A stretch of 64,000 nucleotides of DNA, from assembly GCA_021843755.1 (NCBI GenBank), contig JAKBWB010000014.1, positions 1 through 64,000 on the forward strand. Direction: 5' to 3'. The notes under the pieces are model-generated. The model was not told where the DNA came from and did no database searches. It saw only the letters and a program-made list of their open reading frames with translations. Position numbers and translations under genes: made by a program. Source of the stretch: Pseudomonadota bacterium (GTDB lineage: Bacteria; Pseudomonadota; Gammaproteobacteria; Steroidobacterales; Steroidobacteraceae). Below are positions 1 through 64,000 of the stretch, piece after piece (position 1 is the stretch's first letter; each line of letters opens with the position of its first letter).

Positions 1-147
1 CGGGCGACGCTCTATGGCCTGGCCGCCGCGGGCGAGCCGGGTGTGACACGGGCCCTGGAGATGCTCACCGTCGAGCTCGATCGAGTGATGGGCCAGCTCG
101 GCTGCCGCTCTGTCGCCGACATCGGACGGCACTTGCTGCGCGGCTGA
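1..147 (+). CDS. FMN-dependent alpha-hydroxy-acid dehydrogenase (L-lactate type), C-terminal fragment
   Basis: The window opens inside this gene; only the last 48 codons are present. The peptide begins RATLYGLAAAGEPGV and continues through an LDRVMGQLGC segment to a TGA stop. This is the characteristic C-terminal helix pair of the LldD/glycolate oxidase (FMN TIM-barrel) family, which oxidises L-2-hydroxyacids such as L-lactate to 2-oxoacids and passes electrons to quinone or oxygen. The substrate cannot be settled from the tail. A GlcD-like FAD oxidase lies 1.7 kb downstream, so the region may handle both enantiomers of a 2-hydroxyacid. Confidence 0.8.
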   Translation, partial: RATLYGLAAAGEPGVTRALEMLTVELDRVMGQLGCRSVADIGRHLLRG

Positions 148-316
148 GCGGGATCCGCCTCGAGCGGACTTGTACCCGGACCCCGGGCGCGAGTCCAGCG
201 CCTTGCGCGGCCGTCCGTCCGGCCAGAAACACGGAAACTGTGCCGTACTCGTGGCAGTGCGTCACGTTTCCGCGGCACCGACCCTCAAGCGCGGGACGCT
301 GCAGTCGAAGTAGCCG

Positions 317-1687
317 ATGGACGATCGGCCTTTCCGCTCTCACTGCAAGGTAGCGAGCCGCATGTCGGCACCCAGGGCTCTCGCACGCACGCCATCGGCC
401 GCTGCGGCTTCGGTTGGCCCGCGGCGCGTCAAACTTTTGACGTACGCGACGTGTGCGCTCGCTGCGCTCTCGGTCATGAGCACCCTCGTGGCGGCCGATA
501 GTCTCGCGAACTGGCCCATCGCGTCCGGCTCGACCGGCTATGGCCGCGCCGCACTGGCTGGATCCGCGTTGATCTCGGTGCTGCTCGTCATTGTGTGCCT
601 CGCACAACGGGCCGGCCGGCGCAGCACGGAGGCCGCACTGCGGGGGACCATCGCCAAGCAGAGCGAGCGGCTCGAGGAGATCCTCGCCACGAGCAAGCTC
701 ATGGAATTGTTGCAGGTCTGTCATTCCCTGACCGAAGCCAATCGTGTCATCCGCGGCGCGCTGCCCAGGCTGTTGCGCGACGCCGCCGGCGCGTTTTATG
801 TGTCTCGCGGACCGGAGAGTGCCTTGGAGCTGCAGGTCAGCTGGGGTGGCCTGACCCCGGCGCAGAGCTTCGCTTCGGAGGACTGCTGGGCGCTGCGCAG
901 AGGCCGGCCGCATCCGTATGAGCCCGATCGTTCGAGTGTCCCATGTCAGCATCTCGGCAGCGCCACTCGGGCATGTCTGTGTGCTCCGCTGGTCGCGGAC
1001 GGACACGCCTTCGCGGTCTTGCACGTGCAGAGCCCCTCCGGTGAGCCGGTCTCGGCGGACGTGCAGCGCGTCGCGGCGGCTCTGGCGGACCAGCTGTCAC
1101 TCGCGGTCGGCAATCTGCGCCTGCAAGAGACGCTGCGCAGCGGCTCGGAGCGCGATCCCCTGACGGATCTCTACAATCGCCGGCACCTGGAGATCTCCCT
1201 GCACCGCGAACTCGCCCGCGCGCAGCGTCACGGGCACGCGGTGAGCCTGGTCATGCTGGACGTCGATCATTTCAAGGAATTCAACGACACTCACGGGCAC
1301 GATGCGGGCGACGCGGTCTTGCGCGAAGTCGCCGAGGTACTGAAGCGTCATTCGCGTGCCGAAGACATTGCCTGCCGCTACGGTGGCGAGGAATTCCTCC
1401 TGGTGCTGCCGAGCTGCTCCCTCGACGATGCCTATGCCAAGGCCGAGGCCATCCGGGAAGCGATCGCGCAGCGCCGCGTGTTCATGCACGGCAACGCGCT
1501 GCCGCGCATCACCGCCTCACTCGGCATCGCGAGCCACCCGCTCCACGGCGAGCGCCTGGAGGAGCTGATCAGCTGCGCCGACGCGGCGCTCTATCAGGCC
1601 AAGGCGAGCGGTCGCAACCGGATCATTGCCAGCTCCCCGCCGGGCGACGTCGTGCTGTTCGAGCACAAAAGCCGCGGCGCCGGTTGA
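317..1687 (+). CDS. membrane-anchored GAF-GGDEF diguanylate cyclase
   Basis: Predicted to make cyclic di-GMP from two GTP. Two hydrophobic segments lie near residues 41-60 and 78-96, then a coiled linker, a GAF-like sensor domain (about 115-270) containing a DCWALRRG...CQH stretch typical of GAF-GGDEF hybrids, and a C-terminal GGDEF domain. The active-site signature is GGEEF at residues 356-360. An RxxD inhibitory site (RAED, 347-350) sits five residues upstream, so product inhibition is expected. There is no EAL domain. The ATG at 317 has no obvious ribosome site; the in-frame ATG at 362 (AAGG 11 bases upstream) is a reasonable alternative and would trim 15 residues. It stands alone and converges on the FAD oxidase. 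Confidence 0.9.
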   Translation: MDDRPFRSHCKVASRMSAPRALARTPSAAAASVGPRRVKLLTYATCALAALSVMSTLVAADSLANWPIASGSTGYGRAALAGSALISVLLVIVCLAQRAGRRSTEAALRGTIAKQSERLEEILATSKLMELLQVCHSLTEANRVIRGALPRLLRDAAGAFYVSRGPESALELQVSWGGLTPAQSFASEDCWALRRGRPHPYEPDRSSVPCQHLGSATRACLCAPLVADGHAFAVLHVQSPSGEPVSADVQRVAAALADQLSLAVGNLRLQETLRSGSERDPLTDLYNRRHLEISLHRELARAQRHGHAVSLVMLDVDHFKEFNDTHGHDAGDAVLREVAEVLKRHSRAEDIACRYGGEEFLLVLPSCSLDDAYAKAEAIREAIAQRRVFMHGNALPRITASLGIASHPLHGERLEELISCADAALYQAKASGRNRIIASSPPGDVVLFEHKSRGAG

Positions 1688-1867
1688 GCGAGTCCAACGC
1701 CGTGCTGCGTCGTGGCGGAGGCGAGCCGCGGAATTACGCACACGCATTGACATGAGTCACACGGGCGGCCGAACCGCGGTTTTCGCCGGCCGAGTATGTT
1801 CCGGCGCGCATGCGTGGCTCGCGCGATCCGGGCTGTCGTCCCGGGCGAACGAAGTTTTCCTCGGCGC

Positions 1868-3271
1868 TCAGCCCGTGCTCGAGAGTACCTTGCCGGGGTT
1901 CAGAATGTTGTATGGATCGAGCGCGTTCTTCAGCGTGCGCATCAGGGCAATCTCCTCGGGCGTGCGTGAGCACGACAGGTAGTCGCGCTTCTGCAGGCCG
2001 ATGCCGTGCTCGCCGGAGATGGACGAGCCCGGCCGGGTGCGCAGCGGCCCGTACACCAGTTCCTCGATCTCATGGTGGCTCTGCGGCGTGCTGTCCTTGA
2101 TGCCCACCATCACGTGCAGGTTCCCATCGCCCAGATGACCCCACACCACGAAGCGGCACTGGCTCCCCCAGCGGGCCACGAGCGCCCGGTGCACCTCGTC
2201 GAGATAGCCCGGCATGTCGTCGATCTTGAGGCTGATGTCGAAGGCCGACACCGGGCCGTCGCGGGTGACCTGCGCAACATCGTCGCGCAGGCTCCATATC
2301 GCCTGGCGCTCGGTGTCGGATTTGGCGATCACCGCATCGAGGACCTCGCCGTCCTCGAGCGCCCCGGCAAGCACGCTCTCGAAAAGCTCGGCGTCGGCCT
2401 GCACACTGACGCCGCGCGTTTCGACCAGCACGTAGAATCGATGACCGTGCGGCAGAATCGGCCGGCCGGGCGCCGGCGCGGTGGTGACCAGCCGGTAGAA
2501 TTCCGCCCACATCACCTCGAAGGACGAGAGTGACCCACCGAGCTCGCGCTCCAGACGACGCAACGCGCGCGGCAGTTGCTCGAATTCCTCCACCGCCAGC
2601 AATGCGACGTTCTCGCTGAGCGGCCTGGAGCGCAGCCGCAGTACGGCGCGCGTGACGACCCCGAGGGTGCCTTCCGAGCCGATGAACAGCTGCTTCAGGT
2701 CGTATCCCGCGTTGTTCTTGATCAACGTGTTCAAACTGTTGATTATCGTGCCGTCGGCCAGGACAGCCTCGAGCCCGAGCACCATGTCGCGTGTCATGCC
2801 CCAGCGCAACACCCGGTTGCCGCCGGCATTGGTGGCGACGACGCCGCCGAGGGTGGCGGAGCCGCGCGCGCCGAGATCCAGCGGCAGCAGCAGCCCGTGG
2901 GCCTCGGCCGCCTCACAGGCGTTCTGCAGGATGCAACCGGCCTGCGCGCGCATCACTCGGTTGGTCGCGTCGATTTCCTCGACTGCGCTCATTCTCTCCA
3001 GAGACAGAGCGAGCGCGCCGTCGGCTGCCGCGCCGTCCACCAGGCCGGTGCACCCGCCCCACGGCACCACGGGGCGACGCGCGGCATGCGCCTGCCTGAG
3101 AATGAACGAGACCTCGGCGGTCGAGCGCGGCCGCAATACCGCCAGCGGAACGCCCAGATCGACGCCCAAGCCGTGCATCTGGGCGGTATCCCGGACCTCC
3201 AGGGCCGCCGCGCCGCGCAGCACGGCCTCCCGGCCCAGCGCGCCTTCGAGCTGTTCGATCAGTGACGACAT
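1868..3271 (-). CDS. FAD-binding 2-hydroxyacid dehydrogenase, GlcD/D-lactate dehydrogenase type
   Basis: 467 residues from an ATG (MSSLIEQLEG); the frame stays open upstream but lacks family sequence there. The N-terminal half is the PCMH FAD-binding domain: the PWGGCTGLVDGA pyrophosphate loop, RGSATLGGVVATNAGG and GSEGTLGVVT blocks are clear. The C-terminal half carries the oxidase cap and the conserved WGHLGDGNLHV and SGEHGIGLQKRDYL motifs. Family members oxidise D-lactate, glycolate or D-2-hydroxyglutarate. It is divergent from the GntR/FCD regulator, with 116 bases between them holding an AT-rich inverted repeat. In this sugar-acid island, glycolate or lactate released by aldol cleavage is a plausible substrate, but this is inferred. 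Confidence 0.88.
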   Translation of the reverse strand: MSSLIEQLEGALGREAVLRGAAALEVRDTAQMHGLGVDLGVPLAVLRPRSTAEVSFILRQAHAARRPVVPWGGCTGLVDGAAADGALALSLERMSAVEEIDATNRVMRAQAGCILQNACEAAEAHGLLLPLDLGARGSATLGGVVATNAGGNRVLRWGMTRDMVLGLEAVLADGTIINSLNTLIKNNAGYDLKQLFIGSEGTLGVVTRAVLRLRSRPLSENVALLAVEEFEQLPRALRRLERELGGSLSSFEVMWAEFYRLVTTAPAPGRPILPHGHRFYVLVETRGVSVQADAELFESVLAGALEDGEVLDAVIAKSDTERQAIWSLRDDVAQVTRDGPVSAFDISLKIDDMPGYLDEVHRALVARWGSQCRFVVWGHLGDGNLHVMVGIKDSTPQSHHEIEELVYGPLRTRPGSSISGEHGIGLQKRDYLSCSRTPEEIALMRTLKNALDPYNILNPGKVLSSTG

Positions 3272-3298
3272 GGTCGGCCTTTTTGCCTCGATATAAAT

Positions 3299-3312
3299 AT
3301 GATAAATATCAT
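3299..3312. promoter_or_regulatory. AT-rich inverted repeat, candidate operator
   Basis: ATGATA-AA-TATCAT, two perfect 6-base arms around a 2-base centre, in the intergenic space between the FAD oxidase (minus) and the GntR/FCD regulator (plus). It stands out because the surroundings are about 70% GC. Its position between divergent starts would suit autoregulation plus control of the oxidase. It does not resemble the motif pair at 5525-5601, so a different protein, or a different mode of binding, would be needed. Confidence 0.35.
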
Positions 3313-3387
3313 GAGTCGCCGCGCCCGCCGGCGTCAAGTTGCCGGCGCTATACTTGCGCGATCGACCGCTCCGAGAGTACGCCTGCG

Positions 3388-4188
3388 ATGCGCCCGAGGA
3401 CGCCCCGCTCTGCCAACAGCGCCCCGCGCGCGAAGGCGCTGCGCCTGCATGGCACCATAGCTCGCGACATCGGTGTGCGCATCGTGTCGGGAAAACTTGC
3501 GCCGGGCCGAGTGTTGGAAGGTGAGATCGCCGCCAGCGAGCAGCTGCGGGTGTCGCGCACCGCGTATCGGGAGGCGCTGCGCATTCTCGCCGCCAAGGGC
3601 CTGGTCGAGTCCCGCCCGAAGCTCGGCACGCGGGTGAGCGAGCCGCGCGCATGGCATCTGCTCGATCCGGACGTGGTGTCGTGGATCTTCAGCGCTCAGC
3701 CGGATGCGCGCCTGCTCGCCGGGCTGTTCGAGCTACGCACCATCGTGGAGCCGGCCGCCGCGGCGCTGGCCGCCGCGCGTCGCAGCAGAGAGCAGCTGCG
3801 CGCCATGCGCCTCGCCCTCGAGGACATGGCCAGCGAATCCCTGGCCGTCGAAGCGGGCCGGCAGGCCGACCGGCAGTTCCATTCGGCGCTGCTCGAGGCC
3901 TCGGGCAATCCGTTCCTGGCTTCTCTGACCAGCGGGATCGCCGCCGCCGTCACGTGGACCACCATCTTCAAGCAACGCGGCGCGCCTCTGGCGCGCAATC
4001 CGCTGCCCGATCATCGCCGCGTGTACGAGGCGGTGGACCGGCGCGATCCGGCGGCCGCGCGCGCCGCCATGACCGATCTGGTGCGCTTGGCGCTGCTCGA
4101 CACGACCCGCGCCCGACCCGCGGCGGCGCGGCGCGCCGGCGCGCCGATCAGGACGCGAGCAGCTGCTCGCTCTGCACGGCACCGGTAG
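3388..4188 (+). CDS. GntR-family transcriptional regulator, FCD (FadR) subfamily
   Basis: 266 residues. The ATG at 3388 (MRPRTPRSAN) is chosen because the winged-helix domain starts about 25 residues later. HTH domain about 20-90: GVRIVSGKLAPGRVLEGE, then VSRTAYREALRILAAKGLV and RPKLGTRV, the classic GntR helix-turn-helix and wing. The FCD effector domain (about 100-240) includes ELRTIVEPAAAALAA, FHSALLEASGNPFL and a closing DHRRVYEAV histidine block that binds metal and a carboxylate ligand in relatives. Such regulators usually repress sugar-acid or hydroxyacid catabolism, which fits the surrounding genes. Its last 41 bases overlap the 3' end of the convergent transporter gene. Confidence 0.93.
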   Translation: MRPRTPRSANSAPRAKALRLHGTIARDIGVRIVSGKLAPGRVLEGEIAASEQLRVSRTAYREALRILAAKGLVESRPKLGTRVSEPRAWHLLDPDVVSWIFSAQPDARLLAGLFELRTIVEPAAAALAAARRSREQLRAMRLALEDMASESLAVEAGRQADRQFHSALLEASGNPFLASLTSGIAAAVTWTTIFKQRGAPLARNPLPDHRRVYEAVDRRDPAAARAAMTDLVRLALLDTTRARPAAARRAGAPIRTRAAARSARHR

Positions 4189-5461
4189 TGCGATAGCCCC
4201 TCAGCGCATAGAACAACACATAGCCGTAGCAGACCCACGGCAGAATGTACGACAGATGCAGGCCGATATGGTCCGCCAGAACCCCCTGCAGTTCCGCGAG
4301 CGCGCCGCCGGCAATCGCCATGATCAGCAGCCCGGAGCCTTCCTCGGTCAGCGGTCCGAGGCCGCTGATACCGAGCGTGAAGATCGTCGGGAACATGATC
4401 GAGTTGCACAAGCCGACCGCGAGCAGGCAATACATCGCGACGTGACCGGATGTGGCGAGAACTGTGGCCACCAGCGCGAGCGCGCCGAGCGTTACCGCGG
4501 TCAGCAGCCGCTGCGGCTTCATCCGGCGCAGGAGCCACGAGCCGATGAAGCGCCCGGCCATGGCTCCGCCCCAATACAAGGTGAGATAGTCGGCGGCCCG
4601 CTGATGCGACAGTCCGCCGATCGAGGGTAGGGACATGAAATTGATCAGCGTCGAGCCGATGCCGACCTCGCAGATGAGGTACAGCGCGATCGCCGGTACG
4701 CCGAACACCAGGTTGCGGTGCTGCCAGAGACTGTGGCGTGCTCGCTCGGTCCGGGCCATGCGCCGCGTCTCCTTGCCCAGATCCGGCAGCCGCACCCGCC
4801 AGACGAGTATCGCCAGCGCCAGCAGCACCACCGCGATGATCGCGTAGGGCAGCTCCACCGTGTGTACGCTCGCGGTCCGCTGCGTGGCCGTCAGATAAAC
4901 GGCGCCGTGTGCAGCGTCCGCGGCGCCGTGCCCGAGGATCAACAGCCCGCCGAACAGCGGTGCCAGCATCGTGCCGGCGGAATTGAGCGCCTGCACGAGG
5001 TTCAGGCGGCTGGAGGCCGTGTCGGGCGGGCCGATGACCGCCACATAGGGGTTGGCCGCCACCTGCAGGAGCGTGATGGAAGCGGCCAGCAGAAACAGCG
5101 CTACCAGGAACAGCCCGTAGGACTCCAGCATGGCCGCCGGGATGAACCCGGCGGCGCTCACGGCCATGCCCAACAGGCCGAGCACCACCGAAAGTTTGTA
5201 GCCCGTGCGCTCCAGGATCTTGGCCGACGGCATGGCCATGATCAGATAGGCGAGGAAGAACACGAGCTGAATCAGCAGGACCTGCGCGTAATCCAGCTGG
5301 AAGGCCGTCTTGAAGTGCGGGATGAGGGTATCGTTCAGGACGGTCACGAAACCCCACATGAAGAACACGGTGGCGAGCACCACCAGCGCCGCCGTATATG
5401 CCTGGGTCGTGCCGCCTTGCGGGCGCGCCCCGCTCGAGTCGCCGCCGATCATGACTGCCAT
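4148..5461 (-). CDS. MFS sugar:proton symporter, FucP/GluP (FHS) family
   Basis: About 437 residues from the ATG at 5461, which has GGAG ten bases upstream; a longer reading from 5497 lacks this. Twelve hydrophobic helices are visible, starting VVLATVFFMWGFVTVLNDTLIPHFK, with the typical FHS helix-1 sequence GFVTVLNDTLIPHFK and helix-4/5 LQVAANPYVAVIGPP. FHS members carry L-fucose, L-arabinose, glucose or galactose into the cell with protons. It is divergent from the AraD1-type dehydratase across a 194-base region with two copies of a regulatory motif, so the two are probably co-regulated uptake and breakdown genes. The exact sugar is not readable from sequence. Confidence 0.88.
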   Translation of the reverse strand: MAVMIGGDSSGARPQGGTTQAYTAALVVLATVFFMWGFVTVLNDTLIPHFKTAFQLDYAQVLLIQLVFFLAYLIMAMPSAKILERTGYKLSVVLGLLGMAVSAAGFIPAAMLESYGLFLVALFLLAASITLLQVAANPYVAVIGPPDTASSRLNLVQALNSAGTMLAPLFGGLLILGHGAADAAHGAVYLTATQRTASVHTVELPYAIIAVVLLALAILVWRVRLPDLGKETRRMARTERARHSLWQHRNLVFGVPAIALYLICEVGIGSTLINFMSLPSIGGLSHQRAADYLTLYWGGAMAGRFIGSWLLRRMKPQRLLTAVTLGALALVATVLATSGHVAMYCLLAVGLCNSIMFPTIFTLGISGLGPLTEEGSGLLIMAIAGGALAELQGVLADHIGLHLSYILPWVCYGYVLFYALRGYRTTGAVQSEQLLAS

Positions 5462-5524
5462 GCTGTGGGCTCCGGATCGCGAGGCTCCGCCCCGCATGCG
5501 CGGGTCGGCGCCAGGGGTCGCCGT

Positions 5525-5538
5525 TTAATCAGACAATT
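5525..5538. promoter_or_regulatory. candidate operator, copy 1 (TTAATCAGACAATT)
   Basis: First of two 14-base motifs in the space between the divergent sugar symporter and the AraD1-type gene. It matches copy 2 (5588-5601) at 12 of 14 positions. Read on the minus strand it is AATTGTCTGATTAA, a loose dyad of the type bound by FCD-class GntR proteins. The encoded GntR/FCD regulator at 3388-4188 is the obvious candidate binder; this is inference. Confidence 0.45.
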
Positions 5539-5587
5539 GAGGTCTGGACAATACGAAGCGCCCGGACCGGCTGTCAAGCGCTGCGTA

Positions 5588-5601
5588 TTAATCGGATAAT
5601 T
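5588..5601. promoter_or_regulatory. candidate operator, copy 2 (TTAATCGGATAATT)
   Basis: Second copy of the motif seen at 5525. The start-to-start distance is 63 bases, six helical turns, which would put both sites on the same face of the DNA. This copy lies 55 bases before the dehydratase ATG, and copy 1 lies 64 bases before the symporter ATG on the other strand, so each gene has one site near its expected promoter. Confidence 0.45.
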
Positions 5602-5655
5602 AGGCTTCCTTTGCATTATGATTCCGCTCCGAATTCGTGCTGGCCGGGGGTGTTC

Positions 5656-6636
5656 ATGTCATTGCGTCTGGTACAGATCGAAATCGCCGCCGAACGTTGC
5701 GTGGCGGCTCTTGCGGACGAAGGGCACGCGCATCGGCTGGACGGAGTCGCCAGCGTTTACGAGCTTGCGACGCAGGCCATCGCCGCGGGCCTCACACTGC
5801 AGGAGGCGGTGCGCCGCCGCCGCACGGATCAGCGCATCGCGCTCGCGAGTGCGCGGTTGCTGCCGCCGATCGACCATCCGGATTCGGCGCATCTGTATCT
5901 GACCGGCACGGGGCTGACCCATCTCGGCTCGGCCGAGAGCCGCGACAAGATGCATGCGCTTGCCGCCGGCGAGGCGGGTCAGACCGACTCCATGCGCATC
6001 TTCCGCGAGGGGCTCGAGGGCGGCAAGCCGGCTTCGGGCGGTCCGGGGGCGCAGCCGGAGTGGTTCTACAAGGGCGACGGCTCGAGCGTCGTGGCGAGCG
6101 GCGCGCCGCTCGAATCGCCTGCCTTCGCCCTCGATGCGGGCGAGGAGCCGGAAATCGCCGGCATCTACCTGATCGACCCCGAGGGTGTGCCGCGGCGGCT
6201 CGGTTTCTGTCTGGCCAACGAGTTCTCCGATCACGTGACCGAGCGGCACAACTATTTGTGGCTCGCGCATTCGAAGCTGCGGCCGGTGGCGCTCGGGGCG
6301 GAACTGCTCACTGGCGAGCTGCCCGCCGACGTGCGCGGTACCAGCCGCATCTACCGCGGCGGGCGACTGCTGTGGGAGAAGCCGTTTCTCACCGGCGAGG
6401 CGAACATGTCGCACTCGATCGCCAACCTCGAGCATCATCACTTCAAATATGCGGCCTTCCGCCGCCCCGGCGACGTACACGTGCATTTTCTGGGCACGGC
6501 GACCCTGTCGTTCTCCGATCAGGTACGCACCGAGCCGGGCGACGTCTTCGACATCCGTGCCGACGCTTTCATGCTGCCGCTGTGCAATCCTCTGAGGCGC
6601 GGCGTGGCGCTGGGCGCCGCGGCGCGCCCGCTCTGA
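5656..6636 (+). CDS. AraD1/GguC family protein, probable 2-keto-3-deoxy-aldonate dehydratase (FAH fold)
   Basis: 326 residues. ATG at 5656 (MSLRLVQIE) follows a GGGGG stretch; earlier in-frame codons are not family-like. The whole length matches the GguC/AraD1 family (COG3802): PEWFYKGDGSSVV, PEIAGIYLIDPEGVPRRLGF, LANEFSDHVTERHNYLWLAHSK and a closing H-rich NLEHHHFKYAAFRRPGDVHVHF stretch. The fold is that of fumarylacetoacetate hydrolase, with metal-binding acidic residues. Characterised relatives dehydrate L-2-keto-3-deoxyarabonate to 2-oxoglutarate semialdehyde. The next gene (minus strand) is a 2-oxoglutarate-semialdehyde dehydrogenase type enzyme, which supports this role. A hydrolase acting on a diketo acid is the main alternative. 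Confidence 0.8.
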   Translation: MSLRLVQIEIAAERCVAALADEGHAHRLDGVASVYELATQAIAAGLTLQEAVRRRRTDQRIALASARLLPPIDHPDSAHLYLTGTGLTHLGSAESRDKMHALAAGEAGQTDSMRIFREGLEGGKPASGGPGAQPEWFYKGDGSSVVASGAPLESPAFALDAGEEPEIAGIYLIDPEGVPRRLGFCLANEFSDHVTERHNYLWLAHSKLRPVALGAELLTGELPADVRGTSRIYRGGRLLWEKPFLTGEANMSHSIANLEHHHFKYAAFRRPGDVHVHFLGTATLSFSDQVRTEPGDVFDIRADAFMLPLCNPLRRGVALGAAARPL

Positions 6637-6670
6637 GCGGGCACGCATGCGCTGCGCGGCGCCCGTGCGG

Positions 6671-8254
6671 TCAGCCTCGTTTGGCGAGGCGTCGCTCGCC
6701 ATCGAGCCGATGCGGCCAGCGGGGCAGCTCGGCGGCGCGCAGCTCCACCGGAAGCAGTGCTTCGGGGAAGTCCTGATAGCACACCGGCCGCAGAAACCGC
6801 TCGATCGCCAGGGTGCCCACCGAGGTACTGCGGGCGTCGGAGGTCGCCGGGAAGGGGCCGCCATGAACCATGGCATGACACACCTCGACGCCGGTCGGCC
6901 AACCGTTGACGATGATCCGTCCGGCCTTGCGCTCGAGTGCCGGCAGCAGTCCGTGGGCGAGCGGCTGATCGGCCTCGTCCATGTGCAACGCCAGGGTCAG
7001 CTGACCCTCGAGCCGCTCGATGATCCGACGAATCTCCGCGACCGTTGCGCACCGCACCACGAGCGAGGCGGGACCGAAGGTCTCCTCGGAGAGTTCAGGA
7101 TGCTCCAGAAACGTGGTGGCGGGAACGCTGAACAGGGCCGCGCGGCCACAGTTCGCCGCGTCGCCCGCGGCGCCGCGCGCGATCAGCTCGGCGCCGCGGG
7201 CCGTCATGTGCTCGACGCCCCGCGTGTAATTACGATGAATGCCCGCGGTGAGCATCACGCCGGGCGTGATGTTCGCGAGTGCCGTGCCCGTGGCGTCCAG
7301 GAACGTTTGCAGACCCGGGCTCTGCAACGCCAGGATGATCCCGGGATTGGTGCACATCTGGCCGACGGACAGCGTCAGCGAAGCGGCGAACTCGCGCGCC
7401 AGGCGCTCGGCGCTCGAGCCGAGCACCCCGGGCATCAATATGACCGGATTGACGCTGCTCATCTCGGCGAACACCGGGATGGGCTCGGGGCGTCTCGCCG
7501 CCACGTTCATCAGTGCCAGACCTGCGGCGCGAGAGCCGGTGAACGCCACGGCCCGAATGCGGGGATCGGCGGTCAATGTCGCGCCAAGCTCGGTGTCCGG
7601 GCCGTTGAGAAGCGAGAACACGCCTTCGGGCATGCCCGTCTCAGCCGCCGCGGCCGTGATGGCCTGTGCGACCCACTCGCCGGTGCCGGGATGCGCAGGG
7701 TGGCCCTTGACCACGATCGGACAGCCCGCCGCGAGCGCCGCCGCGCTGTCGCCACCGGCCACCGAGAAGGCGAGCGGAAAATTGCTCGCGCCGAACACCG
7801 CCACCGGCCCGATGGCGATCCTGCGCTGGCGCAGGTCCGCGCGTGGCGCCGGCTGGCGCTGCGGCATCGCCGGATCGACGCGCAGGCCCAGCCACTCGCC
7901 CGAGCGCAGCTCGGCGGCAAACAGGCGCAGCTGATTCGCGGTGCGGGCACGCTCGCCTTCCAGCCGTGGCAGCGGCAGCGCTGTCTCGCGGTGCGCGCGC
8001 TGCAGCAGCGGCTCGCCTTGCGCCAGGATGTGCCTGGCGATCGCCTCGAGAAACAGGGCGCGCCGCTCCGGCGGCAGTCCGCGATAGGCATCGAACGCGG
8101 CATGCGCAAGCGCGCAGGCGGCCGCCACTTCGGCGCAGCCCGCGGCGCTGAAGGCGGGCTCCAGGGGCTGGCCCGATGCCGGATCGAGCGCTTGAAATTT
8201 CCGCGGCGTGTCCCGTCGCTCGCGGCCGATGAACAACTCTCCAGTCAGTGCCAT
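6671..8254 (-). CDS. aldehyde dehydrogenase, 2-oxoglutarate semialdehyde dehydrogenase type
   Basis: 527 residues from ATG at 8254 (MALTGELFIG). It belongs to the NADP-linked class that includes Caulobacter XylA and Azospirillum KGSADH: GPVAVFGASNFPLAFSVAGGDSAAALAAGCPIVVKGHPAHPGT at the nucleotide site, FTGSRAAG, active-site glutamate in FAEMSSVNP and nucleophile cysteine in LSVGQMCTNPG. It would oxidise 2-oxoglutarate semialdehyde to 2-oxoglutarate, the last step of the Weimberg-type pentose and L-arabinonate routes. It converges with the AraD1-type gene (34 bases apart) and is divergent from the aldose dehydrogenase, so all three are likely one regulon. Confidence 0.87.
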   Translation of the reverse strand: MALTGELFIGRERRDTPRKFQALDPASGQPLEPAFSAAGCAEVAAACALAHAAFDAYRGLPPERRALFLEAIARHILAQGEPLLQRAHRETALPLPRLEGERARTANQLRLFAAELRSGEWLGLRVDPAMPQRQPAPRADLRQRRIAIGPVAVFGASNFPLAFSVAGGDSAAALAAGCPIVVKGHPAHPGTGEWVAQAITAAAAETGMPEGVFSLLNGPDTELGATLTADPRIRAVAFTGSRAAGLALMNVAARRPEPIPVFAEMSSVNPVILMPGVLGSSAERLAREFAASLTLSVGQMCTNPGIILALQSPGLQTFLDATGTALANITPGVMLTAGIHRNYTRGVEHMTARGAELIARGAAGDAANCGRAALFSVPATTFLEHPELSEETFGPASLVVRCATVAEIRRIIERLEGQLTLALHMDEADQPLAHGLLPALERKAGRIIVNGWPTGVEVCHAMVHGGPFPATSDARSTSVGTLAIERFLRPVCYQDFPEALLPVELRAAELPRWPHRLDGERRLAKRG

Positions 8255-8364
8255 GTGGACGCTATGCTCCTGATGACGTGTCCGGTGCAAGCGTGATGGT
8301 ACGCCCCCGCGCATAATGATGCGCCCCCTCCCCGGTCGTTGATTTCTACGGAGTGCACTGCACG

Positions 8365-9123
8365 ATGACAGCTCTCTATTCTGACCTCAAAGATCGAGTC
8401 GTTCTGGTCACCGGCGGCGGTTCCGGGATCGGCGAGGCCATCGTGCGGGCGTTCGTGGCGCAGCACGCCAGGGTCGCCTTCATCGATGTGGCCCGGGAAC
8501 CGTCGCAGGCGCTGGCGGCGGAGCTGGCCGGCGCCGGTGCGACTGTGCATTTCGAGCCTTGCGATCTGACTGACATCGCGGCGCTGCGGCGCTCGATCGC
8601 GGCCATCGCCGAGCGGCTGGGACCGATCATGGTGCTGGTCAACAACGCTGCGAACGACGAGCGGCACGCCACCGAGGAGGTGACCGAAGCGGTGTGGGAC
8701 AGCCGCATCGCGGTCAATCTGAAGCAGCAGTTCTTCTGCGCACAGGCGGTGCTGCCGGGCATGAAGGCCGCCGGGCGCGGCGCGATCGTCAATCTGGGCT
8801 CGATCTCCTGGATCATCGGCCAGGGCGGCATGGTCGCCTACACCGCCTCGAAATCGGCGGTGCTCGGGCTGACACGCTCGCTGGCACGCGATTACGGTCC
8901 GCATGGGATCCGGGTCAACGCGGTGGCGCCTGGCTGGATCATGACGCAGCGGCAGCTCGAGAAGTGGGTGACGCCGCAGACCGAGGCGGAGATCCAGGCC
9001 CGGCAATGCCTCAAGCGCGGATTGCAGCCCGCCGAGGTGGCCAGCGTCATCGTGTTTCTCGCCTCGGACGCCGCCAGCGCCTGCACCAGCCAGCAATACA
9101 TCGTCGACGGCGGCTGGGTGTGA
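8365..9123 (+). CDS. short-chain dehydrogenase, XylB-like aldose 1-dehydrogenase
   Basis: 252 residues from ATG 8365, which has GGAG 11 bases upstream; a GTG at 8353 is in frame but lies on that ribosome site. Classical [11 protein letters not shown] at the NAD(P) site, NNAAN, catalytic serine in LGSISW, YTASK, and PGWIMTQRQ after strand 6. The NNAANDERH and [12 protein letters not shown] segments closely resemble Caulobacter D-xylose dehydrogenase XylB (NNAGNDDRH, ...YWIDAGW), recalled from memory. It should oxidise an aldose (xylose, arabinose, fucose or galactose) to its lactone, the entry step of the route completed by the neighbouring genes. Confidence 0.85.
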
Positions 9124-9190
9124 CCGCCAACGGGGCGCGCCTGGAGTTACGATGTGTCCAGCGCCGCGCCGCGGCAATCGGATGTGTCCC

Positions 9191-10642
9191 ATGAACACCA
9201 CCGCCCTCGCCCCGCCCGAAACGCGCCTGCTCATCGATGGCCGGCGTGCGCTGGGCGAGGGTCCGCCTGAGACCATCGTGGATCCGGCCACCGGGCGGTG
9301 CATCGCATCCGTTCCCGAGGCCACCGGCGAGCAACTCGAGGGCGCGGTTGCGGCCGCCGTGGGCGCTTTCGAGCGCTGGTCCCGGACGACGCCGGCGCAG
9401 CGGGCCGGGCTGTTGCTCCAGATCGCCGCACACCTCGATGCCGAGGCCGATGCCTACGCGCAGCTCGAATCGCTCAACACCGGCAAACCTCTCGAGGCGA
9501 TGCGTAAGGACGAGATGCCTGCCATCGCGGACGTCTTCCGCTTCTTCGCCGGCGCGGCGCGGCTCCAGAGCGCCCCGGCCGCCGCCGAGTACGTGCGCGG
9601 TTACACCAGCCTGATCCGTCGCGATCCCGTGGGAGTGGTCGGTTCGATTGCGCCCTGGAATTATCCGCTCATGATGGCGGCCTGGAAGCTGGCGCCGGCG
9701 CTCGCGGCGGGCAACACGGTCGTATTGAAGCCGTCGGAGCAGACGCCGCTCACCGCTTTGAAGTTGGCCGGGGCACTGGCCGAGCTGCTGCCCAACGGCG
9801 TCGCCAACATCGTGTGCGGACGCGGGGACACGGTGGGAGCGCCGCTGGTCGCCCACCCGAGCGTCCGTATGGTCTCGCTGACCGGCGACGTATCGACCGG
9901 ACAGAAGGTCCTCGCGGCCGCCGCCGGCAATCTGAAGCGAACGCACTTGGAGCTCGGCGGCAAGGCGCCGGTCATCATCTGCGCCGACGCCGATCTGGCG
10001 GCCGTTGCCTCGGCCATACGCGTCCTCGGCTTCTACAACGCCGGACAGGATTGCACCGCAGCGTGCCGCCTGTATGTTGCGGCGCAAGCCTACGACCGTG
10101 TCGTGGCGGACGTGACCCAGGCCGCGAGCAGCCTGAATGTGGGCAGCCCGACGAGTTCCGGTGTGGATATGGGACCGGTCATCTCGGCCGAGCAGCGCCG
10201 CCGCGTGGCCGGGTTCATCGAGCGCGCCGCCGCCGCCAGGCATCTGAGCATCACGACCGGCGGCCGTGCGCGCGCCGGCGAGGGCTTTTTCTACGAGCCC
10301 ACCGTGATCGCGGGCGCCCGTCAGGACGATGAGATCGTCCGGCGCGAAATCTTCGGGCCGGTGGTGACGCTCACGCCGTTCACGGACATCGAGCAGGCGA
10401 TCCGCTGGGCCAATGATTCGGAATACGGTCTCGCCTCCTCGGTGTGGACGCGGGACATCGGCACGGCGATGCGGGTGGCCGCCCGCCTGCAGTACGGCTG
10501 CACCTGGATCAACACACACGGCATCCTGGCCCGGGAAATGCCGCACGGCGGCTGCAAGCGCTCCGGCTACGGCAAGGACCTGTCCGTGTACGCCCTGGAG
10601 GACTACACCGTGCCGCGGCACGTGATGGTCAAGCTCGATTGA
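9191..10642 (+). CDS. NAD-dependent aldehyde dehydrogenase, aminobutyraldehyde dehydrogenase-like
   Basis: 483 residues. Complete [26 protein letters not shown] at the cofactor site, KPSEQTPL, glutamate in LELGGKAP, nucleophile cysteine in [11 protein letters not shown]. The [11 protein letters not shown] block and the ending [22 protein letters not shown] are typical of the YdcW/PatD gamma-aminobutyraldehyde group. It sits 67 bases after the aldose dehydrogenase on the same strand, so in this context it may take a sugar-derived aldehyde (lactaldehyde or glycolaldehyde) rather than aminobutyraldehyde. There is no polyamine gene nearby. Start choice among closely spaced ATG codons at 9182 and 9191 is uncertain. 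Confidence 0.85.
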
Positions 10643-10790
10643 GTATCCTGCCGAACGGATCGGCACGCAGCCGCCGGAAGATCCGGCCGAAGCGCACATG
10701 AAATCAGCTGCGGCCGTCATCCTGCCCGTGCCGCGGGTCGGCTGGATCCGCCGTGGCCGGAGCCTGCCCTGCCGTTGCCGCGCCGAACGC

Positions 10791-12371
10791 CTAGTGTGGC
10801 GCTGCGACCGCGCGCTCGAGCTCGCGCAGGTCGCGGCCGCGGGTCTCGTGGCCGTACCAACCGATCAGCGCAAGACTCATCACGACCGGAACAGCAATCG
10901 CCGCAGCCGACACATTCAGCGCCGGCACCAGCGCGAGGACGCCGAGCCCCTGGCAGAGCAGGCCACCGGCCTTGCTGCAACCGGCCACCCATCCGGTGGC
11001 GCGCCCGCGGATGCGCAGCGGATAGTTCTCGGCGGAATACGGCAAGAGAATGGAGATGACTCCGGTCGAGCCGACCAGCAGCAGCACTGGTGCCAGCAGA
11101 GGGTTCTGCGCCACGGGTAGTCCGCTTTGCTGCAGGATCAGTGCGAGCACGCCGGCCGCGGTGGTCGCGGTCATGACCAGAAGTGCGCCCTTGGTGCTCC
11201 AGCGCGAATAGAGGACCGCCGCGACGGCGACCACCGGAGCCGCGAACAGCGAGGAACGGGCGATGAGGGCGGCGGCAAGTCCAATGTTCCGACCCTGTGC
11301 CATCAACTCGCCGGGCAGCCACAACAGCAGCCCGAAGTTGACGAAACCCCAGGACAGGCCGGCAACGGTCAGGGCCACAGTGGTGCCGAGGAAGCGCCGG
11401 TCCGTCGGCGGCAGGTGCGAATGGTCGAGCCTCGCCTCCTCGTCCCATTCCTCGCTGCGGCTGACCACCACCGAGCCGAAGCGCTCGAGCGTTGCCCGTG
11501 CCTCTTCGGGTCGCCCGATATGGATCAGGAATCGTGCCGACTCCGGGATCAGCGGCGAGAGAGCGATCAGGAGCAGGCCGGACGGCAGATTGAGAAACCA
11601 CATGATCCGCCAGCCGAATTGCGGCTGCAGCAGCGCCGAGAACCCCGACGCTGCCAGGTACCCACCCAACGTGCCGACGCCGCCGACGAGCACCAGGCTC
11701 CAACCGCGGTGGCGCGTCGGCATGATCTCGGCGAGCAGTGCGTAGGCCACCGGCAGTAGACCGCCGGCGGACGCGCCCATGAGAAAGCACATGAACACGT
11801 TCCAGCCGAATGACGGCATCGCCCCGCAAATCGAGGTGCCGATGAACATCACGGCGGCGAGCAGGATAGTGGCGCGCCGGCCGTAGCGGTCCGCGAGCGA
11901 GCCCCAGACGAATGATCCCAGCGTCGCGCCGGTCAGCGCGGCGAACGGCAGCACCGAGACCCCCGCGGCACTGAGGCCGTACTCGGCGCGCATGCCGGGT
12001 ATCACGAAGCCGAGCGTGCTCACCTTCATGATATCGACCGCGAGTGCGACTGCGAGGGCCGCCCCGGCCGCCCAGTGCCATACGGTGAGCGGCGCATCCT
12101 CGGGCGCCACGATGCGCTCGTGAATCGCGGCGGGGTCGCTCGAGGCCCGTTTGGGCAGCAGTCCATAGGCGGCCGCTGCCGCGCCGGCCAGGATGCACCC
12201 CATGCCGTACAGCATCGGTGTTCCCATCGGCATTCCGGCCATACGGTAGTGCGTGGCGCGCGCCATGAGGAATGCCGGAACATGCAGCAGCACGCCGATC
12301 ACGACGCCGAGACTGCCGAGCCAGAAGGCGAGCGGACTGCGCCGGTCTTCGAACACGAACCATCGGCTCAA
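10791..12371 (-). CDS. MFS transporter with an N-terminal two-helix extension
   Basis: 526 residues. The transporter core (about 95-510) has 12 predicted helices and the MFS signature GSLADRYGRRATIL between helices 2 and 3; PESARFLIHIGRPEEA is a sugar-porter/metabolite:H+ symporter feature before the central loop. In front of the core are two additional helices (about 15-35 and 50-70) and a charged linker, an uncommon arrangement. It lies 36 bases downstream of pyruvate carboxylase and is probably cotranscribed with it, suggesting import of a 3-carbon or aromatic acid substrate, or of something feeding anaplerosis. The substrate is unknown. Confidence 0.85.
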   Translation of the reverse strand: MSRWFVFEDRRSPLAFWLGSLGVVIGVLLHVPAFLMARATHYRMAGMPMGTPMLYGMGCILAGAAAAAYGLLPKRASSDPAAIHERIVAPEDAPLTVWHWAAGAALAVALAVDIMKVSTLGFVIPGMRAEYGLSAAGVSVLPFAALTGATLGSFVWGSLADRYGRRATILLAAVMFIGTSICGAMPSFGWNVFMCFLMGASAGGLLPVAYALLAEIMPTRHRGWSLVLVGGVGTLGGYLAASGFSALLQPQFGWRIMWFLNLPSGLLLIALSPLIPESARFLIHIGRPEEARATLERFGSVVVSRSEEWDEEARLDHSHLPPTDRRFLGTTVALTVAGLSWGFVNFGLLLWLPGELMAQGRNIGLAAALIARSSLFAAPVVAVAAVLYSRWSTKGALLVMTATTAAGVLALILQQSGLPVAQNPLLAPVLLLVGSTGVISILLPYSAENYPLRIRGRATGWVAGCSKAGGLLCQGLGVLALVPALNVSAAAIAVPVVMSLALIGWYGHETRGRDLRELERAVAAPH

Positions 12372-12407
12372 CGGGTTCTCCTGGAGGAGGTGCCGGCCCC
12401 CCGGTCC

Positions 12408-15400
12408 TCAGCGCAATACGACGAGCAGATCCTTCGGGTCGACCTGCTGGCCCGGCGTGACCAGAACCTCAGCGACCTCCCCGTCGATCTCCGCGCGCAC
12501 CTGAGTCTCCATCTTCATCGCCTCCAGGCTCACCAGGACATCGCCGCGAGCCACTTTCCGACCGACGCTCACCGCAATCGTCGCGATCGCGCCGGGCATC
12601 GGCGCGCCAACCTGCTTCGGATCATCTGGTTGGGCCTTGCGCGGCGCCGGACGCTTCGCGACCTGACTGCGGTCCGCTACCCGCAGTGAGCGGGGCTGTC
12701 CGTTGAGCTCCATGAATACCGTCCGCGTGCCGTCCTCGTGCACGTCGCTGCAGGCTATGTAGCGCACGAACAGGCGCTTGCCCCGCTCCAGATCGATGCT
12801 GATCTCCTCTCCAGGCTCCATGCCGTAGAAGAACACCGAAGTCGGCAGTATCCCGACGTCGCCGTAGCGGGTCCGTCCGGCCGCATAGTCGATCCAGACC
12901 TTCGGATACATCAGGTAGGAGGCCAGATCGTCGTCGGTGACCGGCCGTGTCGAGTACTGTTGGATCCTGGTCCGCTCGGCCTGCAGATCGACCGGTTGCA
13001 TCGAGGCGCCCGGCCGGCTCGTGAGCGGGGCGGCGCCCTTGAGCACCTTGCGCTGCAGCGCCGGCGGAAACCCGCCGTACGGCTGGCCGAGCTCGCCGTG
13101 GAAGAACTTCACCACCGAATCGGGGAACGGCACGTCCACCTGCGGATCGAGCACCTGCTCGGCGGTGAGGCCGCTGGTGACCATCAGCAGCGCCATGTCG
13201 CCGACCACTTTGGAGCTGGGTGTGACTTTGACGATGTCGCCGAACAGTTGATTGACTTCGGCGTAGGCTCGGGCCACGCGCGGCCAGTGCGCGCTGTCGA
13301 TTCCCAGGGCGCGCGCCTGCTCGCGCAGATTGGTGTACTGTCCGCCCGGCATGCCGTGCACGTACACCTCGGAGGCCCCGGAGCGGATGTCGCTCTCGAA
13401 CGCCGTGTAGAGCCGCCGCACCTGCTCCCAGTAGCCCGACAGCAGGCGCAGTTTGTCCGGATCGATGCCCGAGTCGCGCGGACCATGGCGCAGCGCTTCG
13501 ACGATCGAGCCGAGATTCGGCTGGGATGTCAGACCGCTCATCGCATCGATGGCGCCATCCACCGCGTCCGCGCCCGCCTCGACCGCCGCCAGCACGCTGG
13601 CCGCGGCGATGCCGCTGGTGTCATGCGTGTGGAAATGGATGGGCAGGTCGATTTCCGCCTTCAACGCCTTGATCAAGGCATACGCCGCGCGCGGCCGGCA
13701 CAAGCCGGCCATGTCCTTGATGGCGAGGATGTGTGCGCCCGCGGCCTGCAGCTGCCGCGCCATCCCGAGGTAATAGTCGAGCGTGTATTTCGTCTCGCGC
13801 GGATCGCTGAGATTGCCGGTATAGCAGATCGCCGTCTCGCACAGCCGGCCGGTCTCGAGCACCGCGTCGATCGCCACGCGCATGTTCTCGACCCAGTTGA
13901 GCGAGTCGAAAATGCGGAATACGTCGATGCCGCCGAGCGCCGCCCGCTTGACGAAGAAGCGCACCGCGTTGTCCGGATAGTTGGTGTAGCCGACCGCGTT
14001 GGACGCGCGCAGCAGCATCTGCAACAGCAGATTGGGCATGCGCTCGCGCAGGGTCGCGAGCCGCTCCCAGGGATCCTCGCGCAGGAAGCGCATCGCCACG
14101 TCGAACGTCGCGCCGCCCCAGCATTCCACCGAGAACAGGTCCGGGACGAGGCAGGCGTAGTACGGCGCTATGGCCGCCATGTCGATGGTACGCATGCGCG
14201 TGGCGAGCAGCGACTGGTGCGCATCGCGCATCGTGGTGTCGGTGAGCAGCACGCGCTCCTGGGCCTGCATCCAGCGGGCGAAGCCCACAGGTCCCAGCGC
14301 GTTCAGCCGTTGCCGGGTGCCCTCGGGCGGCTCGCTCAAGGCCACCGTGGGCAGCTTTGCGCTCTCGATCCGCTCCGGGCGCGGGCGGGCGCGCGTCTCC
14401 GGGTTGCCGTTCACGATGGTCTCGGCGATGTAGGTCAGGATGCGGGTCGCGCGGTCGCGCTTGCGCGGCCACTGGAACAGCTCCGGTGTCTCGTCGATGA
14501 ATCGCGTGGTGTAGGAGCCGTCGGCGAAGCGCGGATGCGTGATGACCTGATCGAGGAATCGCAGGTTGGTGACCACACCGCGGACGCGGAATTCCCACAG
14601 CGCGCGATGCATGCGCGCGATCGCCTCGCCCGGCGTCGATGCCCAGGCGGTCACCTTGACCAGCAGCGAGTCGTACGAGCGGGTGATGATGGCGCCGGTG
14701 TACGCCGTGCCGGCATCGAGGCGAACCCCGAAGCCCGCCGGGCTGCGGTAGGCGCTGATCTTGCCGTAGTCCGGAATGAAATTGTTCTCCGGATCCTCGG
14801 TGGTCACCCGGCACTGCAGCGCATGCGCCTGAATGCGGATGTCCTGCTGGGCCGGCACGCCGCTGTCGGGTGTGCCGATGCGCGCGCCCTCGGCGATGCG
14901 GATCTGCGCCTTGACCAGATCGATGCCGGTGGCGCATTCGGTGATGGTGTGCTCGACCTGGATGCGCGGATTGACCTCGATGAAGTAGAAGCTGCCGCTG
15001 TCGGCATCCTGGAGGAATTCCACCGTGCCCGCGTTGATGTAGTCGGCGGCTCGCCCGATGGTGAGCGCGGCCTGACAGATCTCGGCGCGCTGCGCGTCGG
15101 TCAGGAACACCGCCGGCGCCCGCTCGACCACCTTCTGATTGCGCCGCTGCACCGTGCAATCGCGCTCGAACAGGTGCACCAGCGTGCCGTGGGTGTCGCC
15201 GATGATCTGGACCTCCACGTGCCGGGCGTGGCGCACGAGTTTTTCCAGATACACCTCGTCGTTGCCGAACGCGCTCTTGGCTTCCCGCCGAGCCACCGGC
15301 AGCAGCTCCCCGAGCTGCGCGTCGCTGTCGATCGCGCGCATGCCGCGGCCGCCACCGCCCCAGCTTGCCTTGAGCATGACCGGATAGCCGATCTGCCCGG

Positions 15401-15866
15401 CCAGGCGCCGGCACTCGTCGAGATCGCCGGGCAGCGGGCCGGTGGCCGGCATCACGGCCACGCCCGCGCGCACGGCCAGATTGCGCGCCGAGACCTTGTT
15501 GCCCAGCAGGCGCATGGTCTGCGGCCGCGGACCGATGAAAATGATGCCGGCCCGCTCGCAGCCCGCGGCGAATTCGGGGTTCTCGGAGAGAAAGCCGTAG
15601 CCCGGATGCACCGCATCCACGCGCGCCTCGCGCGCGATCCGCAGAATGTCTTCGATATCGAGATAGGCGTCGATCGGACCTTTGCCCTGCCCGACCAGGT
15701 AGGCCTCGTCAGCCTTGGTGCGATGCAGCGAAAAGCGGTCCTCTCGCGAGTAGATCGCCACGGTCCGCAGGCCGAGCTCGGTCGCGGCCCGCATCACGCG
15801 GATGGCTATCTCGCCTCGATTGGCGACCAGAATGCTTCGAATCCCGTGTGACATGCGCTCGTTCAC
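12408..15866 (-). CDS. pyc: pyruvate carboxylase, single-chain form
   Basis: 1152 residues, usual for the fused alpha-4 enzyme. Order: biotin carboxylase (about 1-450: SILVANRGEIAIRV, ATP-grasp loop KASWGGGGRGMRA, FIEVNPRIQVEHT), carboxyltransferase (about 530-800: LLTDTTMRDAHQSLLATR, FSVECWGGATFDVAMRFL, IKDMAGL), allosteric linker, and a biotinyl domain ending the protein with EAMKMET and biotinyl lysine K1118. It carboxylates pyruvate to oxaloacetate. The start is GTG at 15866: a full GGAGGT lies 11 bases upstream, whereas the ATG at 15854 is too far. Many gammaproteobacteria use PEP carboxylase instead, so the single-chain form is notable. Confidence 0.96.
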   Translation of the reverse strand: MNERMSHGIRSILVANRGEIAIRVMRAATELGLRTVAIYSREDRFSLHRTKADEAYLVGQGKGPIDAYLDIEDILRIAREARVDAVHPGYGFLSENPEFAAGCERAGIIFIGPRPQTMRLLGNKVSARNLAVRAGVAVMPATGPLPGDLDECRRLAGQIGYPVMLKASWGGGGRGMRAIDSDAQLGELLPVARREAKSAFGNDEVYLEKLVRHARHVEVQIIGDTHGTLVHLFERDCTVQRRNQKVVERAPAVFLTDAQRAEICQAALTIGRAADYINAGTVEFLQDADSGSFYFIEVNPRIQVEHTITECATGIDLVKAQIRIAEGARIGTPDSGVPAQQDIRIQAHALQCRVTTEDPENNFIPDYGKISAYRSPAGFGVRLDAGTAYTGAIITRSYDSLLVKVTAWASTPGEAIARMHRALWEFRVRGVVTNLRFLDQVITHPRFADGSYTTRFIDETPELFQWPRKRDRATRILTYIAETIVNGNPETRARPRPERIESAKLPTVALSEPPEGTRQRLNALGPVGFARWMQAQERVLLTDTTMRDAHQSLLATRMRTIDMAAIAPYYACLVPDLFSVECWGGATFDVAMRFLREDPWERLATLRERMPNLLLQMLLRASNAVGYTNYPDNAVRFFVKRAALGGIDVFRIFDSLNWVENMRVAIDAVLETGRLCETAICYTGNLSDPRETKYTLDYYLGMARQLQAAGAHILAIKDMAGLCRPRAAYALIKALKAEIDLPIHFHTHDTSGIAAASVLAAVEAGADAVDGAIDAMSGLTSQPNLGSIVEALRHGPRDSGIDPDKLRLLSGYWEQVRRLYTAFESDIRSGASEVYVHGMPGGQYTNLREQARALGIDSAHWPRVARAYAEVNQLFGDIVKVTPSSKVVGDMALLMVTSGLTAEQVLDPQVDVPFPDSVVKFFHGELGQPYGGFPPALQRKVLKGAAPLTSRPGASMQPVDLQAERTRIQQYSTRPVTDDDLASYLMYPKVWIDYAAGRTRYGDVGILPTSVFFYGMEPGEEISIDLERGKRLFVRYIACSDVHEDGTRTVFMELNGQPRSLRVADRSQVAKRPAPRKAQPDDPKQVGAPMPGAIATIAVSVGRKVARGDVLVSLEAMKMETQVRAEIDGEVAEVLVTPGQQVDPKDLLVVLR

Positions 15867-15927
15867 CGTTAAAATTCACCTCCGATCATAGCGGCTGCGC
15901 ACCGCGCGCGCGCGGGACTGATTCTGA

Positions 15928-16833
15928 ATGTATGCCATCGCGATTCATGGCGGCGCCGGCGGGCTGCCGCGACAGCACCTGCCGAGCGAGCAGCAACGGC
16001 TCTACCGCGATGCCCTGGCCGCCGCGCTCGATTGCGGCTACGCGCTGCTCAAGGCCGGCGGGTCGAGTCTCGATGCGGTCATCGCGGCGGTCCGTCTCCT
16101 CGAGGACGATCCGCTGTTCAACGCGGGCCGGGGCGCAGCGCTTACGCGGGAAGGGATTGCGGAGCTCGACGCGGCCGTGATGGACGGCAGCACGCTGCGC
16201 GCCGGCGGCGTGGCGGCGGTGCGACACGTGAAGCATCCGATCGAGCTTGCCCGCCGCGTAATGGAGAAATCCCGGCACGTCCTGCTGGTCGGCGCAGGCG
16301 CCGAGGAATTCGCGCTCGAGGAGGGCTTCGAGCTCGTGCCCAATGCGTACTTCCGGACCGCCGAGCGCCGGGCCGAGTTGGATCTGTTGCGCAGCGGGCA
16401 GCACGTTTCGGAGCTGGTGCCGGCGCCGCACGGCACGGTCGGAGCGGTGGCGCGGGATGCGCACGGCAATCTGGCCGCAGCAACCTCTACCGGGGGCATG
16501 GGCAACAAGCGGCCGGGCCGGGTGGGTGATTCCCCGGTCATCGGCGCAGGGACCTACGCCCGAAACGGCGCATGCGCGGTCTCGGCCACCGGCCACGGCG
16601 AGTACTTCATGCGCCTCGTGGCCGCCTATCACGTCTGCGCCGCGGTGGAGTACCGTGGGCTGGGCGTTCAAGAGGCGGTGCGCGAGACGATACACGAGCG
16701 CCTCGCCGGGCTCGGTGGCCGCGGCGGCATCATCGCCGTCGACGCCGGCGGGCGGATTACCCTCGACTTCAACACCGAGGGCATGTTCCGTGGCGCCCGC
16801 GACTCCAGCGGCCGGCGTGAGATTGGCCTCTAG
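15928..16833 (+). CDS. iaaA: isoaspartyl peptidase / plant-type L-asparaginase (Ntn hydrolase)
   Basis: 301 residues. Begins MYAIAIHGGAGG, the family start. It self-cleaves before the nucleophile threonine T170 in PHGTVGAVARD, giving alpha and beta chains; the following GGMGNKRPGRVGDSPVIGAGTYA loop binds substrate and metal. It removes isoaspartyl dipeptides and hydrolyses asparagine in the cytoplasm. Divergent from pyruvate carboxylase with 61 bases between. Its TAG stop shares a CTAG with the stop of the convergent unknown gene, so the two genes overlap by 4 bases. Confidence 0.93.
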   Translation: MYAIAIHGGAGGLPRQHLPSEQQRLYRDALAAALDCGYALLKAGGSSLDAVIAAVRLLEDDPLFNAGRGAALTREGIAELDAAVMDGSTLRAGGVAAVRHVKHPIELARRVMEKSRHVLLVGAGAEEFALEEGFELVPNAYFRTAERRAELDLLRSGQHVSELVPAPHGTVGAVARDAHGNLAAATSTGGMGNKRPGRVGDSPVIGAGTYARNGACAVSATGHGEYFMRLVAAYHVCAAVEYRGLGVQEAVRETIHERLAGLGGRGGIIAVDAGGRITLDFNTEGMFRGARDSSGRREIGL

Positions 16834-17492
16834 CCGGAATCTCTGTGACCGCCGCGATGCATGACGGTGGCCAGCTCGGCGACCACCAGCCGTATCCCCT
16901 GCAGCCCGGCGCGCGTGTGGGCAATGCCGCCCTCGGCGGCACCGCGCACGAGGTCGTCCCAGACCTCCGGCGCATCCAGCCAGCGGGGCCGCAGCCACCC
17001 TGCGGCGCGGCGCGCGAGCAGCAGCATGCGCAGAATCGACTGCTTGGCGATCTGCTGCGCGCACTGCGGATGCATGCCGAGCGCCAAGGGCGCATGGTTC
17101 GCGTAGCGCCCGGCGATCGACCACGCATAGCAGAGCACGAATTGCGCGCCCGTGATCGCGCGTGGCGTCGCTGACTGCGCCTCGTACTCGGCCTGTGGTG
17201 CGTCGCAGACCTGTGCGGACTCCAGATTCCGCCAGCGGCGCGGATCGGCAAATCCGGCGTCGAACAGCAGATACGGGTGGCTGGCCAGGCGTCTGCGGGC
17301 CTCGGCGTCGAGTGCCAGCCATCTCTCGGCGATCCGGCATGCGGCCGGATTTACCGTTCCGGCGTGAGCCTGTTCCACGAGCACCTCCAGGCAGTAGGCG
17401 TTCAAGTCGGGCAGCGGCTCGACCACCTCGCGAGGCGGCTGTGGAATCCAGGAACGGTACCCACTCACAGTATTCCAGTCATAATCGATCAT
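16830..17492 (-). CDS. conserved-looking protein of unknown function
   Basis: 220 residues. I do not recognise the family. The start is firm: ATG at 17492 has GGAGGGT six bases upstream. The protein is mostly helical with no signal peptide or clear membrane segment; it is rich in aromatic residues near the start (YDWNTVSGYRSWIPQPPREV) and has three cysteines. A middle stretch GAQFVLCYAWSIAGRYANHAPLALGM is fairly hydrophobic. It is divergent from the FlhC-like regulator across 176 bases that include a perfect inverted repeat, which suggests the two are functionally paired. Confidence 0.7.
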   Translation of the reverse strand: MIDYDWNTVSGYRSWIPQPPREVVEPLPDLNAYCLEVLVEQAHAGTVNPAACRIAERWLALDAEARRRLASHPYLLFDAGFADPRRWRNLESAQVCDAPQAEYEAQSATPRAITGAQFVLCYAWSIAGRYANHAPLALGMHPQCAQQIAKQSILRMLLLARRAAGWLRPRWLDAPEVWDDLVRGAAEGGIAHTRAGLQGIRLVVAELATVMHRGGHRDSG

Positions 17493-17540
17493 TGTAAGAC
17501 CCTCCGTGCAACCCTCCCCACGGATCATGGTAGCTCTCGG

Positions 17541-17557
17541 GCAGTGGTTCCCACTGC
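17541..17557. promoter_or_regulatory. perfect inverted repeat GCAGTGG-TTC-CCACTGC
   Basis: Two 7-base arms, perfectly complementary, around a 3-base centre, located between the divergent unknown gene and the FlhC-like gene. There is no T run on either side, so it is not a terminator; its place in an AT-richer divergent promoter region makes an operator more likely. Confidence 0.45.
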
Positions 17558-17668
17558 TGCATTTCTGTCATTTTTCGCAGCTAAGTGAGATTGTTCTTTT
17601 CTGGAATTGGCCGAAAATGTGCCGCGTGGGCCGCAGTCGCGGCATAAAAATACGGGAAAGGAACGGAT

Positions 17669-18232
17669 ATGCGTATCGTGGAAGATCGCTATGAGGGGGA
17701 ACTGCAGAACTTTCATCTAGCTCTGCGGCTCGTTCTGCGCGAGGCTCGCACGCGGACCATCCGCCTGTACACGGGTCTCACGGATCACCGGATCCGCCGG
17801 TTGTGGCAACGCTACTGCGGCGGCTCGCGGGGTCTGGCGCGCCACCGCGGCAAATCGCCGCACCAGGCCAGCTACTTCGTCCGCTCGGTGCGTGTGCGCG
17901 AGGAAGCCTCGGTGCTTGCCGCGGCCTACTGCGCCTACGGGCTGACCCGCGAGGAGCAGGTGCCGGGACAGCCGGATGCCGTGCCGAATGTGGTGATGGG
18001 TATGCTGCTCAGCGATATCTATGACTACTACTCGGCCATGGCGCGCAAGCCGGCGGTGTCGTTCGAGCACGCGGTGTTTCTGTCCCAGTGCCTGCGCGAG
18101 GGCAATGAGCTTGCGGTGCGCCGCTGCGCCAAGTGCCACGGGCACATGGTGGTGGAGCGCTTCCCGGTCCGGGACCGCTGGTGCGACCATTGTGTCGCCC
18201 ACAGGGGCGCGCCGCACACCCCGGGAGGCTGA
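17669..18232 (+). CDS. FlhC-family transcriptional regulator (solitary)
   Basis: 187 residues; ATG after a GGAAAGGAA ribosome site. It aligns with FlhC along its length: an N-terminal helical region with IRLYTGLTDHRIRRLWQRYCGGSRG, then a C-terminal zinc cluster of the form CAKC...CDHC (two CxxC pairs 17 residues apart), equivalent to the four-cysteine site of E. coli FlhC. FlhC normally works as an FlhD4C2 hexamer to switch on flagellar genes, but no flhD or flagellar gene is present here. It could act alone, with a distant FlhD, or on a different regulon. It is followed after 24 bases by nudC. Confidence 0.82.
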   Translation: MRIVEDRYEGELQNFHLALRLVLREARTRTIRLYTGLTDHRIRRLWQRYCGGSRGLARHRGKSPHQASYFVRSVRVREEASVLAAAYCAYGLTREEQVPGQPDAVPNVVMGMLLSDIYDYYSAMARKPAVSFEHAVFLSQCLREGNELAVRRCAKCHGHMVVERFPVRDRWCDHCVAHRGAPHTPGG

Positions 18233-18256
18233 CGCACGCGCGCTGTCCCGTCATCC

Positions 18257-19153
18257 ATGCCGGCTCGTCCGATCTTCTTTTCCGGTGCGTATCTCGACCG
18301 TCGCACCGAGGCTCGAGAGCAGACGGATTGGCTGGGCAGCGCGCTCGCCGACCCGCACACGCAGTTCCTGTTGGTCCGCGACAGCACCCAGCTGCTGTTC
18401 GGCGGACCGGAGCCGCGCATCGCGTTCGTCAGCGGCCGGCATCCGGCGGTGGCGGCCGCCGAGGCACACCGGTTCGTGTTGCTCGGATGGTTCCGGCAGC
18501 GGCGCTGTGTGCTGCTGATGCTCGCGCCCGAATGGCAGGACATCGACCTGCCCGAGGGCGCGGGCTTCCAGGAGTTGCGCGCCCTGTCGCCACAGCTCGC
18601 GCCAGAGGAAGCGGGCTTGGCGGCGTGCGCCCGGGCGCTGTCGATCTGGCGCGGACGGCAGCGCTATTGCGGTGTGTGCGGGGCGCCCACCGCGCCGGCC
18701 CGGGCCGGCCACAGTGTGGTCTGCACCGACAAACGATGTGGGCATGAGTTCTTCCCGCGTCTCGAGCCGGCCATCATCGTGCTCGTCACCGATGGCGAGC
18801 ATGCGCTCCTGGGCCGCCAGCATGCTTGGGAGCCGGGCCGCTACTCGACGATCGCCGGTTTCGTCGAGCCGGGAGAGAGCCTCGAAGACACCGTGCGCCG
18901 CGAGGTGATGGAGGAAACGGGTATCCAGGTGCTCACCACCTGTTACGCCGGGTCCCAACCCTGGCCGTTTCCCGCCTCGCTCATGGTCGGCTTCCAGGCC
19001 GTTGCCGCGCCCGGGACGGTGCGCGTCGGTGGAGAGCTCCAGGACGCCCGTTGGTTCACACGCGCCGAGTTCGGCGGCGGTGCCGTCCGGCTGCCGCCGG
19101 CCTATTCGATCTCCCGGCGGCTCATCGACGCGTGGCTGGGAGCGGATCCCTAG
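18257..19153 (+). CDS. nudC: NAD+ diphosphatase NudC (NAD-cap decapping Nudix hydrolase)
   Basis: 298 residues. Zinc ribbon: CGVCG about residues 135-139 and a second pair ending CGHEFFPR. Nudix box: GFVEPGESLEDTVRREVMEE. Downstream SQPWPFP is diagnostic for NudC over other Nudix enzymes. It cleaves NADH/NAD+ to NMN and AMP and removes NAD caps from RNA. Its TAG stop overlaps the GTG start of the next gene by one base, so the two are translationally coupled. Confidence 0.95.
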   Translation: MPARPIFFSGAYLDRRTEAREQTDWLGSALADPHTQFLLVRDSTQLLFGGPEPRIAFVSGRHPAVAAAEAHRFVLLGWFRQRRCVLLMLAPEWQDIDLPEGAGFQELRALSPQLAPEEAGLAACARALSIWRGRQRYCGVCGAPTAPARAGHSVVCTDKRCGHEFFPRLEPAIIVLVTDGEHALLGRQHAWEPGRYSTIAGFVEPGESLEDTVRREVMEETGIQVLTTCYAGSQPWPFPASLMVGFQAVAAPGTVRVGGELQDARWFTRAEFGGGAVRLPPAYSISRRLIDAWLGADP

Positions 19154-19938
19154 TGTGTCTGCTGGTGCTGGCCTGGTGTGTCCACCCGCGCTATCGGCTG
19201 ATCGTCGCGGCGAACCGGGACGAGTATCACGATCGCCCGGCGGCGGCGCTCGCGCCATGGCCGGCGCCCGACGCGTTCCTGGCCGGCCGTGATCTGCGGG
19301 CGGGCGGTACCTGGCTCGGCATCGACCGCGGGCGCCGCTTCGGCGTCATCACCAACTACCGCGACCTGCATCAGGCTCCGCTCGGGGCGCCCTCGCGCGG
19401 CGGGCTGATCCCCGATTTCCTGCGCGGCGCGAGCGGCGCGGGCGAGTATCTGCGCGCGGTCGAGCCGCGCGCAGCCGATTACGGCGGCTTCAATCTGCTG
19501 CTCGCTGACGGGGAGTCCCTGTGGTACGCCTCGAACCGGTCGCGACCTTTCGCGCGCCGGCTCGAGCCGGGCGTCTATGGCCTCTCCAACGAGCAGCTCG
19601 ATGCGCCCTGGCCGAAGGTCCTGCGGGTGCGCCGTAGCTTCGAGCAGTGGCTGAAGGCGTCCGTTTCGCAAGCCGAGCCGGCTGGCCTGCTGGCGCTGCT
19701 CGATGATCGCCGCCCGGCCGACGAGAGCGAGGCCGCGCTGACGCAGGCGGAACCGCTCGGCTGGACGCGAGTCCTCTCCGCGCCGTTCGTCGAGCACCCC
19801 GAATTTGGCACGCGCTGCTCCACCGCCGTGCTGCTCGAGCACGACGGCGCCCTGCGGATCAGCGAGCGACGCTTCGATCGCTCGGGTCGCTATGCCGGCG
19901 AGGCGCAATACCGCCTGCGCGCCGCCGAGTGGTGCTGA
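19153..19938 (+). CDS. NRDE (TANGO2-like) family protein
   Basis: 261 residues. The start is the GTG at 19153 that overlaps the nudC stop (TAGTG); it gives MCLLVLAW, and the near-terminal cysteine is conserved in the family. The family-naming NRDE occurs at about residues 20-23 (ANRDEYHDRP). Other hallmarks: GGTWLGIDRGRRFGVITNYRD, SRGGLIPDFL, YGGFNLLLAD, YGLSNEQLDAPWPKV and FGTRCSTAVL near the end. Members belong to the Ntn-hydrolase-like TANGO2 group; heme handling has been proposed for eukaryotic TANGO2, while the bacterial role is unsettled. Cytoplasmic. Confidence 0.9.
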   Translation: MCLLVLAWCVHPRYRLIVAANRDEYHDRPAAALAPWPAPDAFLAGRDLRAGGTWLGIDRGRRFGVITNYRDLHQAPLGAPSRGGLIPDFLRGASGAGEYLRAVEPRAADYGGFNLLLADGESLWYASNRSRPFARRLEPGVYGLSNEQLDAPWPKVLRVRRSFEQWLKASVSQAEPAGLLALLDDRRPADESEAALTQAEPLGWTRVLSAPFVEHPEFGTRCSTAVLLEHDGALRISERRFDRSGRYAGEAQYRLRAAEWC

Positions 19939-20024
19939 GGGAGCCCGAACCCGCCCATCGCCGGCGGTCATAACAGATTACAATGACTCGCTTAACGCCG
20001 AGCCGATTCGGGTCGGAAGGGTAG

Positions 20025-21905
20025 ATGGCGAGTCGCAATCCGTTTCGCGGGGCTCTGCTGGCGCGGCTCTCCGGCGCGCTGGTATTGGTGCTCGCGAGCG
20101 TCGCGGCTCATGCCAACATCGCGCTGACCGTCCGGGGCGTCGGCGGCGAGCTGCGGACCAATGTACTCGCGTACCTCAGCTTCGAGCGTTACAGGAACAG
20201 CGCCCATCTGAGCGCCGCGACCATCGAGCGGCTGGAGAACCGGGTCCAGAGCGAAGTGGACTCGGCTCTCGAGCCTTATGGATACTTCAGTCCAACCGCG
20301 CGCCTCCAGGTCGCCAGAATCGGACCGAACGACTGGCGGGTGATCCTCACGATCGATCGAGGCCGACCGGTCCTCGTGCGCGGCATCGATGTACGCGTGC
20401 GCGGCGCCGGCGCGGATGATCCGCTGTTCACCCGCATCACCACGCGTCTGCCGTTTCACCTCGGGGAGCGGCTGAACGAGACAGCCTACGAAGGGCTCAA
20501 GAGCCGGCTGCTGCAGACCGCCGCGACGTACGGTTATCTCGACGGGCGCCTGACGCGCCACGAGCTGCTGGTGAACCCGGTCAGGCACAGCGCGCGCATC
20601 GCGTTGACTTTCGACACCGGAGTTCGCTACCGCTTCGGCGCGACGGAGTTTCATCAAGATGCCCTGACGAACTCGCTGGTCCACCGTTATCTGCGGTACC
20701 GGCAAGGCCAGCCGTTCAATCTGAGCCGGGTGCTCGGCACCCAGTTCGTACTCGACGACTCGGGATACTTCTCCAATGTCGAGGTCGTGCCCGGCAAACC
20801 CGACACGGCTGATCATACGGTGCCGGTGATCGTTCGCGCCAAGCGCAGCCGGCCCCAGGTCTATTCGATCGCGGCGGGCTACGAGACCGACACCGGCGCA
20901 CAGGGAATTTTCAGCTGGCAGGATCGGCGGCTCGATGCGCAGGGTCACCGGATGAGCATCAATCTGGAGTTCGCCCAGGTCACCAAATACAGCCTGCAGA
21001 GCAGCTACGTCATTCCCATGGGCGATCCGGCCACCGAGAACCTGGCGCTCTCGGCGCGTATCGAGCAGCGCCAACTGGCCTCGGTCGATGCCCGTACCGT
21101 GACCATCGGCCCGCGATTCACCCGCGTCTCCGGCCGTTGGCAGACGGTATTCTTTGTCGAGGCCGTGCATGCCACCGACACGGTGGAGGGAACCGCCTGC
21201 ACGGCGTTCGTCGGTCCGCACTTCCACTGTGTCTTCCCGCAGTTCCACAATGCCATCTCGAGCATCGGCAACGCCGATCTGGTAGTGCCGGGGGTGCAGA
21301 TCAGCTCGGTGCCGGCCGGCTATTTCGGCGAACCGGTGCTTGAGCACGACGTGTCGATCCAGATACGCGGATCGCGCGGCGTGCTCGGCTCGCCCGCCAG
21401 CTTCCTGCAGATCCTCGTCCGGCTCGAGCGGGCATTCGCGCTCGAGCCGCGCTGGCACCTGCTGTTGCGCGAGGAATTCGGCGCGACCGCCGCGTCCCAC
21501 TTCGACGAGATGCCGCCGGTGATGCGCTTCTTTGCCGGCGGCGCCGACAGCGTGCGGGGCTTCGAGTACAACGCGCTGAGCCCGATCTACACGGTCTATG
21601 CCCAGGAGAGCAAGTCGCAGTGCCCCGGCCGGATATGCCCGCTGCGCGTGCAGGCCGGTGGCAAGGACGTGATCAGCGGCACCGTGGAGATCGACCGTAG
21701 CCTGCCGCACGACCTGGGCGTTGCGGCTTTCCTCGACTACGGCAACGCGTTCAACAGCTTTCACACGCCGCACCTGCTGCAGTACGGCGCCGGCGTCGGC
21801 CTGCGCGTGCGTCTGCCGGTGCTGACCCTCGGTGTCGACGTCGGCCAGCCGCTTTCCGCGCCCGGCAGCCCGCGGCTGTACATCAACTTCCTGCCGCGGT
21901 TGTAG
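20025..21905 (+). CDS. tamA: outer-membrane assembly factor TamA
   Basis: 626 residues with a signal peptide ending AHA-N near residue 30. Three POTRA-like domains follow (to about 270), then a 16-strand Omp85 barrel. The conserved Omp85 lid motif reads VRGFEYNAL near residue 510, and the protein ends in aromatic-rich strand LYINFLPRL, a BamA-recognised barrel signal. TamA inserts autotransporters and other barrel proteins with TamB. The tamB start follows after 12 bases, so the pair is one operon. Confidence 0.93.
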   Translation: MASRNPFRGALLARLSGALVLVLASVAAHANIALTVRGVGGELRTNVLAYLSFERYRNSAHLSAATIERLENRVQSEVDSALEPYGYFSPTARLQVARIGPNDWRVILTIDRGRPVLVRGIDVRVRGAGADDPLFTRITTRLPFHLGERLNETAYEGLKSRLLQTAATYGYLDGRLTRHELLVNPVRHSARIALTFDTGVRYRFGATEFHQDALTNSLVHRYLRYRQGQPFNLSRVLGTQFVLDDSGYFSNVEVVPGKPDTADHTVPVIVRAKRSRPQVYSIAAGYETDTGAQGIFSWQDRRLDAQGHRMSINLEFAQVTKYSLQSSYVIPMGDPATENLALSARIEQRQLASVDARTVTIGPRFTRVSGRWQTVFFVEAVHATDTVEGTACTAFVGPHFHCVFPQFHNAISSIGNADLVVPGVQISSVPAGYFGEPVLEHDVSIQIRGSRGVLGSPASFLQILVRLERAFALEPRWHLLLREEFGATAASHFDEMPPVMRFFAGGADSVRGFEYNALSPIYTVYAQESKSQCPGRICPLRVQAGGKDVISGTVEIDRSLPHDLGVAAFLDYGNAFNSFHTPHLLQYGAGVGLRVRLPVLTLGVDVGQPLSAPGSPRLYINFLPRL

Positions 21906-21917
21906 GCGCCCGCGACC

Positions 21918-24900
21918 GTGCGCAAATTCCTGACATTGAGCGGATTGCTGATCGGGCTGGCGGCAGCGCTCGGCGCCGCCGCATTGTGGTTTCTGATCTT
22001 CACGGCAAGCGGTGCGCGATTCATCGCAGCACGCCTTTCGCGGCGCTTCGGAACTGCGCGCGTACGGATCGAGCAGGTCAGCGGCACGCTCGCCACCGGT
22101 GTGCGCGCCGGACGCGTCGTGATCGATCAACGGCACGTGTACGTGCGGTTGCAGAACGTCTATATGCGCGTGCGGCCCTCGGCGCTGTCCTGGCGTACGC
22201 TGGTCAGCCCGGACACGACGATCGCGGCTGCGTACATCCGCATCAGGCCGGTTCCGCCGTTGCCCGCGGTCCATCCGCAGTTCCTGCCGTGGTGGCTCGG
22301 TGTCCGCGTCGAGCACGCCCATATCGACCGGCTCACGGTGGTGACGGCGAGCGGCAGTCACTTGAGCGCCGAGGACATCGATGCCGCCGCACGGCTGAGC
22401 GCCGGCATTCTGAGCGTCACGCGGCTGACATTGCGCGATTCGGCACTGTCACTGGAGCTGTCCGGCCGGCTGTATGCCGCGCGGCCGCTGCACATCTCGC
22501 TCGCAGGCACGTATCACTGGCGCGCGCCGCGCGCGCCGCAATGGTCGGGCGGAGTTGCACTGCACGGTGACTTGGCCAACCTCGACGTGGAGGCGGGTTT
22601 GCGCGCACCGTTCCGAGCGCAGCTGCGCGGTCTGCTGAGCGAGCGCAACGGCTTGTGGCACGTGCGCAGCGCCCTGACTGTGCGCGGCCTGGATCTGCGC
22701 ACGTGGCATCGCAGCGGCCGGCTCGGCCGCATCAGCGCACAGCTCGCCCTGACCGGCACCCCGGAGCATTTCACGATCGGCGGTACTCTCGATCCGGCCG
22801 GACTGCACGCCGGGGCCTTTCATGTCGAGCTTCTCGGCGCCTATGTCCGCGACGTGCTCACCGCGCGCCGGCTTGCCGTGACCCAGCTCGCCACGGGAGC
22901 GTCGGCCACGGCCGCCGGAACGGTGCGCTGGCGGCAGGGTCGCCCGCAGCTGCATCTGCGGGGCGAATGGCACGCCCTGCAATGGCCCTTGGCCGGCACC
23001 GCGCGATTCACCAGCGCGCAGGGCCGGTTCTCCCTGGACGGAGACCTGCCCTATGCGGTCGACGCCCGCGGGGTTGCGCAGATCGGGCACGGACCGCAAG
23101 TCCCGGTGCGTTTGACCGCCGAGGTGCGCCGCACCGGCCTGACGGTCGATCACGCCAGCCTCCATCTGCTCGGCGGCGAGGTCCGTGCGAGCGGCGTCGT
23201 GTCGTGGCTGCCGCCTACGCGCTGGTCCCTGCGGGCCCGGGCTTCGGGTCTGGATCCCGGGCAGGTACGCACCTTCATGGCCGGACGGATCGGCGTGAGC
23301 CTCAGCGCCTCGGGGGAAGGCTTCGGCCCCGCAGCGCCGCTGAGTGTGCGCATCAGTCGGCTCAGCGGTCTGGTGCGCGGCCAGCCGGCCAGCGGCGGCG
23401 GCGGCATTGAGCGCAGGGGCGGGGCCTGGACGTTCCGCGACGTTCACCTCGACCTCGGTCACACTCGGCTCGCGCTCGACGGCCGGGTGAGTCAGCAGCT
23501 CGATCTGCGGTTTACGGTGGCAGGCGACTTGGCCCTGATCGAGGCCAGCGACGGCGGGCGCTTCGATGCCACCGGCGTGATCCGCGGACCGCGGACTGCG
23601 CCGCGGGTGCGCGCCTCGCTGTCGGGGTCCAACCTGCGCTTCCGGAATGCGACGCTCCAGTCCCTGGTCGCACGCGTCGATTTCGACCCGACCTCCCAGC
23701 GCCGCTCGAGTGTTGCCGTGCATCTTCGCGAGCTGCGCTGGCGCCACCGGCGGCTGGCAGATTTCGATTTCACGATGAGCGGTTTCGCGTCGGATCTGCA
23801 CGCGAATCTCACGGCGCGCGCGCCCGGATTGAGCGTGGCGGCGCACGCTTCCGGAAGCTTCTCCGGCGGGATCTTCACCGGTCAGATCTCGGCCCTCAAT
23901 GTGCTCGGACCGCAAGCGCTGCGGATGCATTTGTCCCGGCCGGCCATGCTGTCGCTCTCGCGCACGCAGAGCCGTCTGTCCGCGCTGTGCCTCGAGAGCC
24001 GGCTGGGTGCGCTGTGCACGGCGTGGACCTGGAGCCCGGCGCGCTGGTCGGCCTCCGTGACGGCCCATGACCTGCCGCTGGCGACCTTGACCGCCGGCAT
24101 GACGCCGACGGTGCAATACGAAGGCCGGATCGGCGCGAAGATCGAGCTGTACGGCAGCGCGGGCCTGCCGGCGCAGGGTACGCTGCACGCGACGCTGGCA
24201 GACGCCGTGTTGTCGCGGCGGCTGCTGAGCGGTCAGGTCGAGCAGACGGTGATCGGCTCGGGGGTGCTGAGTGCCGTGGCGCTGCCTGGCGTGATCCACG
24301 CACAGGCCTCGTTGACTTCGGGCGCCATCGGCACGGTGGATGCGGCACTCGCGCTCGAGCGGGACACCCCGACGTGGCGGGCCATGCCCCTCGAGGGCAC
24401 TCTGCGCCTGCGGACCACCCGTCTCGATCTGATCTCGCTCTATATGCCGGGCGTCGATCAGGTTTCCGGTGTGCTCCTCGCGCGAGCCGCGATCGGCGGG
24501 ACCCTGGCCCATCCGCGCCTCACCGGCGATGTCCGGGTCGAGGGCGGCTCGGCGAACCTGTATCGGCCGAATCTGCAGATGCACCAGCTGGCGTTGCAGG
24601 CCAAGATCGTTCAGGGCGCGGTCACGGTCGAGGGTACGGCGCGGGTCGGCCAGGGGCTGATGCATGTCCAGGGCGAGATGCGCTGGCGTGACGATCTGCC
24701 ATACGGCGCGCTGCATCTGTGGGGCAGCAACCTGCAGATCGTGAATCTCCCGGAAGCACAGATCGATGCCGCGCCGGACCTGCACTTCCGCATCGCCGGG
24801 CGGCGCATCGATGCCACGGGCACGGTGTTGGTCTCGCGAGCGCGGATCGCGCCGCGCAGCTTCGCCGGCGCCGTGAGCGTTTCGTCCGACCAGGTGATCG

Positions 24901-25679
24901 TCGGGGAGGAATCGTCCAGTCCCGCACATCGCTACCAGGTTGTCAGCACCATCACGCTCGAGCTCGGCAAGGACGTCAACATCGATACCATGGGATTGAC
25001 CGGCCGGCTCGCCGGGCACATCACCGTGCAGAGCGGATTGGGCAGGGGCCGGACTGCCACTGGCGAGCTGTCGGTCGTGAAGGGGCGGTATTCCGCGTAC
25101 GCGCGCAACCTGACGATCGAATCCGGCCGGCTGTTCTTCCGGGGCGGGCCGATCGATGACCCGGGCATCGAGATCCGGGCCGTGCGCCGCTACCCGGACG
25201 TGACGGCCGGGATCAACGTGAGCGGCACCCTGAAGCAGCCGCAGGTGTCCTTCTTCTCCAATCCGTCGCTGTCGCAAGCGCAGATCATGTCCCTGCTGCT
25301 CTCCGGCGGCGGCTCGCTGCAGGCGCTGCAGACCAGCACGGTCGCACGGAGCCAGCAGAATTCGGCCGCGAACGAGCTGCTGACCCAGGGCGGAGCGCTG
25401 CTGGCGCAGCGGCTCGGCTCGCGCATCGGCCTGCCCGATGTGACTCTGCAGACCGATCTGAACAACGAGACTTCGCTGGTGCTCGGAAAGTACCTCTCGC
25501 CGCGGGTGTATGTCAGCTACGGCGTCGGGCTCACCGAGCAGCTCTCGGCCATCAACCTGCGTTACACCCTCGGCAATCACTGGACGCTGCGCCTGCAGGC
25601 CGGGCAGGGCAAGACTCTCGGGATGAGCAAGAGCGGGACGATCGGCGGGCTGGATCTGGTGTTCACCGTGACCAAATGA
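21918..25679 (+). CDS. tamB: translocation and assembly module protein TamB
   Basis: 1253 residues, usual for TamB. One N-terminal membrane anchor (GLLIGLAAALGAAALWFLIF), then a very long beta-rich periplasmic region of the AsmA/bridge type, and the C-terminal DUF490 domain (about 900-1253) with INVSGTLKQPQVSFFSNPSL, ILSLLLSGG-like IMSLLLSGG and closing NHWTLRLQAGQGKTLG. These C-terminal features identify TamB. It spans the periplasm and is implicated in barrel assembly and in phospholipid transport to the outer membrane. It directly follows tamA. Confidence 0.94.
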   Translation: MRKFLTLSGLLIGLAAALGAAALWFLIFTASGARFIAARLSRRFGTARVRIEQVSGTLATGVRAGRVVIDQRHVYVRLQNVYMRVRPSALSWRTLVSPDTTIAAAYIRIRPVPPLPAVHPQFLPWWLGVRVEHAHIDRLTVVTASGSHLSAEDIDAAARLSAGILSVTRLTLRDSALSLELSGRLYAARPLHISLAGTYHWRAPRAPQWSGGVALHGDLANLDVEAGLRAPFRAQLRGLLSERNGLWHVRSALTVRGLDLRTWHRSGRLGRISAQLALTGTPEHFTIGGTLDPAGLHAGAFHVELLGAYVRDVLTARRLAVTQLATGASATAAGTVRWRQGRPQLHLRGEWHALQWPLAGTARFTSAQGRFSLDGDLPYAVDARGVAQIGHGPQVPVRLTAEVRRTGLTVDHASLHLLGGEVRASGVVSWLPPTRWSLRARASGLDPGQVRTFMAGRIGVSLSASGEGFGPAAPLSVRISRLSGLVRGQPASGGGGIERRGGAWTFRDVHLDLGHTRLALDGRVSQQLDLRFTVAGDLALIEASDGGRFDATGVIRGPRTAPRVRASLSGSNLRFRNATLQSLVARVDFDPTSQRRSSVAVHLRELRWRHRRLADFDFTMSGFASDLHANLTARAPGLSVAAHASGSFSGGIFTGQISALNVLGPQALRMHLSRPAMLSLSRTQSRLSALCLESRLGALCTAWTWSPARWSASVTAHDLPLATLTAGMTPTVQYEGRIGAKIELYGSAGLPAQGTLHATLADAVLSRRLLSGQVEQTVIGSGVLSAVALPGVIHAQASLTSGAIGTVDAALALERDTPTWRAMPLEGTLRLRTTRLDLISLYMPGVDQVSGVLLARAAIGGTLAHPRLTGDVRVEGGSANLYRPNLQMHQLALQAKIVQGAVTVEGTARVGQGLMHVQGEMRWRDDLPYGALHLWGSNLQIVNLPEAQIDAAPDLHFRIAGRRIDATGTVLVSRARIAPRSFAGAVSVSSDQVIVGEESSSPAHRYQVVSTITLELGKDVNIDTMGLTGRLAGHITVQSGLGRGRTATGELSVVKGRYSAYARNLTIESGRLFFRGGPIDDPGIEIRAVRRYPDVTAGINVSGTLKQPQVSFFSNPSLSQAQIMSLLLSGGGSLQALQTSTVARSQQNSAANELLTQGGALLAQRLGSRIGLPDVTLQTDLNNETSLVLGKYLSPRVYVSYGVGLTEQLSAINLRYTLGNHWTLRLQAGQGKTLGMSKSGTIGGLDLVFTVTK

Positions 25680-25694
25680 GGGCCGGACGAGGGC

Positions 25695-25722
25695 TTGACG
25701 TCTGTGAATTAATATGCACAAT
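25695..25722 (+). promoter_or_regulatory. probable sigma-70 promoter of the arginine operon
   Basis: TTGACG (25695-25700) and CACAAT (25717-25722) with 16 bases between, 5/6 and 4/6 matches to consensus. The first ARG box covers the whole spacer, so ArgR binding would exclude polymerase. The predicted start lies about 35 bases before the argR ATG. Confidence 0.5.
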
Positions 25723-25741
25723 GCGTGCACTTTTATGCAAA
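25703..25741. promoter_or_regulatory. tandem ARG boxes (ArgR operator pair)
   Basis: Box 1 (25703-25720, TGTGAATTAATATGCACA) fits the E. coli pattern wnTGAATwwwwATTCAnw at all but one position. Box 2 (25724-25741) fits at 12 of 16 informative positions. Three bases separate them, giving the 21-base centre spacing seen at enteric operators, where one ArgR hexamer binds both boxes. Located immediately upstream of argR, they predict arginine-dependent autorepression of the whole operon. Confidence 0.8.
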
Positions 25742-25763
25742 AGACCACGGTTGCCTGACCCCC

Positions 25764-26210
25764 ATGGACGCCCAGCAGCTTGAGCGGCGCCGGACCATCC
25801 TGCGCATCCTGCGCAGCGGCGTGGTCCATCGCCAGGCGGACCTGACGCGACTGCTGCGTGAACAGGGGTACGAGGTGACCCAGTCCTCCGTCAGCCGCGA
25901 CCTGCGCGATCTCGGGGTGTTCAAGGCGAGCGGCCGCTATGTGTTGCCTCCGGAGGAACTCACGCGCACCCAGGGCGATTTCGCGATGCTCGGTCAGTTC
26001 GTACGCGGCTTGCGGCGCGCGGGCGCTTCCCTTACCGTACTGCGCACCACCACGGGCGCGGCGCAGAGCGTTGCGGTCGCCATTGACCGCGCCGATTGGC
26101 CGGAGGTCGCCGGTACCCTGTCCGGCGACGACACCATTTTCATAGCCACCGCCTCAGCGCGCGCGCAGGACGAGCTTGTCGCTCGGCTGCAGGCGCTTTT
26201 TCGGATCTAG
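25764..26210 (+). CDS. argR: arginine repressor ArgR
   Basis: 148 residues (E. coli ArgR has 156). The ATG at 25764 gives MDAQQLERRRTILRIL; an earlier in-frame GTG would overlap ARG box 2. The winged-helix domain (about 1-70) includes VTQSSVSRDLRDLGVFKASGRYVL; the C-terminal domain (about 80-148) includes AQSVAVAIDRADWPEVAGTLSGDDTIFIA, with the GDD acidic pair that binds arginine and holds the hexamer. It is the first gene of the arginine operon, three bases before argG, and is predicted to control its own promoter. Confidence 0.95.
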   Translation: MDAQQLERRRTILRILRSGVVHRQADLTRLLREQGYEVTQSSVSRDLRDLGVFKASGRYVLPPEELTRTQGDFAMLGQFVRGLRRAGASLTVLRTTTGAAQSVAVAIDRADWPEVAGTLSGDDTIFIATASARAQDELVARLQALFRI

Positions 26211-26213
26211 CCC

Positions 26214-27446
26214 ATGACCACAGCCTCCACCGCGGGCGAGCAGCCCATTGTTCTTGCTTATTCCGGCGGCCTCGACACCTCGTTCCTGGTGCCGTGGCTG
26301 ACCGAGACCTACCGCCGGCCGGTCATCACCTTGACGGTGGATACCGGCGGGATCGACGCCGAGGCGGCGCGCACGCTCGCGGAGCGAGCCCGCGCGCTGG
26401 GGGCGATCGAGCATCATCAGGTCGACGCGCGCGCCCAGTACTTCGAGCAGGTGCTGCGCTTCCTGATCATGGGCAATGTCCGGCGCGGGCAGGTGTATCC
26501 GCTGTGCGTGGGGGCCGAGCGGGTGATGCAAGCGCAGACCCTCGCCCACATGGCGCGCAAGCTCGGCACCTCCATGATCGCCCACGGCTGCACCGCGGCC
26601 GGCAACGACCAGGTGCGCTTCGAGGTCGCGCTGCGCACGCTCGCGCCGGAACTCGAGGTCCTTGCCCCGGTGCGCGACCGCGCCTTCAAGCGGCCGCAAG
26701 AGCTCGCGTTCCTGCAGGAGCGCGGTCTGCCGGTGCCGCCGTTCGGCGCGGCGTACTCGATCAACCGTGGTCTGTGGGGCGTGACCATCGGCGGCCAGGA
26801 GACCCTGACGTCCTCGGGCGGCATTCCCGAACACGCCTGGGTTCTGACGCGGGAGGCGTTCACACGGCCGCGGCCGCCCGAGCACCATGTCATCGCCTTC
26901 GAGCGCGGCCGGCCGACGGCCCTCGACGGCCGCGCGCTGGAGCCGGTGGCGCTGATCGAGGCGCTGGAGGCGATCGCCGCGCCGTTCGGCATTGGCCGGG
27001 GCATCCACCTCGGCGATACCATCATCGGTACCAAGGGCCGGGTCGCTTTCGAGGCGCCGGCCGCCGAGGTGCTGCTCACCGCGCATCGCGAGCTCGAGAA
27101 GCTCGTCCTGACCGGCCGCCAGCAGCGCATCAAGGAGCTGCTCGCTCAACCCTACGGCGACCTGGTACACGAGGGGCAGCTGCTCGACCCGGTCTGCCGC
27201 GACATCGAGGCGCTGCTCGAGTCCTCGCAGGCGCGCGTGACCGGCTCGGCACGGGTGGCGCTGCGTCCGGGCAATCTGTTCATCGAGGGCGTCGAGTCGC
27301 CTTACTCGCTGATGAGCGCCTCCAAGGGTGTCTACGGCGAATCGGCCGGCGAGTGGACGGCGCGCGACGCGCTCGGCTTTTCCAAGATCGTCGCGCTGAG
27401 CGGCGTGTTTCACCGGCGCGCCGGCGCGCCGGGCGAGAGCGCTTGA
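26214..27446 (+). CDS. argG: argininosuccinate synthase
   Basis: 410 residues. ATP-pyrophosphatase loop VLAYSGGLDTSF near the N-terminus, then IAHGCTAAGNDQVRFE and YSINRGLWGVTIGG, the citrulline/aspartate-binding blocks. It joins citrulline and aspartate with ATP, the step before argH. The GNDQVRFE and YSxNxGLWG wording resembles ArgG of Bacteroidetes operons more than the E. coli enzyme; this is from memory of the families. Second gene of the operon; the next ATG starts one base after its stop. Confidence 0.95.
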   Translation: MTTASTAGEQPIVLAYSGGLDTSFLVPWLTETYRRPVITLTVDTGGIDAEAARTLAERARALGAIEHHQVDARAQYFEQVLRFLIMGNVRRGQVYPLCVGAERVMQAQTLAHMARKLGTSMIAHGCTAAGNDQVRFEVALRTLAPELEVLAPVRDRAFKRPQELAFLQERGLPVPPFGAAYSINRGLWGVTIGGQETLTSSGGIPEHAWVLTREAFTRPRPPEHHVIAFERGRPTALDGRALEPVALIEALEAIAAPFGIGRGIHLGDTIIGTKGRVAFEAPAAEVLLTAHRELEKLVLTGRQQRIKELLAQPYGDLVHEGQLLDPVCRDIEALLESSQARVTGSARVALRPGNLFIEGVESPYSLMSASKGVYGESAGEWTARDALGFSKIVALSGVFHRRAGAPGESA

Positions 27447-27447
27447 G

Positions 27448-28524
27448 ATGGCCAACGGCATGCGCAGCATCGTCGTCGACAAGATCGCCTCCGTGGCCCA
27501 AGCGTGCGGTCTCTCGCACGAGGTGCGCGTCGCGGCCGACATCCCGGCCGAGGAGGGCGTGGTGATCGTGGTCGAGGTGCTGACCAACAAGTCGACGTAC
27601 AATCAACTGGAGCTCAGCAGCGGCCGCATGGCCAAGGTGCGCAAGGGCGATGTCGTGGTCGGCGCACTGGGGCACCGCAAGGCCCTGTTCGGCTATTCCG
27701 GCCACATCCCGCCGGCGGTCAAGGTCGGCGACGTGATACAGATGCTCAACATCGGCGGGGTCCTCGGGGTGTGCGATTCGATCAACCCCGACAAGGGCCA
27801 GCCGTTCGACTGCCGGGTGATCGGCGTCGTGCTGCGCTTTCCCTACCTCGGCGAGCGCATCGGTGTGCCGGCCCGGGTTGGACACCGCAAGCTCGATCCG
27901 TCGGCGCGTTTGGAGACACTCAACGTCCCGGTCGTGGCGCTCGCCGGGACGTGCATGGAGGCCGGCAAGACCGCAGCCGCCTGCGCCGTGATCAGCCGCA
28001 TGCGCCATCGCGGCCTGACGATCGATGCGTTCAAGGCCACTGGCGTCTCGCTGCGGCGCGACATTCTCGCCATGGAGGATGCCGGTGCGCGACGCTCCGC
28101 GATCTTCACGGATTTCGGCGTCGTCACCACCACGCGCGGCAACGGCCCGGCTCTGACCCGGGCGATGCTGACCGAGCTCGCCGCCGGCAAGCCTGACGTG
28201 ATCGTGTTCGAGCTGGGCGACGGCATTCTCGGCACCTACGGTGTGGATGCCATCCTGGAGTGTCCCGACATCCGCGCCGCGCTGACCGGCGTGGTGCTTT
28301 CGGCCAACGATCCGGTGGCGGCCTGGGGCGGTGTGAAGCTGCTGCGCGAGCGCTTCGAGATCGAGCCGTGCGTGGTGACCGGACCGGCCACCGACAACCA
28401 GGTCGGTGTCGATCTGATCACGGAGCAGCTGCGGGTGCCGGCGTTCAACGCCATCAGCAGCGGTGCGCAACTGGGCGAGCATGTCATGCAGGCCGTCGGC
28501 CTGGCGCGCCAAGGCGAGCCATGA
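27448..28524 (+). CDS. DUF1611 family P-loop protein, candidate N-acyl(glutamate) transferase
   Basis: 358 residues. An N-terminal all-beta domain (about 1-150: GHRKALFGYSGHIPPAVKVGD) precedes a P-loop domain with GTCMEAGKT at 167-175, the BioD-like spacing with five residues between the glycines and K174 as the phosphate-binding lysine. ELGDGILGTYG and SANDPVAAWGGVKLL follow. DUF1611 proteins include DgcN, reported to N-acetylate D-glutamate in marine bacteria. Here the gene is locked into the arginine operon: one base after argG and overlapping argC by ATGA. The operon has no argA, so a role in making N-acylglutamate is plausible. No acyltransferase activity can be proved from sequence alone. 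Confidence 0.8.
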   Translation: MANGMRSIVVDKIASVAQACGLSHEVRVAADIPAEEGVVIVVEVLTNKSTYNQLELSSGRMAKVRKGDVVVGALGHRKALFGYSGHIPPAVKVGDVIQMLNIGGVLGVCDSINPDKGQPFDCRVIGVVLRFPYLGERIGVPARVGHRKLDPSARLETLNVPVVALAGTCMEAGKTAAACAVISRMRHRGLTIDAFKATGVSLRRDILAMEDAGARRSAIFTDFGVVTTTRGNGPALTRAMLTELAAGKPDVIVFELGDGILGTYGVDAILECPDIRAALTGVVLSANDPVAAWGGVKLLRERFEIEPCVVTGPATDNQVGVDLITEQLRVPAFNAISSGAQLGEHVMQAVGLARQGEP

Positions 28525-29582
28525 GCGAGCGCATTCCCGCCGTGGTGCTCGGCGGCACCGGCTACGTGGCCGGAGAGTTGCTGCGGCTGCTCGCCGGACA
28601 TCCGCACTTCGAGGTGCGCGCGGTGATGTCGGACAGCCAGCCGGGCGAGCCGCTCGGGGCAGCCTTCCCCCACCTCGCGGCGGCCTATGGGGAGGCGTGC
28701 TTTCAGCCGTACAACGAGATCCAGTCACTCCTGACCCGCGTGCCGCACAGCGCGGTGTTCTGTGCTGCGCCGCACGGGGTCTCCGCCCAGCTCATCGATT
28801 CGCTGCTCACCGCCGCCGAGGCTGCCGGCACCCGACCGCGCGTGGTGGACATCTCCGCCGACTTCCGTTTCCGGTCGGCCGACGCCTATCAGCGGGTCTA
28901 CAAACATCCGCACGGCGCGCCGCAGCGCCTCGCGCAGTTCACCTGCGCCCTGCCGGAGCATCTGGCCGCATCGGGTACGCCGCACGTGGCTCATCCGGGC
29001 TGCTTCGCCAGCGCGGTACTGCTGGCGAGCGTGCCGCTGCTCACCCTGGGACTGACGCCGCCGCAGCTGTTCGTGTCGGGGGTGACCGGAAGCACCGGGG
29101 CGGGACGCAAACCGGTGGCGGGCACGCATCATCCCGTGCGTCACAGCGATCTCTATGCCTACAGTGCGCTTGCGCACCGTCATGCGCCTGAGATCGCAGC
29201 CTGTGCCCACGCCGCCGCGGGTGTGTGGGCGGATATCGCGTTCGTCCCGCATTCCGGACCGTTCGCGCGCGGTATTCACGTGACGGTGCAGGCGCCGCTG
29301 GTGCGGCCGCTCGAGACCGCCGAGGTGATCGGTGCGCTGCGCGGGTTCTATGCCGGATCGCGGTTCGTGCGCGTGCTCGAGACGCCGCCGCGCGTGAAAG
29401 ACGTCGTCGCGAGCAATTACGCGCACCTGAGCGCGGTGAGCGACGGCCGAACGGTGGCCGTGATGTGCACTCTCGACAATCTCACGAAGGGCGCCGCCGG
29501 CGGCGCGGTGCAGTGGATGAACCGGATGTTCGGCCTGGCCGAGACCGACGGTCTGACGGCGCCGGCACCCGGTTGGACCTGA
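28521..29582 (+). CDS. argC: N-acyl-gamma-glutamyl-phosphate reductase
   Basis: 353 residues from the ATG that overlaps the upstream stop (ATGA). Nucleotide loop GGTGYVAGELLRLL at the N-terminus; catalytic cysteine C161 in HPGCFAS; VTGSTGAGRKP and THHPVRHSDLYAY form the substrate pocket. It reduces N-acylglutamyl phosphate to the semialdehyde with NADPH. Whether the acyl group is acetyl or succinyl cannot be read here, but the transcarbamylase two genes on suggests succinyl. argD follows after 16 bases. Confidence 0.94.
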   Translation: MSERIPAVVLGGTGYVAGELLRLLAGHPHFEVRAVMSDSQPGEPLGAAFPHLAAAYGEACFQPYNEIQSLLTRVPHSAVFCAAPHGVSAQLIDSLLTAAEAAGTRPRVVDISADFRFRSADAYQRVYKHPHGAPQRLAQFTCALPEHLAASGTPHVAHPGCFASAVLLASVPLLTLGLTPPQLFVSGVTGSTGAGRKPVAGTHHPVRHSDLYAYSALAHRHAPEIAACAHAAAGVWADIAFVPHSGPFARGIHVTVQAPLVRPLETAEVIGALRGFYAGSRFVRVLETPPRVKDVVASNYAHLSAVSDGRTVAVMCTLDNLTKGAAGGAVQWMNRMFGLAETDGLTAPAPGWT

Positions 29583-29598
29583 GGCGCAAGAGAACGAC

Positions 29599-30774
29599 AT
29601 GAACGCAACGACACCGGTCCATTCCGCGCCGCCCGAGGCGCCCCGCGACGCTCTGGCGCCGGTCTACGCCCAATACCCGTTCGAGGTCGATCACGCCGAA
29701 GGGGTCTGGCTGATCAACGCGCGCGGCGAGCGCCTGCTCGACCTGTACGGCGGACACGCGGTGGCCGCCCTCGGTTACGGCCACCCCGGCTGGACCGAAG
29801 CGCTGGCCGCGCAGGCCCGCGCCTGCCAGTTCCAGACCAATGCGCTGCCGATGGCGATCCGCGCCCGTGCGGCGCAACGGCTGCTGGCGTTCTCCCAACT
29901 CGATCTCGCCAGCGTATTCCTGGTCAACAGCGGCGCGGAGGCCAATGAGAACGCGCTGCGGCTGGCTTTGCGGCTGACCGCACGGCCGCACGTGGCGGCG
30001 CTCGAGGGCGCCTTCCACGGCCGGACCGCCGCGGCGGCGGCCGTGACCTGGGGTTCCGAGGCCTGGTACGGCTTTCCCCGCAAGCCCTTCGATGTCAGCT
30101 TCATGCCGCGGCACGAGCCCGGCGCCATCGCCGAGCACGTGACCGAGCGTACCGCCGCCGTCATCGTCGAGCCGGTGCAGGGCCTGGCCGGCGCCGTCGA
30201 TCTCGGCGCGCCGTATCTTGCGGCCCTGCGCGAGCGCTGTGACCGGGTCGGCGCGCTGTTGATCTTCGATGAAGTGCAATGTGGGCTCGGGCGCGTGGGC
30301 GCCCCGTTCGCCGCCACCCTGTACGGGGTCACGCCGGATCTGCTGACGACGGCGAAAGCCCTCGGCAATGGCTTCCCATGCGCGGCGCTGCTGACATCGG
30401 CGCGGGTATCGGCCGCTTTGAAGATCGGTGAACTCGGCACGACCTACGGCGGTGGGCCGATGGCCTGTGCGGCCTTGCTGGCCTGCATCGAGGCGATCGA
30501 GTCGCAGCGGCTGTTGGAGAACGTCCGGCACATGTCGGAGACGATCCGGCGCACGTGCCACGTCGGGCCGGTGAGCGCCATCCAGGGCGCCGGGCTGTTG
30601 CTCGGGCTGCGCATGCGCCGCCCCGCCAAGCAGATCCAGGCCGAGCTGCTGCGCCGCGGCATCCTCGCCGGCACGGCGAGCGACCCGCAGGTCCTGCGGC
30701 TGCTGCCGCCGTTCATTCTCCGGGCCTCGCACGTCGAGCTGCTGCGCCGGGCGCTGGCGGACATCGGCGAATGA
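29599..30774 (+). CDS. argD: N-acylornithine aminotransferase
   Basis: 391 residues, class III PLP aminotransferase. VNSGAEANENALRLAL binds the cofactor phosphate, IFDEVQCGLGR the pyridine ring, and K253 in LTTAKALGNGFP forms the Schiff base. It transfers an amino group from glutamate to N-acylglutamate semialdehyde. The stop overlaps the ATG of argF' (ATGA). In many bacteria the same enzyme also serves lysine synthesis as DapC; dapF lies 5 kb further on, but nothing here shows that dual use. Confidence 0.94.
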   Translation: MNATTPVHSAPPEAPRDALAPVYAQYPFEVDHAEGVWLINARGERLLDLYGGHAVAALGYGHPGWTEALAAQARACQFQTNALPMAIRARAAQRLLAFSQLDLASVFLVNSGAEANENALRLALRLTARPHVAALEGAFHGRTAAAAAVTWGSEAWYGFPRKPFDVSFMPRHEPGAIAEHVTERTAAVIVEPVQGLAGAVDLGAPYLAALRERCDRVGALLIFDEVQCGLGRVGAPFAATLYGVTPDLLTTAKALGNGFPCAALLTSARVSAALKIGELGTTYGGGPMACAALLACIEAIESQRLLENVRHMSETIRRTCHVGPVSAIQGAGLLLGLRMRRPAKQIQAELLRRGILAGTASDPQVLRLLPPFILRASHVELLRRALADIGE

Positions 30775-31772
30775 AGCGCTTCCTCGACCTGGCGGAGCTG
30801 GCCCGCGAGGAGGTGCTCGCGCTGCTGGAGCTGGCCGGACGGCTGGAGCGGCAGCCGGAGCCGCGCGCGCTCGAGGGCAAGATCCTCGGCCTGCTGTTCA
30901 TGAACCCCTCGCTGCGCACGCTCGCCTCGATGCAGGCGGGCATGGCGCGGCTCGGGGGCAGCTCCTTCGTGATCACACCGGGACAGGGCACCTGGCAGCT
31001 CGAGACACGCCTCGGAGCGGTGATGAGCGGCGCGGCCGCCGAGCACGTGCGCGAGGGCATCCCGGTGCTGACCTCCTACTGCGATGCGCTCGGGATCCGC
31101 GCCTTCGCCGATGGCCGCGACCTGGCCGCCGATCTGGCCGAGACCAACTTCAACGCGATGGCGGCGCTGACCGGCAAGCCCCTGATCAACCTCGAGTCCG
31201 CCGTCAATCATCCCTGTCAGGCGCTTGCCGACTGGAAGACGCTGGACGATCTGGGCGTGCCGCGACACGGCCGCTTCGTGCTCTCCTGGGTCTATCACCC
31301 GCGGCCGCTGCCGCTGGCGGTCCCGGCCGCGGCGCTGCACATGGCGGCGCTGCGCGGGATGGAGGTGGTGGTGCTGCGGCCCGCAGGCTTTGCGCTGCCG
31401 CAGGCGATCATGGACAAGGCGCGCCGCGCCGCCTCGATGAGCGGCGGCTCGATTCGCGAGAGCGACGTGCGGCGCGAGGCCCTGGCGGGCGCGGCCGTCA
31501 TTTACGCCAAGGAATGGGGTGCGACCGAATGTTACGGCGATACGGCGGCGGATGCGCGTCTGCGCGGTGCGCACGCCGACTGGTGCGTGCGCGGCGACTG
31601 GTTCGAGCATGCGGCGCCGGAGTGCCGCCTGATGCATTGCCTGCCCGTGCGGCGCAACGTCGCCGTGGCCGACGAGGTCCTCGACGGCCCGCGCAGCGCC
31701 GTGCTGCGCGAAGCGTACAATCGGCTGACGGTGCAAATGGCGGTGTTGTACCGTCTGCTGAAGGGGCTGTGA
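30771..31772 (+). CDS. argF': N-acylornithine carbamoyltransferase, SOTCase-like
   Basis: 333 residues. Transcarbamylase features: carbamoyl-phosphate loop NPSLRT (45-50), NHPCQALAD and MHCLPVRRN. It is not an ordinary ArgF. WQLETRLGAVMSG, IPVLTSYCDALGIRAFA and HPRPLPLAVP match the Bacteroides fragilis N-succinylornithine enzyme better than Xanthomonas AOTCase (alignment from memory). The specificity position, Glu92 in AOTCase and Pro90 in SOTCase, is Ala90 here. The carbamylated lysine of AOTCase (K302) is replaced by Met in NRLTVQMAV. Both differences favour a succinyl substrate. It overlaps argD by 4 bases. Confidence 0.85.
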   Translation: MKRFLDLAELAREEVLALLELAGRLERQPEPRALEGKILGLLFMNPSLRTLASMQAGMARLGGSSFVITPGQGTWQLETRLGAVMSGAAAEHVREGIPVLTSYCDALGIRAFADGRDLAADLAETNFNAMAALTGKPLINLESAVNHPCQALADWKTLDDLGVPRHGRFVLSWVYHPRPLPLAVPAAALHMAALRGMEVVVLRPAGFALPQAIMDKARRAASMSGGSIRESDVRREALAGAAVIYAKEWGATECYGDTAADARLRGAHADWCVRGDWFEHAAPECRLMHCLPVRRNVAVADEVLDGPRSAVLREAYNRLTVQMAVLYRLLKGL

Positions 31773-31816
31773 TCCGGACATGGCTATCGATATTCCGACG
31801 AGGACTCTGCACTGAC

Positions 31817-32755
31817 ATGATCATGCAACCCGGGGACCAGGCACTGGCCATACGCGCGCTGAAAAGCGCGGCACCCTACATCCGCATGTATCGCGGCAAG
31901 ACGTTCGTGGTGAAGGTCGGCGGTGGGGTGTTTGTCGAGGAGGCTGCGACGCGCGCGCTCATCGAGCAGATCGCCCTGTTGCATTATTTCGGCGTCCGTG
32001 TGGTGTTTGTACACGGCGGCGGCCCGCAGGTCACGGAGCTGGCCAACGCGCTCGGCCTGGAGTCGCGCATGGTGGAAGGCCGCCGCGTCACCGATCGCCG
32101 ATCGATGGACGTCACCGCGATGGTGCTCAACGGCACGATCAATACCCGCATTCTGGGCGTGTGCCGCGAGCTGAACGTCGAGGCCGTCGGGGTCAGCGGG
32201 GTCGATGCCGGCCTGGTGCGTGCGCACAAACGCCCGCCGGTGCAGATGGCTTCGAATGGCGAGTCGGTCGATTTTGGGTTCGTGGGCGACATCGACGTGG
32301 TCGATCCGACGGTGCTGCGCACGCTCCTTGACAGCAATCTGATGCCGGTGGTGAGTCCCCTGTCGGCCGACGATGCAGGGACCCTGCTCAACATCAATGC
32401 CGATACGGTGGCCGCCGCCCTGGCCGCGGCGCTCGGCGCCGAGAAGCTCGTCCTGTGCACCGGCGCGCCGGGCATCCTCGCCGATCGTGCCGATCCGGGC
32501 TCGCTCATTTCCTACACCGACCTCGCGGGCCTGCGCGAGCTGTGCCAGCAGGGGTGCATCGCCGAGGGCATGTTGCCGAAGACCAAGGCCATCGAAGCGG
32601 CCATCCGCGGCGGGGTGCGCCGCGTGCACGTGGTGTCGTACCGGGCGCCCGAGGGCATCCTCGGCGAGGTATTCACCAACGAGGGGACCGGCACGCTGAT
32701 CGTCGCGGACGTCAATGCGCTGACGCCGGCCGAGCAGCACGGCGCCGGGGGCTGA
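31817..32755 (+). CDS. argB: N-acylglutamate kinase
   Basis: 312 residues; ATG at 31817 with GAGGA upstream (a second ATG two codons later is possible). Amino-acid kinase fold: VVKVGGGVF at the nucleotide site, FVHGGGPQV at the substrate site, LNINADTVAAALAAALGAEKLVLCTGAPGIL in the C-lobe. It phosphorylates N-acylglutamate. Unlike the Xanthomonas relative it has no fused acetyltransferase domain, so the acyl-glutamate must be made by another protein. The N-terminal stretch before VVKVGGG is about 30 residues longer than the core; this extension is often seen in arginine-inhibited kinases. Confidence 0.93.
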   Translation: MIMQPGDQALAIRALKSAAPYIRMYRGKTFVVKVGGGVFVEEAATRALIEQIALLHYFGVRVVFVHGGGPQVTELANALGLESRMVEGRRVTDRRSMDVTAMVLNGTINTRILGVCRELNVEAVGVSGVDAGLVRAHKRPPVQMASNGESVDFGFVGDIDVVDPTVLRTLLDSNLMPVVSPLSADDAGTLLNINADTVAAALAAALGAEKLVLCTGAPGILADRADPGSLISYTDLAGLRELCQQGCIAEGMLPKTKAIEAAIRGGVRRVHVVSYRAPEGILGEVFTNEGTGTLIVADVNALTPAEQHGAGG

Positions 32756-32757
32756 GC

Positions 32758-33948
32758 GTGAGCCGGCTGTGGGACAAAGGCGCGCCGCTCGATGAGCGGG
32801 TGCTGCGCTTCACCGCCGGGGAGGATTTCAGCCTCGATGAGCGGCTCATCGCCTATGACATCCGCGCGTCGATCGCGCATGCCGAGATGCTGCACGAGCA
32901 GGGACTGCTTGCTCGGGCGGACCTCGAGGCCATTCGCGGCGGTCTGACGGCGCTCGGGCAAGCCCATGCCCAAGGGCAGTGGCACGTTGAGCTGGCCGAC
33001 GAGGATGGGCACACCGCCCTGGAGCGCCGGTTGACCGAACGAATCGGTCCTGCGGGGGGCCGGGTCCATCTTGGGCGCTCGCGCAACGATCAGGTGCTCG
33101 CTGCCCTGCGGCTCTATCTGCGCGATGCGCTCGAGGACCTGAGCGCCGGCGCGGTAGCGGTCGCGCAGGCACTGGAGCGGCTCGGCGTGCGCGAGCAGGC
33201 CACGGCGCTGCCGGGCTACACGCACATGCAGCAGGCGATGCCGAGTTCCGTGCCGTTGTGGGCGGGTGGCTTCGCCGCCGAGATCCGCGACGATGCCGAC
33301 GCCCTGCGCCACGTCCATCGCCGCCTGGGCCGCAATCCGCTCGGATCGGCGGCCGGCTACGGCACGCCGGGCCTGCCGCTCGACCGCGAGGCGACGCGCG
33401 CGAAACTCGGCTTCGCGTCCGTGCAGGAACCGGTGACTGCCGTGCAGCTCTCCCGCGGCAAGGCTGAGGCGGAGCTGCTCTTCCACGTCACGATCCTGCT
33501 GCAGGACGTCGGACGGCTGGCCGCCGACGTGTTGCTCTTCTATACGGAAGAGTTCGGCTTCGTGCGGCTGCCGGAGGCGTTCACCACCGGCTCCTCGATC
33601 ATGCCGCAGAAGCGCAATCCGGACCTCTTCGAGCTGATCCGCGGCCGCTCGGCCACCGCCCAGGCGTGCCTGCTCGAGGTGCTGGCCATCTGTGCCAAGC
33701 TGCCGTCGGGATATCAACGCGATCTGCAGCTGTTGAAGTTTCCGCTGTTTCGCGCCATCGATCTGGCGTTGGAGACGCTCGGCATCCTGCCCGCCGCGCT
33801 CGATGCGCTCTCGTTCCGGACCGAGCGTATCCGGTTGGATCCGGCCATCCACGCTGCCGAGGAAGCCAACCGCCTCGTCGTGCGCGAAGGCATCCCCTTC
33901 CGCGAGGCCTACCGGCGCGTGGCGGCGAAGCTGAAGGGATCGGGATAG
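32758..33948 (+). CDS. argH: argininosuccinate lyase, short form
   Basis: 396 residues, against about 457 in E. coli; GTG start two bases after argB. It opens SRLWDKGAPLDERVLRFTAGED. LGRSRNDQVLAALRLYLRD, LPGYTHMQQAMPSS and the signature loop GSSIMPQKRNPD (catalytic serine) are intact. The C-terminal about 55 residues of the classic enzyme are absent: the protein stops soon after GIPFREAYRRVAAKL. The short form and the N-terminal wording resemble Bacteroidetes ArgH. It releases arginine and fumarate and is the last arginine gene of the operon. Confidence 0.93.
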   Translation: MSRLWDKGAPLDERVLRFTAGEDFSLDERLIAYDIRASIAHAEMLHEQGLLARADLEAIRGGLTALGQAHAQGQWHVELADEDGHTALERRLTERIGPAGGRVHLGRSRNDQVLAALRLYLRDALEDLSAGAVAVAQALERLGVREQATALPGYTHMQQAMPSSVPLWAGGFAAEIRDDADALRHVHRRLGRNPLGSAAGYGTPGLPLDREATRAKLGFASVQEPVTAVQLSRGKAEAELLFHVTILLQDVGRLAADVLLFYTEEFGFVRLPEAFTTGSSIMPQKRNPDLFELIRGRSATAQACLLEVLAICAKLPSGYQRDLQLLKFPLFRAIDLALETLGILPAALDALSFRTERIRLDPAIHAAEEANRLVVREGIPFREAYRRVAAKLKGSG

Positions 33949-34038
33949 ACCGGGTCTGCCGCTGCGCAGCGGGCGCGCTCCTGACGCCGGGTCCGGTGCG
34001 CTGCGCGAAGAGAATCCCGCGCGGCCTCGCGGCGGCGG

Positions 34039-35184
34039 TTGAGGCATAATACGACCGTGATCGGCCAGGTGCGCTCTCAGATCCTGCCGCGGCCGGCGCC
34101 CCCGGACCGGGCCTTCCGCGGCGGCGACGCCTTCTATCTGCCGAATTTCTGTGCTTCGCGGGCAGCGTTCGCCATCGTCGTCGTGGCGGAGCTGACCGCC
34201 ATCGTGGTGTCGATCGCCCGCAGCGCGGCGCAGGGTTTCTGGTCGGAGCTGGCGCTCAGCTCGCTGTTTCTCCTGTGGGTTGGGCTGCTGTCCGCGGCGC
34301 TGCTGTGCGTGCTGCGCCCGCTGCTCGCGCGCCTCGGGGTGCAACGCGGCTCGAGCGTCGCATTGGCGCTGATGATCGCGGTGGTCGCGGCGGTGTCGGC
34401 CGGCGTGGTTCTGCTCGGCCAGACACATCTGGTGCGTGCCGCCGGTGCGGACTCGCTGTTCCCGCGGCGCTTCGGGCCGTTCGTGCTGCGCAACACGGCG
34501 ATCGGTTTCGTCATCGCCGCGGTGACGCTGCGCTATTTCTACGTCACGCATCAATGGCGACGCAACATCGAGCTGCGCGCCGCGGCGCGCGTGCACGCCC
34601 TGCAGGCGCGCATCCGTCCGCACTTCCTGTTCAACAGCATGAACACCATCGCCGCGTTGACCCGCAGCGAGCCGCGCGCGGCCGAGCAGGCCGTGCAGGA
34701 TCTGGCCGACCTCTTCCGCGCCTCCCTTGCCGAGCCGCTCGCGACCATAACGCTTGCCGATGAGCTCGAGATCACCCGCACCTATCAGCGCATCGAGCAG
34801 CTGCGCCTCGGCGAGCGGCTGCGCGTGGCCTGGCATGTCGAGGCCCTGCCGCTCGATGCGCGCGTGCCGGGATTGCTGCTGCAGCCGCTGCTCGAAAACG
34901 CAATCTATCACGGCATCGAGCCGCGCCCGGCCGGTGGCACGGTCGAGATCAACGGCGAGCGCACCGGCGAGCTGCTCTGGCTGGTGGTGCGCAATCCAGT
35001 CGGTGTGCCGGTGCGCGAGCATGAGGGCAATCAGCTTGCACTGCAGAACATCCGCGAGCGCCTGACGCTGCACTACGGCGAGCGGGCGCTGCTGAAGGCC
35101 GGTCGCTTCGAGGAGGAATACATCGTGACGCTGCGTTTTCCTTACCTTCCGGCGCTGGCGCCTGCGGGCAGCGCGCGCGACTGA
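34039..35184 (+). CDS. algZ: LytS/AlgZ-type sensor histidine kinase
   Basis: About 381 residues. Four hydrophobic helices fill the first 170 residues. Next is the His_kinase domain with RPHFLFNSMNTIAAL (phospho-acceptor H) and an ATPase domain with LLLQPLLENAIYHGIEP. This is the AlgZ/FimS group lacking a classic DHp domain. The start is unclear: TTG at 34039 or GTG at 34057; neither has a strong ribosome site. In Pseudomonas the order argH-algZ-algR is the same, where the pair controls alginate and twitching. The response regulator follows nine bases later. Confidence 0.87.
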   Translation: MRHNTTVIGQVRSQILPRPAPPDRAFRGGDAFYLPNFCASRAAFAIVVVAELTAIVVSIARSAAQGFWSELALSSLFLLWVGLLSAALLCVLRPLLARLGVQRGSSVALALMIAVVAAVSAGVVLLGQTHLVRAAGADSLFPRRFGPFVLRNTAIGFVIAAVTLRYFYVTHQWRRNIELRAAARVHALQARIRPHFLFNSMNTIAALTRSEPRAAEQAVQDLADLFRASLAEPLATITLADELEITRTYQRIEQLRLGERLRVAWHVEALPLDARVPGLLLQPLLENAIYHGIEPRPAGGTVEINGERTGELLWLVVRNPVGVPVREHEGNQLALQNIRERLTLHYGERALLKAGRFEEEYIVTLRFPYLPALAPAGSARD

Positions 35185-35193
35185 CGGCCGCCC

Positions 35194-35925
35194 ATGCTCA
35201 GGGTGCTCATCGTCGATGACGAGCCGCCGGCCCGCGAGCGGCTCGGTCAGCTGCTCGATGAAATCGGCGGCGTGCAGATCGCCGGGCAGGCCTCCACGGG
35301 GCTCGAGGCGCTCGAGCAGGCGGCGCGTCTGGCGCCGGATGTCGTGCTGCTCGATGTGCGCATGCCCGGGTTGGACGGTATCGAGACGGCGCGTTACTTG
35401 AATGTTCTGCAGGAACCGCCCGCGATCATCTTCACCACCGCGTACGATCAATACGCGGTCCATGCCTTCGAGACGCACGCGGCGGGCTATCTCCTCAAGC
35501 CCATCCGCAAGGACAAGCTCGCGGCGGCACTCGCGCATGCAGGGCGGTTGACGCGGCCGCAACTGCGGCAGCTGGCCGCAACCACCGGCGCGCGCGGCCG
35601 GACACACGTCGCGGCGCGGCGCCGCGATCAGGTCAGCCTGATCGCCGTCGACGAGATTCTGTATTTCCAGGCGGATCAGAAATACACCACGGTCCGGCAC
35701 ACCCAGGGCGAGGACCTCATCGAGGAGTCGCTGCGCACGCTCGAGGAGGATCTCGGGGAGAATTTCGTGCGCATCCATCGCAATACACTGGCCAATATCC
35801 GCTACCTGCAGCGCATCGTGCGTGACGCGGACGGGCACTACTGCGTCCTGCTGCGCGGGTGTTCGACCCCGTTGCCGGTCAGCCGCCGCCTGGCCGGGGA
35901 GCTGCGCGAGCGGTTCAGGGTCTGA
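35194..35925 (+). CDS. algR: LytTR-type response regulator AlgR
   Basis: 243 residues. Receiver domain (about 1-120) with DDE near the N-terminus, phospho-acceptor aspartate in VVLLDVRMPGLDG, TTAYDQYAVHAF and the conserved lysine in YLLKPIRKDKL. A linker leads to a LytTR DNA-binding domain (about 140-240): FQADQKYTTVRHTQGEDLIEESL, then FVRIHRNTLANIRYL. It is the partner of the adjacent AlgZ-like kinase. Targets are not visible in this window. Confidence 0.92.
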   Translation: MLRVLIVDDEPPARERLGQLLDEIGGVQIAGQASTGLEALEQAARLAPDVVLLDVRMPGLDGIETARYLNVLQEPPAIIFTTAYDQYAVHAFETHAAGYLLKPIRKDKLAAALAHAGRLTRPQLRQLAATTGARGRTHVAARRRDQVSLIAVDEILYFQADQKYTTVRHTQGEDLIEESLRTLEEDLGENFVRIHRNTLANIRYLQRIVRDADGHYCVLLRGCSTPLPVSRRLAGELRERFRV

Positions 35926-35958
35926 CCGCGGGCAGGCAGTTACGGTATGCTCGCGTCG

Positions 35959-36789
35959 ATGCGCATCGGCTTCACCAAGATGCACGGCCTCGGCAACGAC
36001 TTCGCGGTGTTCGATGCGCCGGCCGGGCCCTCGCCCCTTGCGCAGGCGCAGCTGCGCCGGCTCGCCGACCGCCACACCGGCATCGGTTTCGATCAGGCGT
36101 TGCTGCTGCAACCGCCGCAGCGAGCCGGAACGGACGCGTTTTACCGCATCTTCAACGCCGATGGATGCGAAGTGGAGCAGTGCGGCAACGGTGCGCGCTG
36201 CATTGCCGCACTGATCGCGGGGCGCGGCGGCGGGCGCGGCGGCGGCGTCACGCTCGACAGTCCGGCCGGGCTGGTGCACGCGCGCGTGCGGCCCGGCGGG
36301 CCGGTTTCGGTGGACATGGGGGCGGTGCGCTTCGAACCGGCTGCCCTGCCGTTCGATGCGCCGCAGGAGGCCGACCGCTATCGGCTCGAGGTCGAGGGCG
36401 AGGTGCTCGAGATCGGCGCGGTCTCGATCGGCAATCCCCATGCCGTGCTCCTCGTCGACTCGGTCGACACCGCGCCGGTGGCGCGCCTGGGCCCGGCGAT
36501 CGAGCATCATCGGCGCTTCCCCAAGCGGGTCAACGCCGGGTTCATGCAGGTGCTGGACCGTGCGAACGTCCGTCTGCGCGTCTACGAGCGCGGCGCCGGC
36601 GAGACGCTCGCCTGCGGCACGGGCGCATGCGCGGCGGTGGCGGTCGGACGCCGTTGGGGCCTGCTCGATCGCGACGTCAGCGTCGGCGCGCGCGGCGGCG
36701 AGCTGCTCGTCAGCTGGGGTGGTCCCGGCGAGCCCATCTGGTTGACCGGACCGGCCCAAGTGGCCTTCGAAGGTCATATCGATCTATGA
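35959..36789 (+). CDS. dapF: diaminopimelate epimerase
   Basis: 276 residues from ATG 35959 (MRIGFTKMHGLGNDF), the usual family start; an ATG four codons earlier is also open. The two catalytic cysteines are C75 in EQCGNGAR and C219 in LACGTGACAA. It interconverts LL- and meso-diaminopimelate for lysine and peptidoglycan. It opens the conserved dapF-DUF484-xerC block; the next gene begins 16 bases after the stop. Confidence 0.96.
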   Translation: MRIGFTKMHGLGNDFAVFDAPAGPSPLAQAQLRRLADRHTGIGFDQALLLQPPQRAGTDAFYRIFNADGCEVEQCGNGARCIAALIAGRGGGRGGGVTLDSPAGLVHARVRPGGPVSVDMGAVRFEPAALPFDAPQEADRYRLEVEGEVLEIGAVSIGNPHAVLLVDSVDTAPVARLGPAIEHHRRFPKRVNAGFMQVLDRANVRLRVYERGAGETLACGTGACAAVAVGRRWGLLDRDVSVGARGGELLVSWGGPGEPIWLTGPAQVAFEGHIDL

Positions 36790-36805
36790 GGAGCTGCCAC
36801 TCACC

Positions 36806-37516
36806 ATGACAACACGCGAAGCCCACGGAATCACCGCGAGCGAAGTGGACGAGGAGTCCATCGCCGCATTCCTGCAACACAACCCGGATTTCTTCGAGCG
36901 CCACCAGGGGTTGCTGCTGCGACTGCGGCTGCCGCATGCGCGCGGCGGCTCGACCATCTCGCTCGTGGAGCGTCAGATCGAGGTCATGCGCGAGAAGCAC
37001 GCGCAGCTGGAGGGCAGGCTCGCCGAGCTGCTCGCCGTAGCCCGCGCCAACGATGTCGTCGCCGACAAGCTGCACCGCTTCACGCGCCGGCTCCTGCTGG
37101 CCGGCAGTCGCGCGGATGCGATCGGGCGGATCGAGACCAGCCTGCGCGAGGACCTCGACGCCTATCACAGTGTGCTGCTGCTGGTCGGGGAATACCCGGA
37201 TCTGGCGCCGCAGCGCTTCGTGCATGGCGTGAGTCCGGAAAGCCCGGCGCTGAAGTCCTTCGAGACGCTCTTCAGCGGTGGTAAGCCGCGCTGTGGTCAG
37301 GTACGCGATTCGCACCGCGAGCTGCTGTTCGGGCCGGACTCGGCACAGATCGCCTCGGTGGCGCTCGTGCCGCTGATCGACAAGGGCGTGCCGCTCGGCC
37401 TGCTGAGCCTCGGCAGTCCCGATCGCGACCGATTCCATCCGGGCATGAGCACCGAATTCCTGGCCCGCATGGCGGACCTGATCGTCGATGCCCTGACGCT
37501 GCGCCGCGGTGCCTGA
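36806..37516 (+). CDS. DUF484 family protein
   Basis: 236 residues. Begins with the DUF484 hallmark VAxFLxxNPDFF (here SIAAFLQHNPDFFERHQGLLLRL), then a coiled-coil segment (LVERQIEVMREKHAQLEGRL), and a GAF-like C-terminal domain. The molecular role of DUF484 is unknown, but the gene is nearly always between dapF and xerC in gammaproteobacteria, as it is here. It overlaps the xerC GTG by 8 bases. Confidence 0.92.
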   Translation: MTTREAHGITASEVDEESIAAFLQHNPDFFERHQGLLLRLRLPHARGGSTISLVERQIEVMREKHAQLEGRLAELLAVARANDVVADKLHRFTRRLLLAGSRADAIGRIETSLREDLDAYHSVLLLVGEYPDLAPQRFVHGVSPESPALKSFETLFSGGKPRCGQVRDSHRELLFGPDSAQIASVALVPLIDKGVPLGLLSLGSPDRDRFHPGMSTEFLARMADLIVDALTLRRGA

Positions 37517-38492
37517 GCGCCAAGCGGTCGCGGCGGTGGCGATGAGTCCGGGGGCAAGCGACTGGCTGGAGCGGTTCCGGCGCTACCTGGCGAACGAGCG
37601 GCGTGCATCGCCGCACACTGTCTCGAGCTACCTGCGCGACCTGCGCGCGCTGAGCGCATTCTGCGATCGGGAGGGAATCCCGCAGTGGAGCGACCTCGAT
37701 GCCGTGCGGGTGCGCGTGTTCGCCGCGAAAGCGCATGCCGGCGGGCTGGCCCCGCGCAGCGTCCAGCGGCGCCTCTCGGCGGTGCGCAGCTTCTATGAGT
37801 TCCTGCTGCGCGAGGCCCAGGTGCAGCGCGAGCGGGGCGCTGCCGGCGCGGGCGGCGATCTGCGGGCGCTGCGGGGCAATCCGGCGATCGAGGTGCGCGC
37901 GCCCAAGGCCGCGCGCCGGCTTCCCGGTACCCTCGACGCGGACCAGATGGCGCGGTTGCTGGCCATCGCGGATACCACGCCCCTTGCGGTTCGCGACTGC
38001 GCCATGATGGAGCTGCTGTACTCCTCGGGACTGCGGCTCGCCGAGCTCACCGGGCTCGACCTCGAGCATCTCGATCTGTGCGACCGCACCGTGCGAGTGC
38101 TCGGCAAGGGCCGCAAGGAACGGATCGTGCCCGTCGGAGGCAAGGCCGTGCAGGCGCTCGAGCGCTGGCTGAAGCAGCGTGCGGCCTGGGCGGCCGGGGC
38201 CGAGCAGGCGCTGTTCCTCGGGCGCGGCGGCGGGCGGCTCGGCCGCCGGCAGATCGAGAAGCGCATCCTCTATTGGGCGCGCCGCCAGGGTCTGCCGCAG
38301 CACGTGTACCCGCATTTGTTCCGCCATTCCTTCGCCTCGCACCTGCTCGAATCCGGCGCCGAGCTGCGTGGTGTGCAGGAGCTGCTCGGCCATGCCGATA
38401 TCGCCACGACGCAGATATACACGCACCTTGATTTCCAGCATCTCGCCCGCATCTACGATGCGGCGCACCCGCGGGCGCGGCGCAAATCCTGA
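37509..38492 (+). CDS. xerC: tyrosine recombinase XerC
   Basis: About 327 residues from GTG 37509, overlapping DUF484; an ATG at 37542 is the alternative. SAM-like N-terminal domain (RYLANERRASPHTVSSYLRDL) and catalytic domain with the full pentad: arginine in SSGLRLAEL, lysine in GKGRKERIVP, HLFRHSF, histidine in GHADIATTQ and nucleophile Y304 in QIYTHLD. A glycine/arginine-rich insertion (EAQVQRERGAAGAGG) sits between the domains. It resolves chromosome dimers at dif with XerD. The context marks it as housekeeping XerC rather than a phage integrase. Confidence 0.94.
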   Translation: MPERQAVAAVAMSPGASDWLERFRRYLANERRASPHTVSSYLRDLRALSAFCDREGIPQWSDLDAVRVRVFAAKAHAGGLAPRSVQRRLSAVRSFYEFLLREAQVQRERGAAGAGGDLRALRGNPAIEVRAPKAARRLPGTLDADQMARLLAIADTTPLAVRDCAMMELLYSSGLRLAELTGLDLEHLDLCDRTVRVLGKGRKERIVPVGGKAVQALERWLKQRAAWAAGAEQALFLGRGGGRLGRRQIEKRILYWARRQGLPQHVYPHLFRHSFASHLLESGAELRGVQELLGHADIATTQIYTHLDFQHLARIYDAAHPRARRKS

Positions 38493-38540
38493 TGCGCGGG
38501 ATCTGGGCGATACCCGCTGACTCGACCCGGCGAGCAATTC

Positions 38541-39104
38541 ATGACTGATCGCACAGCCTTCTTCGATCCGCACGGCACGACCATCCTCGGCGTGCGCCGC
38601 AACGGCAGCGTCGCCCTCGGGGGCGACGGCCAGGTGACCCTGGGCAACACAGTGATGAAGGGCAATGCCCGCAAGGTGCGCCGCCTGTACAACGACAAGG
38701 TGCTGGCCGGCTTCGCCGGCGGCACCGCCGATGCGTTCACGCTGTTCGAGCGCTTCGAGGGCAAGCTGGAGAAATACGGCAACCTGACCCGCGCGGCCAT
38801 CGAGTTGGCCAAGGATTGGCGTGCCGACCGGTATCTGCGCCGTCTCGAGGCACTGCTGCTGGTCGGGGATCCGGACAAGCTTTTGGTGATCTCCGGGAAC
38901 GGGGACGTCATCGAGCCGGAATTCGAGGCGGCCGCCATCGGTTCCGGCGGACAGTTCGCCCTGTCGGCCGCGCGGGCGCTGCTGGCGGCCACGGAACTTC
39001 CCGCCCGCGACATTGTCCAGCGTTCACTCGAGATCGCCGCCGACATCTGCATCTATACCAACCGCAATCTGACCATCGAGGAACTGCGGCACGACGCGTC
39101 CTGA
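38541..39104 (+). CDS. hslV: ATP-dependent protease subunit HslV
   Basis: 187 residues. The mature chain starts at nucleophile threonine T13 ([14 protein letters not shown]). Further family blocks are [26 protein letters not shown] and [10 protein letters not shown]. It is a double-hexamer peptidase activated by HslU, which follows 24 bases later. Twelve residues precede the cleavage point, slightly longer than in E. coli. Confidence 0.97.
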
Positions 39105-39128
39105 GGGACTCGGCGGACGCCCTACATC

Positions 39129-40466
39129 ATGTCCACGCTCACTCCCCGCGAGATCGTCCAGGAGCTCGACAAGCACATCATCGGCCAGAACGCCGCCAAG
39201 CGCGCCGTCGCGATCGCGCTGCGCAACCGCTGGCGGCGCATGCAGGTGCTCGAGCCGTTGCGCCAGGAGATCACACCGAAGAACATCCTGATGATCGGAC
39301 CGACCGGGGTCGGCAAGACCGAGATCGCGCGCCGCCTGGCGCGGCTGGCGAATGCGCCGTTCGTCAAGGTCGAGGCCACGAAATTCACCGAGGTCGGTTA
39401 CGTCGGGCGCGATGTCGACTCCATCGTCAAAGAGCTGGCCGACGTCGCCGTCAAGATCACGCGCGAGCAGGAAATGGAGAAGGTGCGGCAACGCGCCGCG
39501 GCGGCCGCCGAGGAGCGTGTGCTCGATGCGCTGCTGCCCAAGCCGCGCGTGATGGGCTTCTCGACCGACGAGCCGCAGCAGCCGCGCGATGCCGAAACCC
39601 GCGAGAAATTCCGGCGCATGCTGCGTGCCGGGGAGCTCGAGGAGCGCGAGATCGAGATCGAGCTGCGCTCGCAGCCGATGGGCGTGGAGATCATGGCGCC
39701 GCCTGGCATGGAAGAGATGCAGCAGCAGCTGCAGTCGATGTTCCAGAATCTCGGCGGCAACCGCACCCGCAGCCGCAAGCTGAAGGTGCGCGAAGCGGTC
39801 AAGCTGCTGGTCGAAGACGAGGCGGCCAATCTGATCAACGAGGACGAGCTGAAGATCAAGGCCATCGAGAACGCGGAGCAGAACGGCATCGTGTTCATCG
39901 ACGAGATCGACAAGGTCACGCGCCGGCAGGAGACCATGGGCGCGGACGTGTCGCGCGAAGGCGTGCAGCGCGACCTGCTGCCGCTCGTGGAAGGCTCGAC
40001 GGTCACCACCAAGTACGGCCCGGTCAAGACCGACCACGTGCTGTTCATCGCCTCGGGGGCCTTCAGCCTCTCGAAGCCCTCGGATCTGATTCCCGAGCTG
40101 CAAGGACGCTTGCCGATCCGTGTGGAACTCGAGTCGCTGAAGGTCGAGGACTTCGTGCGTATCCTGACCGAGCCGGACGCTTCGCTCACCGCCCAATACC
40201 AGGCGCTGATGAGCACCGAGGGTGTTACGGTGCGGTTCTCCACCGATGGCGTGCAGCGCATCGCGCAGATCGCCTATCAGGTCAACGAGCGGACCGAGAA
40301 CATCGGCGCGCGCCGCCTGCACACCGTCATGGAGCGGCTGCTCGAGGCGGTCTCATACGATGCGTCGGAGCAATCAGGCTCCGAAATCAACATCGACGCG
40401 CGCTACGTCGACGAGCACCTCGGCAGTCTCGCCCAGGACGAGGATCTGACCCGCTACATCCTCTGA
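39129..40466 (+). CDS. hslU: ATP-dependent unfoldase HslU
   Basis: 445 residues. Walker A GPTGVGKT at 57-64; the GYVGRDVDS pore segment; an intermediate domain (about 110-240) rich in charged residues; Walker [11 protein letters not shown]; sensor [13 protein letters not shown]. It ends LTRYIL, the C-terminal tail that docks into HslV. It unfolds substrates for the HslV peptidase. Operon hslVU. Confidence 0.97.
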
Positions 40467-40484
40467 CCCGGGCCGCCGCGCAAA

Positions 40485-41234
40485 TCACCCCGTTTGCGGG
40501 TGATCGTGGACCCACCGGGTGAGGAAGTTGATGAGCTGGATCGTCCGCCGATCGCCGCTGGCCAGCCGCGACTCGTTGCCGTGATAGGCGAAGAACGATG
40601 GTCCAGTCTTGAAGCGCCCGTCGACGATGATCGTCGGTGTGGCGGTGATCTGATACACCGTTTGCAGTTGTCGCGCCCTGTCCAGCTCGACGTGCACGTC
40701 GAACGAGTCGTAGGCGTTGACGAAGGCGCTGCCGGAGATGCCGTGCCGCTCGGCGAAGGCCTCCTGGAGCGCCAACGTCTTTGCTTTCGTACTGCCGATC
40801 ATGACGTTCTCGTTGCCGCCGGCGGCCAGCTCCAGCCGGTGGATGGTGTTGAACGCCGTCGGGACCAGGTCATCCCGTCCCAGCGCCAGAAGCGTGTAGA
40901 ACAGCCGCGCATCCGACACCTGCAAGGGCGCCCACATGACCGGCACCTGCACGAATTGCACGTAGGCCGGTTTGGTCTTGCGCCAGGCGACGATGTGAGG
41001 CTCGAGCGCATGGCAGAACGGGCAGGCGAGATAGAAGAATTCCATGACCTGCACCTTGCCCGGGGGTGCGTTGGTGGGCTGAGCTGGGCTGAGTACCTTG
41101 TAGTTGATGCCGGCCTTCCACCGGCTGCTGACCGGCAGGTTGGCCGCCGCGGCGCGCGCGCCCGGGCCGCCGATGAGACACGCCAGCAGCGCAACCGAAA
41201 CGGCCAGCACCCCCGAATTGCGTACGACTCGCAT
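40485..41234 (-). CDS. DsbA-like thiol:disulfide oxidoreductase, periplasmic
   Basis: 249 residues. Signal peptide to about residue 29 (ACLIGGPGARA). Thioredoxin fold with helical insert; active site ACPFCHALEPH and cis-proline block ITATPTIIVDGRF. The CPFC dipeptide differs from E. coli CPHC. It lies 4 bases downstream of a paralogue, and the two share the block PAQPTNAPPGKVQVMEFF/VFW. Likely oxidises cysteines of exported proteins. A 7-base inverted repeat (40484-40504) covers its stop codon and the space to convergent hslU. Confidence 0.9.
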   Translation of the reverse strand: MRVVRNSGVLAVSVALLACLIGGPGARAAAANLPVSSRWKAGINYKVLSPAQPTNAPPGKVQVMEFFYLACPFCHALEPHIVAWRKTKPAYVQFVQVPVMWAPLQVSDARLFYTLLALGRDDLVPTAFNTIHRLELAAGGNENVMIGSTKAKTLALQEAFAERHGISGSAFVNAYDSFDVHVELDRARQLQTVYQITATPTIIVDGRFKTGPSFFAYHGNESRLASGDRRTIQLINFLTRWVHDHPQTG

Positions 41235-41238
41235 CGAC

Positions 41239-42069
41239 TTAGCTCCTTTGCAGGTGTTCGTGGTCCCACGTGGTCAGGAAGTCGATCAGCTCGATCAGCT
41301 GCTGCTCGCCGCCCGCCATGTCGGGGTTGGTCTTGTACCGGCCATCGACGATGATGGTCGGCGTGGAATCCACCTGGTAGGTCTGCTGGATCTGCTCGGC
41401 CTGCTGCAGGTGCGTGTTGACGTCGAACGAATCGTAGGCGCTGGCGAACGCCGCGGCCGAGACGCCGTTCTTCGCCGCGAACGCCTCTTGCATCCTCAAG
41501 GTGTTGCCCGGGGTGCTGCCCACCAGGATGGACTCCGAACCGGTTCGCGTCTCCAGCGCATGGATGTATTGGAACGCCTTTCCGACCAGATCGTTCCGTC
41601 CGAGGGCCTCGAGCGTATAGAAGAGGCGGGCATGCGCCTGCTGCACCGGGCCCCACATCACCGGTACGCGCACGAACTGCACGTAGGATGGCATGGTCTT
41701 GCGCCAGGCGCGGATGTAGGGCTCGAGCGCGTAGCAGTGCGGGCAGGCGAGCCAGAACACCTCCATCACCTGCACCTTCCCGGGTGGCGCGTTGGTCGGT
41801 TGCGCCGGGGAGACCACGTCGTAGTTGATGCCGGGCTGCCACTTGGGGCTGGCCGGCAGGGCCAGCGGACTGTCCGCGGCCGAGCGGATCGAGGCGGAGG
41901 CGGCGCCGCTCGAGGTGATTGGCAGCGCGGCGGCGGCGCTTGGCGAAGCGCTCGCGCTCGCAGCGTTGGTGCCATGCGGCGCGGCGCTGCTCGAGGCCGG
42001 CGGCTGGCGGGAACTGCAGGCGCACAGCGCCAGGGCGGCCACGGCGGACAAAGCGAGCTGGCGGATCAT
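41239..42069 (-). CDS. dsbA: DsbA-like lipoprotein thiol:disulfide oxidoreductase
   Basis: 276 residues. Lipoprotein signal MIRQLALSAVAALALCAC with C18 as the lipidated residue (lipobox LCAC). A low-complexity Ala/Ser/Pro linker of about 55 residues tethers the enzyme domain. Active site ACPHCYALEPY matches E. coli DsbA (CPHC), with cis-proline block VDSTPTIIVDGRY. It is the first gene of a tandem pair; the second member is 4 bases downstream. A lipid anchor on DsbA is unusual, and the pairing may separate membrane-bound and soluble oxidation. It is preceded by a cytochrome c4 remnant, as in the cc4-dsbA order of Pseudomonas. Confidence 0.9.
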   Translation of the reverse strand: MIRQLALSAVAALALCACSSRQPPASSSAAPHGTNAASASASPSAAAALPITSSGAASASIRSAADSPLALPASPKWQPGINYDVVSPAQPTNAPPGKVQVMEVFWLACPHCYALEPYIRAWRKTMPSYVQFVRVPVMWGPVQQAHARLFYTLEALGRNDLVGKAFQYIHALETRTGSESILVGSTPGNTLRMQEAFAAKNGVSAAAFASAYDSFDVNTHLQQAEQIQQTYQVDSTPTIIVDGRYKTNPDMAGGEQQLIELIDFLTTWDHEHLQRS

Positions 42070-42097
42070 GGTCTGGGCTACTCCTTCTCTGGACTGC

Positions 42098-42274
42098 CTA
42101 ACGCAAGCCCTGCACGGACGAGGCCACCGCCGGCATTTGCGCGGGGGTCAGGCGTTCGGCGATCGCGGACATGATGGGATTGCGGCGCCCGCCGGGGGTG
42201 CTCGCGGCGGCCAGTCCGGCCGCAGACGCCGCGACGACGGCTGCAGGGGCCGGGAGAACGCGTTTTTTCGCCAT
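42098..42274 (-). pseudogene. cytochrome c4 remnant (signal region plus C-terminal tail, hemes lost)
   Basis: An open frame of 58 codons. It starts MAKKRVLPAPAAVVAASAAG, like a signal peptide, then jumps to NPIMSAIAERLTPAQMPAVA and ends SVQGLR, which reads like the last helix of diheme cytochrome c4 (MMxxIAAxLSxxxxxAVAxYIQGLR, from memory). Neither CxxCH site nor the roughly 130 residues that carry them are present. Position supports the reading: engB and dsbA flank cytochrome c4 in Pseudomonas. An internal in-frame deletion would explain it. A genuine small exported protein is the alternative. Confidence 0.6.
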
Positions 42275-42334
42275 GGCTCGCTCGATTCGATTCCGACCCG
42301 ATGGTGCGAAAGCCCGGAATTGTACACTACGAGG

Positions 42335-42916
42335 ATGAGCGCATTTCCCCAAGCAAAGTTTCTGCTGAGCGCCGCGGCGGCCGCGCAATTTCCCGCCGAT
42401 CATGGCGCGGAGATCGCATTCGCCGGTCGTTCGAACGCCGGCAAGTCGAGCGCCATCAATGCGCTGGTGGGACAGCGGGCGCTCGCGCGAGCCAGCAAGA
42501 CCCCGGGACGAACCCGGCTGATCAATTTTTTCGCGCTCGGCGCCGAGGCGCGCCTGGTGGACTTGCCGGGCTACGGCTACGCCAGCGCGCCGGAGCGGGA
42601 GCGGCGCGCCTGGCCGGCGCTGATCGAAGCGCTGCGCCGGCGGAACTCGCTGCGGGGCGTGTTTCTGATCGTGGATGCGCGGCGTGGGATCGGCGAGGGG
42701 GATGCGGCGCTGCTGCAGTGGGCGGTGGGCCGGCCGGCCCACGTGCTGCTCGCGAAGTGCGACAAGCTCGCCCGCGCCGAGGGCCGCAAGGCGCTGGCGG
42801 ACGCCCGCGATGCGCTGGGCGCAGGGGCGACGGTACAGCTGTTCTCGGCGCACGGCGGCGAGGGCGTCGAGCAGGCTCGGCAGATGCTGGCCGCCTGGCT
42901 CGGGATCCACCATTAA
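42335..42916 (+). CDS. engB: ribosome biogenesis GTPase EngB (YihA/YsxC)
   Basis: 193 residues from ATG 42335. G1 motif GRSNAGKS (31-38), G2 TPGRTRLINFF, G3 DLPGYGYA, G4 in LAKCDKLAR, where the usual TKxD is AKCD. Essential GTPase for large-subunit assembly. A TACACT box ends only six bases before the ATG, with no room for a normal leader, so translation may begin on a very short or leaderless message. It is divergent from the cytochrome c4 remnant, with a minus-strand terminator overlapping its stop codon. Confidence 0.93.
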   Translation: MSAFPQAKFLLSAAAAAQFPADHGAEIAFAGRSNAGKSSAINALVGQRALARASKTPGRTRLINFFALGAEARLVDLPGYGYASAPERERRAWPALIEALRRRNSLRGVFLIVDARRGIGEGDAALLQWAVGRPAHVLLAKCDKLARAEGRKALADARDALGAGATVQLFSAHGGEGVEQARQMLAAWLGIHH

Positions 42917-42947
42917 AAGACCCCGATGGCCGCGCAGGCCACCGGGG
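42915..42947 (-). terminator. intrinsic terminator, minus strand
   Basis: Read on the minus strand: CCCCGGTGGCC, loop TGCGC, GGCCATCGGGG, then TCTTTT. The 11-pair stem has one G-U pair on this strand but an A-C mismatch on the plus strand, and the T run is only on this side, so the direction is clear. There is no minus-strand protein-coding gene upstream of it before polA, 1.7 kb away and separated by an opposing gene. Confidence 0.8.
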
Positions 42948-42993
42948 CAGACCAACCCGGCACAGGTCTCGTGTGAACCGGGTTTTGACCCGC

Positions 42994-43080
42994 TCAGGGA
43001 GGGAAGCGGGGAGTGCCGTAGCACTCGCAGAATTCGACTGGGGCCGTGCCGGGAAGTTCCGTGTGACCGAGGCTCGTCAT
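42994..43080 (-). CDS. small ORF inside the RNA candidate (28 residues)
   Basis: ATG to TGA, 28 codons, wholly within the proposed small RNA. The peptide begins MTSLGHTELPG and contains FCECYGTPRFPP, with two cysteines and several prolines. No ribosome site is visible; the ATG would lie at or very near the 5' end. Spot 42 in E. coli encodes a short peptide, so a dual-function RNA is possible, but chance ORFs of this size are common in GC-rich DNA. Confidence 0.25.
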   Translation of the reverse strand: MTSLGHTELPGTAPVEFCECYGTPRFPP

Positions 43081-43182
43081 GGCTGATATTACATACAGTT
43101 TCGCGGCGGGAAGTTCTGTCTCCAGAATCATGCCCCATGCCTCGGCCGGCAGGCCGGCGCCCCGCCTTGTATCGGAGACACC

Positions 43183-44637
43183 ATGCTGAAACTCCGTGAT
43201 CCGAGTCTGCTGCGCACGCAAGCCTTTATCGGCGGCCGCTGGATCGATGCGGATTCCGGCGCGTCCGTCACGGTCCGTAATCCGGCCACCGGCGCCACGC
43301 TCGGCACCGTACCGCAGCTCGGTGGTGCCGAGACTCGCCGGGCGATCGCGGCCGCGTATGCGGCCTTCCCGGCCTGGGCGGCCAAGACCGCGCGCGAGCG
43401 CGCGGTGCTGCTCGAGCGCTGGTACGCACTGTTGATGGAGCAGCAGGATGATCTGGCGATGTTGATGACCGCCGAGCAGGGCAAGCCGCTGGCGGAAGCG
43501 CGCGGGGAGATCACCTACGCCGCCTCGTTCATTCAATGGTTCGCCGAGGAGGCCAAGCGTCTCTACGGCGAGATCATTCCCGGGCATCAGAGCGACAAGC
43601 GCCTTCTGGTGCTGCGCCAGCCGGTCGGGGTGGTCGGCGCCATCACGCCATGGAACTTTCCGGCCGCGATGATCACCCGCAAGGCGGGACCGGCGCTGGC
43701 CGCCGGCTGCACGCTCGTGTGCAAGCCGGCGATCCAGACGCCGCTCTGCGCGCTCGCGCTGGCCGCGCTCGCCGAGCGCGCCGGCATCCCACCCGGCGTA
43801 TTCAACATCGTCACCGGCAGCGATGCGGCCGCGATCGGCGCGGAACTCTCCGGCCATCCGCTGGTGCGCAAACTCACCTTCACCGGCTCGACCGCGGTGG
43901 GCAAGATCTTGATGGCGCAATGCGCCGGCACGGTGAAGAAGATCTCGCTCGAGCTCGGCGGGAATGCGCCATTCATCGTGTTCGACGATGCCGATCTCGA
44001 CGCCGCGGTTGCCGGTGCGATCGACAGCAAGTATCGCAACTCCGGCCAGACCTGCGTGTGCGCCAACCGTCTGCTGGTGCAAGGCGGCGTGTATGACGCC
44101 TTCGCGCACAAGCTCCGGGATGCGGTCGCCACGCTGCGCGTCGGCGATGGCCTGGCGGGGCCCACCGATCAGGGGCCGCTGATCGATGCGCGAGCCCTCG
44201 CCAAGGTGGAGCGCCACCTCGCCGATGCCGTGCAGAAAGGGGCGCGCATCCTGCTCGGCGGCCATCGCCATGCGCTCGGCGGTACGTTCTTCGAGCCGAC
44301 CGTGGTCACCGGCGCGAGCGCCGAGATGCTGCTCGCCCGCGAGGAGACTTTCGGCCCGCTCGCGCCGCTGTTCCGCTTCGACACCGAGGCCGAGGCGATC
44401 CACATGGCCAACGATACCGAGTTCGGGCTGGCCGCCTACCTCTACACGCGGGATCTGGCGCGCAGCTGGCGTGTGGCCGAGGCGCTCGAGTACGGCATCG
44501 TGGGCGTGAACACCGGGCTGATCTCGACCGCGGCCGCACCCTTCGGCGGCGTCAAGGAGTCGGGCATCGGCCGGGAAGGCTCGCGCCACGGCATCCTGGA
44601 GTACACGGAGATGAAGTATCTGTGCGTCGGGGTGTAG
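43183..44637 (+). CDS. gabD: NAD(P)-dependent succinate-semialdehyde dehydrogenase
   Basis: 484 residues. ALDH with the GabD signatures: PWNFPAAMITRKAGPALAAGC, FTGSTAVGKIL, glutamate in LELGGNAPFIVFDDAD, nucleophile cysteine in NSGQTCVCANR, and the ending AAPFGGVKESGIGREGSRHGI. It oxidises succinate semialdehyde (or a close 4-5 carbon semialdehyde such as glutarate semialdehyde) to the acid. It is isolated: no gabT neighbour. It separates engB from polA, which are adjacent in many relatives, so it may be a local insertion. Confidence 0.9.
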   Translation: MLKLRDPSLLRTQAFIGGRWIDADSGASVTVRNPATGATLGTVPQLGGAETRRAIAAAYAAFPAWAAKTARERAVLLERWYALLMEQQDDLAMLMTAEQGKPLAEARGEITYAASFIQWFAEEAKRLYGEIIPGHQSDKRLLVLRQPVGVVGAITPWNFPAAMITRKAGPALAAGCTLVCKPAIQTPLCALALAALAERAGIPPGVFNIVTGSDAAAIGAELSGHPLVRKLTFTGSTAVGKILMAQCAGTVKKISLELGGNAPFIVFDDADLDAAVAGAIDSKYRNSGQTCVCANRLLVQGGVYDAFAHKLRDAVATLRVGDGLAGPTDQGPLIDARALAKVERHLADAVQKGARILLGGHRHALGGTFFEPTVVTGASAEMLLAREETFGPLAPLFRFDTEAEAIHMANDTEFGLAAYLYTRDLARSWRVAEALEYGIVGVNTGLISTAAAPFGGVKESGIGREGSRHGILEYTEMKYLCVGV

Positions 44638-44655
44638 TAGCCGGCGCGCCCGCGC

Positions 44656-47457
44656 TCAATGTGCCTCGTCCCAGTTCGACCCGGTGCCGATCTCGACCCG
44701 CAGCGGCACGCGCAGCGCGGCTGCCTCGGTCATGCGGCTGCGGACCGCCGCGGTGACGGCCGCGACATGCTCACGGGCGACCTCGAGCACCAACTCGTCG
44801 TGCACCTGCATGATCAGATGCGCCTGGTCCTCGTGACCGGCGCACCAGGCGTCGACCGAGATCATGGCGCGCTTGATGATGTCCGCGGCGCTGCCCTGCA
44901 TGGGCGCATTGATGGCGCTGCGCTCGGCGTACTGGCGGGTCTGCGAATTGCCGGAGCGGATGTCCGGTAGATAGAGCCGGCGGCCGAACACGGTCTCGAC
45001 ATAGCCCTGCTCCCGCGCCCGCCGGCGCGTCTCGTCCATGAAGCGCCGCACGTCCGGGTAACGCTGAAAGTAGCGCTCCACGTAGCTCTGCGCCGCCGCG
45101 CGATCGATGCCGAGCTGGCGTGCCAGGCCGAACGCCGACATGCCGTAGATGAGTCCGAAGTTGATGGTTTTCGCGAGCCGCCGCTGCTCGGGCGTCACTG
45201 CGGACGGCGAGGCCGCGAACACCTCGGCCGCGGTCGCCTGATGGACGTCGCGCTCTTCGGCGAAGGCGCGCAGCAGACCCTCATCGCCCGACAGGTGCGC
45301 CATGATGCGCAGCTCGATCTGCGAGTAATCCGCCGCCAGCAGCACGTACCCGGGCGGCGCGATGAACGCCTGGCGGATGCGCCGCCCTTCGGGCGTGCGG
45401 ATCGGAATGTTTTGCAGGTTGGGGTCGGTGGACGACAGCCGGCCGGTCTGCGCCACCGCCTGATGATACGAGGTGTGGATGCGCCCGGTGCGCGGGTTGA
45501 TCTGCTCGGGGAGTTTCTCGGCATAGGTCGACTTCAGCTTGGCGAGCGCGCGGTAGTCGAGCACCGTGCGCGGCAGCGGATACGCCGCCGAGAGCTCCTC
45601 CAGCACGTCTTCGGCCGTGGACGGTTGCCCGGTCGGGGTCTTGCGCAGCACCGGCAGACCGAGCTTCTCGAACAGCACCGCGCGGAGCTGTTTGGGCGAA
45701 TCGATGTTGAACGCCGAGCCCGCCTCCTCGTGCGCCTGCCCGACGAGCTGCGCCATGCGCGCGGCCAGCTCACCGCTTTGGGCGCGCAACCGCTCGCGGT
45801 CGATGAGCACGCCGCGGCGCTCCATGCGCAGCAGCACCGGCACCAGCGGCTGTTCGATGTCCGTGTAGAGGCGCTCCAGGGCCGGGACGCTCGTGATCCT
45901 GGGCCACAGCGTCCGATGCAGCTGCAACGTGATGTCGGCGTCCTCGGCGGCGTACTCGGCGGCCCGGGCGATCGGTACCTGGCTGAAGGGAATGGCCTTG
46001 GCGCCCTTGCCGGCGACCGCCTCGTAGGCAATGGTGTGGACCCCGAGATACCGGCGCGCGGCCGAGTCCATGTCGTGCCGCGTGGCCACGCTGTCCCACA
46101 CGTAGGACTCGAGCATGCTGTCGTAGCGCATGCCCTCGAGGGTGATGCCGTGATTGGCGAGTACGTGCGCGTCGTATTTCAGATGATGGCCGAGCTTGCC
46201 GCGGCGCGGGTCCTCCAGAAGGGGCCGCAGAGCCTCGAGCGTTTCGGCGCGATCGAGCTGGACCGGCGCGCCCGCGTAGTCGTGCGCGAGCGGCACGTAG
46301 GCAGCCTTGCCCGGCTCGACGCTGAACGACAGGCCGACGATCTGCGCCTGCATGTAATCGAGACTGGTGGTCTCGGTGTCGAAGGCGATCAGCTCGGCCC
46401 GTTCCAACTGGGTCAACCAGCGCTGGAGGTCCGCACGTGTCAGGACGGTCGCGTAATCCCGTGCCGCCGGCGCCGCGGCCGGCCGGTGGGGCATGGTGCT
46501 GGCGTGCTCGGCCGTACTGCCGCCCACCGCGATGCCCGCGGCGGCTGTCGTGGCCGGCTGTTGCTGGGCATCGGCACCGGCCAGACCCGCCGTGGCCGGG
46601 TGCTCCTGGTCGAGCTGATGCAACAGCGCGCGCAGGTCGAAGCGCGAATACAGCGCGCGCAGGAGCGGCACGTCGGGTTCCCCGGGCGCCAGATCATTGG
46701 GACCCATCGGCAGATCGACATCGGTACGAATGGTCGCGAGCTGGCGCGACAGCTCCAGCGTGGCGAGCCCGGCGCGCAGGTTCTCACCCACCTTGCCGCC
46801 GATCTCGCTCGCGTGTGCGACGAGGTTGTCGAGCGAGCCGTACTGCGCGAGCAGCCTGGCCGCGGTCTTCGGTCCGACCTGCTGGATTCCCGGGATGTTG
46901 TCCGAGCTGTCGCCAGCGAGCGCCAGATAATCGACGATCTGCTCGGGCATGACATCGAACTTCGACTTCACGCCCGCGCGGTCGAGCCGTGTATTGTTCA
47001 TCGTGTTGATCAGCGTGATCGAGCCGTCCACCAGCTGCGCCATGTCCTTGTCGCCGGTGCAGATCACCACCCGGCTTCCGGCGGCGGCCGCGCGCCGCGC
47101 CAGTGTGCCGATCACGTCGTCGGCTTCGACGCCCCCGACGCGCAGCATCGGCAGGCCCTGCGCGGCGATGATCTCCAGCAGCGGGGCCACCTGAGCGCGC
47201 AGCTCCTGCGGCATCGACGGGCGGTGCGCCTTGTAGGCGGTGAACAGCTCGTCGCGGAACGTCTTGCCGGGCGCATCGAACACCACCGCGACGCGTGGTG
47301 CCGGGTATTCCCTGAGGAACTTCGCCAGCATGTTGAGCACCCCGAGCAGAGCTCCGGTCGGCTCGCCGTGCGCGCTGGTCAGCGGCGGCAGGGCATGGAA
47401 TGCGCGATAGAGATACGACGAGCCGTCGAAGAGCACCAGGTCCGGAATGTCGGGCAT
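44656..47457 (-). CDS. polA: DNA polymerase I
   Basis: 933 residues with all three activities. 5' nuclease domain (about 1-290: LVLFDGSSYLYRAFHALP, VGVEADDVIGTLAR-type GGVEADDVIGTLARR, QVDYLALAGDSSDNIPG-like block). 3'-5' proofreading domain (about 335-525) with the DxE pair in AFDTETTSLDY. Polymerase domain (about 530-933) with motif A DYSQIELRIMAHLSGDE and motif C QVHDELVLEV. A proline/alanine-rich linker lies near 290-330. Third gene of a thioesterase-lptM-polA run. Confidence 0.97.
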   Translation of the reverse strand: MPDIPDLVLFDGSSYLYRAFHALPPLTSAHGEPTGALLGVLNMLAKFLREYPAPRVAVVFDAPGKTFRDELFTAYKAHRPSMPQELRAQVAPLLEIIAAQGLPMLRVGGVEADDVIGTLARRAAAAGSRVVICTGDKDMAQLVDGSITLINTMNNTRLDRAGVKSKFDVMPEQIVDYLALAGDSSDNIPGIQQVGPKTAARLLAQYGSLDNLVAHASEIGGKVGENLRAGLATLELSRQLATIRTDVDLPMGPNDLAPGEPDVPLLRALYSRFDLRALLHQLDQEHPATAGLAGADAQQQPATTAAAGIAVGGSTAEHASTMPHRPAAAPAARDYATVLTRADLQRWLTQLERAELIAFDTETTSLDYMQAQIVGLSFSVEPGKAAYVPLAHDYAGAPVQLDRAETLEALRPLLEDPRRGKLGHHLKYDAHVLANHGITLEGMRYDSMLESYVWDSVATRHDMDSAARRYLGVHTIAYEAVAGKGAKAIPFSQVPIARAAEYAAEDADITLQLHRTLWPRITSVPALERLYTDIEQPLVPVLLRMERRGVLIDRERLRAQSGELAARMAQLVGQAHEEAGSAFNIDSPKQLRAVLFEKLGLPVLRKTPTGQPSTAEDVLEELSAAYPLPRTVLDYRALAKLKSTYAEKLPEQINPRTGRIHTSYHQAVAQTGRLSSTDPNLQNIPIRTPEGRRIRQAFIAPPGYVLLAADYSQIELRIMAHLSGDEGLLRAFAEERDVHQATAAEVFAASPSAVTPEQRRLAKTINFGLIYGMSAFGLARQLGIDRAAAQSYVERYFQRYPDVRRFMDETRRRAREQGYVETVFGRRLYLPDIRSGNSQTRQYAERSAINAPMQGSAADIIKRAMISVDAWCAGHEDQAHLIMQVHDELVLEVAREHVAAVTAAVRSRMTEAAALRVPLRVEIGTGSNWDEAH

Positions 47458-47489
47458 GCGCCCAGTATAACGAACGCCTGTCGCGGCGC

Positions 47490-47708
47490 TTACGCTGCCG
47501 GCGGGCTCGCGGTCCCCTCGTCCGAGCGTTTCTTGGCGGCCCGCGCCGTGTCGCGCAGCGGGGATTTGGCCGCGCTCGCGGGCGCCGGATGCGTGACCAC
47601 GGCGGCTCTGCGCGCCGGCAGGTAGAGGGGGCCCCTGAACCCACAGGCCGCGCAGCTCAACAGCAAACAGGCGCCGCCGGCGATCAGGCGAGTGCTGCGC
47701 GCGATCAT
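47490..47708 (-). CDS. lptM: LPS-assembly lipoprotein LptM (YifL)
   Basis: 72 residues. Lipoprotein signal followed by CGFRGPLYLP, the hallmark CGLKGPLYxP of LptM; the lipidated residue would be C22, though C19 also sits in a lipobox-like LLSC. LptM helps LptD form correct disulfides and mature. The tail is basic and alanine-rich. It overlaps the upstream thioesterase gene by 4 bases (ATGA) and precedes polA by 32 bases. Interesting next to two DsbA-like genes, since LptD disulfide shuffling depends on DsbA. Confidence 0.85.
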   Translation of the reverse strand: MIARSTRLIAGGACLLLSCAACGFRGPLYLPARRAAVVTHPAPASAAKSPLRDTARAAKKRSDEGTASPPAA

Positions 47709-48148
47709 GAGTGCCTCAGGTTGCCGCCGCGCGGCACGACCGCCATCGTCAGACGCGAGACGCAGATCAGCCGCTCGCGCTCGTCACGGATCTCTATGCC
47801 CCAGACCTGGCTGCGATGGCCGATGTGAAAGGGTCGCGCCGTCGCGGTGACCCTGCCGCTGATCACCGGGCGCAGGTGGTTGGCGTTGAGCTCCTGGCCG
47901 AGGCACATGAAGCGCTCCGGATCGATGCAGAGGTTGGCCGCTACGCTGCCGACGGTTTCGGCCAGAGCGGCCGATACGCCGCCGTGCAGGACGCCGTAGG
48001 GTTGGTGGAGATCGGGCGTGACCTCGAGCGTTGCCCGCAGATAGTCCGCCCCGATGTCCGACAGCCGAACGCCGATGCGCTCGGCGAACCCGCCGCGCGC
48101 GACCTGCGCCAGGGATTGGCGCGAAATGTCGCTGAACCAGATGCCCAT
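47705..48148 (-). CDS. hotdog-fold acyl-CoA thioesterase (PaaI/MenI-like)
   Basis: 147 residues from ATG 48148 (MGIWFSDISRQ). Hotdog helix and active site: QPYGVLHGGVSAALAETVGSVAAN, with acidic E and HGG typical of the PaaI/EntH/MenI group. LNANHLRPVISGRVTA and WGIEIRDERERLICVSRLTMAV are the following strands. It hydrolyses an aromatic or medium acyl-CoA; the true substrate is unknown. First gene of the run ending in polA. Confidence 0.88.
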   Translation of the reverse strand: MGIWFSDISRQSLAQVARGGFAERIGVRLSDIGADYLRATLEVTPDLHQPYGVLHGGVSAALAETVGSVAANLCIDPERFMCLGQELNANHLRPVISGRVTATARPFHIGHRSQVWGIEIRDERERLICVSRLTMAVVPRGGNLRHS

Positions 48149-48307
48149 GCGGCCGGATTCTAGCCCGGAATGCGCGCGGCCCGCAGGGGGCCTCGATGGC
48201 CGAGGCGCCCCACGCGGACGTTTCCTCGAGATCGCGACTTCCCGTCGCTGCACGGATGGTGGCACTCTTGGCGCCATCCTGCGTGTCTCGAAAGAGAGCG
48301 TGCGCTC

Positions 48308-48943
48308 GTGAAACTCTACACATATTACCGCAGCTCCGCCGCCTACCGGGTTCGCATCGCGCTGAACCTCAAGGGCATCGCCTATGAACAGGTGCCCGTG
48401 GACCTGCGCGCGGGTGCGCAGCGCGCGGCCGAGTACCTGGAACACAACCCGCAGGGCCTCGTGCCGAGCCTGCAGGACGGTGGCGCGACGCTCGGTCAGT
48501 CGCTCGCCATCATCGAGTACCTCGAGGAGAGGCACCCCGAGCCGCCGCTGCTGCCCGGCACGGCGCTCGATCGCGCACGCGTGCGCGCACTGGCGCTCGC
48601 CGTCGCCTGTGACCTGCATCCGCTGAACAACCAGCGTGTATTGAACTACCTGCGCGGGCCGCTGGGTCAGGACGAGAGCGCGGTCGAGGCATGGTATCGG
48701 CACTGGATCGCCGAAGGTTTCCGCGCCCTGGAGCAGACGGCGCGGCATACGAGCGATGGTCATCATCTGTATGGCGGGCATGTCACGCTGGCCGACGTCT
48801 GTCTCGCCCCGCAGGTCTTCAACGCCCGGCGCTTCAACTGTGACCTGGCGCCCTACCCGACCCTGTGCAGTGTCTGCGCGTATCTCGAGACGCTTCCGGC
48901 CTTCGCCGCCGCCGCGCCCGCGGCGCAGCCGGATGCGCCCTGA
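48308..48943 (+). CDS. maiA: maleylacetoacetate isomerase (zeta-class glutathione transferase)
   Basis: 211 residues from GTG 48308. KLYTYYRSSAAYRVRIALNLKGI is the zeta-class opening with the SSxxxRVRIAL glutathione site, then NPQGLVPSLQDGG, SLAIIEYLEERHP and ACDLHPLNNQRVLNYL. It isomerises maleylacetoacetate to fumarylacetoacetate in tyrosine or gentisate breakdown. The usual partners (fahA, hmgA) are not in the window. A short inverted repeat follows its stop and overlaps the convergent gene's end. Confidence 0.93.
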   Translation: MKLYTYYRSSAAYRVRIALNLKGIAYEQVPVDLRAGAQRAAEYLEHNPQGLVPSLQDGGATLGQSLAIIEYLEERHPEPPLLPGTALDRARVRALALAVACDLHPLNNQRVLNYLRGPLGQDESAVEAWYRHWIAEGFRALEQTARHTSDGHHLYGGHVTLADVCLAPQVFNARRFNCDLAPYPTLCSVCAYLETLPAFAAAAPAAQPDAP

Positions 48944-48951
48944 CGCGCCTC

Positions 48952-49842
48952 TCAGGCGCGCGGATCGCCGTTTCTGGCGGGCTCGAACAGCTCGGTCTTC
49001 AGGCGGAAGATCGCCGAGATGTCCTCGTCACCGTGGCCACGGGCGATGAGCTCGGCGTATTCTTCCAACATGCGCTCGACCATCGGCAGTGAAACGCCGA
49101 ACCGCGCCGCCATGTCGCGGCAGATGGTCAGATCCTTGGCGTGCAGCCGGACGCGGAAGCCCGCGGGGTAGCTGCCGCGTAGCATGTTGGGCGCGCGATG
49201 CACGAAGTACCAGCTGGAGCCGGCGCCCTTGCTCAGCGTCTCGATGAGCTTCTCGAGCGGCAGGCCCTGCGCGTGCGCGAAAGCCATCGCCTCGGCGACC
49301 GCCTCGATGATCCCCGCGCACATGATCTGATTGGTGGCTTTGGCGGCCTGACCGCTGCCGACCGGTCCGAACAGCGTCACGGTGCGGCCCAGGGCTTGGA
49401 GCACGGGACGGGCCCGCTCGAAGGGCTCGGGGTCGCCGCCGCACATGATCGCGAGCGTGCCATCGCGCGCGCCCTCCACGCCGCCGCTTACCGGGCAGTC
49501 GAGAAAGCTCACGTCCCGGGGACGAAGCAGATCGGCGGCGCGGCGCGCGGTGTCCGCGGCCGTGGTGGAGCAGTCGATCAACAGTGCGCCGGCGGGAAAT
49601 CCCACGGCGAGCGCGCCCGCCATTTCCAACACATCGGCATCCGCCGAGACACAAGTCACCACCGCCTCGACGCTCGCGGCCAGCTCGGCCGGCGATGCGC
49701 TGGGGGTGACGCCGAGTTCTGCTGCGAGCGTCTGGGCCTTGTGCGGCGTACGGTTCCAGATCGCGCTCAGGAGGCCCGCCTTGTGCAGATTGCGGGCCAT
49801 GTGCATACCCATCGCGCCGAGTCCGACGAATCCCACACGCAT
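48952..49842 (-). CDS. beta-hydroxyacid dehydrogenase (3-hydroxyisobutyrate / tartronate-semialdehyde type)
   Basis: 296 residues. Rossmann opening VGFVGLGAMGMHMARNL, substrate site DCPVSGGVEGARDGTLAIMCGG, catalytic lysine in VGSGQAAKATNQIM, and a C-terminal helical domain with FRVRLHAKDLTICRDMA. Family members reduce tartronate semialdehyde or methylmalonate semialdehyde, or oxidise 3-hydroxyisobutyrate. The substrate cannot be chosen here; no valine or glyoxylate genes are next to it. The 225 bases upstream to the DUF4124 gene show nothing I can interpret. Confidence 0.88.
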   Translation of the reverse strand: MRVGFVGLGAMGMHMARNLHKAGLLSAIWNRTPHKAQTLAAELGVTPSASPAELAASVEAVVTCVSADADVLEMAGALAVGFPAGALLIDCSTTAADTARRAADLLRPRDVSFLDCPVSGGVEGARDGTLAIMCGGDPEPFERARPVLQALGRTVTLFGPVGSGQAAKATNQIMCAGIIEAVAEAMAFAHAQGLPLEKLIETLSKGAGSSWYFVHRAPNMLRGSYPAGFRVRLHAKDLTICRDMAARFGVSLPMVERMLEEYAELIARGHGDEDISAIFRLKTELFEPARNGDPRA

Positions 49843-50067
49843 CGCTGTCGCCGCCCCTCCGTCCGTTGCCCGTCACCCTCGGCCGCGACCCATGAAGCGT
49901 TGGCGCGTCAATGTGCGCGCCGCCGAAGGACACACTGTGGCGGCAACGATCGTCCGCGCGCAATCGCGCGGTGCCGTGCCGCCCGGGACGGTCATCACGA
50001 CGCGCCGGTCGCGATCCCCGTCCGCGACCGCGACTATAGGGCTATTGGGACGAGAGCGGAACCATGC

Positions 50068-50547
50068 TCAGGGGCTGGAATTCGACCCCGGTCCGCAAAG
50101 CTGGTCCATTTCCTCGCGGGCTTTGACGCGCGCGGCATCGTCCTGCGCGCTGGTCATGTAATGGCGATGGCCGTTCTTGCCGACGGTGTACAGGCGCCGC
50201 GCATACAGAAGATGCTGGTAGACCGCTTTGGCCTCCTTGCAGCGCTTAGCTCGCAGTCTGGCTTCCACCGTCGCGACGGCGCGCTCGGCCTTTCTGTGCT
50301 CGAGCGTGCGGTTCGCTGCTTGATCCTCGGCCGCGACGCTGTCCTGCGCATGCGTCGCGCTGGCGCTCGAGGCGGCGGGTGTCCCGGTTTCCGTCCTGAT
50401 GCGTACGGCTCCGGGGCGCCACTGATCGCTGTAGTGGACCACGCCATGTTTGCCCACCCAGCGGTAGACGTTGGCGTGGGCCACGGACACGGTCCCGGCG
50501 AGCAATAAGGCGGCAATCGAGCTGATGCAGATCGCAGTGCGTGACAT
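50068..50547 (-). CDS. DUF4124 domain-containing exported protein
   Basis: 159 residues; ATG 50547 with AGGAG seven bases upstream. Signal peptide ISSIAALLLAGTVSVAHA, then the DUF4124 hallmark NVYRWVGKHGVVHYSDQ (normally YKWxDxxGxxxYSD). A glutamine/alanine-rich helical region of about 100 residues follows, with two cysteines near the end. Function unknown; such proteins are periplasmic and frequent in gammaproteobacteria. Confidence 0.82.
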   Translation of the reverse strand: MSRTAICISSIAALLLAGTVSVAHANVYRWVGKHGVVHYSDQWRPGAVRIRTETGTPAASSASATHAQDSVAAEDQAANRTLEHRKAERAVATVEARLRAKRCKEAKAVYQHLLYARRLYTVGKNGHRHYMTSAQDDAARVKAREEMDQLCGPGSNSSP

Positions 50548-50639
50548 AGGCGGCTCCTGGCGTCGCGGAACGCGAACCGGACCCCGCGGCACCCTTTTTA
50601 CTCTGGCACAGCACGGACCGGCAGGCCAAGGCCTAGCTC

Positions 50640-50678
50640 TCAAAAATGAGATCCCCAGCCGGCGAAGCCGGCCGGGGA
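50640..50678 (-). terminator. intrinsic terminator of amtB
   Basis: On the minus strand TCCCCGGCCGGC, loop TTC, GCCGGCTGGGGA (12 pairs, one G-U), followed by TCTCATTTTTGAG. It begins 10 bases after the amtB stop codon, so it ends the amtB message. Confidence 0.75.
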
Positions 50679-50688
50679 CCCGCACGTG

Positions 50689-52068
50689 CTACATGTCGTA
50701 GGCCCGCTCGCCATGGATCGTGGTATCCAGACCCTCGCGCTCGTCTTCCTCGGAGACGCGCAGTCCGATCGTGTGCTTGACCAGGTAGAAGCCGATCGCC
50801 GCCACGACCGCGGTCCAGATGATCACGACGCCCACGGCCTTGGCCTGAATCAGCAGCTGCGCCCAGATGCCGGGGTAAGCCGCGCCGCCCGGGCCCCCGA
50901 GCGCCGGGTCGTTGAAGATGCCCGTCGCCAGGGCACCAAAAATGCCCCCTAATGCGTGGACGCCAAAGACATCGAGCGCATCATCCACGCGGATCATCCT
51001 CTTGAGCCCCGTAACGCCCCAGAAGCAGATCGGGCCGACCGCCAGCCCGATCACGAAGGCACCCGGTATGCCGACATTGCCGGCCGCGGGCGTGATCGCC
51101 ACCAGCCCGGCGACCGCACCCGAAGCGGCCCCCAGCATCGACGGCTTGCCTTTGATCAGCCATTCCGTAGCCATCCAGGTGAGCACCGCGCACGCCGTGG
51201 CGAGGTAGGTATTCATGAAGGCGAGCGCGGCTGAGCCGTTCGCCTCGAGGGCCGAGCCGGCATTGAAGCCGAACCAGCCGAACCACAGGAGCGATGCTCC
51301 GATCATCGTCATGGTGATGCTGTGCGGTGGCATCGGCTCGCGGCCGAGACCGATGCGCTTGCCCAGGAAGGCTGCGCCCACCAGCCCGGCAACCCCGGCG
51401 TTGATGTGCACCACGGTGCCGCCGGCAAAATCCAGGGCGCCCCACTGCCACAAGAGGCCACCGACCGGTTTTGCGCCAGGGGCCGTGTCGAGTCCCGGCC
51501 AGTACCACACCATGTGCGCCACGGGGCAGTAGCAGAACGTGAACCAGAACACCAGGAACAGCAGAATGCCGGAGAACTTCACGCGCTCGACCAGCGCGCC
51601 CACGATCAGGCAGCAGGTAATGGCGGCGAAGGTGCACTGGAACGCAACGTACACGAGCTCGTTGAGCACGACGCCTTTGGTAAAGGTGCCGATCGTGGAA
51701 AACGCGCCGGTCGCCGGATTGAACGTGCCGGCGAGGAACAGGCGGCTCAATCCGCCGATGAACGCGTTACCGGAGGTGAACGCCAGAGAGTAGCCGTAGA
51801 CGCACCACAGGACGGTGATGAGGGAAAACCCCACGAACACCTGCATCAGCACCGAGAGCATGTTCTTGGTGCGGACCAGACCGCCGTAGAACAATCCGAG
51901 CGCCGGCACCGACATCAGCAGCACCAGGGCGGTGGAGGTCAACATCCACGCCGTGTCGCCCTTGTTCGGCACGGCGGTGCCCGCGTGGGCCATCGAGGGG
52001 CTGAGTGCCGCGAGGAGGAGGGCCGCCTTCGATACGAAGGACCTGGGGGTCTTTGTAGTGCTGTGCAC
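50689..52068 (-). CDS. amtB: ammonium transporter AmtB
   Basis: 459 residues with a signal peptide (AALLLAALSPSMAHA), then 11 helices. SVPALGLFYGGLVRTKNMLSV is the family opening; pore histidines lie in CPVAHMVWYW and FGVHALGGIFGA; the C-tail RVSEEDEREGLDTTIHGERAY docks PII proteins. It conducts ammonium or ammonia at low external nitrogen. There is no glnK beside it, although that pairing is near universal; the upstream gene is ubiK. A sigma-54 promoter and an NtrC-like dyad lie upstream. Confidence 0.95.
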   Translation of the reverse strand: MHSTTKTPRSFVSKAALLLAALSPSMAHAGTAVPNKGDTAWMLTSTALVLLMSVPALGLFYGGLVRTKNMLSVLMQVFVGFSLITVLWCVYGYSLAFTSGNAFIGGLSRLFLAGTFNPATGAFSTIGTFTKGVVLNELVYVAFQCTFAAITCCLIVGALVERVKFSGILLFLVFWFTFCYCPVAHMVWYWPGLDTAPGAKPVGGLLWQWGALDFAGGTVVHINAGVAGLVGAAFLGKRIGLGREPMPPHSITMTMIGASLLWFGWFGFNAGSALEANGSAALAFMNTYLATACAVLTWMATEWLIKGKPSMLGAASGAVAGLVAITPAAGNVGIPGAFVIGLAVGPICFWGVTGLKRMIRVDDALDVFGVHALGGIFGALATGIFNDPALGGPGGAAYPGIWAQLLIQAKAVGVVIIWTAVVAAIGFYLVKHTIGLRVSEEDEREGLDTTIHGERAYDM

Positions 52069-52176
52069 GTTGTCTCCCGAGCGGTTCGGTTGAGTCGCGC
52101 GTTTTTGGCCGATCTCGCCGCAATTCGGGCTGCACGATCGGCCGGGACGCGCGTAAGCTGATGACGCGGGCGCTGG

Positions 52177-52192
52177 TGCAGAAACCGTGCCA
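52177..52192 (-). promoter_or_regulatory. sigma-54 promoter of amtB
   Basis: TGGCACGGTTTCTGCA on the minus strand, with GG and GC separated by the required 10 bases; it differs from TGGCACGnnnnTTGCA at one base. The transcription start would be about 100 bases before the amtB ATG. This fits nitrogen-limited expression through NtrC. Confidence 0.8.
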
Positions 52193-52245
52193 CAAAGATT
52201 TTCGTTGTCGTTTCAGGAACTTGAGTGTGTTTGCGCCTGGTGCGC

Positions 52246-52260
52246 GCACTGTTTCGGTGC
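52246..52260. promoter_or_regulatory. NtrC-type upstream site
   Basis: GCAC-TGTTTCG-GTGC, matching the core of the NtrC dyad TGCAC-N7-GTGCA. It sits about 60 bases upstream of the -24 element of the amtB sigma-54 promoter, a sensible enhancer position. A second partial dyad (GTGCGCGCAC) overlaps its left arm. Confidence 0.55.
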
Positions 52261-52306
52261 CCGGCGCGAGGCGCTCCGCCCCAATACAGGGCATGCGAGG
52301 TGAGTG

Positions 52307-52561
52307 ATGACGGATTTGTTCGGTATCGATGCGATTGCCAGCCGGCTCGCCGAGAGCGTCCCGCCGGCCGTGCGTGCGGTGCAAAAGGATCTGGAGACCA
52401 ATTTCCGGGCCGTGTTGCGCGCCAGCCTGAGCAAGCTCGACCTGGTGACCCGCGAGGAATTCGATACACAGACCCGGGTGCTGCAGCGCACGCGGGAGCG
52501 CCTTGCCGAGCTCGAGGCTCGGCTGGCGGCGCTCGAGGGCGCTCCGCCTGCCGGCAAGTGA
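52307..52561 (+). CDS. ubiK: ubiquinone biosynthesis accessory factor UbiK
   Basis: 84 residues; ATG 52307 with GAGG six bases before it. Helical protein with a C-terminal coiled coil: ETNFRAVLRASLSKLDLVTREEFDTQ, then RLAELEARLAALE. This is the UbiK/YqiC (BMFP) family, which binds UbiJ and supports the soluble ubiquinone-synthesis complex. ubiJ itself is encoded at 58328-58921. comM starts 36 bases later, the usual ubiK-comM order. Confidence 0.92.
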   Translation: MTDLFGIDAIASRLAESVPPAVRAVQKDLETNFRAVLRASLSKLDLVTREEFDTQTRVLQRTRERLAELEARLAALEGAPPAGK

Positions 52562-52597
52562 CGCCGGTTGCGCTGACCGCCGCCGCTGGCGTGCGCG

Positions 52598-54133
52598 ATG
52601 TTCTTCTCGCTCGCGCGACTGATCTGCCGCGCCCAGGTGGGTCTCGCGGCGCCGCTCGTGCAGGTGGAAGTCACGTTGGCCGGCGGCCTGCCGGTCTTCC
52701 ACATCGTCGGGCTGCCGGCTCCCGTGGTGAGGGAGAGCCGCGAGCGGGTCCGTGCCGCGCTGCTGTCCTGCGGGTTTGAGTTTCCCGCCGGACGCATCGT
52801 CGTCAATCTCGCCCCGGCCGAGATCCCCAAGGACGGTGGCCGCTTCGAGCTGCCGATGGCCATCGGCATCCTGCTGGCATCCGGGCAATTGACCGCGCAG
52901 CCCGCAGCGCCCCCGTGTGAGGTGTACGGCGAACTCGGTCTCGATGCCGAAATACGGCCGGTGCGCGGCATTCTGCTCGCGGCCGCTCACGCGGGGCGCG
53001 CCGGCCACGAACTCATCGTGCCTGCGGCCAATCTCGAAGAAGCGCTGATCGCGGGCACACCGGTGCGCTCGGCCTCGCACCTGCGCGAAGTGTGCGCACA
53101 CTGGTCCGGAGGCCACAGCCTGCCCCTGCACCGAGGGTCGCGACCCACAGGATCGGGGGCGGCGCATCAGCCGGATCTGCGCGATGTGCGCGGCCAGCTG
53201 CGCGCCAAGCGGGCGCTCCTGATTGCGGCGGCCGGCGGCCACAACCTGCTGCTGATCGGTCCACCCGGCAGCGGCAAGACCCTGTTGGCGCGGCGCCTGC
53301 CGACGCTTCTGCCGCCGCTCACGGACGCCGAAGCGCTCGATTGCGCGGCCATCGCCTCGGTCAGCCAGGCGGGCTTTCGGTTGGAGCGCTATGCACAGCG
53401 GCCGTTTCGCGAGCCGCATCACACCGCTTCCGTACCGGCACTGGTCGGCGGCGGCGCCCGCGCGCTCCCCGGAGAAGTCACCCTGGCACACCACGGCGTG
53501 TTGTTTCTCGACGAGCTTCCCGAGTTCGACCGCCGGACGCTCGAGGCGCTGCGCGAGCCGCTCGAGGCCGGCGTCGTCAATGTGTCACGCGCGGCGGTGC
53601 ACGCGATCTATCCGGCGCGGTTTCAGCTCATTGCCGCCATGAACCCCTGTCCGTGCGGCCACGAGGGCGATGAGCAGATCCCATGCCGCTGTACCCCGGC
53701 GCAGGTCGCCCGGTACCGCGCGCGGATCTCCGGTCCGCTGCTCGAGCGCTTCGATCTTCACATCCCGGTGGATCGGCCCGAGCCTGGAGCGTTCAGCGCC
53801 GGCGCCGCGCGCGGCGAAGACAGTGCGGCGCTGGCCGAGCGCGTCGCCTGCGCCCGGGCGCGCCAGATTGCGCGTCAGGGCTGTTGCAACGCGGAGCTGA
53901 CCGACGAGCACTGCGAGCGCTGGTGTGCCACCGATGCGGCGGGCGAGCGCCTGCTGGAGCAGGCCGTCGCGCGCTTCCATCTCTCGGCGCGGGCCCGCCG
54001 GCGCATCATGAAGTTGGCTCGCACCATCGCCGATCTGGACTCCGGCCCCGGTGACATTACCGCCGCGCAGCTCGGCGAGGCGGTGATGCTGCGCTGCCTG
54101 GATCGGGAACGCCTTACTTCGGTTTGCCCTTGA
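52598..54133 (+). CDS. comM: ComM/YifB family AAA+ helicase-like ATPase
   Basis: 511 residues. N-terminal Lon-like domain (VEVTLAGGLPVFHIVGLP, RVRAALLSCGFEFPAGRIVVNLAPAE), then the Mg-chelatase AAA+ core: Walker A GPPGSGKT, Walker B GVLFLDELPEF, sensor AAMNPCPCG, and a C-terminal helical domain with RARRRIMKLARTIADL. ComM drives branch migration during natural transformation in Vibrio and Acinetobacter. Its 3' end overlaps the broken cytochrome gene by 20 bases. Confidence 0.95.
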   Translation: MFFSLARLICRAQVGLAAPLVQVEVTLAGGLPVFHIVGLPAPVVRESRERVRAALLSCGFEFPAGRIVVNLAPAEIPKDGGRFELPMAIGILLASGQLTAQPAAPPCEVYGELGLDAEIRPVRGILLAAAHAGRAGHELIVPAANLEEALIAGTPVRSASHLREVCAHWSGGHSLPLHRGSRPTGSGAAHQPDLRDVRGQLRAKRALLIAAAGGHNLLLIGPPGSGKTLLARRLPTLLPPLTDAEALDCAAIASVSQAGFRLERYAQRPFREPHHTASVPALVGGGARALPGEVTLAHHGVLFLDELPEFDRRTLEALREPLEAGVVNVSRAAVHAIYPARFQLIAAMNPCPCGHEGDEQIPCRCTPAQVARYRARISGPLLERFDLHIPVDRPEPGAFSAGAARGEDSAALAERVACARARQIARQGCCNAELTDEHCERWCATDAAGERLLEQAVARFHLSARARRRIMKLARTIADLDSGPGDITAAQLGEAVMLRCLDRERLTSVCP

Positions 54134-54611
54134 CCATCCGCGGATCGACCAGCGACACCAGGTCGTTGACGGCCCGCCTGACCACCGCGTCCGGACGGTT
54201 CGGACGGCCGCCCTCGGCCGGCATCACGCCGGTCGAGCCGTGGTAGCCGTGCAGCGCGTGCTCGTATCGCCTCGCCGGCCTCGGGTGCCCCCGCGATGAC
54301 CGGTCCGTGGCAGGCGCTGCAGATCTGCTCTAATGTTTGCCCGTGGTCGGTATGCTGAGGCCGCCGCTCGAGGCGCCCGTCGCGGGCGCGCCTGCCGGGC
54401 CGGCAGTGCTCCGCCCGGCGACCGCTTTCGCCTTGGACGGTGCGACGTTCCCTTGCAGCTTGTGGATGTACTCGTTTTCCGACAAGACTTCCCGTTCCTG
54501 CGTGTGGGCGCCGATGTAGCGGGCGATAATGAAGAAGACAATGGCGATCGTCGCCAGGGTGCCGATGACCAGGCTGAACACTCGGATGAAATGCGAGTCC
54601 TGCTTGCTCAC
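54114..54611 (-). pseudogene. cytochrome c5-family gene, broken by two frameshifts
   Basis: Three blocks in different frames. Block 1 (GTG 54611 with AGAGG ahead, to TAG at 54330) gives SKQDSHFIRVFSLVIG, one membrane helix and a Pro/Ala-rich linker. Block 2, one base out of frame, carries LEQICSACHGPVIAGAPEAG, with the heme site at 54307-54321. Block 3, shifted again, reads YEHALHGYHGSTGVMPAEGG and ends KGKPK-stop at 54114. Intact c5 proteins have about 17 more residues between blocks 2 and 3, so the second break includes a deletion. Not expected to give a working electron carrier. Confidence 0.8.
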
Positions 54612-54705
54612 GATACCTCTCTGGGGAATCTGTGAACGCGGAAGCCGCCAGTATAGCCGCTCGCGGGCGCAACGGCTGAAACGGGCGCAGGGTGGTGGTC
54701 GGGCA

Positions 54706-54746
54706 GGCCACCGGGGCGGGAGCATGCTCCCGCAATCGCGGTGGCC
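54706..54746. repeat. nested inverted repeat with an 18-base perfect palindrome
   Basis: Inner perfect palindrome GCGGGAGCATGCTCCCGC (54716-54733), flanked by GGCCACC (54706-54712) and GGTGGCC (54740-54746). Located between the broken cytochrome gene and tRNA-Arg. There is no T run on either side. Could be a REP-like element, a recombination scar or a transcription-pausing structure. Confidence 0.6.
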
Positions 54747-54875
54747 TCTCCATGGACGGGCGTGCGTAGAGCCGCGTATCATCACCCTCCCCCGGCGGAA
54801 GGGGGCCGTGCAGGACACGTCCCTGGACAGCCCCCGGCCCGGCCATCCGTGGCCAGGCGCGCGCCGTTGCGCGGC

Positions 54876-54952
54876 GCGCCCGTAGCTCAGTTGGATAGAG
54901 TGGCAGCCTCCGAAGCTGCAGGTCGCTGGTTCGAATCCAGTCGGGCGCGCCA
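54876..54952 (+). tRNA. tRNA-Arg (anticodon CCG)
   Basis: 77 bases including encoded CCA. Acceptor GCGCCCG (54876-54882) pairs with CGGGCGC (54942-54948); D arm GCTC/GAGT; anticodon stem GCAGC/GCTGC with loop CTCCGAA, anticodon CCG at 54910-54912; T arm GCTGG-TTCGAAT-CCAGT. Reads CGG codons, which are common in this GC-rich genome. Its 3' end is the start of an 80-base direct repeat. Confidence 0.95.
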
Positions 54953-55013
54953 ATTTGCACGGGTCGGTGGACCCGAGCGGCCGGATCGCTGGTTCGACAA
55001 ACGCGCCGGGAGC
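54934..55013. repeat. 80-base direct repeat, copy 1 (overlaps tRNA-Arg 3' end)
   Basis: Begins in the T loop of tRNA-Arg (AATCCAG...) and runs 61 bases past its CCA. Copy 2 is 140 bases downstream and differs at one base (54963 G, 55103 A). Within each copy, GATCGCTGGTTCGA also resembles the tRNA's own T-arm region, so the unit contains a second partial tRNA echo. Confidence 0.9.
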
Positions 55014-55073
55014 GCGTTTGGACGGTGCGTAGCACCGGCCCCGAAGGGGCGCCCGCCAGGGATGGTAGGGCGC

Positions 55074-55153
55074 AATCCAGTCGGGCGCGCCAATTTGCAC
55101 GGATCGGTGGACCCGAGCGGCCGGATCGCTGGTTCGACAAACGCGCCGGGAGC
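55074..55153. repeat. 80-base direct repeat, copy 2 (displaced tRNA 3' end)
   Basis: Carries a second copy of the T-loop-to-CCA end of tRNA-Arg without the rest of the tRNA, followed by the same 61 bases as copy 1. The 60 bases between the copies hold two small hairpins (GGTGC-GTA-GCACC and GCCCC-GAA-GGGGC) and no gene. The arrangement is what a tRNA-directed integration or its decayed remnant would leave. Confidence 0.9.
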
Positions 55154-55201
55154 AAGCGCGGCCGGACCGCAAGACGCCTGAGCAGCGAGGAACTCGACTC
55201 G

Positions 55202-55969
55202 ATGAAAGCCGTTCCCCTGGCCATTCTCACCCTGGTTCTCGTGCCTGCGGCAGCAATGGCCGCCGCGGCGCCGAGCGCGACCTCTTCGGGCAAGTTCACC
55301 GGCAAGGGCCAGCTCGGCTTTCTTGCCTCCCAGGGAAACGCGCACGGCAAGTCCGGCAACGTCGCGCTCGATCTCAGTTATGTCATCGGACCCTGGAAGC
55401 ACATGCTCGATCTGACCGGTCTGTACGGACAGAGCCAGGGCATCGTATCCGCCGAGCGCTGGACGGCCATGTGGCAGACCAACCGCAGCATCAGCGCCGA
55501 CGTGTTCGCCTTCGGCTCGCTGCGCTACGAGCACGACATGTTCGACGGCTTCCAGTACCAGCGCAACCTGTCGGCCGGCTTCGGCTATGCGGTGCTGAAA
55601 TCCAAATCGATCACGCTGAGCACGCAGCTCGGCGCCGGCTACATGATGTCCCGGCCGGAGCTGCTGATCCGCAACGCGCAAGGCACCGTGGTGGAGCGCA
55701 TCCCGCAGCTCGTTCAGAACTACGCGATCGCCACCGCGGGTATCAATTACGATGAGAAAATCACCTCCACCACGACGATTACGGACAAGCTGCTGGTGGA
55801 CGCCGGATCGCAAAACACGTTGCTCACCAATCGGCTCGCCTTCGTGGTGAAGATCTCAACCAAGCTCGCGATGAGCCTGGGCTATGACATTCAGGACAAC
55901 ACCCGGCCGCCGGCCGGCATCAAGACTCTCAATTCCACCGAAATGGTCAATCTGGTCTACGCGTTCTGA
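55202..55969 (+). CDS. DUF481 family outer-membrane-type protein
   Basis: 255 residues. Signal peptide MKAVPLAILTLVLVPAAAMA. The rest is alternating beta-strand sequence beginning GKGQLGFLASQGNAHGKSGNVALDL, the DUF481 opening, and ending in aromatic strand STEMVNLVYAF, a barrel-insertion signal. Related proteins are salt-induced or general small barrels of unknown role. A GAGGA lies 12 bases before the ATG. Starts 48 bases after the second direct repeat. Confidence 0.88.
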   Translation: MKAVPLAILTLVLVPAAAMAAAAPSATSSGKFTGKGQLGFLASQGNAHGKSGNVALDLSYVIGPWKHMLDLTGLYGQSQGIVSAERWTAMWQTNRSISADVFAFGSLRYEHDMFDGFQYQRNLSAGFGYAVLKSKSITLSTQLGAGYMMSRPELLIRNAQGTVVERIPQLVQNYAIATAGINYDEKITSTTTITDKLLVDAGSQNTLLTNRLAFVVKISTKLAMSLGYDIQDNTRPPAGIKTLNSTEMVNLVYAF

Positions 55970-56661
55970 GCGCTGTGGCCGCCGCGGCGCAGATCCTCGA
56001 TGACGACGCCCGCATCGCGCGCCTCCTGCTCGTGGCTTGAATCCCGCCAGGGCTCCTCGAGCGCCGCCTCGTACCAGCAGCGCATCGCCGGCAGCTCGAG
56101 CAGCCGCCGCGCGTACTCCAGCCCCGCCGCCGGGAGCGGCAGCTCGTAGGTTTGGATGCGAAACGCCACCGGCGCGAAGAATGCATCCGCGCCCCCGAAG
56201 GCCGCGCCGGCGAGATACGGTCCGCCGAAACGCCGCAGGCCATCCTGCCAGAGCGCCTGCAGCCGCTCGAGATCGGTGCGCAGCGCGCCCTCGATGCGCT
56301 GCAGTCGCACGCGCAGGCCGCAGTTCATGCCGCAGATCTGGCGCAGGGCGCCAAAGCCGGAATGCATCTCGGCGGCCGCGCAACGCGCGAAGGCGCGCGC
56401 GAGCGGATCGCCCGGCCAGACGCCCGCATGGCGCTCGGCCAGATACTCCACGATCGCGAGTGAATCCCATACGGCCGTCGAGCCGTCGTGCAGGCAAGGC
56501 ACCTTGCCGTTGGGCGAGAACCTGGAAAAGTCATGGGGCTGGGCGGCGGTGCCGAACGGAACCAGCCGCTCATCGAACGGGATCCCGAGGGTGCGCATCA
56601 GCACCCAGGGGCGCAGCGACCAGGAGGAATAATTTCGATTGGCGATGTAGAGCGTGTACAT
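55957..56661 (-). CDS. glutathione S-transferase
   Basis: 234 residues from ATG 56661 (MYTLYIANRNYSSWSLRPWVLMR). Thioredoxin-like N domain with the glutathione-binding SSWS, PNGKVPCLHDGS and DSLAIVEYLAERH; helical C domain with FGGADAFFAPVAFRI. The YSSWSLRP opening places it in the YfcF-like/GST group found beside ubi genes in some genomes. Conjugates or reduces an unknown substrate with glutathione. The 3' end overlaps the convergent DUF481 gene by 13 bases. Confidence 0.9.
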   Translation of the reverse strand: MYTLYIANRNYSSWSLRPWVLMRTLGIPFDERLVPFGTAAQPHDFSRFSPNGKVPCLHDGSTAVWDSLAIVEYLAERHAGVWPGDPLARAFARCAAAEMHSGFGALRQICGMNCGLRVRLQRIEGALRTDLERLQALWQDGLRRFGGPYLAGAAFGGADAFFAPVAFRIQTYELPLPAAGLEYARRLLELPAMRCWYEAALEEPWRDSSHEQEARDAGVVIEDLRRGGHSAQNA

Positions 56662-56675
56662 GAGTTGCTTCCCGG

Positions 56676-58331
56676 TCAAAGCCAGCGGTAGGCCGCCAGG
56701 ACCCCCGCAACACCGCCCGCCGTCAGTACCCAGCCGGGCCACACCGGGTGGCCCACGGCCGTCCACACCAGCCCGCCGAGCAGCACCGCGCCGGCCACGG
56801 TCACTGCGTCGCGCCGCCGGGCCGCGGCCCGCAGCTCCTGGCGCAGCGGACTCAACTCCGTCACCTCGGTGTGCGACTCAGGCTCCTGGGCGCGCCTGAG
56901 GGAGGCCCGCAGCAGCACCGGCAGGCCCTGGATCGAGTCGAGCACCTCCGGGAGCTGGCGCCACAGGCTCTTGATCACGCGGCGCACGCTGGCGCGCTCG
57001 CGCATCCATTCGCGCAGGATCGGCGTGGCCGTATTCCAGATGTCCAGTTGCGGGTACAGCTCCCGTCCCAATCCCTCGATGTTGAACAGCGTCTTCTGCA
57101 GCAGCATCAGCTGCGGTTGGATCTGCATGTCGAAGCGGCGAGAGATCTCGAACAGCCGCAGCAGCAGGTGGGCGAAGGAGATGTCGGCGAGCGGCCGGTC
57201 GAAAATCGGCTCGCACACGGTGCGCACGGCCGACTCCATCTCATCGATGCGGGTCTGCGGCGGCACCCAGCCGGACTCGACGTGCAGCACCGCCACGCGC
57301 CGGTAGTCGCGCTGGAACACCGCGAGGAAATTCTCGGCCAGATAGTGCTGGTCGCGCGGATCGAGCGTGCCCATGATGCCGAAGTCGATGGCTGCGTAGC
57401 GCGGCCGGGCCGGGTCGTCGGCCAGCACGAAGATGTTGCCCGGGTGCATGTCGGCGTGGAAGAAGTTGTGGCGGAACACCTGGGTGAAGAAGATCCGCAC
57501 GCCGTTTTCGGCCAGGCGCTTGAAATTGGTGCCCAGGGCCTTCAGCCGCGTCATGTCGCTGATCGGAATGCCGCGGATGCGCTCCATCACCATCACGTCG
57601 GTGCGGCAGTAGTCCCAGAACACCTCCGGCACGTACAGCAGATCGGAACCGGCGAAATTGCGCCGCAACTGCGCGGCGTTGGCCGCTTCGCGCATCAGAT
57701 CGAGCTCATCCAGGATGGTCTTCTCGTACTCGTGCACCAGCTCGAGCGGGCGCAGCCGGCGCGCCTCGCGCCAGTAAGTCTGCGCAAGGCCCGCCAGGGT
57801 GTAGAGGACCTCCAGATCCCCCTCGATGCGCATGCGCATGCCCGGCCGCAGAACCTTGACCACGACCTCGCGGCCGTTCTCCAGGCGTGCCGCGTGCACT
57901 TGCGCGATCGAGGCTGCCGCCAGCGGCTCGTCCTCGAACGCCGCGAAGATCTCCCGGATCGGCCGGCCCACGCTGCGCTCGATCGTCGCGCGCGCCGTTG
58001 CGGCCTCGAACGGCGGCACGCGGTCCTGCAGCTTGGCGAGTTCGTCGGCGATGTCCGACGGCAGCAGGTCGCGGCGCGTGGAGATGGCCTGGCCGAATTT
58101 CACGAACAGCGGCCCGAGCTCCTGCAGGGCCAGGCGCAGCCGCAGCCCGCGCGGCGCGTCGCGGTCGCGCCGGAACCACATCCACGGCGCCAGATAGAAC
58201 AGGAAGCGCAGCGGACGGTACAGATGGGTGGCGTGGACGAAGTCTTCCAGGCCGTGCTTCAAGAGCACGCGCTGGATCTGCACGAGTCGAGCGAGGACCC
58301 GCAGATTGATCATCCGGCGCGCCGGCGTCAC
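56676..58331 (-). CDS. ubiB: ubiquinone biosynthesis ATPase-kinase-like protein UbiB
   Basis: 551 residues. ADCK/ABC1 family: KFGQ motif in GPLFVKFGQAISTRRDLLP, alanine-rich loop EPLAAASIAQVHAA, catalytic HADMHPGNIFV and metal-binding AIDFGIMG. Two hydrophobic segments end the protein (VAGAVLLGGLVWTAVG and VLTAGGVAGVLAAYRWL). Needed for ubiquinone synthesis, probably extracting prenyl intermediates from the membrane. The start overlaps the ubiJ stop by 4 bases. Confidence 0.96.
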   Translation of the reverse strand: MTPARRMINLRVLARLVQIQRVLLKHGLEDFVHATHLYRPLRFLFYLAPWMWFRRDRDAPRGLRLRLALQELGPLFVKFGQAISTRRDLLPSDIADELAKLQDRVPPFEAATARATIERSVGRPIREIFAAFEDEPLAAASIAQVHAARLENGREVVVKVLRPGMRMRIEGDLEVLYTLAGLAQTYWREARRLRPLELVHEYEKTILDELDLMREAANAAQLRRNFAGSDLLYVPEVFWDYCRTDVMVMERIRGIPISDMTRLKALGTNFKRLAENGVRIFFTQVFRHNFFHADMHPGNIFVLADDPARPRYAAIDFGIMGTLDPRDQHYLAENFLAVFQRDYRRVAVLHVESGWVPPQTRIDEMESAVRTVCEPIFDRPLADISFAHLLLRLFEISRRFDMQIQPQLMLLQKTLFNIEGLGRELYPQLDIWNTATPILREWMRERASVRRVIKSLWRQLPEVLDSIQGLPVLLRASLRRAQEPESHTEVTELSPLRQELRAAARRRDAVTVAGAVLLGGLVWTAVGHPVWPGWVLTAGGVAGVLAAYRWL

Positions 58332-58921
58332 GGCGCTGCCGCTCGGTGCTCTAGCAGCTCCAGGCGTGCGGCCAGTCGATCGACATCCTCGCGCAGCGCA
58401 TCGACATCGCGCAGGAAGGCCTCGCCTTCAGGCCGCGACACCAGATCCCGGCGCTCGTGGCTCGCGTACTCGCCGATGTCCCGCCACAGCGTATCGAGGG
58501 CGGATCGGCTCCAGCGCAGCGTGCCGCGCACCAGTTGCCCGGCGCGGTGGGCGGGGACGTCACCGACGAGCAAGGCCAACTCCTCTTCCAGATCGGGCGC
58601 GAGCAGCCGCAGCAGCTCCTGGAATTTCTCCGCGATCTCAACGTCACCGCGGATTTCGACCGTTCCGCGCCGCAGCGGCTCGCGGGACAAGGCCGCGCCG
58701 GTCAGCAGCAGGCTCAAGGGACCGCCGACGATGGATGCGTCCGCGGTTTCGGACCCGCGGTGCAGGCGCAGCGAGCTCCCCGTGGACTCGATCAGCAATC
58801 GCAGCAGATCCGGTGCCTCGACCGCCAGTCGCCGCCCATCGAGTTCCGTGCACAGCTGCCGCGCGCGCACCGAGCGCGGCAGGCCGCGATTGAGCAGGTT
58901 TTCCAGAGTCGAGCGGATCAT
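58328..58921 (-). CDS. ubiJ: ubiquinone biosynthesis lipid-binding protein UbiJ
   Basis: 197 residues. SCP2 sterol-carrier fold (about 10-110): GRRLAVEAPDLLRLLIESTGSSLRL, IVGGPLSLLLTGA. A C-terminal coiled coil (AFLRDVDALREDVDRLAARLELLEH) is the UbiK-binding region in E. coli, and ubiK is in this window. Binds ubiquinone intermediates within the Ubi complex. Middle gene of ubiE-ubiJ-ubiB. Confidence 0.94.
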   Translation of the reverse strand: MIRSTLENLLNRGLPRSVRARQLCTELDGRRLAVEAPDLLRLLIESTGSSLRLHRGSETADASIVGGPLSLLLTGAALSREPLRRGTVEIRGDVEIAEKFQELLRLLAPDLEEELALLVGDVPAHRAGQLVRGTLRWSRSALDTLWRDIGEYASHERRDLVSRPEGEAFLRDVDALREDVDRLAARLELLEHRAAAP

Positions 58922-58930
58922 GCGCGAGGG

Positions 58931-59680
58931 TCAGTACTTGTAGCCGCGGTGGACGGCGACGATGCCGCCGGAGAGATTGTGATAGCGGCAGCCCTCGAGG
59001 CCGGCCGCGCACATCATTTCCAGCAGTTTCTCCTGCGGCGGATGCATGCGGATCGATTCGGCCAGGTAGCGGTAGCTCGCCTCGTCGTGCGCCACCCACT
59101 TGCCGATCTTCGGCAGGATCCCGAACGAGTAGGCGTCGTAGAGGGGCTTCAGTCCCGGCAGCACCGGACGGGAGAACTCCAGCACCAGCAGCTGGCCGCC
59201 GGGCCTGAGCACGCGGAACATGGAGGCGAGCGCGGCGGGCTTGTCGGTGACGTTGCGCAGCCCGAACCCGATGGTCACGCAGTCGAAGGTGTCCGGCCGG
59301 AACGGCAGGTTCTGTGCGTCGGCCAGTACGTACTCGACGTTGCCGACCACGCCGCGGTCGATGAGCCGGTCGCGGCCGCGCTCGAGCATCGCGGCGTTGA
59401 TGTCGCTCAGGACCACACGGCCGCGCTCCCCGACCTGCCGGGCGAGTCCCGCGGTGAGATCGCCCGTGCCGCCGGCGACATCCAGCGCGGACTGTCCCGG
59501 GCGCAGCCCGGTGAGCGCCAGCGTGAATCGCTTCCACAGCCTGTGCGCGCCGCCGGACATCAGGTCATTCATCAGGTCGTAGCGGCCCGCGACCGAGTCG
59601 AACACGCCACGCACGCGGCGGGCCTTCTCGCCCCACGCCACGCGCTCGTAGCCGAAATCGGTCGACGGATCCTCGCTCAT
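58931..59680 (-). CDS. ubiE: demethylmenaquinone/2-methoxy-6-polyprenyl-1,4-benzoquinol methyltransferase
   Basis: 249 residues. [43 protein letters not shown] is split by the family into the UbiE opening and helix; SAM site [31 protein letters not shown]; ends [15 protein letters not shown]-methylates the quinone ring. First gene of the ubiEJB operon. Confidence 0.97.
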
Positions 59681-59765
59681 TTCGCTCGCCGGATGGTAAA
59701 GACCCGGACATTGTATCCTCGGGCGCCGCCCCGAGCGCGATCCGGCGGACCGGAAGCGTCCTCTA

Positions 59766-59783
59766 CCGCGACCGCGGTCGCGG
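59766..59783. repeat. 18-base perfect palindrome CCGCGACCGCGGTCGCGG
   Basis: Perfect self-complementary sequence between ubiE and the downstream RNA candidate. Its location upstream of both divergent units allows an operator or a cruciform, but it is all G/C apart from one A-T pair, so chance in GC-rich DNA cannot be dismissed. Confidence 0.4.
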
Positions 59784-59827
59784 CGTCAAGCGCCATCGGG
59801 AAGAGGGAAGTATTTGCAATTTGGTGG

Positions 59828-59911
59828 ACGCGGAGCACACAATCTGTGCCGCGTACGGGGGTCTTGAAACCTTCGGGGCCGGACGGTGTCTAAACCCCTC
59901 CGGCCTTTTTT
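59828..59911 (+). ncRNA. structured RNA or transcription attenuator before the kor operon
   Basis: Hairpin 1: ACGCGG-AG-CACA, loop CAATC, TGTG-CCGCGT (59828-59854). A linker GGGGGTCTTGAAACC follows, then a terminator: GGCCGGA (59877-59883), 15-base loop, TCCGGCC (59899-59905), then six T. GGGG at 59875-59878 could instead pair with CCCC at 59895-59898 and undo the terminator, an antiterminator-like choice. It ends about 60 bases before the next gene on the same strand. Either a small RNA of about 100 bases or a leader controlling that operon. I do not recognise a known family. Confidence 0.5.
59877..59911 (+). terminator. intrinsic terminator upstream of the kor operon
   Basis: Seven-pair G/C-rich stem followed by TTTTTT (59906-59911). 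Direction is plus. No plus-strand gene lies upstream within the preceding 5 kb except across the opposing ubi operon, so it must end a short leader or small RNA. Confidence 0.8.
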
Positions 59912-59973
59912 ATGGGATTCCCCGGCGCTCGGGCCGCGGCGGGCTAGGGCTGCGGGCTCGGCTTGCACTATGA

Positions 59974-61818
59974 TTGTGCATCCGCCGCCAGCCGTGGAAC
60001 CTCGTGGACGCCACCGATACCTCGCATCCCGATTATTACCATCGAGTGGTCGATTGTCAGTGGGCTTGTCCGGCGCACACGGATGTTCCCGAATACATCC
60101 GTCTCATCGCCCAGGGCCTGTTCACCGAGGCCTATCTTCTCAATCGTCAATCCAACGTCTTTCCCGCCATTCTCGGCCGGGTGTGTGACCGACCGTGCGA
60201 GCCGGCCTGCCGGCGCGGCCGAATCGAGAGCAAGCCGGTGGCCATCTGCCGGCTCAAGCGCGTGGCGGCGGACAATCGCGGCGACATCACCGGGCGGCTG
60301 CCGCCCGTGCCGCGCCTGAAGAACGGCAAGCGCATCGCCTGCATCGGTGCCGGCTGCGCCTCGCTCACGGTGGCCAACGATCTGCTGCCGCTCGGCTACG
60401 AGGTGACGATCTTCGAGCAGAACGATCGGCCCGGCGGGCTGATGCGCAGCAACATCCCGGCGTTCCGGCTGCCGGAGCCGGTGCTCGATGAGGAGATCGG
60501 GATGATCCTCGGGATGGGGGTAGAGCTGCGCCTCGGTGAGCGTATCGACAGCCTCCGTGCCCTGATCGAGACCGGGCGCTTCGATGCGGTGTTCGTCGGC
60601 TCGGGCGCGCCGAAAGGCAAGGAGCTGCGTTTGCCGGGACGCGACGAGGCCGCGGCCAACGTGCACATCGGCATCAGCTGGCTCGAGTCGGTCGCCTTCG
60701 GACACGTCGATCGCATCGGCGAGCGGGTACTCATCATCGGCGTCGGCAACACGGCGATGGACTGTTGCCGCACCAGCCTGCGGCTCGGGGCCCGGACGGT
60801 GCGGGTCATCGCGCGCAAGCCGCGCGGCTTCTTCAAGGCCTCGCCCTGGGAGCTGGAGGACGCCGAAGAGGAAAACGTCGAGATCCTCGTCAACCGCTCG
60901 CCGAAGGCGTTCGTCATCGATAACGGCCGCCTGGCGGGCATGCGCTTCGAGTGCATGGAATACGAGCTGGACGCGCGCGGACGCATCGTCGCGGAGCGGG
61001 TCGCCGGCGAGCAGTTCCTCCCGGCCGACGACGTGATCCTCGCGATCGGCCAGGAGAACGCCTTCCCGTGGATCGAGCGCGACATCGGCATCGCGTTCGA
61101 CAAATGGAACGTCCCGGTCGTCGACGCGACGACGTTTCAGTCCACGCGTCCCGGCGTTTTCTTCGGCGGCGATGCGGCGTTCGGACCGAAGAACATCATC
61201 TGGGCCGTGGAGCACGGCCATCAGGCGGCGATCTCGATTCACCGCCATTGCCAGGGCGAGCCGCTCACCGAGCGCCTCTCTCCCGGGGTCAACCTGCAGA
61301 GCCGCAAGATGGGCATGCACGAGTGGGCCTATGCGAACGACTACGCGCCGATCGAGCGCCGGCTGATGCCGCACGTATCGTTGAAGGAGCGGTTCAAGAA
61401 GCTGAATATCGAGGTGGAGCTCGGCTTCAGCGCCGCGCAGGCCGCCGAGGAGGTGCAGCGCTGCCTCAACTGCGACGTGCAGACGGTGTTCAGCGCGAAG
61501 CTGTGCATCGAATGCGACGCCTGCATCGACATCTGTCCGGTCGATTGCCTGACGATCACGAGCAACGGCACGGAAGCCGAGCTGCGCGCGCACCTGAAGG
61601 CTCCCGCGGAGAATCTCGCGCAGCCGCTGTACGTGTCGGCGGCGCTGCCGCAGACCGGCCGGGTGATGGTCAAGGACGAGGACCTGTGCGTGCACTGCGG
61701 GCTGTGCGCCGAGCGCTGCCCCACCGCCGCCTGGGACATGCAGAAATCCCTCCTTCATTGGCCGCATGCCGAGGACGAGGCCCGCGCGCTCGAGCAGCGC
61801 AAGCCCAAGATCGCCTGA
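59974..61818 (+). CDS. NAD(P)-linked flavoprotein with two ferredoxin clusters, partner of 2-oxoacid:ferredoxin oxidoreductase
   Basis: About 614 residues. N-terminal GltD-like iron-sulfur domain (DCQWACPAHTDVPEYI, ...RVCDRPCEPACRRG), FAD site IACIGAGCASLTVANDLLPLGY, NAD(P) site VLIIGVGNTAMDCCRTSLRLGA, then a C-terminal 2x[4Fe-4S] domain: CIECDACIDICPVDC and CVHCGLCAERCPTAAW. It probably moves electrons between reduced ferredoxin clusters and NAD(P). Similar proteins accompany KorAB in Thauera. TTG at 59974 retains the PWNLVD segment; GTG 60004 is the alternative start. The next gene begins 192 bases later. Confidence 0.87.
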   Translation: MCIRRQPWNLVDATDTSHPDYYHRVVDCQWACPAHTDVPEYIRLIAQGLFTEAYLLNRQSNVFPAILGRVCDRPCEPACRRGRIESKPVAICRLKRVAADNRGDITGRLPPVPRLKNGKRIACIGAGCASLTVANDLLPLGYEVTIFEQNDRPGGLMRSNIPAFRLPEPVLDEEIGMILGMGVELRLGERIDSLRALIETGRFDAVFVGSGAPKGKELRLPGRDEAAANVHIGISWLESVAFGHVDRIGERVLIIGVGNTAMDCCRTSLRLGARTVRVIARKPRGFFKASPWELEDAEEENVEILVNRSPKAFVIDNGRLAGMRFECMEYELDARGRIVAERVAGEQFLPADDVILAIGQENAFPWIERDIGIAFDKWNVPVVDATTFQSTRPGVFFGGDAAFGPKNIIWAVEHGHQAAISIHRHCQGEPLTERLSPGVNLQSRKMGMHEWAYANDYAPIERRLMPHVSLKERFKKLNIEVELGFSAAQAAEEVQRCLNCDVQTVFSAKLCIECDACIDICPVDCLTITSNGTEAELRAHLKAPAENLAQPLYVSAALPQTGRVMVKDEDLCVHCGLCAERCPTAAWDMQKSLLHWPHAEDEARALEQRKPKIA

Positions 61819-62010
61819 CCCCGCCATCGTGGAGCCACCATCGGCAACAGCCACGGCCCCCCCGTGCTCGCCCGCCCAGGGTCGCGCCGCGATCGCTGTC
61901 TGCCCGGGACGCCGTCCACGGACGCCTGGGCCGAAGCGGCGTGGGAAATTCCGACCCCAGCGGCCCGTCTCACACCCGATGCACCCTTCCTCAATGACTT
62001 GCCAAGCGCC

Positions 62011-63939
62011 ATGACAACCGCCAACCGCGTCAATGATTTCACCATCAAGATCGCCACGGTCAACGGCACCGGCTCGGCGAGTGCCAACACGCTGCTGATG
62101 AAGTCGATCTTCCGCAGCGGCGTGCCGGTGATGGGCAAGAACTTCTTTCCGTCGAATATCCAGGGGTTGCCGACCTGGTACGAGATTCGTGTCTCGCGGG
62201 ACGGGCACGTGGCCCGCTCCGGCACGGTGGAGCTGATGGTGGCGCTCAATCCCGAGACCTACGCGCGCGACGTGCGCGAACTCGCCCCGGGCGGCTACCT
62301 GCTGTACGACTCCACCTGGCCGCGCCCGGTGCTGCTGTCGCGCGCCGACATCACCGTGATCGGCGTGCCGCTGGCGAAGCTGTGCAACGAGAACTTCACC
62401 GGCGTGCGCACCCGCATCCTGATGAAGAACATCTGCTACGCGGGCGCACTCGCGGCGCTGCTGAACCTCGACGTCGAGCGGATCCGCGATCTGCTCGGCG
62501 AGACCTACGGGCGCAAGCCGCAGCTGCTCGAAAGCAACATGAAGGCCATCACGTTGGGCTTCGAGTACACGCGCGCGCATTTCCCCTGCCCGCTGCCACT
62601 GTCGGTCGAGCGGATGGATCGCACCGCCGGGCACATCATGATCGACGGCAACACGGCGGCTGCGCTCGGGTGTGTGTTCGCCGGCGCAACCGTCGCGGCG
62701 TGGTATCCCATCACGCCCTCGACGTCGCTGATGGACGCCTTCAAGCGTTTCTGCGAGCGCCTGCGCATCGACCCGGACACCGGCGCAAAGCGCTTCGCGT
62801 TCATCCAGGCGGAGGATGAGCTGGCCGCGATCGGCATGGTGCTTGGCGCCGCATGGAACGGCGCGCGCGCCTTCACCGCGACCTCGGGGCCCGGCATCTC
62901 GCTGATGAACGAGTTTCTCGGCCTGGCGTACTACGCCGAGGTGCCGGCGGTGGTGTTCGATATCCAGCGCGTGGGGCCTTCCACCGGTATGCCGACGCGC
63001 ACGCAGCAGGGCGATCTGTTGTCCTGCGCCTACGCCTCGCACGGGGATACGCGCCACATCTGTCTGTATCCCGCCGACCCCGGGGAGTGCTTTGAAATGG
63101 CGGTCGAGGCATTCGATCTGGCCGAGCGGCTGCAGACCCCGGTGCTGGTCGTGTCCGACCTCGACATCGGCATGAACGATTGGATGGTCCGCGAGTTCCA
63201 GTGGGACGACGCCTACCGGCCCGATCGCGGCAAGGTGATGACCCTCGAGCAGATCGAGTCGCTGGAGAAGTTTCACCGCTACCTCGACCCGGACGGTGAT
63301 GGCATTCCCTGGCGCACGCTTCCGGGCGTGCACCCCAAGGCGGCCTATTTCACGCGCGGCTCCGGCCACAACCAGTTCGGCGCGTACACCGAGGACGCCG
63401 CGGAGTACCAACAGGTCCTCGACCGGCTGTTGAGAAAATGGCAGACCGCCAGGCAGCGCGTGCCGCGCGCGCTGATCGACGGCGAGGGGAGCGAGATCGG
63501 CATCGTGTCGATCGGCAGCGGCGACAGTGCGGTGCGCGAGGCGCTGGCGTTGCTGCGTGCGCAGGGCGTCGCGATCGACTATCTGCGGGTGCGGGCGTTC
63601 CCATTCGGCGAGGAGGTCGAGCGGTTCCTCGCCGGCCACCGGCAGGTGTTCGTTGCCGAGCAGAACCGCGACGCGCAGTTGCGCTCCCTTTTGACGCTGG
63701 AGACGGCGGTCGAGAAGGCCAAGCTGAGATCCCTGCTGCACTACAGCGGCTTGCCCGTGAGTTCGCGGTTCATTGTCGATGGCGTCCTCGCCGAGGTGCG
63801 TGGCCCGGCGGGGGCAAATCACGATCGCCGCGATCGGCCGGCCCCGGAGGGCCGGGCCGGATCGGATGCCGCGGCAGAGGCGGCCGCGATGCCCGGACGC
63901 GAAGCCCCCTCGCCCGCGCAAGCCACGACCACCGTCTGA
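62011..63939 (+). CDS. korA: 2-oxoacid:ferredoxin oxidoreductase, alpha (fused gamma-alpha) subunit
   Basis: 642 residues from ATG 62011. Gamma domain first (IKIATVNGTGSASANTLLMKSIFRSGVPVMGKNFFPSNIQG), then the alpha pyrimidine-binding domain (IDGNTAAALGCVFAGATVAAWYPITPSTSLMDAF, AEDELAAIGMVLGAAWNGARAFTATSGPGISLM), the KorA arrangement. It oxidatively decarboxylates 2-oxoglutarate or a related 2-oxoacid with CoA and TPP, giving reduced ferredoxin. The tail after residue 600 is a low-complexity Ala/Pro/Arg stretch. The beta subunit starts 14 bases later. A GTG at 61864 is in frame but adds non-family sequence. Confidence 0.9.
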   Translation: MTTANRVNDFTIKIATVNGTGSASANTLLMKSIFRSGVPVMGKNFFPSNIQGLPTWYEIRVSRDGHVARSGTVELMVALNPETYARDVRELAPGGYLLYDSTWPRPVLLSRADITVIGVPLAKLCNENFTGVRTRILMKNICYAGALAALLNLDVERIRDLLGETYGRKPQLLESNMKAITLGFEYTRAHFPCPLPLSVERMDRTAGHIMIDGNTAAALGCVFAGATVAAWYPITPSTSLMDAFKRFCERLRIDPDTGAKRFAFIQAEDELAAIGMVLGAAWNGARAFTATSGPGISLMNEFLGLAYYAEVPAVVFDIQRVGPSTGMPTRTQQGDLLSCAYASHGDTRHICLYPADPGECFEMAVEAFDLAERLQTPVLVVSDLDIGMNDWMVREFQWDDAYRPDRGKVMTLEQIESLEKFHRYLDPDGDGIPWRTLPGVHPKAAYFTRGSGHNQFGAYTEDAAEYQQVLDRLLRKWQTARQRVPRALIDGEGSEIGIVSIGSGDSAVREALALLRAQGVAIDYLRVRAFPFGEEVERFLAGHRQVFVAEQNRDAQLRSLLTLETAVEKAKLRSLLHYSGLPVSSRFIVDGVLAEVRGPAGANHDRRDRPAPEGRAGSDAAAEAAAMPGREAPSPAQATTTV

Positions 63940-63953
63940 AGCCGGAACCCACC

Positions 63954-64000
63954 ATGACCTTCATCGCCAAGCCCAAAGTCACCCACCCGTCACTGCCGCA
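63954..64000 (+). CDS. korB: 2-oxoacid:ferredoxin oxidoreductase, beta subunit (5' fragment)
   Basis: Only the first 15 codons are in the window: MTFIAKPKVTHPSLP. This short, lysine/proline-rich opening is what KorB-type TPP-binding beta subunits start with, and the position directly after korA supports it. The cofactor-binding part lies beyond the window end, so identity rests on context. Confidence 0.65.
   Translation, partial: MTFIAKPKVTHPSLP

Follow-up and report, generated by a model that had tools for sequence, protein, structure and literature searches.

A P-loop protein encoded between argG and argC is a candidate N-acylglutamate synthase in arginine operons of Gammaproteobacteria

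Results

Gene X is embedded in an arginine operon

The window analyzed here, a stretch of 64,000 nucleotides (positions 1 to 64,000 of contig JAKBWB010000014.1, assembly GCA_021843755.1, Steroidobacteraceae), belongs to a 3.32 Mb draft genome that is 96.8% complete. It carries an arginine operon whose genes, assigned with Pfam and NCBIfam, follow the order argR-argG-X-argC-argD-argF'-argB-argH (Table 1). Gene X is tightly packed between its neighbors: argG ends 1 base before it, and argC starts inside an ATGA, overlapping X by 4 bases. These coordinates bear out the original prediction, made from the DNA letters of the window alone, which had placed X within the operon in this way. Because orthologs begin at or near a conserved start, MRSIVVDKIASVA, the ATG at 27460 is a likelier start for X than that at 27448.

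Table 1 Features of the arginine operon in the window
Feature	Position	Strand	Evidence and remarks
ARG-box-like operator TGTGAATTAATATGCACA	25703..25720	no strand	upstream of argR; exact 8/8 core match
argR, arginine repressor	25725..26210	+	PF02863 and PF01316 over cut-off; start may be ATG 25764
argG, argininosuccinate synthase	26214..27446	+	TIGR00032 287 bits, over cut-off
X, P-loop protein, candidate N-acyl (N-succinyl) glutamate synthase	27448..28524	+	conserved start 27460
argC, N-acyl-gamma-glutamyl-phosphate reductase	28521..29582	+	TIGR01850 287 bits, over cut-off
argD, acylornithine aminotransferase	29599..30774	+	PF00202 over cut-off; TIGR00707 308 bits, under cut-off 410
argF', acylornithine carbamoyltransferase	30771..31772	+	NF003384 341 bits, over cut-off; A90/P181/A298 at specificity sites
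argB, acylglutamate kinase, unfused	31817..32755	+	TIGR00761 214 bits, over cut-off; no NAT domain
argH, argininosuccinate lyase	32758..33948	+	TIGR00838 299 bits, over cut-off; GTG start inferred

The operator was scored against the ARG-box consensus. Of 88 regions preceding such operons, 45 hold an exact core match; random windows drawn from these loci do so in 14 of 1760 cases. A second, weaker ARG box with a 7/8 core can be read at about 25724-25741. The argR product scored 107 bits against TIGR01529, under the cut-off of 130.45. The original prediction had also described an operon devoid of argA, argJ and GNAT domains, with an unfused argB, and the Pfam and NCBIfam assignments agree; Pfam detected no GNAT domain in the operon proteins scanned, and argE is absent from the window's operon. 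Downstream of argH lie a LytS/LytR-like histidine kinase and response regulator (34039-35925), followed by dapF; a LytS match adjoins the operon in 11 of the 80 ortholog loci from genome contigs described below.

The argG-X-argC arrangement is conserved across genomes

Sixty genomes, including that of the window, were surveyed for X. Forty-nine gave a match, two of them (G039, G043) through distant paralogs only, leaving 47 with orthologs, and neighborhoods were read for 41 of these, that of the window among them (G014, G015, G017, G019, G033 and G034 were left out). argG lies directly upstream and argC directly downstream of X in 40 of the 41 loci, the last one (L016) being interrupted by a contig end. 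Both genes were likewise found in 77 of 80 ortholog loci from genome contigs, a set that overlaps the previous one since 21 of its loci carry the same X; two others (L095, L098) stop at contig ends. Both genes also adjoin X in another six ortholog loci, of which four come from other orders of the class. The arrangement is thus kept in all four X-positive genomes of other orders (G095, G160, G265, G312); in three of them the remaining operon genes stand in a different order, and G265 is represented by a short contig. Neither gene adjoined any of 35 distant-paralog loci, which include some places that were fetched twice; L068-L084 and L171-L180 (27 loci) were classed as distant paralogs. The linkage of argG, X and argC is far beyond chance, and the operon context that the original prediction had described for a single genome is present in its relatives.

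Some loci depart from this picture in other respects. In L153, the remaining locus of the 80, X follows argR with no argG detected in between, and the contig downstream of X yielded argC and argB only. In four X-positive loci (L038, L123, L128, L139) argC is directly followed by argF', with no argD found in its usual position. In public records, the named relatives mostly bear the labels Gammaproteobacteria, Proteobacteria or Steroidobacteraceae MAG; two loci (L124, L159) encode X at 78% identity in MAG records titled Klebsiella pneumoniae, a species label that looks wrong.

X was not found together with known first-step synthases

To our knowledge, the known synthases of the first arginine step are either of the GNAT type or ArgJ. 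Searches for them covered 45 genomes, 33 X-positive and 12 X-negative, chosen mostly for completeness. They comprise 39 of the 60 surveyed genomes and six ortholog-bearing ones from a class-wide survey of 276; the 21 left out of the 60 belong to the window's genus (19 are less than 90% complete, G012 is at 91% and G020 at 90%). The 253 of 276 class genomes with no X match, and those with distant paralogs only, stand outside the NAT comparison, save for the members of the order in the 60-genome set. ArgJ was found in none of the 45 genomes, that of the window included, by a search that was positive in 10 of 14 named control genomes, and ArgA (TIGR01890) exceeded its cut-off in 0 of 45 genomes and in 1 of the 14 controls. 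The original prediction would have had to yield to an argA or argJ elsewhere in the genome; neither was found in the 96.8% complete draft.

The NAT domain (PF04768) was detected in 0 of 33 X-positive versus 9 of 12 X-negative genomes, and in none of the 14 controls (Fisher p 2.5e-7 counting genomes and 0.001 counting families, kinship being ignored in both). The remaining three X-negative genomes (G045, G048, G058) gave no argB match; these members of the order, with no X, NAT domain or argB detected, may depend on external arginine or make it by a different route.

On a tree built from the rpoB genes of 28 genomes (G074 and G052, of the 30 given, had no rpoB match), parsimony requires 5 changes for X (bootstrap 4-6), yet branches with strong support make only 1 necessary, leaving the number of independent switches uncertain. 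The X-negative argF', argG and argC products share 27-41% identity with those of the window, suggesting that wholesale cassette exchange between X-positive and X-negative operons is likely. Since the two operon types look like two whole cassettes, the exclusion may reflect few events.

These searches also bear on the possibility that X does something else in the operon, for example as a regulator, a deacylase or a side-branch enzyme, and that an unlinked GNAT protein, similar to ArgA2 or S-NAGS, is the true synthase. A GNAT protein has indeed been proposed for glutamate acylation in Bacteroidetes, according to the portions of PMC7311316 and PMC9026213 consulted, and our GNAT search (PF00583, PF04768 and TIGR01890) found eight proteins of the window genome that match PF00583. 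Among the seven that were scanned (L008 was left out), one RimI and one ArsN2 exceeded their cut-offs, and five fell under every curated cut-off. The sole ArgA-similar candidate of this genome, at C48:155173, was rejected as a synthase, being an ArsN2 protein (147 bits). PF00583 matches numbered 2, 5 and 14 in the X-positive genomes G047, G160 and G050, and the only one in X-positive G041 (1.6 Mb, 98% complete) is RimI. As X never co-occurs with the NAT domain in the 45 genomes searched and its operon has no GNAT gene, we disfavor an unlinked GNAT synthase and consider this reading improbable.

ArgF' residues point to succinylated intermediates

The acyl group used by the pathway can be read, in part, from the specificity residues of the carbamoyltransferase. 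In the portions of PMC4581275 consulted, acetylornithine-type enzymes (AOTCases) are marked by Glu92, Asn185 and Lys302, and succinylornithine-type enzymes (SOTCases) carry A/S/P/V/Q, P and V/I/E at the same sites. The ArgF' of the window has A90, P181 and A298, the first two within the SOTCase list and the third outside it. Among the 80 X-positive loci from genome contigs, 66 carry argF' and 14 have no argF' match above 100 bits; the residues are Ala-Pro-Ala in 64 of the 66, Ala-Pro with the third site missing in one, and unreadable in one. Sixteen other X-positive loci, none of which repeats one of the 80, displayed Ala-Pro-Val (9), Ala-Pro-Ala (4), Pro-Pro-Glu (2) and Val-Pro-Glu (1), so that valine or glutamate occupies the Lys302 site in 12 of the 16. 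Of nine X-negative regions fetched, two (L206, L208) had no argF', and the seven ArgF' proteins of the others were Glu-Asn-Lys in six cases and Glu-Asn-Gln in one. Duplicate or partial loci (L181-L190, L038, L039) were set aside from these counts. By residue type, ArgF' is mostly succinylornithine-like in X-positive operons and acetylornithine-like in X-negative ones, a pattern that is new here.

X could instead be an N-acetylglutamate synthase, in an acetyl pathway where these residues are not diagnostic. The operon linkage and the NAT exclusion would fit such an enzyme equally well, the ArgF' of the window scores above the threshold of NF003384, a model for N-acetylornithine carbamoyltransferase, and the SOTCase residues listed for the Lys302 site do not include alanine. 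An alanine aligns with Glu92 in a solved Xanthomonas-type AOTCase chain, 3l02_A, reportedly an engineered mutant examined with a succinyl ligand. Against an acetyl pathway, the first two sites are of the SOTCase type in every readable X-positive locus and of the AOTCase type in 7 of 7 X-negative ones, and no ArgE-type deacetylase was found by the M20 search of the window genome. We therefore regard acetylation by X as unlikely; because of the third-site alanine and the NF003384 match, the assignment of succinyl is likely rather than firm.

DapE is a candidate deacylase

In X-negative operons argE lies between argG and argB, and it exceeded its model cut-off in 6 of 6 loci scanned (of 7, L203 being left out); the four argB products scanned are all full-length ArgB-NAT fusions. 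All six X-positive genomes searched for M20 peptidases have DapE, four over cut-off by scan and two matched to these by BLAST, and it is the sole ArgE/DapE-type M20 enzyme found in the window genome, where the other M20 match resembles a dipeptidase family, under its cut-off. Other M20 proteins of X-positive genomes include an ArgE-type enzyme over cut-off in G312 and proteins of uncertain role in G041 and G047. The M20 scan covered the stronger matches of the X-positive genomes, several weaker ones being left out, and NCBIfam scanning left out L008, L231, L233, L239 and L242-L248.

X combines an N-terminal domain with a BioD-like P-loop domain

The P-loop of X, GTCMEAGKT, occupies residues 167-175 in the 358-residue reading of the protein, where the original prediction had placed it. 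Full membership of DUF1611, the label given in that prediction, was not supported: X scored 17.1 bits against PF07755, under the gathering cut-off of 25 and over residues 154-199 only, a PF07755 search of its own genome at E 0.001 did not recover it, and an NCBIfam scan gave no match, including to the bioD model. No GNAT, NAT or ArgJ domain was detected in X with Pfam and NCBIfam. A phmmer search of the PDB with X returned no match, nor did a profile built from the paralog alignment; a profile of X retrieved dethiobiotin synthetase only, at E 0.98, with the Walker A motif and a following lysine aligned. The X ortholog of L168 likewise gave a weak bioD match (16.4 bits, cut-off 83.3).

A structure model computed from 35 sequences reached a mean pLDDT of 71.5, mostly confident in the P-loop half and poor in the N-terminal half. 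By E-value, Foldseek placed SRP GTPases first, followed by HypB and dethiobiotin synthetase. Dethiobiotin synthetase 1dts (target-normalized TM-score 0.61, E 2.3e-5) had the joint best target TM-score among the 50 matches listed, and the DUF1611 protein TM0796 (2g0t_B) was matched at E 3.4e-4 with a query-normalized TM-score of 0.41. In this model, the P-loop domain of X resembles dethiobiotin synthetase and may resemble TM0796, and it is preceded by a conserved N-terminal domain. Positions invariant across 14 members of the wider family include G169, K170, T171, K192, D201, D218 and E251, which together look like a metal-nucleotide site, as well as R73 in the N-terminal domain. The set K170, T171, K192, D201, D218 and E251 looks more like an NTP site than like that of a classical acyl-CoA enzyme.

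A nucleotide site would also suit an ATP-dependent ligase joining glutamate to a carrier protein, as in LysW/ArgW-like systems. However, no gap big enough for a carrier gene was seen in the operon, and argB fits TIGR00761 (214 bits) better than LysW-type kinases (at most 146 bits). From this gene content we judged the LysW-type route unlikely, and a carrier ligase is a very improbable identity for X.

The original prediction further envisaged that X feeds N-acyl-glutamate made from D-glutamate into the pathway, by analogy with DgcN. DgcN, presumably a DUF1611 protein, reportedly N-acetylates D-glutamate in a marine D-glutamate pathway, and this analogy is what speaks for the idea. In the portion of PMC12363236 consulted, dgcN is presented as the key gene in a route that racemizes acidic D-amino acids. 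We saw no sign of such a feed: no racemase-type gene occurs among the arginine operon genes and our sequence searches reached no DgcN-labelled relative, making a D-glutamate source for the pathway very unlikely. The two papers found to mention DUF1611 do not, by their titles and abstract openings, concern arginine.

Distant relatives of X occur in other gene contexts

Distant relatives share roughly 22-37% identity with X. Five paralogs (L052-L055, L057) are 26-33% identical to it, and three of these loci (L053-L055) contain a recurring trio of an X-like gene, a gene of about 390 codons and one of about 210 codons. The former encodes an M20 peptidase in L054 and L055, and the latter a flavin-reductase-like protein in L053 and L055. 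In a third X-like subfamily (L277, L278, L173), found on Rhodobacterales plasmids and in another genome, the gene adjoins an ABC exporter, with a possible alpha/beta hydrolase also adjoining it in L278 and possibly in L173. A plasmid of Priestia megaterium (L279, NZ_CP085446.1, 83705-94625) carries an X relative in a cluster with an ornithine carbamoyltransferase, two ATP-grasp proteins, TPP enzymes, a PEP-mutase family protein, an M20 peptidase and an LLM oxidoreductase, which looks like a phosphonate-type natural product cluster. Two of the three distant-relative contexts would agree with the pairing of an acylating enzyme and a deacylase, the paralogs beside M20 peptidases being consistent with an acylate-then-deacylate pair.

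Discussion

Taken together, the conserved linkage, the lack of NAT co-occurrence, and the failure to find ArgJ, or ArgA over cut-off, suggest that X is very probably an enzyme of the arginine pathway, and they make it a good candidate for an N-acylglutamate synthase, an identity that we consider probable whatever the acyl group. The core of the original prediction, an N-acyl-L-glutamate synthase, finds good support in these genome comparisons, and its choice between acetyl and succinyl shifts to succinyl. We favor, with somewhat less assurance, the more specific proposal that the arginine pathway of this organism begins with X, which N-acylates L-glutamate, most likely with succinyl.

In the proposed pathway, X would convert L-glutamate to N-succinyl-L-glutamate, which ArgB, ArgC, ArgD and a succinylornithine-type ArgF' would then process, and the succinyl group would later be removed from N-succinylcitrulline, probably by DapE. 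The donor would probably be succinyl-CoA held by the P-loop, or ATP-activated succinate. A bolder scheme, which we find conceivable but doubtful, makes X the founder of a new enzyme class, a BioD-like ATP-dependent N-succinyl-glutamate ligase that acts through an acyl phosphate of succinate rather than acyl-CoA, with DapE shared between lysine and arginine synthesis and the relatives beside M20 peptidases installing the same temporary acyl group.

If correct, a P-loop synthase would replace the known enzymes non-orthologously and bring a new fold to the first arginine step; titles and abstract openings, with subscription papers mostly uncovered, mentioned no P-loop enzyme for glutamate N-acylation. 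Arginine intermediates that carry succinyl, which the portions of the literature consulted report for Bacteroidetes, would extend to a gammaproteobacterial group represented here mostly by MAGs. The enzyme would also fill an annotation gap that could make such genomes look arginine-auxotrophic, and provide a first functional handle on the uncharacterized protein family of X.

As a synthase, X would compare with known enzymes in its proposed function and stand outside every family tested here. Its structural counterparts resemble one half of the protein. BioD (1dts) has a similar P-loop domain, with the Walker A motif and a later lysine aligned in the profile match at E 0.98, whereas X has an extra N-terminal domain, resides in an arginine operon and has no NCBIfam bioD match. 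DUF1611 proteins (PF07755; TM0796, PDB 2g0t) are similar in the P-loop and perhaps in the fold of that half, with a weak profile match, but this match remains at 17.1 bits against a cut-off of 25 and is limited to residues 154-199. Within the same order, X-negative genomes carry the Xanthomonad-type ArgB-NAT fusion (NF003386/NF003387, PF04768), which performs the first arginine step by annotation. Unlike X, this system is tied to the acetyl route, a kinase fusion, argE in the operon and AOTCase residues in ArgF', and it never accompanies X in the 45 genomes. The nearest functional parallel is ArgA2/BT3761 of Bacteroidetes, which, in the portions of PMC7311316 and PMC9026213 consulted, is a proposed N-succinylglutamate synthase encoded in an arginine operon and co-occurring with a succinylornithine-type carbamoyltransferase, just as proposed for X; ArgA2 is, by its description there, a GNAT protein, whereas X, with no GNAT match, has a P-loop domain.
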